From contig JACCXN010000014.1 of the NCBI GenBank assembly GCA_013696965.1, positions 1 to 53,969 of the forward strand: a stretch of 53,969 bases of DNA, written 5' to 3'. This document shows, piece after piece, positions 1 to 53,969 of this stretch. Position 1 is the first letter of the stretch; every line of letters begins with the position of its first letter. Origin of the DNA: Bacteroidota bacterium (lineage in GTDB: Bacteria; Bacteroidota; Bacteroidia; JACCXN01). The notes below the pieces were generated by a model. It was given only the letters and a program-made list of their open reading frames with translations, was not told the origin of the DNA and did no database searches. The position numbers and the translations under genes are program-made.

Positions 1-307
1 CCTTATGATACATTTAATGCACGGAAGTTCGATACATTTCAATTTTTATCCTATCCTGAATAACCGTCCGAAAGATTCCAAGGATTTTGGTTTTTAAACA
101 TAAGAAATTAGATTGTGATAAACATAGAATTATTCCGAAAGCATTAAGAAGAAATTAACAAAAACCAAAATCCGTCTGGTCATTCAAAACATTCAAGGAT
201 TTGACTTAATCAACAGGGTTTGAATATTAGAAATATCAACTAAAATCTTAAAATTTTTCGAAAGTAATTACGGTTTCAAATCCGAATTTTTTGAATGGAC
301 GCATTAT
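1..307. other. Cassette-array end, no convincing gene
   Basis: No reading frame in this stretch looks like a gene on either strand. It follows the attC-like site at 308-441 and would be the start of a third cassette, or the sequence beyond the array. A second GCTCAAC box, which would close a third cassette, is not found here. A perfect 14-bp inverted repeat (82-95 and 160-173) is the only structure seen. Confidence 0.5.
82..173. repeat. 14-bp perfect inverted repeat
   Basis: The arms GGATTTTGGTTTTT (82-95) and AAAAACCAAAATCC (160-173) are exact reverse complements separated by 64 bases. Outside them, the flanks GAATAACC (left) and GGTCATTC (right) are also nearly complementary, so the full structure may span about 59-185. 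It resembles the neighbouring attC-like sites in size but lacks their CAGC/GCTG boxes, so I do not call it one. Confidence 0.6.
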
Positions 308-441
308 GCTCAACGTTTTGCAGCTACCCGAAGGGCGGGACTTTTACCACAAAACTTGATTTGAAAAACTAAACTTTCATTAACCACAAAACTGTCTTTG
401 GAACACGAAACCCCGCCTTTTGGGTAGGTGCTGTTATGCGG
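308..441 (-). repeat. attC-like recombination site B
   Basis: Read on the minus strand, the site starts with CCGCATAAC, then CAGCACCTACCC and an arm ending GGCGGG; a central loop follows; then CCCGCC, GGGTAGCTG and the core AAC-GTTGAGC. The last seven bases fit the integron core consensus GTTRRRY exactly. The two arms pair (plus strand 321-339 with 412-433) except for a three-base bulge, as the extrahelical bases do in attC. Size about 134 bp, within the usual attC range. The loop shares ACCACAAAACTTGAT with site A, while the paired arms differ in sequence but remain complementary. It closes the cassette carrying the VOC gene. Confidence 0.8.
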
Positions 442-478
442 TCGGCTTTCTTGTCCTTCGGTCATTTTTATTGTCAGG

Positions 479-925
479 TTATAAGTGGTCTATTGGCTTA
501 TGGTCTATTGCGTTATTGTCCTTGTCGAATGTGATAAATGAGTTTTGTGCAATTTCAAGTATGTTACCTTCAACGTCTGCGAAATAAAAAAATAGTCCGC
601 CAAATGGAGGTTCTGTCGGCTCTTTAAGAATTTTTACTTTGTCTTTAAGTTGGTCATACAGATTTAAAACTTCTTCTTTACTGTCAACATTGTAGCCAAT
701 TGTCACGGAACGAAAACCTTGTCCGTTGTGGTCAACTCCAATAAAGTCGGCAAGCATTTTTCTGTCGCAAATGCTCAATAAAAAACCATTGAGTTTGTAA
801 AATGCTATGTCTTTGTTCTCTGCAACTGTCGTCCAACCTAAAACTTGTCCGTAAAAATTTTTCATTGCGTTCAAGTCGTCCGCTCCAATTGTCAATACAC
901 TTATTCTTTGTTCCATTTCTGTCAT
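479..925 (-). CDS. VOC-family (glyoxalase-fold) cassette protein
   Basis: 148-residue protein of the vicinal oxygen chelate superfamily, the fold of glyoxalase I, bleomycin/fosfomycin resistance proteins and extradiol dioxygenases. Residues 8-17 (SVLTIGADDL) open the first beta-alpha-beta module with the typical 'single out one residue then NFYxxVLGW' pattern; the end (PFGGLFFYFADVEGNILEI) is the characteristic last strand with a conserved glutamate as possible metal ligand. Substrate unknown. ATG at 925, with a second possible ATG four codons later. It is the only gene of its cassette, and VOC proteins are frequent cargo of integron cassettes. Its codon usage with many TGTC/GAC triplets looks different from the core genes nearby. 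Confidence 0.85.
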   Translation of the reverse strand: MTEMEQRISVLTIGADDLNAMKNFYGQVLGWTTVAENKDIAFYKLNGFLLSICDRKMLADFIGVDHNGQGFRSVTIGYNVDSKEEVLNLYDQLKDKVKILKEPTEPPFGGLFFYFADVEGNILEIAQNSFITFDKDNNAIDHKPIDHL

Positions 926-941
926 TTTCTGTTTCGTATGT

Positions 942-953
942 GTCGTCTTTTAA
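942..953 (-). promoter_or_regulatory. Cassette leader box, copy 2
   Basis: TTAAAAGACGAC on the minus strand begins 12 bases after the inferred recombination point (965) and lies upstream of the VOC start. The same 12-mer sits at the same offset in cassette 1 (2207-2218). Role unknown; it could be part of a translation leader or an extended recombinase site. Confidence 0.6.
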
Positions 954-956
954 GCT

Positions 957-1094
957 GCCGCATAACGTTTTGCAGCTACAAGAAGTTGGCGATTTCGGAG
1001 ACGAAAACTGTCTGCCACCACAAAACTTGATACGAAGCACAAAGCTTCATTTAACCACTGAACCGCCAATTTTTTGTAGGTGCTGTTATAGGGC
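957..1094 (-). repeat. attC-like recombination site A
   Basis: On the minus strand: GCCCTATAAC, then CAGCACCTACAA and TTGGCG; a 70-base loop; then CGCCAA, TTGTAGCTG and AACGTTATGCGGC. The arms pair as in site B with the same three-base bulge, but the paired bases differ (TTGGCG/CGCCAA here, GGCGGG/CCCGCC in B), which is compensatory change. Core box GTTATGC fits GTTRRRY at six of seven positions. About 138 bp. It closes cassette 1 and opens cassette 2. Confidence 0.8.
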
Positions 1095-1110
1095 GTTTTT
1101 CTTCTCACTG

Positions 1111-2196
1111 TCAATATATTGTATCGTCTCTTAATTGTATTTCATTATTCAGCCCAAAACTAAATGTTCGATAAATCTCAGTTTCCAAATTCAAAAAACT
1201 AAAATCAATGTCTCTGAATATTTGCTTTATTTTCCGTCTACACTTCTTAATTTCTCTTTTGTCTTCCAGATAATCACTAAGTCCAAGTGATTTTTTAAGA
1301 GTTGGTTTATCGTAGGCGGAAAGATTTACATTCTTTAATTTACCATTTTTTCCAAAAGTCAACCGATAATCTTCAAAACATTCAATTTTATTAAGTTCAA
1401 TATTTCGTTTTTTTAGCTCAGAGTTTATATAATTGTCTACTGTGTCTTTTATAGATTTCATATAATCCCTTTGAGGTTGACTTTTCTTCCAGCTTTCAGA
1501 TTGTCGGTCTGTCATTTTATACATCATTCTGTAACCGTCACGAGAGTATGTTTTTCCTTTTGGTAATTTACTTTCAAAACTGTCATAAAGAGAGTCAAGC
1601 TGAAAAGTTGATTTTAAAGTTTGATAATTGTTTAAAATAATGTTTTTAAATTCCACACTGTCATTTTGTCCCCAGGGACAATGGAAAGTTTGTTTCGTAT
1701 ATTTTCCGTTAATATTGAATTGAAAAATTAATCCATTGCAATGCAAAAAATTACGTTGCCAAGAAGCTATTAAAGTGTCTGTTGGAATTTCTGGCTGTCC
1801 TGTTCTAATGAACTTTTCTACAATATTTTCAACGTTTGATTGTTCTAAATCTATTTGTTCAATTACATATTGGTATTCTTTATTCTGGTCGTAATCATTG
1901 TCTTTATTTTTTACGCTTATGTATTCAGTTGAGTAGTTCGTTAATTTTCCGTGATATTTTGAGTTGTCAGAACTGTAAAAGTCAATTATTTGTCCGGTCA
2001 ATGAGATACGAAAATGAGATTTGAATTTTGTAGTTTGAATTGGTTGTAGGTCAAAATAGAAACTATCAAGTTGCTCGCTTGAAACAGTTCTCCAAGTATA
2101 ATTCTCATCAATTAATTTTGTCCGTAACCCGTTTTCTTGTCCACTTGCAAAAATGGCCAAGAACAAGAAAAGTATTATTGTCAAGGTTACTTTCAT
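1111..2196 (-). CDS. Secreted protein of unknown function, cassette-borne
   Basis: About 361 residues from the ATG at 2196; a GTG three codons upstream (2205) is also possible. Residues 1-20 form a signal peptide (hydrophobic LTIILFLFLAIFASG, cleavage probable before QEN). The rest is hydrophilic, rich in Asn, Lys, Tyr and Asp, with no membrane span and no motif I recognise. Two cysteine-containing stretches (FLHCNG and FHCPWGQND) lie mid-protein. The single gene of cassette 1. I do not recognise the family; an orphan secreted protein is a common type of integron cargo. Confidence 0.8.
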   Translation of the reverse strand: MKVTLTIILFLFLAIFASGQENGLRTKLIDENYTWRTVSSEQLDSFYFDLQPIQTTKFKSHFRISLTGQIIDFYSSDNSKYHGKLTNYSTEYISVKNKDNDYDQNKEYQYVIEQIDLEQSNVENIVEKFIRTGQPEIPTDTLIASWQRNFLHCNGLIFQFNINGKYTKQTFHCPWGQNDSVEFKNIILNNYQTLKSTFQLDSLYDSFESKLPKGKTYSRDGYRMMYKMTDRQSESWKKSQPQRDYMKSIKDTVDNYINSELKKRNIELNKIECFEDYRLTFGKNGKLKNVNLSAYDKPTLKKSLGLSDYLEDKREIKKCRRKIKQIFRDIDFSFLNLETEIYRTFSFGLNNEIQLRDDTIY

Positions 2197-2206
2197 TTGT
2201 GTCACG

Positions 2207-2218
2207 GTCGTCTTTTAA
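2207..2218 (-). promoter_or_regulatory. Cassette leader box, copy 1
   Basis: TTAAAAGACGAC on the minus strand, beginning 12 bases after the inferred recombination point at 2230 and upstream of the cassette 1 start. It is identical in sequence and offset to the box in cassette 2 at 942-953, although the cargo genes are unrelated. Confidence 0.6.
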
Positions 2219-2221
2219 AAT

Positions 2222-2292
2222 GCCCTATAACTTGCATATACCCGAATTCAATGTTCGGTTATCATGTCAAATATAGGAAGATAACCGAACAT
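2222..2292 (-). promoter_or_regulatory. attI-like site with 13-bp palindrome
   Basis: Between the recombinase stop (2321) and cassette 1 lie a perfect 13-bp inverted repeat (2251-2263 ATGTTCGGTTATC, 2280-2292 its complement, 16-base spacer) and a core box GTTATAGGGC (minus strand, 2231-2222). It lacks the CAGC/GCTG arms of sites A and B. The position next to the recombinase gene and the single core box fit an attI-like primary site; the palindrome could be recombinase binding arms. Alternatively the palindrome is a terminator for the recombinase gene, but no T-run follows it. Confidence 0.5.
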
Positions 2293-2320
2293 TTTACACA
2301 TTTTATTTTTTTGCCTTTTT

Positions 2321-3448
2321 TCATAAATAATCAAATGGTGAAATTATTTTTTGTATGCTTTTTGTACTAACATGGGTATAAATCTCGGTTGTTTTGCTGT
2401 GGCTGTGACCCAATATTTCTTGTATGTACCGCAAATTAGTTCCATTTTCCAACAAATGTGTTGCATAACTATGACGCAACCAATGCAATGTAACAGGTTT
2501 TTTGATTCCTGCTTTTATTAGACTCTTTTTTAATACTTGCTGCAAACTTCTTTCATCATACATCGCTCCTGCTTTTGCACCTTCAAATAAATATATTTGT
2601 GGTTTAAAAATTATGTAATATTCCCGCAATAGCACTATTATTTTTTCACTTAATGGTACAATCCTGTCTTTTTTACCCTTTGAGTTTTTTATAATTAAAA
2701 TATTCCTTTTAGAATCCACATTCCCGGGTTTTAACCGCAAGGCCTCTCCACTTCTCAAACCACAGGAATATATTAGGCTCAGCATGGCTTTATGCTTAAT
2801 GTTTTTTGGAGAATTTAATATTGCTTTCACCTCTTCCTTACTTAATACATTGGGTAATTGTTTTGCCCGTTTGGGCCTGTGTATTATTTTTATATCAATT
2901 ACTGAGCCGGCTATTTTCCTGAAAAATAGTTTTATTCCATTTACAAACTGGTTCTGGTAAGAAGCAGAATAATTATTTGCCAGTATATAATGGTTGTCAA
3001 AATGCACCAGGTCTTCATTATCAATATCTTTTATTTCTTTGTCTGCAAAATATCTTAAAAAAGTACCTAATGCCCCCGAATAGGTATTTATGGTGCTTTC
3101 GCTGTATCTCTTTGAGCGCATCCATAAAATAAACTTTTCAATTTTTTGCTTTTTCTCTTCCGACAATTCGGCCAGTTCTATTGGCTTTGCTTTTTGTGAT
3201 GCTGTCTGTGTTTTGTTTTGGGGCTTTCTGAAAAACAATGTGGAGTCTATTAATGCTTTACCTTTGAAAACACTGAAAATTTTTTTAAGGTTTTCGGAAC
3301 TGTTTTGGATATACCAGCATTTTTTGCTTTCGCTCCATGTAGCTCCTATATATTTTGCCGCTGCTATCAGTTCTGCATCTTTTTCAAATATTAATGCTAT
3401 TTGCTGCTTATTGTTATGGATCAAATGTTGTAAAACCAATTTTTGCAT
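2321..3448 (-). CDS. Tyrosine recombinase of the cassette array
   Basis: 375-residue site-specific tyrosine recombinase. The catalytic set is present: Arg in CGLRSGEA (about 232), Lys in KGKKDR (about 258), HxxR in HWLRHS (about 325-328), His in LGHSHSKTTEIYTH (about 350) and the nucleophile Tyr in IYTHVS (about 359). A core-binding domain (SAM-like) occupies about 95-185. Residues 1-75 form a separate small domain with GATWSESKKCWYI, resembling the HARP-type fold of annealing helicases; this is a weak recognition. The stretch between the active-site Lys and HxxR is short and lacks the additional YxxxxxWxWxxVF segment of integron IntI proteins, so by sequence it is XerC/D-like. The cassettes lie downstream on the same strand, opposite to the usual divergent integron layout. 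Start ATG at 3448. Confidence 0.92.
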   Translation of the reverse strand: MQKLVLQHLIHNNKQQIALIFEKDAELIAAAKYIGATWSESKKCWYIQNSSENLKKIFSVFKGKALIDSTLFFRKPQNKTQTASQKAKPIELAELSEEKKQKIEKFILWMRSKRYSESTINTYSGALGTFLRYFADKEIKDIDNEDLVHFDNHYILANNYSASYQNQFVNGIKLFFRKIAGSVIDIKIIHRPKRAKQLPNVLSKEEVKAILNSPKNIKHKAMLSLIYSCGLRSGEALRLKPGNVDSKRNILIIKNSKGKKDRIVPLSEKIIVLLREYYIIFKPQIYLFEGAKAGAMYDERSLQQVLKKSLIKAGIKKPVTLHWLRHSYATHLLENGTNLRYIQEILGHSHSKTTEIYTHVSTKSIQKIISPFDYL

Positions 3449-4104
3449 ATGATAGTTTTTTGTCTTTAAGTTAACATTTTATCAGAAAGAATAAAAGTCA
3501 AATAATAAAACAGGAATTGTAATTTAAGACACTATTTAACTTTCATAACAAAATTTAAAAACCAAATGAGTACTTATCCATGTAATAAAATTTAGAAAAA
3601 AAGTAACTCTTGATACCCTTTGATGAATGTAATTTGAAATAGCTTTTTAAATCAACTTCTCTCTCATCCCATTAAGAATATATTACTTGAATTTAAGCAA
3701 TTTAATTCAGTTTACAAGTAGTAATATTCAATATAAAATCATGAGTAATAAAATCAATAAAGAGGGTAAAATATCAACATTTTAAAAAAAAGTTAGTACC
3801 CAAAAAAGGATAGTTTGTGCCTTTTGAAATGGAATAAAGATTATTAAATAAAGTGATGGATTTATAAGTTTATAAGAAATTCTAGGATCTTAAATAAGTT
3901 TTGCCGAATATGGAGTTTTATCAGAAGATCAAGTCAGACAATTAATAGGGATATTTGGAACAAACCAATATAACGAAGTACGACTGGTATTGAGAATAAG
4001 AAAAACATGTTTTTAGAAGCAAAGACAAAATATAAATTATGACATATTGTCAAAGTAAAGTGAGAATAAAACAAGACTAAAAGTAAACCAAAAGTAAACT
4101 GAAT
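3449..4104. other. AT-rich gap upstream of the recombinase
   Basis: About 650 bases of very AT-rich DNA with no gene I can support. An open frame at about 3858-4016 has protein-like composition but no in-frame start codon. The recombinase promoter should lie here but I cannot pick a convincing TAnnTTTG box. Confidence 0.5.
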
Positions 4105-4139
4105 AAAAAAAGGGTTTCAGAAATATTCCGAAACCCTTT
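4105..4139 (-). terminator. Terminator after tRNA-Ala
   Basis: The stem AAAGGGTTTC / GAAACCCTTT, with a short AT loop, is followed on the minus strand by seven T residues. It lies just downstream of the tRNA 3' end, so it is a good Rho-independent terminator for the tRNA transcript. Confidence 0.85.
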
Positions 4140-4147
4140 GATTTTAC

Positions 4148-4224
4148 TGGTGGAGAATACCGGATTCGAACCGGTGACCCCTTGCCTGCCAGGCAAGTAC
4201 TCTAGCCAACTGAGCTAATTCCCC
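4148..4224 (-). tRNA. tRNA-Ala (anticodon GGC)
   Basis: 77 bases including an encoded CCA end. Acceptor stem GGGGAAT pairs with ATTCTCC and contains a G3:U70 pair, the alanine identity element. D-arm TAGCTCAGTTGG, anticodon stem CTTGC/GCAAG around the loop CTGGCAG (anticodon GGC, codon GCC) and T-arm CCGGTTCGAATCCGG are all present. Transcribed toward the recombinase gene and ended by the hairpin at 4105-4139. Confidence 0.95.
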
Positions 4225-4374
4225 TTATTGTTTTGCAAAAGTATAAAATAAACAATTACTATTAGAATATTAACTGAATAAAATCAATCAATATTTTATT
4301 TAAGGGGTTTAATCTGGCTGACCTATAAAAACAAAGTAAATTTTTTAAGGCCTTTTTTATTGCTTTTTAAGTGA

Positions 4375-5037
4375 TTACCTCTGTCCAAAAATTTCTTCCA
4401 GCGTTTCATCATCAATTGTTGACTTATCAGGATAACCGGTTTTTGTAGAAGGGATAAACATTAATTTTTTGGTATATTTATTTTTCTTTCCCCGCATAAA
4501 ATCAGTGGCAGTTTTAGTATAAAAATCCCTTGCACTTTCCGGACTTCTTTTTCCCGTTGCAACTTCATGCGCTAGGTTCAGAGCCAGGTAATTCATTGGC
4601 TCTTTGTCACATGTGGCCGACATAATACCTTTTGTTCTTTTAATAATAATGCTTCCATCATAATTTGCTATTTCTGCAAGTTTTTCTGAAGGTAAATCAT
4701 AATTTATGCTCTGTTCTAACACATCCTTATGTGGCATTGGAAAATTATGATCTATTTCTTCTCTATAAACAATAGTTTCTCTAAAATCACCCTTATTGTG
4801 CCATATTAAACGGTAGTTTGTAATTTCATCAGGCACTCCATATTCTTCTAACATGGCCTGTGCCGCTTCATTGGCTGTTCCGGGCCAATCCTTTACATGC
4901 TCACTTACAGTTTGCTTTGTCCATTCTTGCTGAAGTAAGGTTGAGGCACCTGCTTTCTTTTGAATTTCATCACAGGAAGTATGGGCAGAGATAATTCCAG
5001 TTACTGCAATAGCGAGTATGAATTTTGTTTTTATCAT
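4375..5037 (-). CDS. Putative secreted or lipid-anchored protein
   Basis: 220 residues starting MIKTKFILAIAVTG. The N-terminal hydrophobic segment ends in AHTSC at about residue 22, a weak lipobox, so it may be a lipoprotein or an ordinary secreted protein. The remainder is soluble, with no family I recognise; the stretch around 40-60 (HVKDWPGTANEAAQAMLEEYG) describes an amphipathic helix, and the C-terminal quarter is Lys-rich. It stands alone between the tRNA and a gap of small frames. Function unknown. Confidence 0.75.
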   Translation of the reverse strand: MIKTKFILAIAVTGIISAHTSCDEIQKKAGASTLLQQEWTKQTVSEHVKDWPGTANEAAQAMLEEYGVPDEITNYRLIWHNKGDFRETIVYREEIDHNFPMPHKDVLEQSINYDLPSEKLAEIANYDGSIIIKRTKGIMSATCDKEPMNYLALNLAHEVATGKRSPESARDFYTKTATDFMRGKKNKYTKKLMFIPSTKTGYPDKSTIDDETLEEIFGQR

Positions 5038-5305
5038 AGTGTATATTATTAGTATAGAATTTCTGTTTTAAGGAAAAACAATGCCAAATTCATGAATGGC
5101 CTTTTGTTTATTGACCTTGCTTCCATTGCTTGTTTTTTACAGACCATTAATTAAATGTTTTTTAGAGTGTGGGAAAACAAGTTTATTCTTTTACACATTT
5201 TGAGAAAAAAAATCTCATTTTTTGATTCGATTATCTTTAATTCAACCAAATATTAAATTGGTAAGGTTTTATTAAATCACCTTTACTAAATTTTTATTGG
5301 CTGCA

Positions 5306-5535
5306 ATGTTTGAATTTCTACTAATTCTTATTATATCTCTATTTGTTACTTCTTTATTTTCTATTTATATAGAAAAAATATTGTTTTAGGAGGTTTTTGG
5401 CTATTGTTGATTTTGACCGTTTTAGCTGCATGGTCAGCAAGGTTATGGATAAAACCAATTGGTCCGCTTCTATTTGGAGTGGCATGGATACCTGTACTGT
5501 TTTTTGTTCTGCTTTTGGTAATAGCGAGGTATTAA
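5306..5535 (+). pseudogene. Small membrane protein gene with one frameshift
   Basis: From ATG 5306 a 27-codon frame encodes a hydrophobic helix (MFEFLLILIISLFVTSLF...). It meets a TAG at 5387, but the overlapping frame continues from about 5370 to the TAA at 5533-5535 with two further hydrophobic helices (around FWLLLILTVLAAWSARLW and GVAWIPVLFFVLLLVIA). Joining the two at the six-A run 5373-5378, by one extra A or a -1 slip, gives about 76 residues with three membrane segments. The joined protein is plausible throughout, so this is a real gene with either a sequence error, a slippage site, or a mutation. I do not recognise the family. Confidence 0.55.
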
Positions 5536-5665
5536 AAAAATGACTTATGTGAATAATGCAACTTTTTTCTCTAATAGTGTAACAGCTTAAGTTTGTAAGA
5601 TGTTCAATTTTGCAATCTTATAATTAATTCTGTATCTTAATCAAAAATCAATAAAAAAACCGAAC

Positions 5666-6223
5666 ATGAAAACCATGAAAATTTTTAAACAAGCATTTTT
5701 TTGTATAGTTATTTTTAGTTTATTAATATCCTCTTGCAGTGAGCAACGATATACCTATTATGGAATAAATAAACATAGAACGGCAAAAGCAAAATTAGAT
5801 AAGCCAGCTTCAATACATACACCGGTAGAGGCTGCAAATATAAGTGTTTTTGAAAAAGAAGAAAGTACTATAGAACCACTTGCGGAAGTAAGTAAAAGCG
5901 GGGAGGAACCAAGTACAAAGACACAAAAAAGAACCGTTGCCAAAAAAGTAACAAAGGCAATTGATCAAACGCTAACTTCACCTTTTAAAACATTTGCAAA
6001 TGTTGTTCCGGCAAAAATGAATAAGGTGTTTCCAACAAACAGCAATACAATGGAAATTAAGGCTGGAAATAATGATGGCAGAAGTCTACTTTGGGTTATT
6101 ATTGTTGTAATATTAATTTTATGGTTGCTTGGTTTTCTTGTAGGAAATGTGGGTTCATTGATTCACCTTTTACTTGTAGTTGCTTTAATCCTAATTATAC
6201 TTACGCTTTTAGGGGTAATATAA
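5666..6223 (+). CDS. Lipoprotein with two-helix membrane tail
   Basis: 185 residues. The lipobox LLISSC (about 20-25) marks a lipid-anchored N-terminus. A polar, disordered middle (about 26-135, rich in Lys, Thr and Glu) leads to a C-terminal pair of membrane helices (about 142-185) with ILWLLGFLVGNVGSLIHLLL, a pattern I associate with the small lmo0937/DUF5670 membrane proteins. A second protein with the same layout lies at 34287-34790. Having both a lipid anchor and membrane helices is odd: the tail would have to sit in the inner membrane. An alternative start four codons in (ATG of MKIF) is possible. Function unknown; lmo0937-type proteins often sit with stress genes. Confidence 0.8.
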   Translation: MKTMKIFKQAFFCIVIFSLLISSCSEQRYTYYGINKHRTAKAKLDKPASIHTPVEAANISVFEKEESTIEPLAEVSKSGEEPSTKTQKRTVAKKVTKAIDQTLTSPFKTFANVVPAKMNKVFPTNSNTMEIKAGNNDGRSLLWVIIVVILILWLLGFLVGNVGSLIHLLLVVALILIILTLLGVI

Positions 6224-6295
6224 AACAGGAATGGGCATGGGCCCCTTCGCGTTTTTTGAATGTGAAAAATCAAGCAAAGGCGCAAGATCTTAGCA

Positions 6296-6344
6296 CAAAG
6301 ATCGCTAAGTGGTTTGAATTTTTTTTAAGTCAAAGATCGCTAAG
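6296..6344. repeat. 14-bp direct repeat in gap
   Basis: CAAAGATCGCTAAG occurs at 6296-6309 and again at 6331-6344, with a degenerate version (CGCAAGATCTTAG) just before. Short repeats built on CGCAAAGATCGC are common between genes in this phylum. No function is evident. Confidence 0.7.
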
Positions 6345-6432
6345 CGTTGTGAAAATTAATTAGTCTTAAAAGCAGGGGAATAAATTTTAGGTAAAGACTG
6401 TTAAGCGGTATAAGGTTGAAACAATGGAAAAA

Positions 6433-6463
6433 GAAAGAGGCTGCAATTTGCAGCCTCTTTTAA
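6433..6463. terminator. Bidirectional terminator hairpin
   Basis: AAGAGGCTGCAA and TTGCAGCCTCTT form a 12-bp stem with a minimal loop, flanked by T-rich sequence on the plus side and by CTTTTTCC on the minus side. It sits between the lipoprotein gene reading right and the T9SS cargo gene reading left, so it can end both transcripts. Confidence 0.85.
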
Positions 6464-6487
6464 TTAATAAAAAAACAAGGATTAAAA

Positions 6488-7846
6488 TTATTCTACAACC
6501 ACTTTTATACTTTGATTGTTTTCAGTTAGAATGATATAAAAGCCAGAAGCCATTGTAGAGGTATCTATTTTAGTTATATTTTTTGCCTTCATTATCTCCT
6601 CACCCTTGCTATTAATTACCCGAACATTTGTTTGATTACTAAACATAATGGATTGTCCTTGTGAAACAGGGTTTGGATAAACTAAAATCTGATTTTCTTT
6701 TGAGCTCAAGTTATTCACCCCAACTGGAGTTGTTGTAGTTTCACTTCCTGAAAGTGCCATTGTTAAATATTTTTCAGGAGTACAACTGTATTCATAAATT
6801 GCAAAGTGATAGGTAGTGGTAGCATTTAGTCCAGTAACACTAACCGTATTTCCATTGCCATTATAAACAACAAAGCTATTGCCTAATTCTGTGCCAGGGG
6901 TGCCATATACTGAGCTGGCGCTGTAATTGTTTGCGTTCTCCGGAATATCATCAATGCTTGTGTTTTCTTGGGCAAGAACGATTCTGTCACCACCATTTCC
7001 ATTGGCCCAGTTTAAAGTAAGAGAGGACTCAGTGAATGCAGAAAACGTAAGATCGTTTGAAGCCAAATCAGGATTAAGACATGGAGGAGTTGAGGAATAC
7101 CACTGAATAGAAGTTGTTTCCCCTAATGTTTTATCATAAACCAGTGTGAGTAAAGGAACTCCAATATTAGAATCATTTGTCCACCAGTTATAAGTGTGAG
7201 AAGAATCCGAAGTATTGTTTAATAAGATCCAGGATCCAAAAATTTTGCCCCATGTTGAATCAACGTTTAATGCTGCTTCATAATAACGGATAGAAGGAAA
7301 AGTGCCTTCAGGTGTTATAATATCTCCCCATCCATCTGCTGTAACGGTATAAATTTTTGTGTTTTTAATTCTCACTGAATCAAATGTTGATCCCCTCTGG
7401 AATGGTTATAGAGTAATTTCTTAAATGAGAAAAAGCTGAATTGTAAGTTGAGGAAATTCAAGAACTTTTTCATTTGGATTAAAGGGAACATCAAATCCTG
7501 AAAAATGAGCTCCCACTATGGTTAATTCACTTGAATTATTTTTTAAATAAATATAATTTAAATTCTCATCCTCTGCCGCAACAGTAGCAGTGGCAAAAGC
7601 CCCGGTATTTGGTGTGGCTGCAGGGTCAACCAAGTTGTAGCTAGCAAAAGTATGCGCATTTACACCTGAAAAATTCCATGTTTGATTAGCTCCTGCAGAT
7701 CCAGGCAATAAGATTGGACTTTCGTCATTTACTTGAAAATAGGCAGTTCCAATTTGAGCAACATCTGCACTGTTAATGGTTATTTGTGCCTGAACCTGGA
7801 ATAATGAAAAAAGGCCAAATGCACTTGAAAGTAATTTTGCTTTCAT
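6488..7846 (-). pseudogene. T9SS-sorted secreted protein, two compensating frameshifts
   Basis: Read as two open parts in the same frame: 7846-7421 (signal peptide ending VQAQ, then a beta-rich domain) and 7375-6488 (beta-rich region, a fibronectin-III-like domain about 110-215 of that part, and a C-terminal T9SS type A sorting domain with VYPNPV...ENNQSIKVVVE). Between them two in-frame stops occur. The alternative frame across 7386-7447 reads YNSAFSHLRNYSITIPEGIN, which links the two parts smoothly and continues as FDSVRIKN. Restoring it needs one added base near 7443-7450 and one removed near 7384-7386, so the shifts cancel. The restored protein has about 450 residues and would be exported across the outer membrane by type IX secretion. 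Role of the passenger unknown. Confidence 0.75.
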
Positions 7847-7951
7847 TTAGTTTATATTTAAAGTTTAAGGCTAAAATATTATTTTTTAATTGAAAAGCAA
7901 TAAAAAATGTTCTAAAATTTTGAATCAAATTGATTTTGATTAATATGAAAT

Positions 7952-9787
7952 TCAAATAGCTTCAGGAATAACAATAGATACACCTGGGCCATCAAGCTGA
8001 TATATTTTTAATCCATTGAGCCTGAATTTAATATTTTGCTGCCCTGAATTCCATAAGTAACATACTATTTTGTTTATTTTACCGGGAATTGGGCCGCTTA
8101 TTAATTGATAATTTAGTGTAGAATTATGCCAATTGTATTTCAGCCAGTTCAAGGGAATTCTTTTGTAATAGGAGCCCTGATCACCCTCTATTGAAAAAAC
8201 CAACCATCCCTTAAATGGTTTTTCAATATAATCAATTTTTAAATCAAATGAAGCAAGCAGTGGATTTTGATTTTCAAAACTTGTATCACTTAAAGCAAAG
8301 AATTCAAAAAATTCAGCATATCCCTGCATCCATTCCAAGGTATCAACAGAACCAATCAAGTTTCTTTGAATAGTTTCTTTTCTTTTCAATAAGGTAAAGC
8401 CCCAATCCAAATCCTCATCCAATTCTGTGTAGTAATCTTTATAATAAGCCTGATTTTTTTTATTTGAAATGGAGTAATCACAATTTAATTGCATAGTCTC
8501 TGCGGGGTCGGCAAGATTTAAAAATCCATTGTTACGGTAATTGTTAAAAGCAAAAAACAATTCTGTCATTCTATGCCCTCCAATAGTGATTTTTTCTGAA
8601 TGTAGTTTTTGTTCCTCTACCAGGCGGGTATAGAATCTATCTGGAATTGTTTCATAATTTACAAGGGAATGTTTGGTAATATTAAAACTGAATAAAAAAT
8701 GAGATAGAAATAATACGATTACTGGAAATCCTGCAATTTTAAGGAAAACTGGTTTTAACTGATCCAATGTAAAAGCCAGTATTAAGATAAAAAACAGGTA
8801 AAAAAACAAGCCGGTTCTGTCTTCAGGGTAATTGATTCCTAATATTATTTTCATCAAAAAAAATGCAATTATTAACAATGTAATTATCGAAGAAAATAAT
8901 AATGAAGGAGTTGCAAAGAGCTCAATTGGATTTTTGATTTTTTTAACATTTAAAATCAAGGAAGTTATTATCAGAGCTATTGAAACAAACAAAATAAGCA
9001 TTGTTAAATAAACCTGATCAGTGCCAGTGAGCAAGTTTATTAAAGAAACAAAAGTCACTTGTAAATAGCTTTCTCCCTCTCCATAATACAGTGCATTATT
9101 ATTTTGAAGATGAATGGAAAACAGAAACCAAAAAAGGATTAATACGAATTGAAAAATATTTACAGCGATGTTTTCAATTTTAAAAAGTTTCTTTTTTAAA
9201 AACTGAAAAAGAAGTACAAACAGAGTAAGTAAAACAATAGCGATAATAAGAATTAAGTTAGCACTAAGGGCCAACTGAATAAACAAGTAACCAAAGGCGA
9301 TGTTTTTAATTCCTTCCTTTTTAAAATAATCCATTAAATAGGAAATCCCTAAAACAAGCAGGGACATAGAAAGCCCATAACCTCTTGTTACTGAATAAAA
9401 ACTTAACCAATGAAAAGAAATTAACAAGCCCCCAACAAGTATGTATTTTGAAAGTGTATTGTGAAGATGTATAGAAATACGCCAAACAGCTATTGCCAAT
9501 ACAACTATTGCCAGCAAATTAGGAACCCTTAAGGAAAAAGGAGAATCGCCAAAAAATGTAAAGCAAATCCAGCTCAAGAAGCTGTTTAATACATGATTAT
9601 TTGCATCAACATGAGAAAGATAGGGCAAAAATTCTCCTGTTTGTATGTAATAATAAAAGCTGGCTGCTTCATCATGGGTAATAGGGAGAAGGAAGCTTCG
9701 CACTCCTGTAATTGTTAAAACAGCAATTGAAACGATTAAAAAAGCGATTAAAAAAAGTTTATCCTGGGTGTTTTTAATTGAAAGCAT
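7952..9787 (-). CDS. GT-C family membrane glycosyltransferase
   Basis: About 611 residues from ATG 9787 (a TTG at 9808 is also in frame). Roughly a dozen membrane helices fill residues 10-380. The first outer loop carries ITHDEAASFYYY, whose Asp-Glu pair matches the catalytic acidic motif of GT-C enzymes of the PMT/ArnT type, which transfer sugars from polyprenyl-phosphate donors on the periplasmic side. The C-terminal 200 residues are soluble and beta-rich, a periplasmic domain. Acceptor unknown; lipid A, glycan or protein are all possible. Stands alone and divergent from recQ. Confidence 0.8.
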   Translation of the reverse strand: MLSIKNTQDKLFLIAFLIVSIAVLTITGVRSFLLPITHDEAASFYYYIQTGEFLPYLSHVDANNHVLNSFLSWICFTFFGDSPFSLRVPNLLAIVVLAIAVWRISIHLHNTLSKYILVGGLLISFHWLSFYSVTRGYGLSMSLLVLGISYLMDYFKKEGIKNIAFGYLFIQLALSANLILIIAIVLLTLFVLLFQFLKKKLFKIENIAVNIFQFVLILFWFLFSIHLQNNNALYYGEGESYLQVTFVSLINLLTGTDQVYLTMLILFVSIALIITSLILNVKKIKNPIELFATPSLLFSSIITLLIIAFFLMKIILGINYPEDRTGLFFYLFFILILAFTLDQLKPVFLKIAGFPVIVLFLSHFLFSFNITKHSLVNYETIPDRFYTRLVEEQKLHSEKITIGGHRMTELFFAFNNYRNNGFLNLADPAETMQLNCDYSISNKKNQAYYKDYYTELDEDLDWGFTLLKRKETIQRNLIGSVDTLEWMQGYAEFFEFFALSDTSFENQNPLLASFDLKIDYIEKPFKGWLVFSIEGDQGSYYKRIPLNWLKYNWHNSTLNYQLISGPIPGKINKIVCYLWNSGQQNIKFRLNGLKIYQLDGPGVSIVIPEAI

Positions 9788-10056
9788 ACTTAAATTTATT
9801 TTAAGCAAATATGTGAAATTTTATTGGTAAATCAATGGTATTGGAGATTATCTGGAGTATTCCAAAGATCAATTATTTTACCATTTTAATACTTCGGATA
9901 ATTCGTATTATTACCTAAAATAAAAATCTGGGCTTAGAACAATAAAAAAACAAATTTTGAATTCAACCAATTAAGAGTGAAGCTGATTTAAATTCCAGCT
10001 TTTATTTTTAAAAAAATAACTGTAATTTAAATTTTTTAAACATAAAATTTTCCACC

Positions 10057-11859
10057 ATGACTCCTTTAGAATTACTTAAAAAATATTTTGGTTATGATAG
10101 TTTCCGCCCTTTGCAAAAGGAGATTGTGGAAATGGTAATGGCTAAAAAGGATGTGGTTACTCTTATGCCAACAGGAAGTGGAAAATCGGTATGTTTTCAG
10201 ATTCCAGCTATGGCAATGGAGGGAACCTGTTTGGTAGTTTCTCCTCTTATTGCATTGATGAAGGATCAGGTTGAAGGCCTGAAAGCAAACGGGGTAAAGG
10301 CTGCTTTTTTAAATAGCAGTTTGTCTGAAAATCAGGAAGAAGAAGTGATACAGAAGTGCTTAAAAGGAGAAATCAAGCTGCTTTACCTTTCACCCGAAAA
10401 AACAGTATCAGCTTTGAATTCTTTTCTTAGTCAGTTAAATTTATCCTTGATTGCTATTGATGAAGCTCATTGCGTTTCACAATGGGGGCATGATTTCCGA
10501 CCAGAATATACAAGGTTAAAAAGCCTAAGGGAGAAGTTTCCTGAAGTTCCCATTATTGCTCTTACTGCTACTGCTGATAAAGTTACACGAAAGGATATTA
10601 TTACCCAACTCGCCTTGAATAATCCTGATGTTTTCATCTCCTCTTTCGATCGGCCGAATTTGAGCCTTGAGGTAAGGGCAGGAGTAGCTGATAAGGATAA
10701 GGTAAAACAGATAATTGACTTTATAAATAAAAAACCTGGGGAATCGGGGATAATCTATTGTCTTTCCCGAAATGGAACGGAGAAACTTTCTGCTCAGTTA
10801 AATAGCTCTGGTATTTCCTGTGCGCATTACCATGCAGGTATGAGTAGTACCGAAAGATCACGGGTTCAGGAAAATTTTATTAACGATGAAACTCCTGTAA
10901 TTTGTGCCACCATTGCCTTTGGTATGGGCATAGATAAGTCTAATGTTAGGTGGGTTATCCATTTTAACCTTCCCAAAAACATTGAAGGGTATTATCAGGA
11001 AATCGGAAGGGCCGGCCGCGATGGGCTAAAAAGCGAGACTGTTCTATATTACAGCCTAAAGGATATTATTATGCTGAATAAATTTGCCATGGAAAGCGGG
11101 CAGTCAAAATTAAACATGGAAAAGCTTAAACGCATGCAGCAATTCTCAGAAGCGGGAATTTGCCGCAGAAAAATACTGCTTAATTATTTTGGTGAAACTG
11201 TTTCAAAGGATTGTGGAAATTGCGATGTTTGCCACAACCCTCCCCAATATATTGATGGAACCATACTAGCGCAAAAAGCGCTTTCAGCTATTACTAGAAT
11301 GGGAGGAAGTACTGGAACAACAATGTTGATTAATGTTTTAAGAGGTTCGCATAATTATGAGGTAATTGAAAAAGGCTATGATAAAATAAAAACTTATGGA
11401 GCAGGAAAAGATCTTGGTTATGATGCCTGGTATCAATATGTTTTGCAACTTCTTCAGCTTGGAATTATCGAAATGGCATACAACGAAAATTTTTCCTTGA
11501 AAATTACCCCTTTTGGCAAAATGGTTTTAGAGGGAAAAACAAAAATCAATATGGTGAATTTTAAACCAAAAGAAAAGGTAATAAAAAAAGCAAAAATAGC
11601 TAAAGCTCAATTATCAAAAGAAAACCCAAACAAGGAGAATAATTTATTTGAAGAGTTTAGACAATTACGTAAGCAAATTGCGGTAAGCGCAAATCTTCCT
11701 CCTTATATTATTTTTCATGATAAAACATTGCATGAAATGGTTTCCCAATTGCCTTGTACAAAAGAGGAAATGATAGCTATACCTGGAATCTCAGAAATTA
11801 AATTTGAAAAATATGGTAAAGAGTTTCTTAACTACATTAATAAAAAAAAACAAGTCTAA
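10057..11859 (+). CDS. recQ: ATP-dependent DNA helicase RecQ
   Basis: 600 residues, close to the usual RecQ length. Walker A TGSGKS (39-44), DEAH box (135-138) followed by the RecQ aromatic loop CVSQWGHDFRPEY, and helicase motif VI in EIGRAGRDG (about 315). The zinc-binding RQC part is present (CRRKILLNYF...CGNCDVC, about 368-390), then the winged-helix region, and an HRDC domain at the end (about 525-595). A 3'-5' helicase acting in recombination repair and fork restart. Single-gene unit; ATG at 10057 follows an A/T-rich leader with no Shine-Dalgarno sequence. Confidence 0.97.
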   Translation: MTPLELLKKYFGYDSFRPLQKEIVEMVMAKKDVVTLMPTGSGKSVCFQIPAMAMEGTCLVVSPLIALMKDQVEGLKANGVKAAFLNSSLSENQEEEVIQKCLKGEIKLLYLSPEKTVSALNSFLSQLNLSLIAIDEAHCVSQWGHDFRPEYTRLKSLREKFPEVPIIALTATADKVTRKDIITQLALNNPDVFISSFDRPNLSLEVRAGVADKDKVKQIIDFINKKPGESGIIYCLSRNGTEKLSAQLNSSGISCAHYHAGMSSTERSRVQENFINDETPVICATIAFGMGIDKSNVRWVIHFNLPKNIEGYYQEIGRAGRDGLKSETVLYYSLKDIIMLNKFAMESGQSKLNMEKLKRMQQFSEAGICRRKILLNYFGETVSKDCGNCDVCHNPPQYIDGTILAQKALSAITRMGGSTGTTMLINVLRGSHNYEVIEKGYDKIKTYGAGKDLGYDAWYQYVLQLLQLGIIEMAYNENFSLKITPFGKMVLEGKTKINMVNFKPKEKVIKKAKIAKAQLSKENPNKENNLFEEFRQLRKQIAVSANLPPYIIFHDKTLHEMVSQLPCTKEEMIAIPGISEIKFEKYGKEFLNYINKKKQV

Positions 11860-12119
11860 GCATTTGCCAGGTTTCCATAAATGATACCTTTAGGTTATAA
11901 AACCGCATTTTTATTTGATTTGTAAAAAACATTCTTTTTAAATAAATAATTTTTTGCGGTTATAATAGTATTGTTTGATCGATGTTTAAGGGTTTGTTAC
12001 TCCCTTAAAATAGTTTTCCTGAAATTTTTTATCCTCAGATTAATTCAAAAAATCAATACAGAACAACCTAAATTTAGAATAATGAACTATATTTATGCTG
12101 TTAAAAATTTCCAAAAAGA

Positions 12120-14615
12120 ATGAATTTTAAAAATTTACTGATTGTAATTGTTTTGTTTTTTTGCTCTTTTAGCATTAATGCACAAGATTTTAAATCCTTA
12201 TTTAAAAAAGCGAATAAGGAATATAAGAATGCCAATTATAAAAATGCCGATTTGCTTCTTACAGACGCTCTTGCAATCAATCCGGATAATTACAACGCTC
12301 TTTTGTTACATGGAAAAACATTATACAGTCTGGAGAAATTTTCTCAGGCTGCTTCAAAATATGCTGCTGCTATTAAAATAGAGCCTAAAGATCGTGAAAT
12401 CCAAATTGTTCTTATAGAATGTTATATCTTATCAGAAGATTTTGAAAAAGCGGAAAAGACAGCGTTCATTTATCTTGAAAACAGCAACAATAATTTACAG
12501 GCTACAAAAAACAGGAATTTACAGGTTTTAAAATATAGAACTCTTGCCCTGATTCATTTGAAAGATTTTCCTTCGGCCCTGGAGGATTGCAAAAAGGCAT
12601 TACAAATTGATAAAAGTGATTATTATGTTATGTTTTTAAAAGCAGTTGCAACGGACAGTATAAAGGATTATGAGGGTGCAAGGTTAATTTATGAAAAAGC
12701 AATTGTTCTTTTGGATGAATCAAAAGGAACACCAAAGCCTATACACCAGCCTTATTTTTTCAATTTAGGTGTTGTTTACTGTCATCTGGGTCTTTATGAC
12801 TTATCTCTTGCTAGCTTTAAAAGAGCTATTAAGGTTGATCCTGAAGATAAATCGTACCCAAAAGATTATATTTTGTATGCTTCAAGATCAAAAACCTTTT
12901 TGAGCAAAAAAGAGTATTCTGATGCAATAAGCGATCTGAATAAGTCCATTGCTGCGAATAATCAATACAGTGAAGCATTTGAAATGAGGGCAAAAGTATA
13001 TCATCAGACTAGCCAGTTCTTGAGTGCCATTAGCGATTATACCAAAGCTCTTTTTTTTACTGAAAAGTTTGAATATTACAAAGGCCGAGGCGAATGTTAT
13101 TATGAACTGGGTCAATATGAAAATGCATTAAAAGATTATAAATCTGCAGCCCTTATTCATCCTGGTGATGCTGAACTTAAGCTTGCTATTGAAACTGTTT
13201 CAAAACAACAATATGAATCCACACGAGAATCTATTCCTCCTTTTATTAAATTAACCTGGCCTTTGGTAGATTCACAAGGTTTTATTAATCTTTCTTTGGA
13301 GCAGCAGGAAACCATTTTATTGGGTGAGATAAAGGACCAGAGTTTAATAAAAACAATTAAAGTAAACGGTGAGCATGCAGTATATACTAAAAGTCAGCTA
13401 AATCCTGAGTTTTCTTTTACACTTAAAAACAAGTCCACCAGTGTACTTGAAATAGTTGTAAGAGATGTTTATGACAATGAAAACAAAGTGAATTATAAAG
13501 TAGGCAAAGTACTTTCTGATGCAAAACTGAGATTTGATTTTTCAGGAAAAATAATCGGTGAAGGTGAAAAGCTTGAACCGCTTGCTAATCTTACTATTTT
13601 CCTTTTAAATAAGAAAGGAGAAAAAGTTGCAGAAACAAAAACTGACCTTTTTGGTAATTTCGTTTTTTTGGCACTTCCTTATGATAAATCTGAATTTGTT
13701 CTAATGCCTGATACACTTGACACGCATCTTCATAAATTTGAAAGAATTATTATTGCAGATAAAAACGATATTCCTGTACTTATTGCTGAAAACATGAAGG
13801 ACTTAAAGGCATTTAAATTTGATGTTATGCCCTATAATCCCACCATGCTTTCTCTTATGAGTGTAGATGATGTTCCTTTAAATATCAACATTAAAGGAAA
13901 ATTAGTAAATGGCGATGATTATAAAACACCTCTTGCTGATTATACCATTCATCTTATTAATGAAAAAGGAGAAATTGTAGACACGAAAAAAACGGATGCT
14001 TTTGGAGCTTTTCTTTTCTCACGAATTTCCAAATCAAGTAATTATTCTGTGAAACTAGATATTGTGGATGCTGGAAAACTGGACTTTTCAAAAGTTGTAT
14101 TAACAGATGAGAAAGGAACAGTTATTCAGGAAATTGGAAAGAATCACTTCGGAGAATTTTCTTATAAAATCCTTCCTGCCGATCAATTTTACCTCTCATC
14201 CATAACAGAGGAAGACCCATGGATGCGCGTGCGTAATTTGGGTAAAAAGAAAAAGGAACTTGCCATTACTGAAAATATTTATTACGAATCAGGAAAGTGG
14301 AGTATTCTTCCAGAGGCCCAAATAGTTCTTGAAAAAGTCATTAGTGTATTGAAAGAAAATCCTAAAGTAACTATCACAGTTGAATCTCACACTGATTCAC
14401 AAGCCAGCGATGATTTTAATTTAGAACTTTCGAACAAAAGAGCAAATGCTGTAGCTGAACATTTAATAAAGGCAGGAGTTGATAAAATGAGGATTACAGG
14501 TAAAGGATATGGAGAAACCCAACTTACAAACCGCTGTGCTAACGAAGTAGATTGCTCATCAATCGAACATGGGCAGAACAGAAGAACTGTTTTTCAGCTT
14601 ATATACAAAGAATAG
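12120..14615 (+). CDS. TPR / CRD / OmpA-domain envelope protein
   Basis: 831 residues. Signal peptide 1-21 (ends SINAQD). Tetratricopeptide repeats fill about 22-350. Two carboxypeptidase-regulatory-like domains follow (about 470-545 and 595-660; both with D/T-x-FGxFxF motifs). The C-terminal OmpA domain (about 715-830) has SHTDSQASDDFN and LSNKRANAVAEHL, which bind diaminopimelate of peptidoglycan. The order TPR - CRD - OmpA resembles PorE, the periplasmic peptidoglycan anchor of type IX secretion, but I see no beta-propeller between TPR and CRD. Probably an outer-membrane or periplasmic scaffold tethered to the wall. Confidence 0.88.
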   Translation: MNFKNLLIVIVLFFCSFSINAQDFKSLFKKANKEYKNANYKNADLLLTDALAINPDNYNALLLHGKTLYSLEKFSQAASKYAAAIKIEPKDREIQIVLIECYILSEDFEKAEKTAFIYLENSNNNLQATKNRNLQVLKYRTLALIHLKDFPSALEDCKKALQIDKSDYYVMFLKAVATDSIKDYEGARLIYEKAIVLLDESKGTPKPIHQPYFFNLGVVYCHLGLYDLSLASFKRAIKVDPEDKSYPKDYILYASRSKTFLSKKEYSDAISDLNKSIAANNQYSEAFEMRAKVYHQTSQFLSAISDYTKALFFTEKFEYYKGRGECYYELGQYENALKDYKSAALIHPGDAELKLAIETVSKQQYESTRESIPPFIKLTWPLVDSQGFINLSLEQQETILLGEIKDQSLIKTIKVNGEHAVYTKSQLNPEFSFTLKNKSTSVLEIVVRDVYDNENKVNYKVGKVLSDAKLRFDFSGKIIGEGEKLEPLANLTIFLLNKKGEKVAETKTDLFGNFVFLALPYDKSEFVLMPDTLDTHLHKFERIIIADKNDIPVLIAENMKDLKAFKFDVMPYNPTMLSLMSVDDVPLNINIKGKLVNGDDYKTPLADYTIHLINEKGEIVDTKKTDAFGAFLFSRISKSSNYSVKLDIVDAGKLDFSKVVLTDEKGTVIQEIGKNHFGEFSYKILPADQFYLSSITEEDPWMRVRNLGKKKKELAITENIYYESGKWSILPEAQIVLEKVISVLKENPKVTITVESHTDSQASDDFNLELSNKRANAVAEHLIKAGVDKMRITGKGYGETQLTNRCANEVDCSSIEHGQNRRTVFQLIYKE

Positions 14616-14669
14616 ACTTACATAACTTCCTTCTTGTTTATAGTTCAAACCCCGCATTTTATTTGAATT

Positions 14670-14698
14670 TAAACCCTGGTATTGATTTAAGGGTTTTT
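14670..14698 (+). terminator. Terminator after the TPR/OmpA gene
   Basis: AAACCCT pairs with AGGGTTT across a 13-base AT loop and is followed by TTT. Short stem, moderate strength; placed 55 bases after the stop at 14615. Confidence 0.5.
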
Positions 14699-14822
14699 GA
14701 TTTCAATTCATTTGTAGGCTAAAAAGTGGTTTTTTATAAATGCTCATTTTCAGAATTGAAAAAACCCTGTTCCATCTTTTTTAGTAAGCAACAAAAAAAT
14801 CGGAACTAAAACTTCAAAATCA

Positions 14823-14830
14823 TATATTTG
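14823..14830 (+). promoter_or_regulatory. Bacteroidota -7 box before RidA gene
   Basis: TATATTTG fits the TAnnTTTG -7 element of Bacteroidota promoters. Transcription would start about 14836, which rules out the in-frame TTG at 14838 as a start and favours ATG 14859. No clear -33 TTG box is seen. Confidence 0.55.
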
Positions 14831-14858
14831 CACTCCTTTGAACAAAACTGAAAACAGC

Positions 14859-15278
14859 ATGTCAACAGAAGAAAGAATAAATTCATCAAAAGCTCCAGAA
14901 CCAGTAGGTTTATATCCTCATGCCCGCAGGGTAGGAAATTTGCTTTTTCTATCAGGGGTAGGCCCAAGGGAAAGAGGCGCAAAAAAAATTCCAGGTGTTG
15001 ATTTGAATGAAATGGGAGAAATTGTTTCTTATGATATTGAGGCACAATGCCATTCTGTCTTTAAAAATATCAGGTATATCCTGGAAGATGCAGGATCAAG
15101 TTGGGATAAAATTGTGGATGTAACGGTTTTTTTAACCAATATGAAAGATGATTTTAAAACCTACAACCGCATTTATGCAGAATATTTCAAGGACAATCAA
15201 CCCTGTAGAACAACATTGGAAATTAATTGCCTTCCTACTCCCATTGCAATTGAGCTTAAGGTAATTGCTACAATTTAA
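14859..15278 (+). CDS. RidA-family deaminase
   Basis: 139 residues from ATG 14859. RidA/YjgF/UK114 fold: the conserved SGVGP near residue 31, DIEAQCHSVFKNI helix, and the signature PCRTTLEINCLP with the active-site arginine. The opening YPHARRVGNLLFLSGVGPR matches the subgroup that includes 2-aminomuconate deaminase rather than the generic RidA, but no other kynurenine or aminophenol pathway genes are near. Likely hydrolyses reactive enamine/imine intermediates. It precedes ileS by 32 bases and may be co-transcribed with it. Confidence 0.85.
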   Translation: MSTEERINSSKAPEPVGLYPHARRVGNLLFLSGVGPRERGAKKIPGVDLNEMGEIVSYDIEAQCHSVFKNIRYILEDAGSSWDKIVDVTVFLTNMKDDFKTYNRIYAEYFKDNQPCRTTLEINCLPTPIAIELKVIATI

Positions 15279-15310
15279 TATTATTTGGCAATACAAATCG
15301 TTAAAATTTT

Positions 15311-18300
15311 ATGAGTAAAAAATTTAAAGAATATAAAAAATTAGATTTACCTGCCATTGCCGATGAGGTACTGGCTACCTGGAAAAGGGAGCATACCTTT
15401 GAAAAGAGTGTCACTAATCGTGAAGGGGCTAACAATTTCGTCTTTTACGAGGGGCCTCCTTCTGCAAATGGCCTTCCTGGGATTCACCATGTAATGGCCC
15501 GGTCAATCAAAGATATTTTTTGCCGATATAAAACACTAAAAGGCTTTCAGGTAAAACGTAAGGCTGGATGGGACACACATGGGTTGCCAATTGAACTTGG
15601 GGTTGAAAAATCGCTCGGAATTACAAAGGAAGACATCGGAAAAAAAATTTCCATTGAAGATTACAACAATGCCTGCCGTAAAGATGTAATGAAATACACT
15701 GGTATTTGGAATGATCTAACTGAAAAAATGGGCTATTGGGTGGATATGGAAAACCCCTATGTTACCTATGAGAACAGCTATATAGAAAGTGTATGGAATT
15801 TATTAAGCAAGATCTTCGAAAAAGGAATGCTTTATAAAGGATATACTATTCAGCCTTATTCCCCTGCAGCAGGTACTGGTTTGAGTAGTCATGAAATAAA
15901 TCAGCCGGGATGTTACAGGAATATTAAAGACACAACCGTTGTTGCCCAGTTTAAGGCCATAAGAAACCAAAACTCTGAATTTCTTTTTGAAAAATCAGAA
16001 TCAGCGCCTTACTTAATTGCATGGACAACTACCCCCTGGACTTTGCCCTCCAATACTGCATTGGCCGTTGGAAGCAATATAGACTATGTATTGGTAAAAA
16101 CTTTTAATCAGTACACTTTTGAGCCTATTTATGTTATCCTGGCAAAAAATCTTTTGGGAAAACATTTTCCTGAAAAAAATTCTGAATTGGAACTTAAGGA
16201 TTACAAGCCCGGAGATAAAAATATTCCTTATAAAATCATCGATCAATTCAAAGGCTCTGCTTTAGAGGGCATAAGATACGAACAACTAATGCCCTATGCC
16301 CAGCCTGCTGATGGTGATTCTTTCAGGATAATTATCGGAGATTTTGTTACAACAGAAGATGGAACAGGAATAGTGCATATTGCACCAAGTTTTGGTTCTG
16401 ATGATTTCAGGGTGGCAGCCAAAAATAAAATTGGTTCTCTTACTTTGGTAGATACTCAGGGAAAATTCAAACCTGAAGTAACAGATTATGCAGGAGAATA
16501 TGTGAAGGAACAATATATTGAACCTGAAAAATTCACTACGGAATACAAGCCCGTTGATGTTAAGATTGCCATTAAATTAAAGGAAGAAAACAAAGCGTTT
16601 AAAGTAGAAAAGTATGAACACAGTTATCCGCATTGCTGGAGAACCGATAAACCAATTCTCTACTATCCGCTTGATTCCTGGTTTATAAAAACTACTGCTG
16701 TAAAGGACAGGTTAATTGAATTGAATAAAACCATTAACTGGAAACCCTCATCAACAGGTACTGGTCGTTTTGGAAATTGGTTGGAAAACCTCATGGATTG
16801 GAATCTTTCGCGTTCCAGGTATTGGGGTATTCCTATTCCAATATGGACTACTGAGGGAAAATCAGAACAAATATGCATAGGCTCAGCAGAGCAGTTAAAA
16901 ACTGAAATAGATAAATCAATTGCTGCTGGTTTTATGGTGAATAACCCTTTAAAGGATTTTAAACCAGGTGATTTTAGTAAAGAAAATTACACTAAGTTTG
17001 ATTTGCACCGTCCTTATGTTGACGATATAATACTTGTTTCTGCTTCTGGAATTAAAATGCATAGGGAAACAGATCTTATTGATGTGTGGTTTGATTCAGG
17101 AGCAATGCCTTATGCCCAACTGCATTACCCTTTTGAAAACAAGGATTCCCTACCAGATAATTTTCCTGCAGATTTTATAGCAGAAGGTGTTGATCAAACA
17201 AGAGGTTGGTTCTTTACCCTGCATGCCATTTCCACGATGGTATTCGATTCTGTTGCATTTAAAAATGTTATTTCCAATGGTTTGGTTTTGGATAAGAACG
17301 GGCAAAAGATGTCAAAGCGCCTGGGTAATGCTGCTGATCCATTTGAAACACTTTCAAAGTACGGAGCAGATGCTACACGATGGTATATGATTACCAATTC
17401 ACAACCATGGGATAATTTAAAATTTGATGTTGAAGGTATAATAGAAGTACAAAGAAAATTTTTCGGAACCTTATATAATACCTATAATTTTTTTGCTTTA
17501 TATGCTAATATCGATGGTTTTAACTATAAGGAAGATGAAATTCCAATAAAAGACAGGCCTGAAATTGATCGATGGATATTATCCGTATTAAATACACTTA
17601 TCAAAGAAGTAGATCAAGCCCTTGATGATTATGAATCAACAAAAGCGGGTAGAGCAATTCAGGAGTTTGTTGATGAACATTTAAGCAATTGGTATGTTCG
17701 GCTTTGTCGCAGAAGATTTTGGAAGGGGGAATATACAGAGGATAAAATTGCTGCCTACCAAACCCTGTACACCTGTCTTGAAGTAGTGGCCAAATTAGGT
17801 TCTGTTATTGCCCCATTTTTTATGGATAAATTGTTTAGCGATCTTAACCAAATAACCAAAAGAGAAAAAGCAGATTCTGTTCACCTAGGTGATTTTCCTG
17901 TTTGCAATTCTTCAATAATCGATAAGGAGTTGGAAGAAAGAATGGAGATAGCCCAAAAGATTTCCTCTATGGTTCTATCGCTTCGAAAAAAGCAAAATAT
18001 TAGGGTTAGACAACCGCTGGGAAGAATTATGGTTCCAATATCTGATTCGCATTTTAAAACACTTCTTGAAAAAGTAAAAGACCTGATATTATCAGAAGTA
18101 AATGTAAAGCAAATGGAGTTTTTAACTGATACACAGGGCGTATTGTCAAAAAAAATAAAGCCAAATTTCAAATCTATTGGCCCAAAATATGGCAAGCAAA
18201 TGAAAGCAATTGCTCAGGCTGTTGCCGAATTTGATCAGAATGATATTTCTTTAATTGAAAAAAACAGATCCTATAAATTTGATTTAAATGGGGAGACAAT

Positions 18301-18679
18301 TTCCCTTGATTATGCTGATTTTGAAATAATTTCCGAAGACATACCAGGATGGTTGGTGGCAAGTGATGGAAAATTAACTGTGGCACTAGATATTAATATT
18401 AATCAACAATTAAAGGAAGAGGGACTTGCAAGGGAAATAATTAACCGAATTCAAAACCTTAGAAAAGAGAAGGGTTTAGAGGTTACAGACAAAATTGGAT
18501 TAAAAATAAAGGCAGAGAAATCAATTAATTCCGCTATAAATAATAATTTAAATTATATTTGCACTGAAACCTTGGCATCAACATTGGAGATTGTCAATGA
18601 GTTAGACCCTACCACGAGCCAAGAGGTTGAAGTGGATGAGGAGGTAAAAACCTTGATTTCTATAATCAAGTTAAATTAA
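15311..18679 (+). CDS. ileS: Isoleucyl-tRNA synthetase
   Basis: 1122 residues, the long form usual in Bacteroidota. HIGH-type motif GIHH at 57-60 in PSANGLPGIHH, and KMSKR at 666-670. The editing domain (CP1) contains TTWTLPSNTALAV (about 240) and DFVTTEDGTGIVH (about 346), both characteristic. Anticodon-binding domain from about 745 with SNWYVRLCRRRFW. The end lacks the four-cysteine zinc finger of E. coli IleRS, as in the eukaryote-like type. Charges tRNA-Ile. The next gene starts four bases after the stop. Confidence 0.97.
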   Translation: MSKKFKEYKKLDLPAIADEVLATWKREHTFEKSVTNREGANNFVFYEGPPSANGLPGIHHVMARSIKDIFCRYKTLKGFQVKRKAGWDTHGLPIELGVEKSLGITKEDIGKKISIEDYNNACRKDVMKYTGIWNDLTEKMGYWVDMENPYVTYENSYIESVWNLLSKIFEKGMLYKGYTIQPYSPAAGTGLSSHEINQPGCYRNIKDTTVVAQFKAIRNQNSEFLFEKSESAPYLIAWTTTPWTLPSNTALAVGSNIDYVLVKTFNQYTFEPIYVILAKNLLGKHFPEKNSELELKDYKPGDKNIPYKIIDQFKGSALEGIRYEQLMPYAQPADGDSFRIIIGDFVTTEDGTGIVHIAPSFGSDDFRVAAKNKIGSLTLVDTQGKFKPEVTDYAGEYVKEQYIEPEKFTTEYKPVDVKIAIKLKEENKAFKVEKYEHSYPHCWRTDKPILYYPLDSWFIKTTAVKDRLIELNKTINWKPSSTGTGRFGNWLENLMDWNLSRSRYWGIPIPIWTTEGKSEQICIGSAEQLKTEIDKSIAAGFMVNNPLKDFKPGDFSKENYTKFDLHRPYVDDIILVSASGIKMHRETDLIDVWFDSGAMPYAQLHYPFENKDSLPDNFPADFIAEGVDQTRGWFFTLHAISTMVFDSVAFKNVISNGLVLDKNGQKMSKRLGNAADPFETLSKYGADATRWYMITNSQPWDNLKFDVEGIIEVQRKFFGTLYNTYNFFALYANIDGFNYKEDEIPIKDRPEIDRWILSVLNTLIKEVDQALDDYESTKAGRAIQEFVDEHLSNWYVRLCRRRFWKGEYTEDKIAAYQTLYTCLEVVAKLGSVIAPFFMDKLFSDLNQITKREKADSVHLGDFPVCNSSIIDKELEERMEIAQKISSMVLSLRKKQNIRVRQPLGRIMVPISDSHFKTLLEKVKDLILSEVNVKQMEFLTDTQGVLSKKIKPNFKSIGPKYGKQMKAIAQAVAEFDQNDISLIEKNRSYKFDLNGETISLDYADFEIISEDIPGWLVASDGKLTVALDININQQLKEEGLAREIINRIQNLRKEKGLEVTDKIGLKIKAEKSINSAINNNLNYICTETLASTLEIVNELDPTTSQEVEVDEEVKTLISIIKLN

Positions 18680-18683
18680 AATT

Positions 18684-19748
18684 ATGGCAACAAAGAAAAA
18701 AAACACGGATAAAGGAAAGACTTTATCTAAACCAACAGCAAAAAAAAGTGTTGTAAAAGCAGGAACTACTACTAAGTCTGCACCAAAGAAAGCTGCTGCA
18801 AAGCCTGCGGCAAAGAAAGTCGCTGCAAAACCTGTGGCTAAGAAAGCCGCTGCAAAACCTGTGGCAAAGAAGGCTGCTGCAAAACCTGTGGCTAAGAAAG
18901 CTGCTGCAAAACCAGTGGCAAAGAAGGCTGCTGCAAAACCAGTAGCAAAGAAGGCTGCTGCAAAACCAGTGGTAAAGAAGGCCGCTGCAAAACCAGTGGC
19001 AAAGAAGGCTGTTGGAAAACCAGTGGCAAAGAAAGCAGTGGTTAAAAAGCCTGAAATTGCAATTGGTGCAAGTAAAACCATTAAGGGAAAAGCCGCTGAA
19101 AAAGTAAAACCGGTTAAAGCTGGAGCAAAAACAGAAAAAAACAGTTCAGTTCCTCTGGAGGTAGATAAATCACTTATGGCTAAAACAACCTCCAAGGCAG
19201 GTAGTTCAAGAAGAAGAGCAGGGAGACTTCCTAAGCCAAAGGTTGAAAAAGCTATTGGGATCAGAGATACAGAAGAAACCCATCCTGAGTTAAAAAAGCC
19301 GGCATCAAGACCAGAATTTTCAAGCCCTTATAACCGAAGAGTTTTGGCAACCAGGCCAGTTCCTGTAAAACAAAAAGAAGATAACCGTTCAAGATACTCA
19401 GATGAGGAGTTGTTGGAATTTAAAGGATTAATCATTCAAAAACTCACTGAAGCAAGAAAGGATTTTGATTTGTTAAAAGATAGTCTTTCCAATAAAACCA
19501 ATGGTACTGATGACACCTCTCCTACTTTTAAATTACTTGAAGATGGATCAGATGTCTTAACCAAGGAGGAAACTGCACAGCTTGCCGTTCGTCAGCAAAA
19601 ATTTATTCAGAATCTTGAAAATGCCCTGATAAGAATTGAAAATAAAACATATGGAATTTGCAGGGCTACTGGAAAATTAATTTCCAAAGACAGGCTAAGA
19701 GTGGTGCCTCACGCTACCTTAAGTATAGAAGCTAAAAACGCCCAATAA
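18684..19748 (+). CDS. TraR/DksA-like protein with histone-like tail
   Basis: 354 residues. Residues 1-145 are Lys/Ala/Pro-rich like the tail of histone H1 and include nine 9-residue repeats (consensus KKAAAKPVA; 27-bp DNA units, 18786-19028). Residues 235-350 form the DksA-like coiled coil and C-terminal region, ending YGICRATGKLISKDRL...HATLSIEAKN. The four zinc cysteines of classical DksA are reduced to one, as in other Bacteroidota members of the family. Probably binds RNA polymerase and, through the basic tail, DNA or RNA. It lies four bases after ileS and just before lspA, a gene order I know from other Bacteroidota. Confidence 0.85.
   Translation: MATKKKNTDKGKTLSKPTAKKSVVKAGTTTKSAPKKAAAKPAAKKVAAKPVAKKAAAKPVAKKAAAKPVAKKAAAKPVAKKAAAKPVAKKAAAKPVVKKAAAKPVAKKAVGKPVAKKAVVKKPEIAIGASKTIKGKAAEKVKPVKAGAKTEKNSSVPLEVDKSLMAKTTSKAGSSRRRAGRLPKPKVEKAIGIRDTEETHPELKKPASRPEFSSPYNRRVLATRPVPVKQKEDNRSRYSDEELLEFKGLIIQKLTEARKDFDLLKDSLSNKTNGTDDTSPTFKLLEDGSDVLTKEETAQLAVRQQKFIQNLENALIRIENKTYGICRATGKLISKDRLRVVPHATLSIEAKNAQ
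18786..19028 (+). repeat. Nine 27-bp coding tandem repeats
   Basis: Nine in-frame 27-bp units encoding KKAAAKPVA variants. The third-base differences (gct/gcc, cct/cca, gtg/gta) keep the protein almost unchanged, so selection on the basic repeat is visible. Copy number could vary between strains. Confidence 0.9.
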
Positions 19749-19753
19749 ATAAA

Positions 19754-19780
19754 ATAGGAACGAATATAATTCGTTCCTAT
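19754..19780 (+). terminator. Hairpin between dksA-like gene and lspA
   Basis: A perfect 12-bp stem (ATAGGAACGAAT / ATTCGTTCCTAT) with a three-base loop, six bases after the stop at 19748. Only TTAAAA follows, so termination may be partial, letting some transcription pass into lspA 24 bases later. Confidence 0.75.
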
Positions 19781-19803
19781 TAAAAGAATTATTTGTAAAC
19801 ACA

Positions 19804-20466
19804 GTGAAAAAGCCTCTATTAATTATTTTTCTTGTTCTTCTTGTAGACCAGGTATCCAAAATATGGATTAAAACCAATATGCATTTAGGACAGGAATTCT
19901 CTGCCCTTGGCAATTGGTTTATTATCCATTTCACTGAAAATTATGGAATGGCCTTCGGGTTGGAATTTGCCGGTGAATATGGAAAATTGTTCCTGAGTGT
20001 TTTTAGAATAGTTGCAATTGGGGCCATTGCCTGGTATTTATACAAGCTTGTTAAGGAAAAAGTTCATGCCGGCCTTATTGTTAGTATTTCCCTGATTCTT
20101 GCAGGGGCCATAGGAAATATGATTGACAGTGCATTTTATGGTTTAATCTTTAGTGATAGTTTTAATCAGCTTGCCCAGTTTATGCCTGAAGAAGGAGGTT
20201 ACTCTGGTTTTCTTCATGGTAGAGTAGTGGATATGTTATATTTTCCTATTTTAGAAGGATACTTTCCCGAATGGTTGCCTTTTTGGGGTGGAGAACATTT
20301 TTTGTTTTTCAGGCCTGTTTTTAATGTAGCTGATTCTGCCATTACCATTGGTGTTTTTATTTTGCTGTTTTTTCAAAAATCGTTTTTTAGCACCGATAGT
20401 GTGAAAACAAATGAAATTCAAAAAGAACAGACAAAAAATTCTGAAAGCATTTCAAATCCTGCATAA
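19804..20466 (+). CDS. lspA: Lipoprotein signal peptidase (signal peptidase II)
   Basis: 220 residues, GTG start at 19804. Inner-membrane aspartyl protease that cuts the signal peptide of prolipoproteins at the lipidated cysteine. Catalytic motifs GAIGNMIDSAFYG (first Asp) and FNVADSAITIGV (second Asp) are present. Four membrane helices. The insertion between the motifs (PEEGGYSGFLHGRVVDMLYF) is typical of Bacteroidota LspA. It fits the many lipoproteins in this window. The polar C-terminal tail of about 25 residues is dispensable-looking. Confidence 0.95.
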   Translation: MKKPLLIIFLVLLVDQVSKIWIKTNMHLGQEFSALGNWFIIHFTENYGMAFGLEFAGEYGKLFLSVFRIVAIGAIAWYLYKLVKEKVHAGLIVSISLILAGAIGNMIDSAFYGLIFSDSFNQLAQFMPEEGGYSGFLHGRVVDMLYFPILEGYFPEWLPFWGGEHFLFFRPVFNVADSAITIGVFILLFFQKSFFSTDSVKTNEIQKEQTKNSESISNPA

Positions 20467-20544
20467 GGAAAAATTTCTTGCTTTTATTATACTTCCCGTG
20501 CTTTATCAATGTGCTTTTACAGTATTAAATTACTTTAATTTACA

Positions 20545-23028
20545 ATGACTCGATATACTACTTCCATAGTTGCAGAAATAATTAACGGTACATTAATTCA
20601 ACTTGCAAAGGATGAAATAATCAGAACTTTGCTTATTGACAGCAGGAAAATTGCATTCCCTGAAAATGCTTTGTTTTTTGCAATTAAAGGGGACAGGCAC
20701 AATGGACATACCTACATTCCGGAACTTTATGAGAAAGGAATAAGAAATTTCATTACTGAGGATATTCCTCAGGATCTTTCCTTGTTTGAAAATGCTAATT
20801 TCATTCAGGTAAACAATGTTATTTTGGCCATTCAGAAACTGGCAGCATTTCACAGGGAAAAACACAATTTGAATGTTATTGCCATAACTGGGAGCAATGG
20901 AAAAACAATAATCAAAGAATGGTTATATCAGTTACTTAATGAAGATTTTAATATTGTAAGAAGTCCAAAGAGTTACAATTCACAGGTCGGTGTTCCTCTT
21001 TCTATTTGGCAGATTAATAAAGAGCATGATTTAGGTATTTTTGAAGCTGGAATTTCAAAGCCTGGTGAAATGCTCACCCTTGAAAAAATCATTAAACCCC
21101 AAATGGGAATATTTACCAATATTGGGGAGGCGCACGCTGAAAATTTTAAAAACCAGGCAGAAAAAATAAAGGAAAAACTTGATTTGTTTAATCATTCCGA
21201 AACCTTGATTTATTGTCGTGATTATATTTTATTAGGTCAGGAAATTCTTTTGCACCCGGGCTTAAAAAACATTAAACTCTTTACCTGGTCAAAAAAGGCC
21301 AAAGCCGACCTTCAAATTGCAAAGATTAATAAAATGCAGCAACAGACAGAGATTCAGGCCATATACAACATGAATTTTTTGCGCATTAAAATACCTTTTA
21401 CTGATGAGGCTTCCATAGAAAATGCAATTCATTGTTGGTCCTATATGCTTTTCAAGGGTTATGATAATGAGTTTATAGCAAAGCGCATGTTATCGTTAAA
21501 TCCTGTAGCTATGCGCCTTGAGCTTAAAGAAGGAATAAACAATTGTTCTGTAATTAACGATAGTTATAATTCAGATTTAGGTTCTTTATCAATTGCTTTG
21601 GATTTTTTAAATCAACAGCAGCAACATGAAAAAAAGACTTTGGTGTTATCCGACATCCTGCAAACAGGCAAAAATGAAGAACAGCTTTATTCAGAAGTTG
21701 CGCAAATGATTTCCAACCAGGGAATTAGCCGAATTGTAGGAATTGGGGAAGCAATTTCAAGGCAAGCAGGAAAATTTAATGTTCATAAGCTTTTTTTTAA
21801 TGACACTGCTGATTTTCTCAAAAATTTCAGTTCTGATTTTTTTTCAAATGAAACTATTTTACTCAAAGGAGCAAGAGTGTTTGGCTTTGAGAAGATAAGT
21901 AAATTATTGCAACAAAAAGCTCATGAAACAGTATTGGAAATTAACCTTGATGCTGTGATTGACAATCTTAATTATTTCCGCTCTAAATTAAATCCATCCA
22001 CTAAAATTGTTGCCATGGTAAAGGCTTTTAGTTATGGCAGTGGAAGTTTTGAAATAGCCAATTTACTTCAGTTCCATAGAATCGATTATTTAGCCGTAGC
22101 ATACGCAGATGAAGCAATAGAATTAAGAAAGGCGGGAATCAAGACTCCAATAATGGTAATGAATCCCCTTGAACAAAGTTATGATGCTATGATTCATTAC
22201 AAACTTGAACCAGAGATTTACAGTTTTAAAATACTTGACTTGTTTAGCGATGCAGTAAAAAGAAACTTATCACTACTGCAAGAGCCATTTCCGGTTCATT
22301 TAAAGCTCGATACAGGAATGCGAAGGCTTGGGTTTGATAAGCATGAAATAAACGAATTGGTAGTTAGAATAAAAAACAATAAAAACCTGGTGGTTAAATC
22401 AGTTTTTTCACATCTTTCTGCAAGTGATGAAGAAATACATGATGCTTTCACAAGGGAGCAAATCAGTTCTTTTAAAGAAATGAGTCAAAGGATTATTCAA
22501 TATTTGGATTACCCAATTCTAAGGCATATTCTAAATTCTGCCGGCATTGTTCGATTCCCAGAATCTCAATTTGAAATGGTTAGATTAGGGGTTGGACTTT
22601 ATGGCATTGGCGCAAATAAATACGAACAAAGCAGATTGAAAAATGTAAGCACGCTTAAAACCAGCATTTCCCAAATTAGAAATGTAAAGCAGGGTGAATC
22701 CATTGGATACAGTAGAAAAGCTATTGCAGCTTCTGAAATGAAAATTGCAATTGTACCCATAGGATATGCGGATGGTTATAACAGGGGTTTAAGCAATGGA
22801 AAAGGAAAAATGTTTGTAAATGGAAAAGAAGCAAAGGTTGTTGGAAATGTATGCATGGATATGTGCATGATTGACATTACAGGGGTGAATGCTAAAGAAG
22901 GAGATGAGGTTATTGTATTTGGTGCCGAATATCCCATTACAGACATTGCATTGGAGCTCAATACAATTCCCTATGAAATACTCACCAATGTTTCAAGAAG
23001 GGTTAAAAGAATTTATTTTCATGAATAA
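20545..23028 (+). CDS. Bifunctional MurF ligase / alanine racemase
   Basis: 827 residues. Residues 1-455 are UDP-MurNAc-tripeptide:D-Ala-D-Ala ligase (MurF), with the ATP loop ITGSNGKT (about 113-120) and the central NDSYNSD motif (about 335). Residues 465-827 are alanine racemase (Alr): VAMVKAFSYGSG holds the PLP lysine, LDTGMRRLGF and GVGLYGIG are family motifs, and GYSRK carries the catalytic tyrosine. The fusion couples making D-Ala to adding D-Ala-D-Ala to peptidoglycan precursor, and is a known arrangement in Bacteroidota. Followed nine bases later by a glycosyltransferase. Confidence 0.96.
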   Translation: MTRYTTSIVAEIINGTLIQLAKDEIIRTLLIDSRKIAFPENALFFAIKGDRHNGHTYIPELYEKGIRNFITEDIPQDLSLFENANFIQVNNVILAIQKLAAFHREKHNLNVIAITGSNGKTIIKEWLYQLLNEDFNIVRSPKSYNSQVGVPLSIWQINKEHDLGIFEAGISKPGEMLTLEKIIKPQMGIFTNIGEAHAENFKNQAEKIKEKLDLFNHSETLIYCRDYILLGQEILLHPGLKNIKLFTWSKKAKADLQIAKINKMQQQTEIQAIYNMNFLRIKIPFTDEASIENAIHCWSYMLFKGYDNEFIAKRMLSLNPVAMRLELKEGINNCSVINDSYNSDLGSLSIALDFLNQQQQHEKKTLVLSDILQTGKNEEQLYSEVAQMISNQGISRIVGIGEAISRQAGKFNVHKLFFNDTADFLKNFSSDFFSNETILLKGARVFGFEKISKLLQQKAHETVLEINLDAVIDNLNYFRSKLNPSTKIVAMVKAFSYGSGSFEIANLLQFHRIDYLAVAYADEAIELRKAGIKTPIMVMNPLEQSYDAMIHYKLEPEIYSFKILDLFSDAVKRNLSLLQEPFPVHLKLDTGMRRLGFDKHEINELVVRIKNNKNLVVKSVFSHLSASDEEIHDAFTREQISSFKEMSQRIIQYLDYPILRHILNSAGIVRFPESQFEMVRLGVGLYGIGANKYEQSRLKNVSTLKTSISQIRNVKQGESIGYSRKAIAASEMKIAIVPIGYADGYNRGLSNGKGKMFVNGKEAKVVGNVCMDMCMIDITGVNAKEGDEVIVFGAEYPITDIALELNTIPYEILTNVSRRVKRIYFHE

Positions 23029-23037
23029 AAGTGATCT

Positions 23038-23793
23038 ATGGAGCCAATTTCAGTTGTAATAATCACTTACAATGAAGAAAAAAATATTGGGAGGTGTCTG
23101 GACTCTTTAAAGCATATTACTGATGATATTGTAGTGGTTGATTCTTTTTCAACAGATAAAACCATGGCCTTGTGTAAAAAAGCGGGAGTTAATTTTATAC
23201 AAAAGCCCTGGAAAGGTTATTCATTAACAAAAAATTATGCCAATAGCCAGGCAAAACACGATTGGATTTTATCAATAGATGCAGATGAAGCACTTACAGA
23301 AGAACTGCAAATTTCTATTGAACAAGTTAAAAAACAGTTAAATTCCCAAAGTGTTTATAAATTCAACAGGCTAATGAATTACTGCGGAAAATGGATTTAT
23401 CATTCAGGTTGGTATCCTGACACCAAAATAAGACTTTTTAACAAGAAAGAGGTATGCTGGGAAGGTGATATTCACGAAACCTTGACTGTTCCACCTCATT
23501 TTACTGAAATTCTTTTAAAAGGCGACTTGTTGCATTATAGCTATTATACTATTCAAGAGCATTTCAAGCAAGCTGAGCGGTTTGCTCACCTTGCCGCAGA
23601 TGTTTTGCACAGAAAAGGAAAAAAATCGTCATGGGCTCTTATTTTCGCTAAAACAGGGTTTAAGTTTTTCAGGAACTTTTTTTTGAAAAAAGGATTTATG
23701 GATGGTCTTACGGGTTTTACTATTTGTAGGATAACGGCCTGGGAAACCTACCAGAAATATTGCAGATTGAAGGGCTTAAATGAAAGTCTTTAA
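23038..23793 (+). CDS. Family 2 glycosyltransferase (WaaE/KdtX-like)
   Basis: 251 residues, GT-A fold. SVVIITYNEEKNIGRCLDSL opens the nucleotide-binding domain, SIDADEAL is the DxD metal site, and WEGDIHETL with the histidine is typical of the WaaE/KdtX branch that adds sugars to the LPS inner core. No membrane span. Nine bases after murF-alr, so probably co-transcribed; convergent with the O-antigen ligase-like gene eight bases away. Confidence 0.88.
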   Translation: MEPISVVIITYNEEKNIGRCLDSLKHITDDIVVVDSFSTDKTMALCKKAGVNFIQKPWKGYSLTKNYANSQAKHDWILSIDADEALTEELQISIEQVKKQLNSQSVYKFNRLMNYCGKWIYHSGWYPDTKIRLFNKKEVCWEGDIHETLTVPPHFTEILLKGDLLHYSYYTIQEHFKQAERFAHLAADVLHRKGKKSSWALIFAKTGFKFFRNFFLKKGFMDGLTGFTICRITAWETYQKYCRLKGLNESL

Positions 23794-23800
23794 AATAAAA

Positions 23801-25357
23801 TTATTTTTCATCTCTTGCCCCTAACAATAAAAGGCTGTTAAAAAAGGCAAAGAAAGTTACTCCTGCCTGGGTTTCCAAAGTGTCCTCAGAGATCATAGAA
23901 AATATCGCAATTACAAAAAAGACAAGATAGAAGTAGTTTTTGCTGTTTTTCTCACTTATAAATGGATAAACAAGGGAAAATAAAAAGTAAATTAACCCAA
24001 TTAAACCCAGGGCAACAGCAATGGCCAAAAATTGATTGTGGGATCGGTGCCTGAATTTTTCGTTTAACTGCGTGTTGTTATTTAAGTACTGATCACTAAA
24101 TGCCCAAAGTGGATCACCTGTTCCTACGCCAGTTAATATATTCCCTTTAATTATGCCTAAAGCTGTTCGCCAAAATTCAAAACGCATGGATACAGAATGT
24201 CCACTGGGATCATATCCCTTAAAATACCAATCCACTTCCCAGATTACCTGTCTTATCCTGTCATGAAGGCTTGATTTTTCTTGATAATCAACATTTGCAA
24301 CACCATTTTCAATGGCAATAATCTCCTCTTGGGTTAGGGTTTTCAATGCCTGGGCATCTTTTCTCAATCCTTTGGAAGTTAAAAAACGCATGATTGTGTA
24401 TTTAATGAAATGTCCCTTCCTGTCGATACTGTCAAAAGCAATTTGGCTTCTTTGATTCCAGTTTTCAGTTAGTTCATTCATTGCGATATAAATACGCACG
24501 TAATTCCCGTTTTCAATTTCCTGATTTTCAATATCATGAATATAAACTTCTCCACCAGCAGAATAAATTTCCAACTCATCTAAGCTCAGACGCTTGGGGC
24601 TGTAAAAGTCTTTTATTTCCAGTGCAACATAAACGGGCGGAATAATTAGTATGCCAAAAAGAAATAAAAGCCCGAAAACTTTATATTTCCCAGGCTGTTT
24701 TATTACCCAGAAGAAAAATATAGTTAATGCAACAAAGGAAGTAATAATTAATCCGGTAAGGGATTCCATCAAAACAAGAAAACAAATTAACCATATTGCA
24801 GCAAGCCCGAATACATACTTCAAATTTTCATGTTTATTGAAAAAGAAATAGATTGCAATAAAAAATCCCATGGCGATCATCAAACTAAATCGAATGTTTG
24901 AAATGAACAAAGATATTTGTCTTATGTCCGTAATTTCCACTCCTGTAAGGCCAAGGAAAACTATTGTACTTGAAAGGGTTGCTATAAATACAGAAAGCAG
25001 AAAAAATTTCAATATCCAATTTATTTTTTCTTTTGATAAGCCAGGAGAAGAAGAAATAATGAGAGGAAGCAGCAACAAAGGAATTTTCTTTTTCACATCT
25101 TCTAATCCATAAACCCAATTGCTGGAATATAAAAGTCCGAATACATGAATAATAAAAACCCCGCTTAAAACCAAAGCAGTTTTGTTTTTCAGAAAAAGAT
25201 TAAATTTAGCCTTCAAATTGCCGCCTACTATCCAATTCAGAATAAGAATTATTTGGGCAATACTCATTAAAAGGTTCGAAAATGGCATTACAACAGTAAG
25301 TAGAATGAGCCCGGCAAAATAAATATTGCTGTGATTAATTTTACTGTTGATTTGCAT
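23801..25357 (-). CDS. O-antigen ligase-like membrane protein
   Basis: 518 residues with about ten membrane helices. The Wzy_C/WaaL signature is seen in GVGTGDPLWAFSDQY and FRHRSHNQFLAIAVALGLIG (His-Asn-Gln), the site that joins polysaccharide to lipid A core or to another acceptor. A large periplasmic loop lies between about 245 and 405, as is usual. With the WaaE-like glycosyltransferase beside it, LPS or surface polysaccharide assembly is likely. Whether it acts as ligase or polymerase cannot be told from sequence. Confidence 0.82.
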   Translation of the reverse strand: MQINSKINHSNIYFAGLILLTVVMPFSNLLMSIAQIILILNWIVGGNLKAKFNLFLKNKTALVLSGVFIIHVFGLLYSSNWVYGLEDVKKKIPLLLLPLIISSSPGLSKEKINWILKFFLLSVFIATLSSTIVFLGLTGVEITDIRQISLFISNIRFSLMIAMGFFIAIYFFFNKHENLKYVFGLAAIWLICFLVLMESLTGLIITSFVALTIFFFWVIKQPGKYKVFGLLFLFGILIIPPVYVALEIKDFYSPKRLSLDELEIYSAGGEVYIHDIENQEIENGNYVRIYIAMNELTENWNQRSQIAFDSIDRKGHFIKYTIMRFLTSKGLRKDAQALKTLTQEEIIAIENGVANVDYQEKSSLHDRIRQVIWEVDWYFKGYDPSGHSVSMRFEFWRTALGIIKGNILTGVGTGDPLWAFSDQYLNNNTQLNEKFRHRSHNQFLAIAVALGLIGLIYFLFSLVYPFISEKNSKNYFYLVFFVIAIFSMISEDTLETQAGVTFFAFFNSLLLLGARDEK

Positions 25358-25390
25358 TATCTCTTAATAAATCAGATGATGGTAAAGATG

Positions 25391-25436
25391 AAAAAGTCTT
25401 CCATTGCTTGTTATTAAAGACAAAGGAAGACTTTTT
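25391..25436 (-). terminator. Terminator after the S41 protease gene
   Basis: AAAAAGTCTTCC and GGAAGACTTTTT form a perfect 12-bp stem around a 22-base loop, with a T-run. It lies 13 bases past the protease stop at 25449 on the minus strand, before the O-antigen ligase-like gene. Confidence 0.8.
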
Positions 25437-25448
25437 AAATTAGTATTC

Positions 25449-27149
25449 TTATTTTTTTTCAACTTTAGTTTCCATGGCCTTTGTGCCATCCAAAATAGAA
25501 ACATAAGTTTTGTTTTTCAATACCTCGAGGGCCTTTTGAATTTCAATGTCATATTTTATTGAAGCTTCAATTCTTCCTTTTTGATAATAATACCTTGAAA
25601 CAATTTCGTTTTCAAGCAATTCCTTTATTTCATCTTTAAAAGTATAAAGGTCTTCTTTTTTATTTTTATTCACTTTGTTTTTCAGATTTTCATATTCAGT
25701 AGCGAAAGCATCAAAATATTTTTCTTTTTCGGCCGTGATTTTTAACTGCTCAACAATTTTTTCAGTTTGAGTTGAATATTCATAAGTTTTGTCATCAAGA
25801 AATTTAACAAAAGTATCATATTCCTCATCCGAGAGCTTAAATTTTGAAGCAGAGGGGATTGTTTGATTCTTATTTCTATAGATTGTTGCATAATCAAAAA
25901 CAAGGGATTCACTCATTATGCTGGCCGTTACATTGGCATATTTTTTTTCCTCAGTTTCAATATCCGGAGCAATACCTTTTGCATCATAAACAATCCTGCC
26001 ATTTTTAGTTTTAAATGGTTTAATTAATGAATCTGCAATGTTGGTAACTGTGCCATCCTCATTACGGTGGGCATAATCTAGTTTTTGGATTCCCCTTCCG
26101 CTGGGGATATAGTATTTGGCAACGGTAATCTTCATTTGGGCATTGTAACTCAAAGGCCTTGTTTGTTGAACAAGTCCTTTGCCATAAGTGCGCTGTCCGA
26201 TTATTACTGCCCTGTCTAGGTCTTGAAGAGCGCCAGAAACAATTTCAGAAGCTGATGCTGAATTACGATCAGTAAGCACAGTAACTGGCATTTCAAGATC
26301 AAGGGGAGCATTTAAGCCTTTATGTATTTTGTCCCAGTCTTTTACTTTTCCTTTAGTACTAACTACTTCCTGACCTTTTTCGGCAAAAACATTTACAATA
26401 TTAACCGATTCCCTGAGTAATCCCCCACCATTTCCTCTTAAATCAAAAACAAGGTTTTTCATATTGTGTTTTTCCTTAAGTTCGGTAAAGGCTTCCTTGA
26501 ATTCTTTGCTTGCAGTCTCAGTAAAGCCGCTAAGTTTAATATATCCGGTTTTCTCGTCAATCATTCCGTAATATGGAACATTGTCAATTTTTATTTCCTG
26601 CCGTATAATGGTTTTTTCAAGTAGCTCCGCTTCAGAAGATCTTTTAACAACTATTTTAACACTTGTGTTAGGCTGTCCTTTTAGGATTTTGCTAATATCA
26701 CTGGTCGATTTTCCTTTTGCAGATTTGCCATTTACTTCCAAAATAATATCTCCGGCCATTAAGCCTGCTTTTTGTGCAGGGAAGCCCTCGTAAGGTTCAG
26801 CAACTACTACATAATCGCCCTTTTGCCTGATAAGTGCACCTACGCCACCATATTCACCCGTAGTCATAAAACGATAGTCTTCAATGTCCGACTCAGGAAT
26901 GTAATTTGTATAAGGATCAAGGGACTCAAGCATTGCATCAATGCCTTTTTTCATCAGTTCTCCAGGATTTGTATCATCCACATAATAAATATTAAGCTCC
27001 CTGAACATTGTAGCGAAAATATCAAGGTTCTTTGAAACCTCAAATTGATTGTCAACAAAGCTGATTGTAAAGAAGGATGTAACAGAAATAGCCGCAATAA
27101 CTATAAAAACTTTTTGCTTGCGAAGTATTTGTTTGAATTTATCTTTCAT
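25449..27149 (-). CDS. C-terminal processing protease (S41 family)
   Basis: 566 residues. One N-terminal membrane anchor or signal segment (about 13-31). PDZ domain at about 88-170 (GGVGALIRQKGDYVVV...AGDIILEVNG). The S41 catalytic domain has LRGNGGGLL, the nucleophile Ser in DRNSASASEI (about 300) and the general-base Lys in RTYGKGLVQ (about 327). The C-terminal 170 residues are helical. A periplasmic tail-specific protease of the CtpA/Prc type, likely acting on envelope proteins. Lies just downstream of yidD. Confidence 0.95.
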   Translation of the reverse strand: MKDKFKQILRKQKVFIVIAAISVTSFFTISFVDNQFEVSKNLDIFATMFRELNIYYVDDTNPGELMKKGIDAMLESLDPYTNYIPESDIEDYRFMTTGEYGGVGALIRQKGDYVVVAEPYEGFPAQKAGLMAGDIILEVNGKSAKGKSTSDISKILKGQPNTSVKIVVKRSSEAELLEKTIIRQEIKIDNVPYYGMIDEKTGYIKLSGFTETASKEFKEAFTELKEKHNMKNLVFDLRGNGGGLLRESVNIVNVFAEKGQEVVSTKGKVKDWDKIHKGLNAPLDLEMPVTVLTDRNSASASEIVSGALQDLDRAVIIGQRTYGKGLVQQTRPLSYNAQMKITVAKYYIPSGRGIQKLDYAHRNEDGTVTNIADSLIKPFKTKNGRIVYDAKGIAPDIETEEKKYANVTASIMSESLVFDYATIYRNKNQTIPSASKFKLSDEEYDTFVKFLDDKTYEYSTQTEKIVEQLKITAEKEKYFDAFATEYENLKNKVNKNKKEDLYTFKDEIKELLENEIVSRYYYQKGRIEASIKYDIEIQKALEVLKNKTYVSILDGTKAMETKVEKK

Positions 27150-27169
27150 AATAGGAATTTTATATTGTT

Positions 27170-27397
27170 TTAGGGAATTGGGTCATACCCACTGCCACCC
27201 CAAGGGTTACAGGAAATCAGTCTTTTAATTGTTAAATATATGCCTTTAAATGTTCCGTGTTTTTTTAAAGCCTGAATACTATATTCCGAACAAGTGGGTG
27301 TATACCGACAAGAAGGTGTAGTATAAGGCGAAATAAATATCCTGTACCCTTTAATCAACAAGATAAAAAAACTACTGATTATTTTTTGCATATTCAA
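27170..27397 (-). CDS. yidD: Membrane protein insertion efficiency factor YidD
   Basis: 75 residues, normal length. [15 protein letters not shown] and [12 protein letters not shown] are the family signature, with the conserved cysteines and an N-terminal amphipathic segment. It aids YidC-dependent insertion of inner-membrane proteins. Its start overlaps the end of rnpA by 26 bases, the standard coupling. The usual partner rpmH is not upstream here, and yidC is not in the window. Confidence 0.95.
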
Positions 27398-27764
27398 CCA
27401 TTAAACGTTCTAGCAATTGAATTATTTTTGTTTCTGTATCAATATATGAAATTTCTTCTTTCCCTGAAAATAGAATAACAGCCGAACAGCTTAGTTTTTG
27501 ATTAATTATGGCTTCTTGAAAACGGTATTTGTTTTTCCTGTATCCCTCTCGGATTCTTCTCTTAATCTTATTTCTTAATACAGCTTTTTTGATATTTCTT
27601 TTGGGTACTGCAATTAGGATCTGAACTGGAAATGTATCGTTGTCGTCTTTTTTTTCCCACAACATTTTTAAGGGATAAGCTTTTATAACATTTCCTTTTT
27701 CAAATAATTCCTTTATTTGATTTCTATTGCATAAACGTTCCTCTTTTTTAAATGTTTGCGGCAT
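27372..27764 (-). CDS. rnpA: Ribonuclease P protein component
   Basis: 130 residues. The family's basic signature is present as [15 protein letters not shown] (about 63-77), with the preceding [16 protein letters not shown] strand. Binds the RNase P RNA and helps mature tRNA 5' ends. The first gene of a small minus-strand group with yidD and probably the S41 protease. Confidence 0.95.
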
Positions 27765-27892
27765 TTTATTTTTTAATGTCCTGATAAAGAAGGTCTTTTA
27801 CAGTCGTTTTTTATTTAATGAACAAAAAATCAGGGATTCTATTCAAAAGTATGAAAAGGACAGAAAATAAATGTTCTTAAATTAGAAAAGAA

Positions 27893-28636
27893 CTATTTGT
27901 TAGCTTTAACTATATATTGTTCAAGAGCCATAGTCATTGAAGGTGTAGATGGGGTAGGGGCTGGAATATCCACTTTTAATCCTGCTGCAACTGCTGCTTT
28001 AAGGGTAGTTGATCCAAAGGCAGCTATCCTTGTTTTCTTTTGTTTAAAGTCAGGAAAGTTTTTGTATAAGGATTCAATATCTGCCGGACTGAAAAAAACC
28101 AGAATATCATAATTTACATCTGAAAGATCTTTTAAATCACTACAAACGGTGTTGTAAAAAATAGCTTTTGTAAATTTGATGTTGCTTTTCTTTAACACTT
28201 CAGTTATTCCCTGTTTATGGATATCGGCAACAGGTAAAAGAAATGTGTCTTCGGAATGTTTTTTTATTACTTCCATTAAATCACTAAATGTTTGTTTGCC
28301 GAAGAATATTTTCCTTTTTCTATAAAGTACATATTTTTGAAGGTAATATGCAGTAGATTCGCTAATGCAAAAATACTTTAAAGAATCAGGAACAGTAACA
28401 CGCATTTCGGCACACATTCTAAAAAAATGATCAACAGCACTCCTGCTAGTTAGAATTACAGCTGTATGCTCAGCAATATTGATTTTTGCCTTCCTGAATT
28501 CTGATGCAGGAACACCTTTTATATGTATAAATGGCCTGAAATCGATTTTAATATTAAATTTATTGGCAAGATCAAAATAAGGTGACTTTTCAGTTTCAGG
28601 CTTTGGTTGAGTAACCAGTATACTTTTAACTTTCAT
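27893..28636 (-). CDS. hemD: Uroporphyrinogen-III synthase family protein
   Basis: 247 residues. Two Rossmann-like lobes: the N-terminal lobe with VKSILVTQPKPE at the start, then LTSRSAVDHFF (about 60-70) and a second lobe with ILVFFSPADIESL and RIAAFGSTTLKAAVAAGL, the latter matching the conserved end motif of HemD. Makes uroporphyrinogen III for heme. The sequence is typically poorly conserved, so the call rests on motif order. The DUF4271 gene directly upstream is the usual neighbour in Bacteroidota. Confidence 0.88.
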   Translation of the reverse strand: MKVKSILVTQPKPETEKSPYFDLANKFNIKIDFRPFIHIKGVPASEFRKAKINIAEHTAVILTSRSAVDHFFRMCAEMRVTVPDSLKYFCISESTAYYLQKYVLYRKRKIFFGKQTFSDLMEVIKKHSEDTFLLPVADIHKQGITEVLKKSNIKFTKAIFYNTVCSDLKDLSDVNYDILVFFSPADIESLYKNFPDFKQKKTRIAAFGSTTLKAAVAAGLKVDIPAPTPSTPSMTMALEQYIVKANK

Positions 28637-28739
28637 CTGAATATTAATTTATTTTAAACACATTAGATTGCTTTTTGAAAACATAGATTCAGAAAGAAAT
28701 TTTAGTGAATTTTCAATGAATTCTTTTAATTTGACCCTG

Positions 28740-29885
28740 CTAAATTAACTCCAATCTAAAACTTAAAAATTTGAACATAAGGATTATTGGTATAATTTCA
28801 AGGGCGCAAAGATACAAAAATATATAGTAAGAAGAGGTACCTTGTTCCGAATTCCCCAAAATATATAAGCGCTGAAGCAAAAAACAGAAAGTTAGTCCAA
28901 TTATGACTGTTCCGGTTATAAATAAAAATTGAACAGGAATAAGGTTTGCATATTGGATTCCTATAACAATTGGTAAAAGAATAATATTGAGAATATTAAA
29001 AAACAAAATCATGTTAAAAATATAACCAGAAGTTATTTTGTTTGAATTGAATATAAAACCTGAGATTTTTACAATAAATATTTTTAATAAAAAACTACCT
29101 AATACAAGGGCAAGTATTTTTAAATATAAATAGTCAGAAAAAAAAGAAAAAGAAATTTTAATATTTAAGCCATAATGTTCAATTATCTGGTATAAAAAAG
29201 TAGTGGTTATAAGTAAGCTTGCAACAAGCATAATTGAATATATTTGCTCACTTACTGCTTTTTCCTTTTGAAGCATTTGAATATTAAACCGAAGATTAAA
29301 AAAAGAAATAAAGTACTTCTTGAATTGCTTATAATACACCACTTTTACCAAAGCGAATAATCCAAGAATAATCAGAAATGCGCCAATCATTCCATCCTGG
29401 TTTTTTTTGATAAAAATTGGTTCTTGGCTTTTTGCCTGCAAAGCATGACCAGTAAAAAGAGATGTAGAACGCTGAATTGTAGTTTCCCTAACCTCTGTCT
29501 TGTAAATCTGGCTCCAGTCGCTTTTAATGCTATCATAAAAATGAAGGGAGGTAAAATTTGATCCTTCTATTTTCACCGGAACAGAATCGGTGACATTTAC
29601 TGCCTCGTTGTTTTCTTCCTTTATTTGATTTTCTATTGTTTTAGCACTGATTGTTTTTATCGGGGTTTGTTCCTGTGCTTTTGGTTTTGCTTTTGGCTTT
29701 TCATTTTCTACAGTTATTTTCTTTATTACTGAAGGTTTAATGACTTGATTTTTATCTTTTTCTTTTTCAGCCGGCTCTGTGCCAAAATCATAAAATTCTT
29801 CAACCCTTCCAACTGGAATGTCAGGAACAAACAAAGTAGACTTAAGCGTATCTTGTGAATAAATAGTAGGCAAAAAGAAAGGCAA
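28740..29885 (-). CDS. DUF4271 membrane protein
   Basis: About 381 residues from a TTG at 29885; no ATG is in frame nearby, and the frame stays open further upstream, so the start is uncertain. Residues 20-130 are polar, Lys/Glu/Pro-rich and probably disordered. The C-terminal 220 residues hold six to seven membrane helices, with the patterns KYFISFFNLRFNIQML and FLQRLYILGNSEQG of DUF4271. Function unknown. It precedes hemD on the same strand, a conserved pairing in this phylum. Confidence 0.8.
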   Translation of the reverse strand: MPFFLPTIYSQDTLKSTLFVPDIPVGRVEEFYDFGTEPAEKEKDKNQVIKPSVIKKITVENEKPKAKPKAQEQTPIKTISAKTIENQIKEENNEAVNVTDSVPVKIEGSNFTSLHFYDSIKSDWSQIYKTEVRETTIQRSTSLFTGHALQAKSQEPIFIKKNQDGMIGAFLIILGLFALVKVVYYKQFKKYFISFFNLRFNIQMLQKEKAVSEQIYSIMLVASLLITTTFLYQIIEHYGLNIKISFSFFSDYLYLKILALVLGSFLLKIFIVKISGFIFNSNKITSGYIFNMILFFNILNIILLPIVIGIQYANLIPVQFLFITGTVIIGLTFCFLLQRLYILGNSEQGTSSYYIFLYLCALEIIPIILMFKFLSFRLELI

Positions 29886-29951
29886 AGTTCGTGGATGAGT
29901 TAAATAAGTTACAAAAATACGCAGTTCAATTCGAAAAATTGTACAAGGAGC

Positions 29952-30857
29952 TTAAATATTGAACACTCTTGAAATATTAAACCCGAATTTATAGCCACCA
30001 TTTCTCCAGCTGTCACGCGTATTTGGAATAAAATCATTTTCAATTATGCCAGCTGAATTGGAAAGATTCAAATGGAAAACATGTCCACCAGTTTCAATTT
30101 CAATGCCTATAGAAAGTGGATTGTAGTAAGCCCTGTTTGGATTATTTATCCGGTAATCAGAAAAATTATAGAAATAATCGGCAACAAGGATAGTGCGATG
30201 AGTTAATTTTATTCTTCCTGCTACACCAATTGAATAAATATCATTTGTTTCAAAAGCATTGTTAGCAGGATTAACAAAATTATCAACTAGATTACGATGT
30301 GAATATGTTGGCAATAAAGCAAGGGAAAGTCGATCAGTGAATTTTCTGGCAACAATAATCTGGTGAACATAGGATAATCGGTGTTCGAATTTTTTGTATC
30401 GTTCATCCAGGTCCCTTTCAGGTGTAAATGCCATAATGGAAAAAAGAGTAACGGAAACAGGCATTGATTTAGTGGATTGCTCAAGTAATTTGTATTTGAT
30501 TGAACCATCCAGGTGTTCCATAGTTTTACTCCTGCCAATACCAATTTGTAACTTATCGCAAATGCCGTAATCAAAAGAAAAACGAATGTTTGAAGCATTG
30601 TCAAACCCCCAAAGAGTATGTCCACCGCCACTTTGAGAGCCAATGTTTCCAAACCTATGCGTTATACGAAAATCCAGAACACGTTTTTTTACAGTTTCGT
30701 TTGTTTGCGCGTTAATAACCTTGAGTGCCTTAAATGTTGCGAATACTTTTTCATTGCTTGCTTCATTTTCACCCATTAGTTCAAGAAGGTCTTCCTGGGA
30801 AGAAACGCTCAGCGTTGCAAATAGTGTGAAAAACAGGATTAGAGAAAAATATTTCAT
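29952..30857 (-). CDS. DUF5777 outer-membrane barrel protein
   Basis: 301 residues with signal peptide 1-20 (ends SVSSQE). The body is made of alternating amphipathic strands, with DFRITHRFGNIG and HTLWGFDNASNIRFSFDYG matching the DUF5777 family, and it ends with an aromatic strand (FGFNISRVFNI) as barrels do. It closes a minus-strand run with YceI, a cytochrome-like protein and two cupredoxins; DUF5777 proteins are usually found with these, so a role in envelope redox or electron transfer is inferred. Confidence 0.85.
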   Translation of the reverse strand: MKYFSLILFFTLFATLSVSSQEDLLELMGENEASNEKVFATFKALKVINAQTNETVKKRVLDFRITHRFGNIGSQSGGGHTLWGFDNASNIRFSFDYGICDKLQIGIGRSKTMEHLDGSIKYKLLEQSTKSMPVSVTLFSIMAFTPERDLDERYKKFEHRLSYVHQIIVARKFTDRLSLALLPTYSHRNLVDNFVNPANNAFETNDIYSIGVAGRIKLTHRTILVADYFYNFSDYRINNPNRAYYNPLSIGIEIETGGHVFHLNLSNSAGIIENDFIPNTRDSWRNGGYKFGFNISRVFNI

Positions 30858-30933
30858 TTGTATGTATTTAGATAATCTTAATTATGAAAAAAAGGAAAAT
30901 GGATAGGTGGAATATTAGGATTTATTTGCTATT

Positions 30934-31473
30934 CTATTTTGGTTCATAATTAAAAACAGCTGTAACTTCAACGGATTCAGCAATGTTTTTAACAACGGCT
31001 TTTGGGATCTTTATTTTATGATCTTTTAAATCAATCCCAAATTTGGTGTTCAGTGTAAGTGCATTGTTTTTTATATCCAGGGTTCCCTCTAATGTTCTTT
31101 TTTGTTTTACTCCGTGTACTTCAAGCTCTCCAATTGCGGTAACTTTATAGGATCCGTTTTTTGAATAATCAATTGCTTCAATAATGCTACCTTTGAAAAT
31201 TGCAGTTTTATATTTGTCGCTTTCCATGTAGTTTTCATTGAAATGCTCTTCCATAAGTGCCTTTTCAAATTTAAATGCTCGTATTCCAAACACAACTACA
31301 ATTTCATTTGTTTTGGAATTTATAATTGATTTTCCCTCTTTATTTAAGGCATAAATATCTTCAAGTGGCGCTTTTGAAAAAAAAGAAACTTCTCCTGAAA
31401 CAGAGTTAAAAAGATGCTGTGCCTGAATAATGTATGGCAAAATCAAGAATAGAAGGAGTAGGATTCTTTTCAT
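30934..31473 (-). CDS. YceI-family periplasmic protein
   Basis: 179 residues, signal peptide ending IIQA. YceI lipocalin-like fold: SGEVSFFSKAPLEDI near the start, FKFEKALMEEHFNENYMESDKYKTA in the middle (the typical histidine-containing strand), and VTAIGELEVHGVKQ near 120. Family members bind polyisoprenoid or amide lipids in the periplasm. Same strand and close spacing with DUF5777 and the cytochrome-like gene suggest co-transcription. Confidence 0.9.
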   Translation of the reverse strand: MKRILLLLFLILPYIIQAQHLFNSVSGEVSFFSKAPLEDIYALNKEGKSIINSKTNEIVVVFGIRAFKFEKALMEEHFNENYMESDKYKTAIFKGSIIEAIDYSKNGSYKVTAIGELEVHGVKQKRTLEGTLDIKNNALTLNTKFGIDLKDHKIKIPKAVVKNIAESVEVTAVFNYEPK

Positions 31474-31508
31474 AATAGAATTAGATAGATTTTTTTAGTG
31501 CATTTAAA

Positions 31509-31859
31509 TTAATTTTCCTTACTTCCACTAGTAATCCAACATTCGAACTTTGCTATATCTTCGGCGGACAAAGGGCTTCCTGAAGGCATGTCCTTTTTTG
31601 TCACCACCCGTTCCCTCAAAGATCCATTATCAACTTTTGTTTTTACTCCCAGGTAAGTTGTGTAATCTCCATTTGGGGAGCCACTGTTATGACAGCCATT
31701 AATCGAGCAACGACTGTTAATAATAGGTTTGATGTCTGAATTATAAGAATAATTTTCTAAAGTACAATCAAACTTAGTATCTTCTGTCTTTTTCTTTGAG
31801 CAGGATTCCGTAAAAAAAAGTACAAGGGATAAAAAAAATATAAAATGAATACATTTCAT
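31509..31859 (-). CDS. Small cytochrome-c-like lipoprotein
   Basis: About 116 residues from ATG 31859; an upstream TTG start (31901) would put 14 residues before the signal sequence. Lipobox FTESC. A single heme-type motif RCSINGCH with four residues between the cysteines (CX4CH rather than CXXCH), then KKDMPSGSPLSAEDIAKFECWI, where the Met could be the sixth heme ligand. This pattern is recurrent in Bacteroidota cytochrome-like proteins. Heme binding is inference. Confidence 0.75.
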   Translation of the reverse strand: MKCIHFIFFLSLVLFFTESCSKKKTEDTKFDCTLENYSYNSDIKPIINSRCSINGCHNSGSPNGDYTTYLGVKTKVDNGSLRERVVTKKDMPSGSPLSAEDIAKFECWITSGSKEN

Positions 31860-31894
31860 AAAGAATAATTTGCTTTTGGATTTAAAAAAGAAAA

Positions 31895-32311
31895 TCAACA
31901 ATCTTTTTTAGAAACAGTTATTACCCCGCTCATACTAGGAGCATGAGGAGTACAAACATAATTATAAACGCCTTCAACCTGAAGAATGTATGTGAATGAT
32001 TTATTGTTTTCACTTATATTGGCATCCCAAACAACTGCACCTGTTGGAATATCGGGTTTAGAAGTTGTGGTATGTCCTCCGGATTCCCAAATCCACTCAA
32101 TAGTATCACCAACAGTTGCGGATACATTTGCTGGCAAAAATTTATAATCCGAAACACCTATTGTTATTTTTTTTGAAACAACTTCACATACATGAACATG
32201 AACTACAGGAATTTCAAACCTGTCATAAGTGCATGAAGAAAAAACCATTGCAAAAATACAAACAACAATTAAAGGAATCAGAAAAGCTCTTTTGATGTTT
32301 TTCAAATCCAT
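31895..32311 (-). CDS. Cupredoxin lipoprotein
   Basis: 138 residues. Lipobox VFSSC (about 22-26). Plastocyanin/azurin fold with a full type 1 copper site: His in GGHTTTS (about 79) and Cys, His, Met in YVCTPHAPSMSG (about 117-126). An electron carrier at the membrane. A Cys/His-rich stretch VHVHVCEVV just after the anchor might bind a second metal. Its stop lies two bases from the following gene's region; the next gene upstream is a second cupredoxin. Confidence 0.9.
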   Translation of the reverse strand: MDLKNIKRAFLIPLIVVCIFAMVFSSCTYDRFEIPVVHVHVCEVVSKKITIGVSDYKFLPANVSATVGDTIEWIWESGGHTTTSKPDIPTGAVVWDANISENNKSFTYILQVEGVYNYVCTPHAPSMSGVITVSKKDC

Positions 32312-32313
32312 AG

Positions 32314-32946
32314 TTAATTTTTTACAATACGAATTGTGTTTTTATTCTGATTTTGATTAGTAAGTGTAACAAAATAAATTCCATTAGGAATTGAACCTAT
32401 TTCAGGAAAATTACTTTCGTCAATTATGGTGATTTTGTTGTTTAAATTAACTGAGATGATTTTTTTTCCCAATATATCTGTAATAATGGCCTCATTGTAA
32501 TCACTTCCTTTTTTGTCTATGTGAATAGAATTAATAAAAGGGTTAGGATAAATGGAAACATCTTTAGCTGTTTTAGCTGTAGATGCTACCCCTAATGGTT
32601 CACTTGCAGTAAATGATCCCGCCATACTAGCAATATGAAAGGAACACTGATAATTATAGGTTCCCACATGGGTAACTTTATAATCAAAGCTGGTGTTGGT
32701 TGAATTCATTGGATTATCCCAGGAGCTTGCTCCAGTTGGCACGGAAGTGGAAGTTGTAGTATGAGACCCACCTGACCAGGTCCATCTTACGGTATCCCCA
32801 ACAAAAACACTAGGTAATGAAGAGGGCGAAAACGAAAAATCGGCTACATTAACCTGATGAATTGTTGCTTTTGCTGAAAAAACCAGAATTAAGCAAAGCA
32901 TAGGTAAAGTAATAGCTTGAAGAAGAATTTGTATGTTTTTTTTCAT
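32314..32946 (-). CDS. Cupredoxin with T9SS sorting domain
   Basis: 210 residues. Signal peptide 1-27. Cupredoxin domain 30-115 with copper ligands in GGSHTTTS and YQCSFHIASMAG. Residues 130-210 are a T9SS type A sorting domain (SIYPNPFINSIHI, then TLTNQNQNKNTIRIVKN). Thus this copper protein is sent to the cell surface, while its neighbour at 31895-32311 keeps a lipid anchor. First gene of the minus-strand redox run. Confidence 0.9.
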   Translation of the reverse strand: MKKNIQILLQAITLPMLCLILVFSAKATIHQVNVADFSFSPSSLPSVFVGDTVRWTWSGGSHTTTSTSVPTGASSWDNPMNSTNTSFDYKVTHVGTYNYQCSFHIASMAGSFTASEPLGVASTAKTAKDVSIYPNPFINSIHIDKKGSDYNEAIITDILGKKIISVNLNNKITIIDESNFPEIGSIPNGIYFVTLTNQNQNKNTIRIVKN

Positions 32947-33051
32947 AATTTATTTATTGGTTTTTTATAAAATTCAAACTTTATTCATTAACCTCTAATA
33001 AACAAGGTTTTAACAAATGTAATAAATAATCCTGTTTATATAAAAAAAGAT

Positions 33052-33059
33052 TAATTTTG
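33052..33059 (+). promoter_or_regulatory. Bacteroidota -7 box before acyl-CoA dehydrogenase
   Basis: TAATTTTG fits TAnnTTTG and lies 20 bases before the ATG at 33079. No clear -33 element is seen. Confidence 0.5.
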
Positions 33060-33078
33060 TCATCGTAAATTTTAAGAT

Positions 33079-34257
33079 ATGGCCACAGATAGATTTCAAG
33101 CTCCTGATTATTTCCAAATGGATGAGCTGCTTACAGATGAACATAAATTAGTACGTGATACAGTGCGTGCATGGGTTAAAAAAGAGGTATCTCCAATTAT
33201 AGAGGAAGCTTGCCAGAAAGCTGAATTCCCAAGGCAATTAATCAAAGGGCTGGCTGAGGTAGGTGCTTTTGGCCCTTATATTCCCCAAGAATATGGTGGA
33301 GCTGGTTTGGATCAAATATCCTATGGATTAATTATGCAGGAACTCGAAAGAGGAGATTCTGGAATCAGATCAACAGCCTCTGTTCAAAGTTCACTGGTAA
33401 TGTATCCCATTTATACTTTTGGAACAGAAGAACAAAAAAGAAAATTTCTTCCAAAACTTGCAGCAGGTGAAATGTTGGGTTGTTTTGGATTAACAGAGCC
33501 TGATCATGGTTCAAATCCTTCAGGAATGATCTCAAATATTAAAGACAAAGGGGATTATTATTTATTGAACGGGGCTAAAATGTGGATTTCAAACGCCCCT
33601 TATGCAGATATTGCAGTAGTTTGGGCTAAAGATGAGCAAGGTGCAATAAGGGGAATGATTGTGGAAAGAGGAATGAATGGATTCACAACACCGGAAACTC
33701 ATGGAAAATGGTCTTTAAGAGCGAGTGCTACAGGAGAACTTGTTTTTGACAATGTTAAAATTCCAAAAGAAAATATTTTTCCTGATGTTAAGGGATTGAA
33801 AGGTCCTTTGAGTTGTCTTAACTCTGCCCGCTATGGTATTGCCTGGGGTGGAATAGGTGCAGCAATGGATTGTTATGATTCTGCATTAAGGTATTCAAAG
33901 GAAAGAATCCAATTCGGTAAACCCATTGGAGGTTTTCAGCTTACTCAAAAAAAACTGGCTGAAATGATTACAGAAATCACAAAGGCTCAATTGCTAACCT
34001 GGAGACTGGGTGTACTCAAAAATGAACACCGTGCCACACCTGCTCAAATTTCAATGGCAAAACGCAACAATGTTAATATGGCATTAGAAATTGCGCGTCA
34101 AGCAAGGCAAATACATGGTGGTATGGGCATAACCGGAGAATTTCCAATAATGCGTCATATGATGAACCTGGAATCGGTAATTACCTATGAGGGTACTCAT
34201 GATATTCATTTACTCATTACAGGAATGGATGTTACCGGAATCAGCGCTTTTGAATAA
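33079..34257 (+). CDS. Acyl-CoA dehydrogenase, glutaryl-CoA type
   Basis: 392 residues, FAD-dependent. FGLTEPDHGSNPSGM (about 139-153) and MWISNAPYADIAVVWA are the flavin and substrate-site strands; the catalytic base is the Glu in ITYEGTHDIH (about 375). The DHGSNPSGM loop and the Thr/Glu pattern resemble glutaryl-CoA dehydrogenase (lysine/tryptophan breakdown) more than straight-chain enzymes. Length fits. No other pathway gene lies beside it; the RidA-like gene at 14859 is too far to argue for a shared pathway. Confidence 0.88.
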   Translation: MATDRFQAPDYFQMDELLTDEHKLVRDTVRAWVKKEVSPIIEEACQKAEFPRQLIKGLAEVGAFGPYIPQEYGGAGLDQISYGLIMQELERGDSGIRSTASVQSSLVMYPIYTFGTEEQKRKFLPKLAAGEMLGCFGLTEPDHGSNPSGMISNIKDKGDYYLLNGAKMWISNAPYADIAVVWAKDEQGAIRGMIVERGMNGFTTPETHGKWSLRASATGELVFDNVKIPKENIFPDVKGLKGPLSCLNSARYGIAWGGIGAAMDCYDSALRYSKERIQFGKPIGGFQLTQKKLAEMITEITKAQLLTWRLGVLKNEHRATPAQISMAKRNNVNMALEIARQARQIHGGMGITGEFPIMRHMMNLESVITYEGTHDIHLLITGMDVTGISAFE

Positions 34258-34286
34258 ACAAGAGTTTAAATAAATCAATAATAATA

Positions 34287-34790
34287 TTATTTATTGATTA
34301 TGGATAATACAACAAGTGCTATTGCCAGAACTAAAAAGATGTGCATAATAGCCCCTATGCCAATTAGGAAAAAACCAACAATCCAGATTAAAAATGAATT
34401 AACGGCAAAAGTTGAAGTAAGTCTGTCAAATTTTGGCCCTTGATAAGGTTTGGGTATTTTAACTTTTCTTTTAACCACCAAATTTAGTTGTTCGCTTTTT
34501 CTGACTTCAACTTTTGATTGCTTTGGAAAAGGCTTTTTAAAATTCTTTTTATCATTCTTTACAAGAACAATATGTTCTTTTGGCACAAGTAAAGAATCAG
34601 GTAATATCACCAGCTCTTCTAATGGAGGTTCAGGGCGTACAATACGGTTTGTGAATTCATCTTTTAAACTAATATCAGAGTATTGGTAACTCTTTAGACC
34701 AGTATATCTGGCTGAACTACAGCTATTGATCAAGGATAAAAACAGTATTGAAATACAAAAAGAGAAAAACAAGTAGTGCTTTTTTTTCAT
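34287..34790 (-). CDS. Lipoprotein with two-helix membrane tail, second copy
   Basis: About 167 residues from ATG 34790 (TTG 34796 also possible). Lipobox LINSC (about 20-24), a Pro/Lys/Glu-rich linker, then two membrane helices at the end (about 130-167: LIWIVGFFLIGIGAIMHIFLVL). Same layout as 5666-6223, though the linkers are not alike, so the two are distant paralogues. It borders the YtxH/CsbD cluster. Function unknown. Confidence 0.75.
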   Translation of the reverse strand: MKKKHYLFFSFCISILFLSLINSCSSARYTGLKSYQYSDISLKDEFTNRIVRPEPPLEELVILPDSLLVPKEHIVLVKNDKKNFKKPFPKQSKVEVRKSEQLNLVVKRKVKIPKPYQGPKFDRLTSTFAVNSFLIWIVGFFLIGIGAIMHIFLVLAIALVVLSIINK

Positions 34791-34796
34791 TTTCAA

Positions 34797-35394
34797 GATA
34801 GGTATAAATGCATATCATTTATTTTTAGTCTTGAAAATTTCCTGCCTATGAAAAATTCACTTTTTTGTTTGCGTAATTTCTATTAACTACAAGCCTTTGA
34901 TGGGATTTTTCAAAGCATTGATATTTGTTTTTTTCGTAAGCATTTCCACAAAATGGGGTTATTTAAACCATGGCTTTGGTTTAAAATTAGAGGGTAATAA
35001 AAATTTATTCCTGAAGTTTTAAGGTTCAAATTTAAAGTCAAAAAAGCGATCGTATAATCTAATCCGGATTAAATTAAAACCACTCTTTTAAAAATAGAAA
35101 ATAAGATGATTTTTTTTATGGCATATTTTTACTATCCAAATAGGATAACCTGCCTGGTATGGGAATTTTAACAGGTGGACAAAAGCTTGTATTTGGGGGA
35201 ATTTCTGCCCCAATTGTGGAATTTTTTTCTCGGAAACAAAAATAAATATTTGAGGTGATAAATTTAATTTTATTGTAACTCATTAACATTCTATTGGTTT
35301 GCTTAATGCTGCAAATGTAAATTAAACTGTGGCAAGAATGTTTCATAAAGGAAAATACAGTAATAATTAAAGGATTAACTAAAACTAATTTATT
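34797..35394. other. Gap before the YtxH/CsbD cluster
   Basis: Mostly AT-rich non-coding DNA. It contains one short plausible frame (34900-35022) and should hold the promoter of the small-protein cluster, but I see no convincing TAnnTTTG box. Confidence 0.4.
34900..35022 (+). CDS. Possible 40-residue small protein
   Basis: ATG to TAA, starting MGFFKALIFVFFVSIST and so forming a hydrophobic N-terminus like a signal or anchor, then a short polar tail. No homologue comes to mind. It is listed because no larger frame covers the region; it may be chance. Confidence 0.25.
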   Translation: MGFFKALIFVFFVSISTKWGYLNHGFGLKLEGNKNLFLKF

Positions 35395-35610
35395 ATGAAA
35401 TCTATACTTACCACCAAAAGCAAAAAAAACTTTACAGGAAAAAATGAAATTATTATATTGAATTTTACAGAAGATGATAACATTGATGATTTAATAAGGG
35501 AGTTTGAGGAAGATAAGATGCTTTCAAGAGAAAACGAAGCAATTAATATGGTTACAGAAATTAATTTCTTAAACAGCATCAGGTTTAATAACCTTTCAAG
35601 AGTAGCATAA
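35395..35610 (+). CDS. Small protein of unknown function
   Basis: 71 residues, acidic middle (FTEDDNIDDLIREFEEDKM) predicted helical, no signal or membrane segment. ATG preceded by an A-rich leader. First gene of the plus-strand cluster with CsbD-like and YtxH proteins, spaced 31 bases from the next. Not recognised. Confidence 0.6.
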   Translation: MKSILTTKSKKNFTGKNEIIILNFTEDDNIDDLIREFEEDKMLSRENEAINMVTEINFLNSIRFNNLSRVA

Positions 35611-35641
35611 TTAAAAATAATCAATAATTAAATCAGTAAAA

Positions 35642-35827
35642 ATGAGCACGGTTAAAATAAAAGGTAACTGGAACAGTCAAAAAGCAAAGATAAAAAGTCA
35701 GCTTTCGAATTTTAATAACACAGAGGATTTATATAATGTGGAAGAAGAAATATTGAAAAATATTGAAACGGAAAATGCAAAAAAGGGTAAGAAAAAGAAT
35801 AATTTTAAAAGAGAAGTTGAGTGGTAA
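35642..35827 (+). CDS. CsbD-like small protein
   Basis: 61 residues. KIKGNWNSQKAKIKSQLSNF matches the start of CsbD stress proteins (KGNWNxxKGKLKxK), and a similar stretch recurs in the next gene. The second half is Lys-rich. CsbD proteins are induced in general stress; molecular role unknown. Same strand, 29 bases before the YtxH-CsbD fusion. Confidence 0.7.
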   Translation: MSTVKIKGNWNSQKAKIKSQLSNFNNTEDLYNVEEEILKNIETENAKKGKKKNNFKREVEW

Positions 35828-35856
35828 ATATTTAAAAAACTAAATGAATTAAAAAA

Positions 35857-36324
35857 ATGGAAAATCAAAATCAAAATAAAAATAATTTTTTGTTCACTTT
35901 TTTGGCTGGAGCTGCAGCCGGAGCTGTATTGGGAATTTTGTATGCTCCCGATAAAGGAGAAACAACAAGAAAAAAAATAAGCGATCAGGCTAAAGATTTT
36001 ACAGATAATTTGGAGGAATCTGGAAGCAAAGTAATGGGATCCCTTGATGATATTATGGGAAGGGTTGTTAATATGTTTTCTGAACTTAAAGGTGGAGAAT
36101 GGATGTCTGCAGGAATAGATGCAATATGGTTAAAAGGAAACTGGAACGATATAAAAGGAAAATTAAAGAAAAAGTATGCAAATTTAACGGATGAGGATCT
36201 TAATTACGTGAGCGGGATGGAAAATGAGCTGATCGGAAAGCTACAGAAAAAGTTAGGAAAAACCAAGGACGATATCATAGATTTGATTAATAATTTTCGT
36301 TCTGAGAAGCAATCCCAGCATTAA
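35857..36324 (+). CDS. YtxH-CsbD fusion protein
   Basis: 155 residues. Residues 10-60 form a YtxH domain: one membrane helix with FLAGAAAGAVLGILYAPDKG, then the KISDQAKDF helix. Residues 92-148 form a CsbD domain: WLKGNWNDIKGKLKKKYANL followed by DLNYVSGMENELIGKL. Each domain is normally a separate protein; here a membrane anchor is joined to a soluble stress domain. Placed between a CsbD-like gene and another YtxH gene. Confidence 0.88.
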   Translation: MENQNQNKNNFLFTFLAGAAAGAVLGILYAPDKGETTRKKISDQAKDFTDNLEESGSKVMGSLDDIMGRVVNMFSELKGGEWMSAGIDAIWLKGNWNDIKGKLKKKYANLTDEDLNYVSGMENELIGKLQKKLGKTKDDIIDLINNFRSEKQSQH

Positions 36325-36345
36325 TTACAATTAAAAACAATAGAA

Positions 36346-36660
36346 ATGAAAACGAACAATAAATTCATATTTTCTTTACTTATAGGTGCTGCGGCGGGAG
36401 CGGTGTATGGCTTTTTATTTACAACTAAAAAAGGCAGGTATTTAAGAGAAGATATCGCATACTCAGCAAAAAGGGCAGCGTATAATATAAAAGAGAAAAC
36501 TATGCAAGGAGTTGATATGATCGCAGAAAAAACTTCTGACATATCAGGACAGTTTAGAACAAATACAGAAGATATTGCGGATGAATTCAAGGGTGGATTT
36601 GGAAGGGCAAAATCAACTGCAAGACAATATGTAGAAAAGACAGACAAAAGAAAAAAATAA
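36346..36660 (+). CDS. YtxH-domain protein
   Basis: 104 residues. One membrane helix with LLIGAAAGAVYGFLF and the KKGRYLREDI turn typical of YtxH, then a long amphipathic helix to the Lys-rich end. Twenty-one bases after the fusion gene, followed by a strong terminator (36681-36715), so it ends the transcript. Confidence 0.88.
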   Translation: MKTNNKFIFSLLIGAAAGAVYGFLFTTKKGRYLREDIAYSAKRAAYNIKEKTMQGVDMIAEKTSDISGQFRTNTEDIADEFKGGFGRAKSTARQYVEKTDKRKK

Positions 36661-36680
36661 TAAAAAACAAAAAATGTTAT

Positions 36681-36715
36681 TTCCCCTGCAATTGAGTCTG
36701 GCAGGGGAATTTTTT
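36681..36715 (+). terminator. Terminator after YtxH gene
   Basis: TTCCCCTGC pairs with GCAGGGGAA around an 11-base loop and is followed by six T residues. Textbook Rho-independent terminator. It lies inside what a start at 36674 would make coding, which supports ATG 36725 for the next gene. Confidence 0.9.
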
Positions 36716-36724
36716 ATAGAAGCT

Positions 36725-37087
36725 ATGGAAGACATAAAACCTAAATTGGATACTCTGGTTGACCATATTAGAGCATACATAAACAATCGAATTGAAATTG
36801 CCAGACTAATGGCAATCGAGAAAGGGGCACTTGTAATTTCAAATGTTGTTTCCACTTTTGTTCTTGGCCTATTGTTTCTGTTTTTTATTATTTTTATTAG
36901 TATCACAATTGCCTTTGTGCTTTCTTTATTGATAGGAATTAATTACATAGGCTTTTTAATTGTTTCTGTAATTTATTTGCTGGCGGCTTTATTGTTGCTT
37001 TGGCGAAGAGATAAATGGATGATTGAACCCATTTCTAATGTGTTTATTAGGTCTGTTATGCAAGATAATAACAAAAAACATGATTAG
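36725..37087 (+). CDS. Holin-X-like (DUF1469) membrane protein
   Basis: 121 residues from ATG 36725. An amphipathic N-terminal helix (TLVDHIRAYINNRIEIARL) is followed by two membrane helices (about 45-70 and 75-95) and a basic C-terminus (LWRRDKWMIEP), the layout of the phage-holin superfamily III / DUF1469 proteins. These chromosomal members are membrane stress proteins rather than phage lysis genes. Stop overlaps the next start (ATG at 37080). Confidence 0.75.
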   Translation: MEDIKPKLDTLVDHIRAYINNRIEIARLMAIEKGALVISNVVSTFVLGLLFLFFIIFISITIAFVLSLLIGINYIGFLIVSVIYLLAALLLLWRRDKWMIEPISNVFIRSVMQDNNKKHD

Positions 37088-37448
37088 TAAAATTGTAACT
37101 ATTCAGCATTTGAGATTAGAGATCTTAAGGAGAAAAACCTTAGGAAAGAAACAGACCGAACTTATAAAAAACGATTTTCAGGAATTAAAACATAGCTTAG
37201 GCCCCTTAAACCTGGTTCAAAACGCTTTTACAAACAAAGCGATTACCACCACATTATTATCCTCAACTGCTTTTTTTACTTTATCTGTTACAGCACGAAA
37301 TGCATTATTAAATAAGACATCAGGAATAATTAAGGATGCCCTAGGTTACATCCTTCCAAAAGTTACTTCCAAAATTTCCTCAGAACTATCTCATATTGCT
37401 TTTTCAAAATTAAAAGCAATATTCTCTAAAGAAAACATTTTGCAATAA
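37080..37448 (+). CDS. Small protein coupled to the holin-like gene
   Basis: 122 residues from ATG 37080, which overlaps the previous stop by eight bases, indicating translational coupling. Basic N-terminal helix, then a hydrophobic stretch (ITTTLLSSTAFFTLSVTA, about 59-76) that may be a membrane segment. I do not recognise the family. It is probably a partner of the holin-X-like protein. Confidence 0.65.
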   Translation: MISKIVTIQHLRLEILRRKTLGKKQTELIKNDFQELKHSLGPLNLVQNAFTNKAITTTLLSSTAFFTLSVTARNALLNKTSGIIKDALGYILPKVTSKISSELSHIAFSKLKAIFSKENILQ

Positions 37449-37696
37449 GCAATTTAAAATTAGCACCACCATACTTTTGCTCCCCGGCATGACTTTTTCT
37501 AAATCAAGTTCTTTTTTAATAAAAAACGCATTGGTTTTTTTATTAAAAAACTTAAAGGGATAAAAAATGGTCGAAATGGATTATCTTTTTTATCTTCCTT
37601 CTGATACTTTATTTACTTATTGTGAGTAAACAAATTCCTAAAGTAAAAAAGGATATAAACAAAACAACAGATTAATAACAAAGGCTAATCAGGACT

Positions 37697-38548
37697 ATGT
37701 CCTTTATTGGAGCTTTCTTTCTACGGCATAATGTTTTTATATTCTTTATTCAAGATTGTAATTTAAAACTCTTTGCTTTGAAAACGCACCTCATATTCAT
37801 ATTTTTATTTCAGTTGTTTTTTTTTCCACTAAAAGCTGGTGAGATCAATGTAAACAGACAAACCTTGATTCTGAAAACAGGTGGCAATAAATCAACTACA
37901 GTTTCTTTTTTACAAAAAGAAGCTCCTCCATTGGATGAGAGTAAACTGTTTTTTCATTCTTCAACCCCAAATGTATTATACAATATTAAATCCAACAGGG
38001 ATGTCAAAGGCATTGCTTTGTTGGGCAGTGAAAAAGTTAATATGTCAAAATTAAAACACCGACTTTTTAATTTTTGCCAGGACACTTTTGATATCACAGC
38101 TCAATCAAATCCTCCATTCATTTCCTTTCAAAACAAGGAATTCATGGCAAACAATATTTATTATGATTTAGATAAATGCGAAATTAGGATTGAAGCGGCA
38201 ATCGAATTGGATAAAATTGCTTTAATCATGATTGATAACCAAGAAATCAGGGTAGAAATGGGAGCCCATACAGATTCAAGGGCAAGTGATGAATACAACT
38301 TTTGCTTGTCTCAAAAAAGAGCGAAGGCAGCATTGGATTATTTAGTGTGCAAGGGTGTTAACAAAGAGAAAATAAGTGCCATTGGTTATGGCAAAACCAA
38401 ACTTATAAATGATTGCAGCCAACCAAATAGTTGTTCTGAATTAGAGCATCAGGCGAATAGAAGAATAGAAATAAAACTGATTTTTGAACAGGTATTGCCA
38501 GTGAAATACACTAAAAATGAAACAATACTGGGATCTGAAGAATTGTAA
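37697..38548 (+). CDS. OmpA-domain envelope protein
   Basis: Up to 283 residues. The N-terminal hydrophobic sequence HLIFIFLFQLFFFPLKAG is a signal peptide; a TTG at 37778 would place the start directly before it and may be the true start. The C-terminal OmpA domain (about 150-265) has NNIYYDLDKCEI, GAHTDSRASDEYNF and LSQKRAKAALDYL, which bind peptidoglycan. It is related to the OmpA end of the protein at 12120-14615. The middle has no recognised domain. Confidence 0.82.
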   Translation: MSFIGAFFLRHNVFIFFIQDCNLKLFALKTHLIFIFLFQLFFFPLKAGEINVNRQTLILKTGGNKSTTVSFLQKEAPPLDESKLFFHSSTPNVLYNIKSNRDVKGIALLGSEKVNMSKLKHRLFNFCQDTFDITAQSNPPFISFQNKEFMANNIYYDLDKCEIRIEAAIELDKIALIMIDNQEIRVEMGAHTDSRASDEYNFCLSQKRAKAALDYLVCKGVNKEKISAIGYGKTKLINDCSQPNSCSELEHQANRRIEIKLIFEQVLPVKYTKNETILGSEEL

Positions 38549-38615
38549 AATGGGTATGATTTTTATATTAATTAGTGCAATAAGAGAAAAGAATATTAAT
38601 TAATAATTAAAGAAA

Positions 38616-38843
38616 ATGAAAATAGGAAGAATATTTGTTGCTTTACTTTCTGGACTTGCAACCGGTGTTATATATGGCATATTATATGCACCAGGGAAAG
38701 GATCCGAAACACGTAAAAGGATTTCTGAATCATCCAAAAAACTGGCTGTGGATGGAGTGGATGCAGTAAAAGAATTAGGCCAAAAAATCACACATTTTTC
38801 TCATTTGGGAAATGGACATAATGGCCATGAGAAAAATGAATAA
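38616..38843 (+). CDS. YtxH-domain protein, third copy
   Basis: 75 residues. Membrane helix ALLSGLATGVIYGILYAPGKG followed by ETRKRI, the YtxH signature, then a helix and a His/Gly/Asn-rich tail (HLGNGHNGHEKNE) that might bind metal. Third YtxH protein in 3 kb. Confidence 0.85.
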   Translation: MKIGRIFVALLSGLATGVIYGILYAPGKGSETRKRISESSKKLAVDGVDAVKELGQKITHFSHLGNGHNGHEKNE

Positions 38844-39440
38844 AAAAGAATATTTATATTAGCCATTTCAGGATTAAAGTTGGAAACAATTTAACCCAAT
38901 ACGCTAACAACACTTCAAACAGGTAATTGGACAGGACTGTAAAGACTTGGAAAATTCAATAAACCTTTTGTATTTAGCAGCTGAATTTCTTTTCTATTTA
39001 TTTAAAAAATAAATATTTTCTATGCGCCTATTGTTTTTCACTTGAATTTCTTTTCTCTAACTTAAAGAAAAAGTTTTCTGGAGGTGCATTAAAAAATATT
39101 TAGAAAGTGAGTGATGCGGAAATTGCTTTTTTTAAATAAGGCCAAATATTTTTATGCGTATTTTCTATGCGCCTTTTTTTTTTCAGTTAAATTTCTTTTC
39201 TCCTATTTAAAGAAAAAGATTTTTTCAAGGTGTTTTTATAAGAAAATATCCTTGTAGAAAAGGGTGAAGGAGAAATCACTTGTTTTTAAATAAGGCCAAA
39301 TATTTTATGTATTAAAAACACGATTTGCTTTTTTAACAGATTTTAAAAAAAAATTGTTTTTAAATCTGTTTCAGTTTTTCGACAAATGAATTAGCAATAA
39401 AAATGTTAAAGATTTAAGAACAAGTGAAAACTTTTTCTGT
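38844..39440. other. Repeat-containing gap
   Basis: No gene seen. Most of it is taken up by the tandem repeat at 39015-39309; the rest is AT-rich. Confidence 0.5.
39015..39309. repeat. Two tandem copies of a 145-bp repeat
   Basis: Copy 1 (39015-39159) and copy 2 (39160-39309) start ATTTTCTATGCGCC and end TAAGGCCAAATATTTT. In each, AATTTCTTTTCTC and TTAAAGAAAAAG lie about 35 bases in, and the middle has diverged. Within a copy, TTTCTTT and AAAGAAA stretches can form a hairpin. No frame runs through; function unknown. Confidence 0.7.
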
Positions 39441-40183
39441 TCAAAAGGAATAATTTCCATTGTTGTCATATGAAAATTTCAGTTCTTTTTTGTCTTGTTC
39501 AAACCTGTCAAATCCAATCTTTAAATTGGCCCAAAAGTAGAGCAATTCAGGATTGTTCTTATACTTTGTTTTGTTTGTATTAAAATTCTGATCCGTCATT
39601 TTAAATGGAAAAATGTAAACAGGAATTCGTAATTGGCCATTGTTTCTTGCTTGAATAGCAAACAAATAGATTTCCTTGATTTTATCATCTGTCATTGGAA
39701 GACAACCTATTGTTACACATGAACCATGAATAAAAATATCTCCCCCAAGATTAGTTGAATTGCTTTTTTTCTTGTCGGCTTGATTTGGATAATTTATTCC
39801 AAGTGACAAATAAAAATTACTAACAGGATTGTATCTGTCTATATGATAAAATCCTTCGGGCACCTGAAAATCGCCTTGTTTTCTTTTTGGACCCAATACT
39901 CCAGAACTTGCACAAATACCATAGGCTGAAATTTTTTTATAGGATGATTCATTCTTTTTTTGGCGTAAATTTCAAGGGTTTGTTCTTCTTTAAAGGCTGT
40001 TGCTAATATGTTTAACTCCCCAGGATTTATGCCACTTCCATTTAATTTTTCTGTTATAACATTTTGCTTTTCAGTAAATGCTGTTTTTACCCGAACAAAC
40101 TTTTTTTGCTCACTTAAAAAATCTGTGTAAAAAGGAAAAGCTGTAAAAAGTATAGTTAATAGAAGTATGAATGTGCTTTTCAT
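39441..40183 (-). pseudogene. L,D-transpeptidase gene with one frameshift
   Basis: Two overlapping frames: 40183-39839 (signal peptide, then about 55 residues) and the end part 39896-39441. The end part carries the YafK-type L,D-transpeptidase core: GPKRKQGDFQVPEGFY, SLGINYPN, and GGDIFIHGSCVTIGCLPM with the catalytic cysteine and the HG motif. Joining them at the seven-A run (plus strand T-run 39955-39961) by one added A restores KNESSYKKISAYGICASSG, the expected strand before GPKRK. The restored protein has about 247 residues and would crosslink peptidoglycan or attach proteins to it. Error, slippage or mutation cannot be separated here. Confidence 0.82.
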
Positions 40184-40523
40184 ATGTATCTAATTTGTTT
40201 TTTAACTGTCATACCGATTTATCGGGAGCCATGTTATTCATTAGCGTTTGTGAACGCTTCGTGCAGGCTATTACATAAATATAAAAGAGTCTTTTTTATT
40301 TTCAAAAATCGGTTTAATTTCAAATTTAAAAATGTTTTTAATAATTTATTCCATCCCTTACTTTTTATTTATTTTAAGTGGCATGGTTTTTCTGTTTTTT
40401 TAATTAAAACAGTTTAAATAAAAAAATGGAGTTATGAAATAGCCATGCACGAACCGTTCACAACGCTAATGAATATAACATGGCTTTACCATATGACAGT
40501 TGAAAAACAAATAGATACATATG
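40181..40523. repeat. Long inverted repeat between divergent genes
   Basis: The left arm (40181-40279) and right arm (40431-40523) are near-complements over about 90 bases, with a few indels and mismatches. Both arms run up to and include the start codon of the gene beside them (L,D-transpeptidase on the left, coiled-coil protein on the right), so the two genes have the same leader. The 151-base centre is unique and AT-rich. Inside the right arm AGCCATG/CATGGCT (40441-40485) forms a hairpin. Possible readings: invertible promoter, duplicated 5' leader, or MITE-like element. Confidence 0.85.
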
Positions 40524-40967
40524 AAAAAATTAAAATTCTTATCCCCAATATTAACCCTGTTATTTGTTTTTCTTATTTCAACACTTACCGCACAGGATAA
40601 TAAAACCAAGCAAGAAACTGACGACAACAAACAAGTACCTGAAACAAAATTTGAGGTATTTGTTGATTCTGTTCAAAGAAAAATGGACCAGGTGGATAGC
40701 GAAATAGCACGAATTGAAAAACAAATATCAGATGCATTTAAAGATGAACAATACAAACAGGCAATAAGGGAGCTTGATGAAAATCAAAGAGAACTAAGAA
40801 GAGTAGTAACTCAATATAATCGAGCAGTAGAAGCGGGCATTGAGCAGGAATCAAAAGAGTTGGCAGACAAAATAAACATTCTGATGGATGATATTGAATC
40901 AGATTTGAAACAATTAAGAAACAACACGAACCAGGAAAATAGTGAAGAAAAAAGCTTTCCTGATTAA
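40521..40967 (+). CDS. Secreted coiled-coil protein
   Basis: 148 residues, signal peptide ending STLTAQD. The rest is a long acidic coiled coil (about 45-140) with heptad-like spacing of Val, Ile and Leu, such as DSEIARIEKQISDAF. No enzyme motif. Its leader is an inverted copy of that of the L,D-transpeptidase gene, so the two are probably controlled together. Function unknown. Confidence 0.75.
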   Translation: MKKLKFLSPILTLLFVFLISTLTAQDNKTKQETDDNKQVPETKFEVFVDSVQRKMDQVDSEIARIEKQISDAFKDEQYKQAIRELDENQRELRRVVTQYNRAVEAGIEQESKELADKINILMDDIESDLKQLRNNTNQENSEEKSFPD

Positions 40968-40973
40968 AAAAGT

Positions 40974-41966
40974 TTATTTTAATTTTAAAAGGGCAGTTTC
41001 CAAAATAGGATCTTTTCCGTTTTTTTCCTCTTGTTCATTAATGTAAACTAAAACATGGGGTGCAATTCCATTTTCCACATTTTCTTTTTCAAGAGAAAGT
41101 GTGCGGGTAGTTGGAAAACCAATAATCCAACCATTAGGCATTTCAGTATGCATTGGTATTCCTCCTCCACCTCCAGTAGTGTCGCCCATAATAGTGACTT
41201 GAGGCAGGGCTTTAAACATTAAAGTAAGATCATTGGCAGCACTAAAACACATCCTATTCACTAATAAAACAACAGGTTTGGTATAGGCATTTTCTCCAGA
41301 AGAGGTGAGAAAGTAAGGAATTGGTGAAGTGAAATCATCATGTCCCGGACCTTTTTTAAACAGCCAATAACCTATAAGTTTGTTTTGAGGGTTAAATCGC
41401 GCAGCTACTCTTTCTGCACTTAACACCTCCCCTCCTGGATTGTTCCTTATATCCACAATAAGGCCTTTTGTGTTATTTAAATATTTCATTACTATATCAA
41501 GATGCTCTGGTTGCACAGATTCCGATAAATTCCCATAATAAATATACCCTGTTGAATCAATTATAGTGTAGATTAACGGACCTGTTGTTAAATAATTTTT
41601 AAGGTAATTATCCAGTAAAACTTCCCTATTGAAATTTTTGGGTGCTTTTAAAAACCATCCCCAATAAACACTCCTAAAAGGAGATGAAATGGTTATATGG
41701 CCATCCTCTAATTTAACCATTATCTCTGTAAATAGGTTAAAGAGAATTGTGTCATGAATGGAATTATTAACCCTTGGGCGATAAATTGTATAAATAGAAT
41801 CCCAATCAATGTTTTTGTATGAAAAATTGGCATATTTCTCATCAAAAGAATTCCAGAAAAATTCAAAATTATTCTCTTGTGAATCAACAGGATCAGGCGG
41901 AATCAGTATTTTTTCGCAACCTGTTGTTGTACAAAAAAACAGCAGAATAAGCACTCGTTTTTTCAT
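40974..41966 (-). CDS. S41-family peptidase lipoprotein
   Basis: 330 residues. Lipobox TTGC at about 14-17. The S41 core is present: GLIVDIRNNPGGE (about 173-185), the nucleophile Ser in NRMCFSAANDL (about 243), and GDTTGGGGGIP, although the usual PDZ domain is missing and the N-terminal half is a helical cap. Here the Lys of CtpA-type enzymes is not obvious, so it may belong to the tricorn-core group with a Ser/His/Glu set. Overlaps the upstream barrel-like gene by four bases (ATGA), hence coupled. Confidence 0.85.
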   Translation of the reverse strand: MKKRVLILLFFCTTTGCEKILIPPDPVDSQENNFEFFWNSFDEKYANFSYKNIDWDSIYTIYRPRVNNSIHDTILFNLFTEIMVKLEDGHITISSPFRSVYWGWFLKAPKNFNREVLLDNYLKNYLTTGPLIYTIIDSTGYIYYGNLSESVQPEHLDIVMKYLNNTKGLIVDIRNNPGGEVLSAERVAARFNPQNKLIGYWLFKKGPGHDDFTSPIPYFLTSSGENAYTKPVVLLVNRMCFSAANDLTLMFKALPQVTIMGDTTGGGGGIPMHTEMPNGWIIGFPTTRTLSLEKENVENGIAPHVLVYINEQEEKNGKDPILETALLKLK

Positions 41967-42757
41967 CTCAATTTAATTAGCATAGATAACATGATTTTAT
42001 GCCCTGCAAATAAAACCGGATTTTCTGTTTTTAGGGAATAAAAGTCCCATTCATAAGCCAATCCCAGTAAATGTTGTTTAAAAACGGGATAATCAACCGA
42101 AAAGCGGCTATTAATACGAATAAACCTGTTAAAGGACATGAACTTAATACTTTTTAAATAAGCATCTGAAACTTCAGCGGGAAAGGTTTGCAATCCATCA
42201 GGAAGGGGTGAAGCGTAAGCGGGTCGGATTACACCGGAAAAAGCAGGAATAACAAGGGAGCCGGATAAAACAAATGTCTTTTCATGTGCCGGAATTTCAT
42301 AATTCATTAGGGCTACCACTCCTGCCCAATGAATAATATCATAATTATGCGCACTATTTAAAAAAAAAGGTTGATATCTGTAGGCAGAAAAAAAACCGAG
42401 ACCTCCACCCAGAAATACTGTGTACTTTTCCTTTTTAATAATGCCCCTTAAATGCTTGTAGCTAATTTCAACAATACCATTATGCAAAATACCCGCTTCG
42501 GTTTTCTTATGTTTTATTTTTCCATAACCAAGATTCAAATCAATCGAATTAATTTTTTCTTCGGTGAAAGTTTGATAAGTAAAAGAAGAAAAGTATCCCT
42601 TTCCTGAATAAAGAAATGGAGACATCCCCTTGTCACGAACGCCCAGGTATCCAATGCCTAACCCGGCATTAAAAATGCTTTTTGTTTCTTGGGCTTTTAA
42701 AAAGCAGGGCAAAACAAGCAGGATAAGCAAAGGGTATTTGAAAAGGATCTTTTTCAA
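41963..42757 (-). CDS. Predicted outer-membrane barrel-like protein
   Basis: 264 residues from a TTG start at 42757 (no ATG in frame). Signal peptide ends CFLKAQE. The rest shows alternating strands with aromatic belts (GLGIGYLGVRD, YFSSFTYQTF, INSIDLNLGYGKI, YTVFLGGGLGFFS) and ends with a strand, as barrel proteins do. Translation-coupled to the S41 lipoprotein, which it may accompany. No named family recognised. Confidence 0.7.
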   Translation of the reverse strand: MKKILFKYPLLILLVLPCFLKAQETKSIFNAGLGIGYLGVRDKGMSPFLYSGKGYFSSFTYQTFTEEKINSIDLNLGYGKIKHKKTEAGILHNGIVEISYKHLRGIIKKEKYTVFLGGGLGFFSAYRYQPFFLNSAHNYDIIHWAGVVALMNYEIPAHEKTFVLSGSLVIPAFSGVIRPAYASPLPDGLQTFPAEVSDAYLKSIKFMSFNRFIRINSRFSVDYPVFKQHLLGLAYEWDFYSLKTENPVLFAGHKIMLSMLIKLR

Positions 42758-42924
42758 TTCTTGTATAATTTTATCTTCTATAAAGATAAACTTTTAAAAT
42801 AGTTTATTTGCTAAATGATTTTTCAAGTATTTTAAACCTTTAAAATGCTTCTTTAATTTTACTTTTAATTTGTATTATTAGGAAAGTCCCCAATTCATTA
42901 TCATTAAATTCCTAATTTCGTAAA

Positions 42925-44307
42925 ATGGAAAAGGAACAAACGTATCCAGTTGAATTTTTACTGCGAATGGAGTTGTTGTTGGGAGATGAATATCCTGAAT
43001 TTTTAAAGGCATTAGACCAACCTGCACCTGTTTCGGTGAGGGTAAACCCCTATAAAAACAATGAATTATTTGTGAATTCAGAAAGGATACCTTGGTGTAA
43101 AGATGGATATTATCTGGCAACAAGGCCCGTTTTTACAATTGATCCTGTTTTTCAGGCTGGGGGCTATTATGTTCAGGAGGCATCCTCTATGTTTTTGGAA
43201 CAGGTAATAACGCATCTTGAATTAAAGCAAAGAAATATAACAGTTCTTGATTTAAGTGCAGCCCCAGGAGGCAAAAGCACTCATCTTCTTTCATTGTTGT
43301 CAAAAGAAAGTTTGTTGGTTGCTAATGAAGTAATCAAATCAAGGGTTAGTGTGCTTGAAGAAAATATTGTAAAGTGGGGATGTAGTAATTTCGTTATTAC
43401 CAATAATGACCCTTCAGATTTCACTGAATTAACAGGCTTTTTTGATGTTATTTTGGTTGATGCCCCTTGTTCAGGTGAAGGAATGTTCAGAAAGGATAAA
43501 CAGGCATCCAAACATTGGAATCCCTCTAATGTTGATTTATGTGTTTCCAGGCAAAATAGGATAATCAATGATATTTTACCTGCATTAAAACCAGACGGAT
43601 ATTTAATTTACAGTACTTGTACCTGGAATGAGCAGGAAAATGAAAACAACATCAAGAACATTGTAGGCTCCAATGATCTTTCTTCTGTTCGGATACCCCT
43701 TCAAAAACAATGGGGAGTTGTGGAAACTAAAACAGATGTGGATAATGAATTAATTTATTCTTACCGGTTTTATCCACATAAATTAAATGGGGAAGGATTT
43801 TTTATTTCCTGTCTTAAAAAAGCAGGAATAAATGATGAGGTTTATGGAAAGAAAATAAAAAAATCGCAAATTCCATTCGCTTCGGTAAAAGATAAAAATG
43901 TGATAGCAAAGTGGCTAACTTACCCAGATAATTTTGAATTCCTGATAATCAATGAACAACTCTTTGCAATAAAGAAAACGTACTTTGAAAATTTTTTGCA
44001 ATTAAAGGGAAGTTTGTATTTGAAATCTGCAGGATTGAATATGGGCAAAGTAATAAGGGATGAGCTAATACCATCTCATGATTTAGCTTTAAGTGTTGAA
44101 ATCGCAAGTGATGTTCCCTTTATTGAACTTGATTTGAAACAAGCAATCGATTATTTAAGAAAAGTGGATATAGTTCTTGAAACTTCAACTATGCAGGGAT
44201 GGGTAATTGTTAAATATAAGGGCTTGAGCTTGGGATGGGTAAAAGTACTCAAGAACAGGATAAACAATTATTTCCCAAAAGAGTTAAGAATAAGGATGCA
44301 GGTTTAA
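42925..44307 (+). CDS. rRNA cytosine-C5 methyltransferase (RsmF/NOL1 type)
   Basis: 460 residues. The NOL1/NOP2/Sun family core has the SAM loop SAAPGGKSTH (about 112-121), catalytic DAPCSGEGMFRKD (about 179-191) and STCTWNEQENE (about 231-241), giving the two cysteines of motifs IV and VI. A C-terminal RsmF-type domain and a PUA-like end (WVIVKYKGLSLGWVKV) follow, the layout of RsmF (YebU), which makes m5C1407 in 16S rRNA. Its stop shares bases with the stop of the convergent protease gene. Confidence 0.92.
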   Translation: MEKEQTYPVEFLLRMELLLGDEYPEFLKALDQPAPVSVRVNPYKNNELFVNSERIPWCKDGYYLATRPVFTIDPVFQAGGYYVQEASSMFLEQVITHLELKQRNITVLDLSAAPGGKSTHLLSLLSKESLLVANEVIKSRVSVLEENIVKWGCSNFVITNNDPSDFTELTGFFDVILVDAPCSGEGMFRKDKQASKHWNPSNVDLCVSRQNRIINDILPALKPDGYLIYSTCTWNEQENENNIKNIVGSNDLSSVRIPLQKQWGVVETKTDVDNELIYSYRFYPHKLNGEGFFISCLKKAGINDEVYGKKIKKSQIPFASVKDKNVIAKWLTYPDNFEFLIINEQLFAIKKTYFENFLQLKGSLYLKSAGLNMGKVIRDELIPSHDLALSVEIASDVPFIELDLKQAIDYLRKVDIVLETSTMQGWVIVKYKGLSLGWVKVLKNRINNYFPKELRIRMQV

Positions 44308-45407
44308 TTTCTCAATACTTTTTTTCTTTCTTCGGCTTCCTTTATCATAATAAATTCCAAGATATTATCAGTATCCACAACGCCAAGTAAAATTCCATCC
44401 TCCATAACCGGCATTAAGCTTGTGTTATTCTGCTGTACTTCCTGGTACATTTGATCAAGGGAGGTTTCGGATTTTAGAAATTTAATGTTTGGATTCATGA
44501 TTAATCCTACAGAAATATCGAGTTCTTTTTCTGCAAGGGCTTGAATTATTTCATTTCTGCTTAAAGTTCCAACCACTTTTTCATTTTCGGTAATTAAGAA
44601 ATCTTTTCCCTGGCCATCTAAAAGTAATTCAACGGCTTTAGAAAGGGGTGCAGTTGGGCTAAGTTTATTGTAATGATGCATGATGAGATCCTTTACCTTA
44701 TAACCAGAGAGAAAGGACCTGGCAAGTGTAAAATCTGCTTCAGCTTGTGCTCCAAGGAAGATGAAAATTCCAATGATTATTAAGAAAGGATTATAGAACA
44801 AACCTAAAATAACAAATCCTATTGACAGTATTTTCCCTAGCGTTGCAGCAAATTGGGTTGCAATATGACGGGGATATTTATAGGATAATAGTGCCCTTAA
44901 AACCCGTCCTCCATCCATTGGGAAAGCAGGAATCATATTGAAAACGGCAAGAATAACATTTACAAACAACAACATATAAAGAAAATTATGACTGCCAATG
45001 GCTGCCAAATCCTCGGGTTGGTTTATCCAACCTATCCCAGAAACGGAAATTATTCCATAAAGTAGAATTGCTATTGCCACATTAACTAGTGGCCCTGCAA
45101 TTGTAATTTTAAGTTCTTGGCCAGGCTTATCAGGCATTCTCTCAAGCCGGGCAAGTCCACCAATGGGTAAAAGAATAATATCCTTGGTAATAATGTTGTA
45201 TCTCCTTGCTGTAAGCGCATGTCCTAGTTCATGAAGGACTACACAAATGAAAACGACAAGCACAAAGAGTAAAAACCACAGTGTTTCAGTTAAGTCCAAG
45301 CCTATGGACATACTTCTGTAAATAATAAATCCTAAAAGTAGTATAAATGTCCAGTGTACAAAAAGTTTGATTCCTGCTATTTTTCCCAGATTTAATGACC
45401 ATTTCAT
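44304..45407 (-). CDS. Site-2 protease (M50) with CBS domain pair
   Basis: 367 residues. Six membrane helices in 10-220. Metal site HELGH (59-63) and the third ligand Asp in PAFPMDGGRVLRALL (about 165). The C-terminal half has two CBS domains (about 230-355), which usually sense adenine nucleotides or SAM. An intramembrane zinc protease acting in signal proteolysis. Next on the same side lie two universal stress genes, so a stress link is possible. Confidence 0.93.
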   Translation of the reverse strand: MKWSLNLGKIAGIKLFVHWTFILLLGFIIYRSMSIGLDLTETLWFLLFVLVVFICVVLHELGHALTARRYNIITKDIILLPIGGLARLERMPDKPGQELKITIAGPLVNVAIAILLYGIISVSGIGWINQPEDLAAIGSHNFLYMLLFVNVILAVFNMIPAFPMDGGRVLRALLSYKYPRHIATQFAATLGKILSIGFVILGLFYNPFLIIIGIFIFLGAQAEADFTLARSFLSGYKVKDLIMHHYNKLSPTAPLSKAVELLLDGQGKDFLITENEKVVGTLSRNEIIQALAEKELDISVGLIMNPNIKFLKSETSLDQMYQEVQQNNTSLMPVMEDGILLGVVDTDNILEFIMIKEAEERKKVLRN

Positions 45408-45628
45408 AAGGAGTGCTTTTTAATTTATTTTTCAAGACAAGTAAATCCAGCCTTTCAAATAATTTTACAAGTAACCTGCCAATTTTTTTATAAGATGAAA
45501 ATGAAAATTTGCTGGGTAAATTCTGTTAAACATTTGTTTTTGCATTTTCGCAAAATGATCCTATGCTTTTAATGAATTTTGATGCCTCTATTAAATGGAT
45601 TAAGCGGCCAAAATAAGGAGAATGGTTT

Positions 45629-46480
45629 TTAAAGAACCTGGCTTTCTTTTAAAACTAAGTCATAAGGAATAACAAGCAGGGGAGTATGGGTGTGAAATGC
45701 CATTTCTTTTGTAAAACTCTTGTCAAATAGTTTCTCAAACTTAGTTTTTCTCCTGGAGAACATTGCAATCATTTCTGTTTTATGGCTAATTAAAAAATTC
45801 TCTATCTCATCAATAACCTCAAGGTTGAAGGCAATGTGGAAGCATAATTTGGGATACGTGAACTTTTTTACAAGGTTTTCTGTCTCCTTAATGGTATCAT
45901 ATTTTATTTGTTTTTCAGGATTATCAGTTACATGCAATATGTCAATATGCGCATTGAACAATTTTCCGAAAGCAATTGTCAAAGCGGCCTCACCAGGCAA
46001 ATCAGCAAGATCAGTTGCATATACAATGTTGGTGATGGGTCGAATTGGAGCACGTTCAGGAACTACAATTAATGGGTAATCATTGATCTTTTTCAAAATG
46101 GTTGAAGTTATGGTGCCAAAAAGTGCTTGCTGAATTCCTCCCGCTCCTTTAGTGCCCATTACAATAAGATCAATTTTATTTTCAGAAGCTTTATTGGTTA
46201 TTTGTTCTACAATATTTCCAAATACCACATCATATTCAATGCTTGTTCCGGCTTGAACTTCACCAATTATATCATTGGCAATCTTTTTAATTTCGGCCTC
46301 TGCTTCCCATAACAATACATCTTGGATTTTATGTAAAAAACCACTGCTTAAATCGCTCGTGTCAATACAATGAAATAGTATGATGTTTAACGATTCGAAA
46401 TGACCGGAAATAGACATTGCGTATTGTAATGCAATGTTTGCAGCAGGTGAAAAGTCCGTTGGGATAAGTATTTTAAACAT
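45629..46480 (-). CDS. Universal stress protein, tandem domains
   Basis: 283 residues built of two UspA domains (about 1-140 and 150-275). The first has ILIPTDFSPAANIALQYA and the nucleotide-binding GTKGAGGIQQALFGTIT (G2xG9xGS/T pattern). The second domain lacks the full ATP motif. Eight bases after its paralogue, so a probable operon. Likely binds ATP in stress or growth arrest. Confidence 0.92.
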   Translation of the reverse strand: MFKILIPTDFSPAANIALQYAMSISGHFESLNIILFHCIDTSDLSSGFLHKIQDVLLWEAEAEIKKIANDIIGEVQAGTSIEYDVVFGNIVEQITNKASENKIDLIVMGTKGAGGIQQALFGTITSTILKKINDYPLIVVPERAPIRPITNIVYATDLADLPGEAALTIAFGKLFNAHIDILHVTDNPEKQIKYDTIKETENLVKKFTYPKLCFHIAFNLEVIDEIENFLISHKTEMIAMFSRRKTKFEKLFDKSFTKEMAFHTHTPLLVIPYDLVLKESQVL

Positions 46481-46487
46481 TTATATT

Positions 46488-47336
46488 TTAGTTTGATTCA
46501 GGCAGTGTAAGCAATGCAATATTAGCATGGTAAGCTATTTCCTCTGTATGGCTTTTTTTGAATAAAAGTTCAAAAATGGATTTTTTATGCGGCAACATAG
46601 CAAGAACATCTGCATTGGAATGTTTTACAAAATTCTCAATTCCTTCAATTACATCATCGCTTTCAGAAAAATGAAAACTATGATTCACACTCTTGAAGAC
46701 ATTTTCAATTTTTAATCCCTCTAAAGCTTGATCAAAAGTTGGCACTTCCTCCATTTGTCGTTTTATATTTAAAATAAGAACTTCAGCATTAAATAACAAA
46801 GCGATTTCAAGCAAAGGGGCATGCGATTTTGCATCTTTTGAAAGGTGATAATCAGTAGCAAGCACTATTTTTTCGATTTTTTTATAGTGTACTGTTGAGG
46901 GGATTGAAAGCACCGCACATTCACTGTTTTTAATTACGCTTGCTGCGTTGGTTCCTATGAAAACCTTTTGCAATCCTGATGCACCCTGGGTTCCCATTAC
47001 TATTAATCCTGCATTGTGTTCTTTAGCAACTGCATTTATCTCGTCAACAGCAAAACCTAATTTTACTATGCATTGGGCAGAAATTTCTTCTGCATTTATT
47101 CCTAATTCAGCAAACATAGTATCCCTAATTCTATAAAGAGATTCCAATTGTTGCTCCTCCTCTGTACGTATTAAAGTATCATATACTCCAACTGGCGTAT
47201 TTGGCGCAATTACCGGCACATGATTCACATGAAAGAAAATTACACTGGCTTTGGTAATTTTGGCAATATTCAGACCATACCTTATGGCATTAGCCGCGTT
47301 TTCAGAAAAATCTGTTGGTAAAAGAATTGGTTTCAT
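46488..47336 (-). CDS. Universal stress protein, tandem domains, paralogue
   Basis: 282 residues with the same two-domain layout. Starts PILLPTDFSENAANAIRYGL and has GTQGASGLQKVFIGTNAASV as the nucleotide motif in the first domain. Clearly a duplicate of the gene that follows it (about 25-30 percent alike by eye). Both end PEIAYH/PMAFH-type sequences (EIAYHANIALLTLP and EMAFHTHTPLLVIP). Confidence 0.92.
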   Translation of the reverse strand: MKPILLPTDFSENAANAIRYGLNIAKITKASVIFFHVNHVPVIAPNTPVGVYDTLIRTEEEQQLESLYRIRDTMFAELGINAEEISAQCIVKLGFAVDEINAVAKEHNAGLIVMGTQGASGLQKVFIGTNAASVIKNSECAVLSIPSTVHYKKIEKIVLATDYHLSKDAKSHAPLLEIALLFNAEVLILNIKRQMEEVPTFDQALEGLKIENVFKSVNHSFHFSESDDVIEGIENFVKHSNADVLAMLPHKKSIFELLFKKSHTEEIAYHANIALLTLPESN

Positions 47337-47544
47337 AAAGGAAAGATTTTTTACATGTTTGGATTAAATGTAGTAAAAAATACAGAGAAATCCTCTTTTT
47401 TAAAGATGGCTTTCTTCCTAAAAAAATGAATTGAATATAAGAAAAAGGCCCTAACTTCTATTATTGGAGGATTTGCAGTACCACAAAAGAATTAAATTTG
47501 GATTGATTTTTAGGATTAAATCAGGATTAGTGGAAATAAAATAA

Positions 47545-47580
47545 AAGAGTTCCCCCCCCTTAAATATTTATCCAACTCTT
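47545..47580 (-). terminator. Weak terminator after tdk with a G8 tract
   Basis: AAGAGTT/AACTCTT pair around a 22-base loop that contains eight consecutive G residues (minus strand; plus 47552-47559), followed by TTATTTTATTT. It lies four bases beyond the tdk stop. Stem is short, so efficiency is doubtful. Confidence 0.45.
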
Positions 47581-47583
47581 AAT

Positions 47584-48168
47584 TTATGCTTTAGTGTTTT
47601 TTGAGTTTCGAAAACAAAATCTGCAGAGCGCTTCATAATTGTTGGTTTCTCCCAATAAAACTAGTTTTTCATCTGAATTAATCCGAAAGGAATGATTTGC
47701 CAGGTTGCCACAATTCATGCAAATTGCATGTACCTTTGTAACATGTTCTGCAATAGCAAGCAATGCAGGGATTGGCCCAAAAGGCTTGCCAGTATAATCC
47801 ATATCCAATCCTGCCACAATTACCCGTATTCCTTGATTTGCCAAATGATTGCAAACATCTACCAGCCCATGATCAAAGAACTGAGCCTCATCAATGCCCA
47901 CTACTTCAACATCAGAGGCCAATAAGAGAATATTGGATGATGAAGGGACCGGGGTGGAATGTATAAAATTCGAATCATGAGAAACCACCTGGGTTTCATC
48001 GTATCGTGTATCAATGGTAGGTTTGAAAATTTCCACTTTTTGTTTGGCAAACCTCGCCCGCTTTAGTCTTCTGATTAATTCTTCGGTTTTTCCAGAAAAC
48101 ATAGAGCCACAAATTACTTCAATACTCCCTTTTCTTGAATGCTCTTTTTCGGGAATTTCCAAAATCAT
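47584..48168 (-). CDS. tdk: Thymidine kinase
   Basis: 194 residues, type II (TK1-like). P-loop GSMFSGKT at 21-28, the base DEAQFF (about 94-99), and the zinc site CMNCGNL and CRFCFRNS near the end. Converts thymidine to dTMP in salvage. ATG at 48168. Divergent from the next gene with about 130 bases between likely starts. Confidence 0.96.
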
Positions 48169-48295
48169 AATAAAGTTTTTTTAAAAAAAATAAATGTGCC
48201 TTGGTGTATTTCGATTTTCTATACTATCTTTAATTTTTTCAGGCGAACGCAAAAATAATGAAAAAGCCGTTCATAATACTATAAAGGCCAAAAAC

Positions 48296-49084
48296 ATGGA
48301 AGTGCAAAATTTAAGAAAAGAAATTAGTCAGCTCATTGATAATATTAAGGAACATTCTGACAGAATTACAGATTTTGAGAGAATACCACAACTCGAATTG
48401 GAAACCATTCTATTTAAAATAGGCAAATTATATGAGAAATCCGTTGTGTTCAATTATCTATATAAACTTGATAAGCAGGATTTTAAGGAAAAAGAAATAA
48501 GCATGAACAATAGTGAGAAAACAGCAGAAACAGTAGCCCTGGTTGAAGCCCCTCATATAATAGAGGTGGAAAGAAACGCTGAAGAGGAAAATTGTGTTAA
48601 AGAAGACTTGAATAGTACTCAAATAAGGCCAAGTCAATTAACAGCAGAAAATAATATTGAGGAAATTGATAGCTTAGATAGGGCAAATGTTGCTGAAACT
48701 AAGACGCATGTGAAATCAGCAGAAAACACCTTAAATGATATTAATACAAGGCTTAAAGAAAATAACAAAGCACATGATTCTTTAAATGAAAAAATAGCCG
48801 GGCAAAACAAATTATATGCTAGTCTTTCCAGTAAATTACAAGGTAATGCAATTAAAGATTTGCCCAAGGCAATAGGAGTAAATGAAAGGTTTTTATTTAT
48901 TAAGGAATTATTTGGAAATGATTCGCATGCTTTTCAGCAGGCTGTAAGTAAATTGAATAGCCTTCAAAGCCTGGTTCTTGCAGAAAACTTTTTAAAGGAG
49001 GAATTGGCAATTAAATTCAATTGGAAAGCCGATTCGCCTGCTGTTAAAAGTTTTGTGGAACTTGTTCAAAGAAGGTTTAATTAA
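48296..49084 (+). CDS. Conserved protein of unknown function with coiled coil
   Basis: About 262 residues from ATG 48296; a start at 48194 would add a non-conserved extension. The N-terminal half is a helical, acidic region with low complexity (many Glu/Asn). The C-terminal third (about 175-262) is the recognisable part: SLNEKIAGQNKLYASLSSKL, then DLPKAIGVNERFLFIKELFGND and a C-terminal helix, a pattern I know from uncharacterised Bacteroidota proteins. No signal peptide or membrane span. Function unknown. Confidence 0.75.
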   Translation: MEVQNLRKEISQLIDNIKEHSDRITDFERIPQLELETILFKIGKLYEKSVVFNYLYKLDKQDFKEKEISMNNSEKTAETVALVEAPHIIEVERNAEEENCVKEDLNSTQIRPSQLTAENNIEEIDSLDRANVAETKTHVKSAENTLNDINTRLKENNKAHDSLNEKIAGQNKLYASLSSKLQGNAIKDLPKAIGVNERFLFIKELFGNDSHAFQQAVSKLNSLQSLVLAENFLKEELAIKFNWKADSPAVKSFVELVQRRFN

Positions 49085-49174
49085 TTGAAATGTTAACGCT
49101 GGTTTTTTTATAAAAACTCCCAAAATAATACTTAAAACAATGTTTGTTTTGCTTTCATGTTTGACTGATCGTTA

Positions 49175-50458
49175 ATGAAAATCGTTATCACCTTTCTTGT
49201 TTTTTCAAGTTGTAGTTTTGCAATAAATGCACAGGATCTGGGCTACGCTAAGAAGTTGGTAAATATTTTAGCAGCTCCGGACATGTTTGGGAGAGGATAT
49301 GTTTCTAATGGCGATAAAATTGCAGCCGATTTTATAAAAAACGAGTTCGTTAAACTTGATTTGTTATCCTTTAATGAGGACTATTTTCAATCCTTTTCAC
49401 TTGAAGTAAACACATTTCCCACAAAGCTGAGTTTTTCGGCTAATGATAAAATGTTAATTCCTGGTAAAGATTTTCTTGTCCTTCCTTTTTCTGGAACTGA
49501 TACCGGAACATACAAAACAATTTATTTCGATACTAAAATATGGAATAACAAAAGAAAATTGGAAAGATTTAAAAAGTCAAATTTATCTGATAAGTATATA
49601 ATTCTCGATGATTCAAATGCTGCTTCAGAAATAGAAAAGGAAGTTTTTAAATCTGCTTTAACTAATCCTTTTAAGGCAAAAGGAATTATTAAACTAACTG
49701 ATAACAAACTTACCTGGAGTGTTTCTCAAACGGAAGCGGAGTACGTTGCTTTTGAGGTTTTAAGAACTGAGTTTCCATCAAAAACAAAGAAAATAGATGT
49801 TCATGTCGAAAACAAATATTATACTGATTATAGCTCTCAAAATGTAATAGGTTACATTAAAGGAAATTCTAAACCAGATTCATTCATTGTGTTTACTGCT
49901 CATTATGATCATTTAGGGCATATGGGAAAAAACACGTATTTCCCGGGAGCAAATGATAATGCAAGCGGAATTGCTGTTATTACAGACCTTGCTTCACATT
50001 ATTCCCGGAATCCATCTGCTTATTCTATTGTTTTTATTGCATTTTCAGCCGAGGAAGCTGGGTTAATCGGATCCAGGTATTACACACAAAACCCATTATT
50101 TCCATTAAGTAATATTAGATTTTTAATTAACCTGGATCTTTTGGGTAATGGTGAACAAGGAATTACAGTAGTAAATGGAAGTGAATACAAAGAAGAGTTT
50201 TTGCTTTTAAACAAAATTAATGACAGAAATAATTATCTGACTAAAATTAATGAAAGAGGAAAAGCTGCAAACAGTGACCATTATTATTTTTCGGAAAAAG
50301 GCGTGAGGTGTTTTTTTATTTATACTTTAGGCGAAAATAAAGCATATCATGATATAAATGACAAGGCGGAAAATGTTAAATTTCCGGCTTATGATGAAAT
50401 TTTCCGCTTGTTAACTGATTTTACAGGCTCTTTAACATCCAGTCCTGAGCACAAATAA
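49175..50458 (+). CDS. M28-family metallopeptidase
   Basis: 427 residues with signal peptide (ends FAINAQD). A PA-like inserted domain sits at about 100-200. The M28 zinc site is visible: AHYDHLG (His, Asp), PGANDNASGIA (Asp bridging two metals), SAEEAGLIGSRYY (Glu base), then NLDLLGNG and a late His in KAYHDINDKAENV. An aminopeptidase working in the periplasm or outside. Two bases before rsmI. Confidence 0.93.
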   Translation: MKIVITFLVFSSCSFAINAQDLGYAKKLVNILAAPDMFGRGYVSNGDKIAADFIKNEFVKLDLLSFNEDYFQSFSLEVNTFPTKLSFSANDKMLIPGKDFLVLPFSGTDTGTYKTIYFDTKIWNNKRKLERFKKSNLSDKYIILDDSNAASEIEKEVFKSALTNPFKAKGIIKLTDNKLTWSVSQTEAEYVAFEVLRTEFPSKTKKIDVHVENKYYTDYSSQNVIGYIKGNSKPDSFIVFTAHYDHLGHMGKNTYFPGANDNASGIAVITDLASHYSRNPSAYSIVFIAFSAEEAGLIGSRYYTQNPLFPLSNIRFLINLDLLGNGEQGITVVNGSEYKEEFLLLNKINDRNNYLTKINERGKAANSDHYYFSEKGVRCFFIYTLGENKAYHDINDKAENVKFPAYDEIFRLLTDFTGSLTSSPEHK

Positions 50459-50460
50459 TT

Positions 50461-51162
50461 ATGGCAAAACTTTACCTTGTTCCAACACCAATTGGCAATC
50501 TTGAAGATATTACACTTAGAGCGATAAGGATATTGAAAGAGGTTGATGTGGTTTTGGCTGAAGATACACGTACATCGGGCTTTTTGCTGAAACATTTTAA
50601 CATTGAAAAGAAAATATTTTCCCATCATCAGCATAATGAGCATAAAACTGTTGCCTTAATTGCTGAACGAATTTCCAATGGACAATCAGTAGCTTTGGTG
50701 TCTGATGCAGGCACTCCAGGAATCTCTGATCCGGGTTTTCTTTTAGTGAGAGAATGCTTGAAAAATAATATTGAGGTAGAGTGTTTGCCTGGGCCAGTTG
50801 CATTTATACCTGCCTTAATCAATTCAGGTTTGGCTTCTGATAGGTTTTGCTTTGAAGGTTTTCTTCCCCATAAAAAAGGCAAACAAACAAAAATTCAAAA
50901 TTTAAAGGAGGAAGAAAGAACTATGATCTTTTATGAATCTCCCTATAGATTGATTAAGACTTTACAACAATTCGCAGAAGCATTTGGACCAGAAAGGCAA
51001 GCTTCAGTATCCAGGGAATTAACTAAAAAGTTTGAACAAACAGTTCGAGGATCTCTTGAGCAAGTAATTAAGTCATTTGAAACAGGCACGGTGAAAGGAG
51101 AAATTGTTATTGTTGTTGCAGGAAAAAAGAAAGAAAAAGATGATATCAATAGTCCTGATTAA
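50461..51162 (+). CDS. rsmI: 16S rRNA 2'-O-ribose C1402 methyltransferase
   Basis: 233 residues. VPTPIGNLEDITLRAIRIL (about 6-24), AEDTRTSG (about 35-42) and SDAGTPGISDPG (about 80-91) are the RsmI signature. The SAM-binding PGP loop is in CLPGPVAFIPAL. Adds the ribose methyl at C1402 in the decoding centre. ATG two bases after the M28 stop, and its end overlaps the next start. Confidence 0.97.
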   Translation: MAKLYLVPTPIGNLEDITLRAIRILKEVDVVLAEDTRTSGFLLKHFNIEKKIFSHHQHNEHKTVALIAERISNGQSVALVSDAGTPGISDPGFLLVRECLKNNIEVECLPGPVAFIPALINSGLASDRFCFEGFLPHKKGKQTKIQNLKEEERTMIFYESPYRLIKTLQQFAEAFGPERQASVSRELTKKFEQTVRGSLEQVIKSFETGTVKGEIVIVVAGKKKEKDDINSPD

Positions 51163-52168
51163 GACAGGAAATGCACATGAGGCTTTTAAATTCCTAGAGA
51201 AGCCTATTCCCAAGCCAAATGAAAACGAAATTTTAATTAAAACCCAGGTTTCAGGTTTAAATTTTGCTGATGTTTTGGCTCGAAATGGTTTATACAAAGA
51301 CGCGCCAGCACTTCCTTCTGTTTTAGGTTATGAAGTTGTAGGATTTGTTGAATCCTATGGCAAATTAGTGACTGGCTTTTCAAAAGGCGATAGGGTTGTT
51401 GCATTTACAAGGTTTGGTGGTTATGCAGAATATGCTGTAACTGATTATAAAGTTGCTGTAGTTATACCGAAAGAAATGGATTCGGGAAAGGCAGCAGCTC
51501 TTGCAACCCAATATTGTACTGCCTATTACGGAGCGTATGAACTTGTTAATCTTTTTCCAGGTGATCGCGTTCTAATCCATGCAGCAGCTGGAGGGGTAGG
51601 GACTGCCCTGGTGCAGCTGGCAAAAGCAAAGGGATGTATTGTTTTTGGCACTGCAGGCTCGAATGAAAAAATGGAGTATTTAAAAGGCCTGGGTGTAGAT
51701 TATCCCATCAATTACAACAAAGAAGATTTTGCAGAAGTAATAATTAAAGTATTAGGAGCGCAAAGGATAGATGTAGTTTTTGATTCAGTTGGAGGTAGTG
51801 TTTTTAGTAAGAGTTTAAAACTTCTTTCACATGGAGGAAAAATTGTATGCTATGGTGCTGCACAACGCCTGGGTGGAGTTTGGGGCATGCTTTCAACCTT
51901 AAAACTTATATTTGATTATGGATTTATTCTCCCAATTATACTTTTAATGACATCAAAAAGTGTAATTGGATTAAATATGCTTAGGATTGCTGATTGTAAA
52001 CCAGAAATAATTCAACGTTGTTTGGCAAATCTCCTTGATCTATATAAATCAAAAAAAATAAATCCTCAAACTGCAACTGCTTTTCCTTGCGGTGAAATTG
52101 CCAAAGCCCATGATTACCTTCAAAGCAGAAGATCTACCGGAAAGATTATCATTGAATGGAATAAATAA
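51140..52168 (+). CDS. MDR-family quinone oxidoreductase-like enzyme
   Basis: About 342 residues from ATG 51140, overlapping rsmI by 23 bases; upstream in-frame starts would lie deeper in rsmI. Medium-chain dehydrogenase/reductase fold: GroES-like N-terminal domain, then the NADP Rossmann loop HAAAGGVGTALVQLAKAKG (about 144-162). The zinc ligands of true alcohol dehydrogenases are absent, so it fits quinone oxidoreductase / VAT-1-like enzymes. Substrate unknown. Confidence 0.88.
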   Translation: MISIVLIKTGNAHEAFKFLEKPIPKPNENEILIKTQVSGLNFADVLARNGLYKDAPALPSVLGYEVVGFVESYGKLVTGFSKGDRVVAFTRFGGYAEYAVTDYKVAVVIPKEMDSGKAAALATQYCTAYYGAYELVNLFPGDRVLIHAAAGGVGTALVQLAKAKGCIVFGTAGSNEKMEYLKGLGVDYPINYNKEDFAEVIIKVLGAQRIDVVFDSVGGSVFSKSLKLLSHGGKIVCYGAAQRLGGVWGMLSTLKLIFDYGFILPIILLMTSKSVIGLNMLRIADCKPEIIQRCLANLLDLYKSKKINPQTATAFPCGEIAKAHDYLQSRRSTGKIIIEWNK

Positions 52169-52246
52169 TCTGTTATTATTTTTTAAAATACAACAACCTT
52201 GTTTCAGAAAAACCGTATATAAGCGAATATTTAAGAAAATTAGTGT

Positions 52247-53969
52247 ATGAATAAACTTTACTTTAAATTAATAATCTGCGCTTCCTTTTTATGCCTGTTT
52301 TTTTTATCAACAGAGCTAAAGGCCCAGAGTTGCGCAGGATGCTTAGTGGATTCCGTAAGTGTAAATCTTTCCGCTAATCCGGATTCAGTTTGGACTTTAA
52401 CTAAAACTAGGTCTGGGGCTTGTTTGAGCCAAACGGGATGCATTATGTTTTTTATCACCTTGCACCCAACTGCGAATCAATTTGGTTTTGCATCCTCCAA
52501 TGCACCTCCAGGAAATGGAAATTATCACATCAATTGTGATCCCGTTGGAACTTCAATTGGTACGCCACTTTGTGTAAGCGGGATGAGTTCTTTTACGCTG
52601 ATTTTTTGTAAAACCGGGGGTAATTCAGCAACCTATACTTTATCATCCAGTCGTACTTTTTCTGCAAGTCAGGATTTTAGTGTCAGGCAAGGTTGTACTG
52701 GTAGAATCACAGTTGAAGGATTATCAGAACCTTCTATACAGTGGAATTCTATTTTTCCAGGAGCTGCAGGAGCATACAATTCCTGGCTTTCCTGCACTGC
52801 TGCTTGTGATACCACATATATAACGCCCCCTGCAGCCCCAGCTATTGTTCCAGCTTTTATTGATTACGTAGTTTCTGGCACTGCAACAGGCTGTGCCTCT
52901 GGTACTTCAAGAGATACAGTTAGAGTATTTATTGTTCCCGGGATGGAAATGTCAATTTCTCCTAGTAATGCTTATATATGTTCTGGTACAACAATAGCCT
53001 TGACGGCCAATGCCACAGGCGGAGCTCCGCCTTATTCCTATTTGTGGAGCAATGGGGCTACTACTCAGACTGTAACAGTACCTCCAGGCACATACAGTGT
53101 TTTGGTTTCTGATATGACCCAAGGTTGTCCTGCCAAAGCTGATACTGTTCAAGTAATTCAAAGTTCAACTCCTGCTCCACCAATAATAGCAAGTAACTCA
53201 CCTGTTTGCCAAGGATCTTCATTAAATTTAACCTCAAATACTATAACTGGAGCAAGCTATTTTTGGAGTGGACCAAATGGCTTTACTTCCTCATTACAAA
53301 ATCCTTCTTTGCCTAGTGCAACTTCTGCTCAAGCAGGAACCTATTCTTGCTATGTAATTGTTTCTGGTTGTCCAAGCACCACAGCAACTACAACTGTTTC
53401 CATTACACCTATTCCAATTGCTCCAACAGTTTCTAATAACGGTCCCTTATGTGAGGGTCAAACATTAACTCTAACTGCAACAGGAGTTTCAGGTGCGGTT
53501 TATAACTGGACAGGACCTGGAGGTTATACATCTGCAGGTACATCTGTTTCTATTACTTTAATTACTGTTGCAAATGCAGGGAATTATATGGCTACAGCTA
53601 CTATTAGTGGTTGTGCAGGCCCTGCCGGAACAACAACAGCTGTGATAAGTGCAACTCCTGTTGCACCAACTGCAACAAGCAATTCGGCAATATGTGCTGG
53701 CCAAACTTTGAATCTATTTGCTTCTAATATTACAAATGCCACTTATTCATGGACAGGACCAAATGGATTTGTTTCATCAATTCAAAATCCTTCTATAGCA
53801 GGTGCAACAATTTCAGCTTCAGGAACCTATTCAGTAACAGCCACAGTAAATAATTGTGCAGGCCCAGCAGGAACAGTTGCAGTAACTGTTAATCCTATTC
53901 CCGTAGCGCCTTCAGCAACAAACTCCGGACCTGTTTGTGTTGGTCAAACTTTAACTTTAACTGCCAGTG
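52247..53969 (+). CDS. Large repetitive adhesin, SprB/Ig-like, partial
   Basis: Starts ATG 52247 and stays open to the window end (574 codons seen, no stop). Signal peptide ends LSTELKAQS. A Cys-rich N-terminal domain (about 30-220) with many paired cysteines is followed by one SprB-type repeat (about 240-305: YSYLWSNGATTQTVTVPPG, then GTYSVLVSD). From about 53161 Ig-like repeats of roughly 80 residues recur, each with SNxxPVCxGQxLxLTA, YxWxGPNGF and AGTYSxxATVxGCAG. SprB-type proteins are surface adhesins exported by T9SS and used for gliding or attachment. The sorting domain should lie beyond the window. Confidence 0.88.
   Translation, partial: MNKLYFKLIICASFLCLFFLSTELKAQSCAGCLVDSVSVNLSANPDSVWTLTKTRSGACLSQTGCIMFFITLHPTANQFGFASSNAPPGNGNYHINCDPVGTSIGTPLCVSGMSSFTLIFCKTGGNSATYTLSSSRTFSASQDFSVRQGCTGRITVEGLSEPSIQWNSIFPGAAGAYNSWLSCTAACDTTYITPPAAPAIVPAFIDYVVSGTATGCASGTSRDTVRVFIVPGMEMSISPSNAYICSGTTIALTANATGGAPPYSYLWSNGATTQTVTVPPGTYSVLVSDMTQGCPAKADTVQVIQSSTPAPPIIASNSPVCQGSSLNLTSNTITGASYFWSGPNGFTSSLQNPSLPSATSAQAGTYSCYVIVSGCPSTTATTTVSITPIPIAPTVSNNGPLCEGQTLTLTATGVSGAVYNWTGPGGYTSAGTSVSITLITVANAGNYMATATISGCAGPAGTTTAVISATPVAPTATSNSAICAGQTLNLFASNITNATYSWTGPNGFVSSIQNPSIAGATISASGTYSVTATVNNCAGPAGTVAVTVNPIPVAPSATNSGPVCVGQTLTLTAS
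53161..53969 (+). repeat. Ig-like coding repeats, at least three copies
   Basis: Units begin near 53161, 53410 and 53650, with a further one starting near 53890. Each encodes about 80 residues with two cysteines and the GPNGF/GPGGY motif. The DNA differs by many third-base changes, so the copies are not recent. Continues past the window end. Confidence 0.75.

Follow-up and report, generated by a model that had tools for sequence, protein, structure and literature searches.

The window analysed here, a 53,969-nucleotide stretch of contig JACCXN010000014.1 from a Bacteroidota bacterium (assembly GCA_013696965.1), contains two divergent genes, encoding an L,D-transpeptidase and a secreted coiled-coil protein, that appear to be preceded by one and the same leader, arranged as the two arms of an inverted repeat. 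How did a divergent gene pair come to share it? A sequence-only reading of this DNA had proposed an invertible promoter, with a MITE-like origin or duplication of a leader as further possibilities. Very probably, a short non-coding mobile element that rebuilds the start codons of the genes it enters has inserted here twice, independently, each insertion giving one arm.

Two element copies at the divergent gene pair

Both arms are present where the sequence-only reading had placed them and either one ends, as it had claimed, at the start codon of a divergent gene (ATGAAA on both sides; Table 1). They are less alike than the near-identity it had reported: arm-to-arm identity is 85% with several indels, and the arms belong to two different sub-types, the left one with the CCCGATAAATCGG hairpin and the right one with the short form TTTACCATATGAC. 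The unique centre is confirmed, its length being 157 bases and not 151. Both arms are complete elements without a promoter of their own, and the nearest relatives of either lie elsewhere in the genome, the opposite arm ranking only 21st or 33rd. As they differ in sub-type and their best-matching copies are found at other sites, the two are to be read as two insertions and not as an inverted duplication. A right end reading ...AGATACATATGAA is private to the two window copies and absent from all other aligned copies, which hints that the arms underwent local gene conversion or once exchanged sequence.

The TAAATTTG box lies 45 bp before the left copy and is oriented towards the L,D-transpeptidase gene. 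The gene is split into two frames in this assembly, where an A-run near 39955 differs in length by one base; the cause may be an assembly error, a pseudogene or slippage. Imperfect repeats of ~125 bp (TTTTCTATGCGCCT...AAATAAGGCCAAATATTTT), unrelated to the element, occupy positions ~38980-39330 of the window, upstream of the locus.

Table 1. Coordinates of the two element copies, their ends and the neighbouring genes in the window.
Feature	Position	Strand	Remark
Left element copy	40179..40276	-	97-98 bp type, CCCGAT/ATCGG hairpin
Left copy, right end (ATGAA)	40183-40179	-	L,D-transpeptidase gene starts here
Left copy, left end (ATGTAATAGCC)	40276-40266	-	
Right element copy	40434..40525	+	Short 92-bp type
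Right copy, left end (ATGAAATAGCC)	40434-40444	+	
Right copy, right end (CATATGAA)	40518-40525	+	Coiled-coil gene starts here
Unique centre	40277..40433		157 bp between the copies; original divergent intergenic region
TAAATTTG	40321..40328	-	Fits the -7 box of Bacteroidota (TAnnTTTG), by consensus only
L,D-transpeptidase (YkuD) gene	39441..40183	-	Signal peptide; start codon formed by the right end of the left copy
Secreted coiled-coil protein gene	40521..40967	+	148 aa; start codon formed by the right end of the right copy
ATGAAATAG	40434..40442	+	Ex-start codon, now a Met-Lys-stop mini-ORF

Further copies of the arm, for which the sequence-only reading had advised a search, proved to be numerous. 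The left arm matches 87 places in its own genome (86 besides itself), with E values down to 1e-31. The 15-mer of the left end, with at most one mismatch, occurs 120 times in the source genome and 46 times in nzgw115 (G048), a MAG of another family that served as second genome for the counts; the reversed pattern, used as a control, occurs 0 times and once, respectively. The element is non-coding and usually ~90-105 bp long, some copies being ~150 bp, and carriers hold from 1 to more than 100 copies. Units in the source genome stand singly or head to tail, in arrays of 1-6 copies, and several contigs of this genome terminate within such arrays. Three sub-types are found there: one of ~98 bp with the CCCGATAAATCGGG hairpin, one of ~89 bp with CCATATGAC and one of ~147 bp, which carries an extra 54 bp (AATGCTTTAGCATTCTTGAGTTCCTTAAAGGAAAAATTAAAAACGAATAAAT) before its right end (L033, L034, L038, L042, L043, L054 and L065). 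The most degenerate, distal units of arrays are often of the long sub-type, which may therefore be ancestral; an age polarity with older units distal is not significant over all arrays (22 vs 18). Tandem growth could in part reflect recombination instead of insertion. A TPP riboswitch scoring above the Rfam cut-off is located near one array (L047 1328-1425, minus strand).

Insertion 3′ of ATGAA and empty sites

When flanks are joined, the junctions follow a constant order of unique upstream DNA, ATGAA, the element from AT(AGCC)... to ...CATATGAA, and downstream DNA. The element enters directly 3′ of ATGAA, with TATGAA preferred in the source genome; the target pentamer remains on the left side, and its exact counterpart on the right side is apparently brought along by the element. 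The clean sites (32 in the source genome and 33 in nzgw115) were selected by TGAA at the left end, which is present at 65/65; A precedes TGAA in 59 of them and T precedes that A in 54. The base before ATGAA is T in 30/32 sites of the source genome and 24/33 sites of nzgw115. ATGAA flanks the element on both sides, always as the same sequence, and a target duplication and a carried pentamer look identical. At genes the right-end ATG is the start even where AAT, AAC or AAG follows it, which argues that the ATGAA on the right is part of the element.

That the element moves is demonstrated by two empty sites. At the dnaN gene of G156, it lies between ATGAA and ATTTATTG; in the congener G093, whose upstream DNA is alike (...AAGGCTGGCGAATAAG-TATATTTGCTCAAAATTATCCA...) and whose DnaN N-terminus is 97% identical, the dnaN start is uninterrupted and no element is present. 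The second site is a Y1-transposase ORF of the source genome, broken after ...AATAAATGAA, the flanks of which rejoin in frame (KQLINE joined to IMENPQ); its paralogue L219 is uninterrupted at that point. The broken gene is RAYT-like (L215 1400-2000; G000:C42, ~47.6-48.2 kb), and the uninterrupted homologue, at G000:C105, runs towards the contig end.

In nzgw115, an inverted repeat that looks perfect (CCTCTCCC...CCAATGTCATTAAGTT / AACTTAAATTAATGACATTGG...GGGAGAGG) has one copy (L119/L295) in its loop, which is suggestive of insertion into a hairpin loop. Guide-to-target covariation between the -6 base and the right-end base was considered and set aside, being weak and not base-pairing-like; likewise, the TATGAA preference between sub-types does not fit a simple guide-pairing rule.

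The right end coincides with the start of a downstream ORF, counted if of 60 aa or more, at 16/32 sites in the source genome, 23/33 in nzgw115 and 92/119 in other genomes. Start codons account for 12.5% of all TATGAA sites in the source genome and 9.4% in nzgw115. Against non-coding TATGAA sites only, where they account for 6/18 and 23/81, the excess at element sites is clear in nzgw115 and modest in the source genome. Host genes are ordinary ones and include those for DnaN (dnaN), PGK (pgk), NuoA (nuoA), L36 (rpmJ), GcvH, RidA, an FMN-binding (NqrC-like) protein and proteins predicted to be secreted from their signal peptides, a number of these names having been given by inspection alone. For DnaN and L36 the Pfam alignment begins at residue 1, so that the right-end starts of these two genes are native. 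Some copies lie inside genes, interrupting them, or in gene-free places.

Insertion 3′ of ATGAA at a gene start leaves the host promoter upstream of the element and converts the former start to a brief upstream ORF that usually reads Met-Lys-stop, the element supplying its own A-rich initiation region and start codon and the host protein staying unchanged. Insertion elsewhere in a gene interrupts that gene. Every new right end is a fresh target, which fits the head-to-tail arrays. Start codons and non-coding DNA are the only places where an insertion leaves proteins as they were, and this is presumably why copies build up there.

Probable leader position, hairpins and spread of the family

The TAnnTTTG motif occurs upstream of the left end at 23/142 sites, against a shuffle mean of 5.6 (maximum 12) and 6 on the other strand. 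It usually lies 20-35 nt upstream of the left end and falls within the element in 4/142, which suggests that at least some copies reside within transcribed 5′ leaders. The former start codon then reads ATGAAATAG, Met-Lys-stop, and in the other genomes a stop stands at that codon in 76/119 sites (TAG 65, TAA 6, TGA 5); the mini-ORF ends within the element at 117/119.

Covariation supports two stems. In alignment A2, an independent MAFFT alignment not fitted to the structure model, 10 double changes are seen against 1.8 in shuffled data (0/500), and in A3, which was fitted to that model, 60 against 12.6; in the two-genome alignment A1 covariation is not significant, the signal being clear only across genera. 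The outer stem, GCCATG/CATGGC, begins 3 bases from the left junction, and the right-end hairpin, CATATG...CATATG, contains the start codon and shows the compensatory forms CATCTG/CAGATG, CATACG/CGTATG and CATGTG/CACATG. Not every copy can form the start-codon hairpin, since the long sub-type of the source genome has no CATATG inside it. Both the mini-ORF and pairing of the hairpin with CAUAUG around the start codon may damp or regulate translation, a putative role. At an orthologous epimerase gene (L313/L378 vs L379; G007 and G089), the inner hairpin of orthologous copies is wholly different, TCACGCC/GGCGTGA in one and other letters in the other, with the remainder conserved; gene conversion between copies is a possible cause.

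These properties raise the question of whether the arm is instead a host-owned regulatory leader, now mainly a cis-regulatory 5′ UTR that would control translation by way of the mini-ORF and the start-codon hairpin, its start-codon copies being kept by selection as a regulon. In keeping with this, the share of start codons exceeds the non-coding TATGAA background (16/32 vs 6/18; 23/33 vs 23/81), the covarying hairpin includes the start codon, any of the three stops may follow the former start with the mini-ORF nearly always ending in the element, and ridA, pyrC and a fumarylacetoacetase-like gene recur across genera. However, the host genes have no common function, and with some 200 sites sampled chance alone should give about this much recurrence. 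Moreover, close relatives differ in presence of the element, as at dnaN, and copies are also found in genes and gene-free places and range widely in number. A regulatory leader seems rather unlikely.

A covariance model built from 24 cross-genus copies detects the family in 50/247 Bacteroidia genomes and 26/135 genera, and a DNA query matches 36/395 Bacteroidia genomes. When the model was applied to a phylum-wide draw, 20/296 genomes were positive, with one weak match outside Bacteroidia. Rfam 15 gives no match on the element coordinates above chance, the phages and plasmids searched contain no element match, and in viral contigs 17-mer matches are at chance level and the best model E value is 0.68. 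No description of the family was found in the literature searched, a coverage outside which most subscription journals fall. The element family is real, widespread and apparently undescribed.

More tentatively, the mobile family may be class-wide, with gene starts serving as safe landing sites and with leader, mini-ORF and hairpin setting translation. If true, the element would be a self-inserting translational control module. On the favoured reading itself, the element would be a selfish DNA that enters a gene without harm to the protein, by choosing the start codon and rebuilding it. A large, apparently unannotated family of mobile DNA would then separate the promoter from the coding sequence in essential as well as ordinary genes of roughly one-fifth of the sampled Bacteroidia genomes, and many mRNAs would gain hairpins and small upstream ORFs. 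This would bear on translation initiation in the Bacteroidota, which are largely without Shine-Dalgarno signals. The element also bears on start-codon annotation and on assembly, and filled and empty pairs such as that at dnaN are natural material for tests of its effect.

Relation to known elements and candidate moving enzyme

What stands of the MITE-like origin is that the arm is a mobile repeat. For a classical MITE moved by a DDE transposase, the ATGAA on both sides would formally equal a 5-bp target duplication. Yet the ends are not inverted copies of each other (ATAGCC... vs ...TATACAT, or ...TATACATATGAA in the alignments), so that the terminal inverted repeats of DDE-type MITEs are absent, and one fixed duplicated sequence would be unusual for DDE enzymes; this origin is quite improbable.

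An invertible promoter would have the arms as recombination sites between which the centre flips from one gene to the other, and the similar 90-bp inverted arms, together with the private AGATAC variant common to both, are what it would draw upon. It is very improbable: rather than unique inverted sites, each arm is a full copy of a dispersed element, the two differ in sub-type and are closer to copies elsewhere, and most genomic copies are single or in direct tandem. As the arms contain the start codons, flipping would swap the promoter region only. A leader duplicated locally and then inverted, without any mobile element, would account for two like leaders adjoining each other, but this is next to inconceivable given ~120 left ends genome-wide, family members in other genera and the empty sites.

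The mobile element favoured here displays features of IS200-IS605 elements and PATEs, namely subterminal palindromes, a fixed target and no terminal inverted repeats. PATEs are palindrome-associated transposable elements of Haloquadratum that derive from IS605-type transposons and outnumber the transposons (PMC3119063). Like them, the element is short, non-coding, present in many copies and without terminal inverted repeats, and has subterminal palindromes; whereas PATE ends match resident IS605-type transposons, no such parent was found for the present element. Two PATE features are present in the element and the defining link to an IS605-type parent is absent. A search of the PATE paper for 'start codon' brought up neither start-codon targeting nor a rebuilt start (PMC3119063). 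Like IS200/IS605 elements, it has asymmetric ends with hairpins and inserts 3′ of a short, invariant target that is retained on its left side; unlike them, it contains no internal transposase or TnpB, and its left and right flank pentamers are identical.

REP elements are 20-50 nt long, preceded by GTAG and mostly intergenic (PMC8266576, PMC3116915). REPs and REPINs resemble the element as small hairpin-forming bacterial repeats thought to be moved in trans by Y1 enzymes (RAYT/TnpAREP), from which it differs in its length of ~95 bp, its fixed ATGAA target and the absence of GTAG. The HEARO/OMEGA RNA of IscB/IsrB has the TAM NTGA (PMC9581776), and the start of the element likewise adjoins an ATGA-type motif. 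HEARO/IscB, considered for this ATGA target, was rejected: the element measures 95 bp against about 200-300, and neither an RF02033 match nor an IscB protein was found in either of the two genomes. The element acts as a small non-autonomous mobile repeat and is not filed as MITE, REP or HEARO.

The lack of inverted terminal repeats, the subterminal hairpins and the fixed 5-base left target together point, with less certainty, to single-strand transposition of the Y1/IS200-like kind, in which a Y1 (IS200/IS605- or RAYT-like) transposase would move the single-stranded element in trans. Y1 transposase genes number 12 in the source genome and 7 in nzgw115. No autonomous element copy was found, and the ends do not flank the Y1 loci examined, a part of the full set; the one copy met at these loci is the insertion within a Y1 gene. 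Nor does Y1 presence separate element-positive from element-negative genomes: Y1 genes are found as well where no element was detected, and G214, which has copies, gives no Y1 match. In the two richest genomes TnpB gave only sub-threshold matches. Among 40 sources around Y1 genes the element appears in just two, G007 and G089, a pairing discarded as evidence of a link because it is one orthologous locus at which the element belongs to the next gene. The RAYT-like Y1 genes of these two genomes stand amid an unrelated palindrome family (ACCCCGACAGGGGT, CCACCGATGCAATCGGTGG; L378 500-900 and L379 500-900), a REP-type system of its own.
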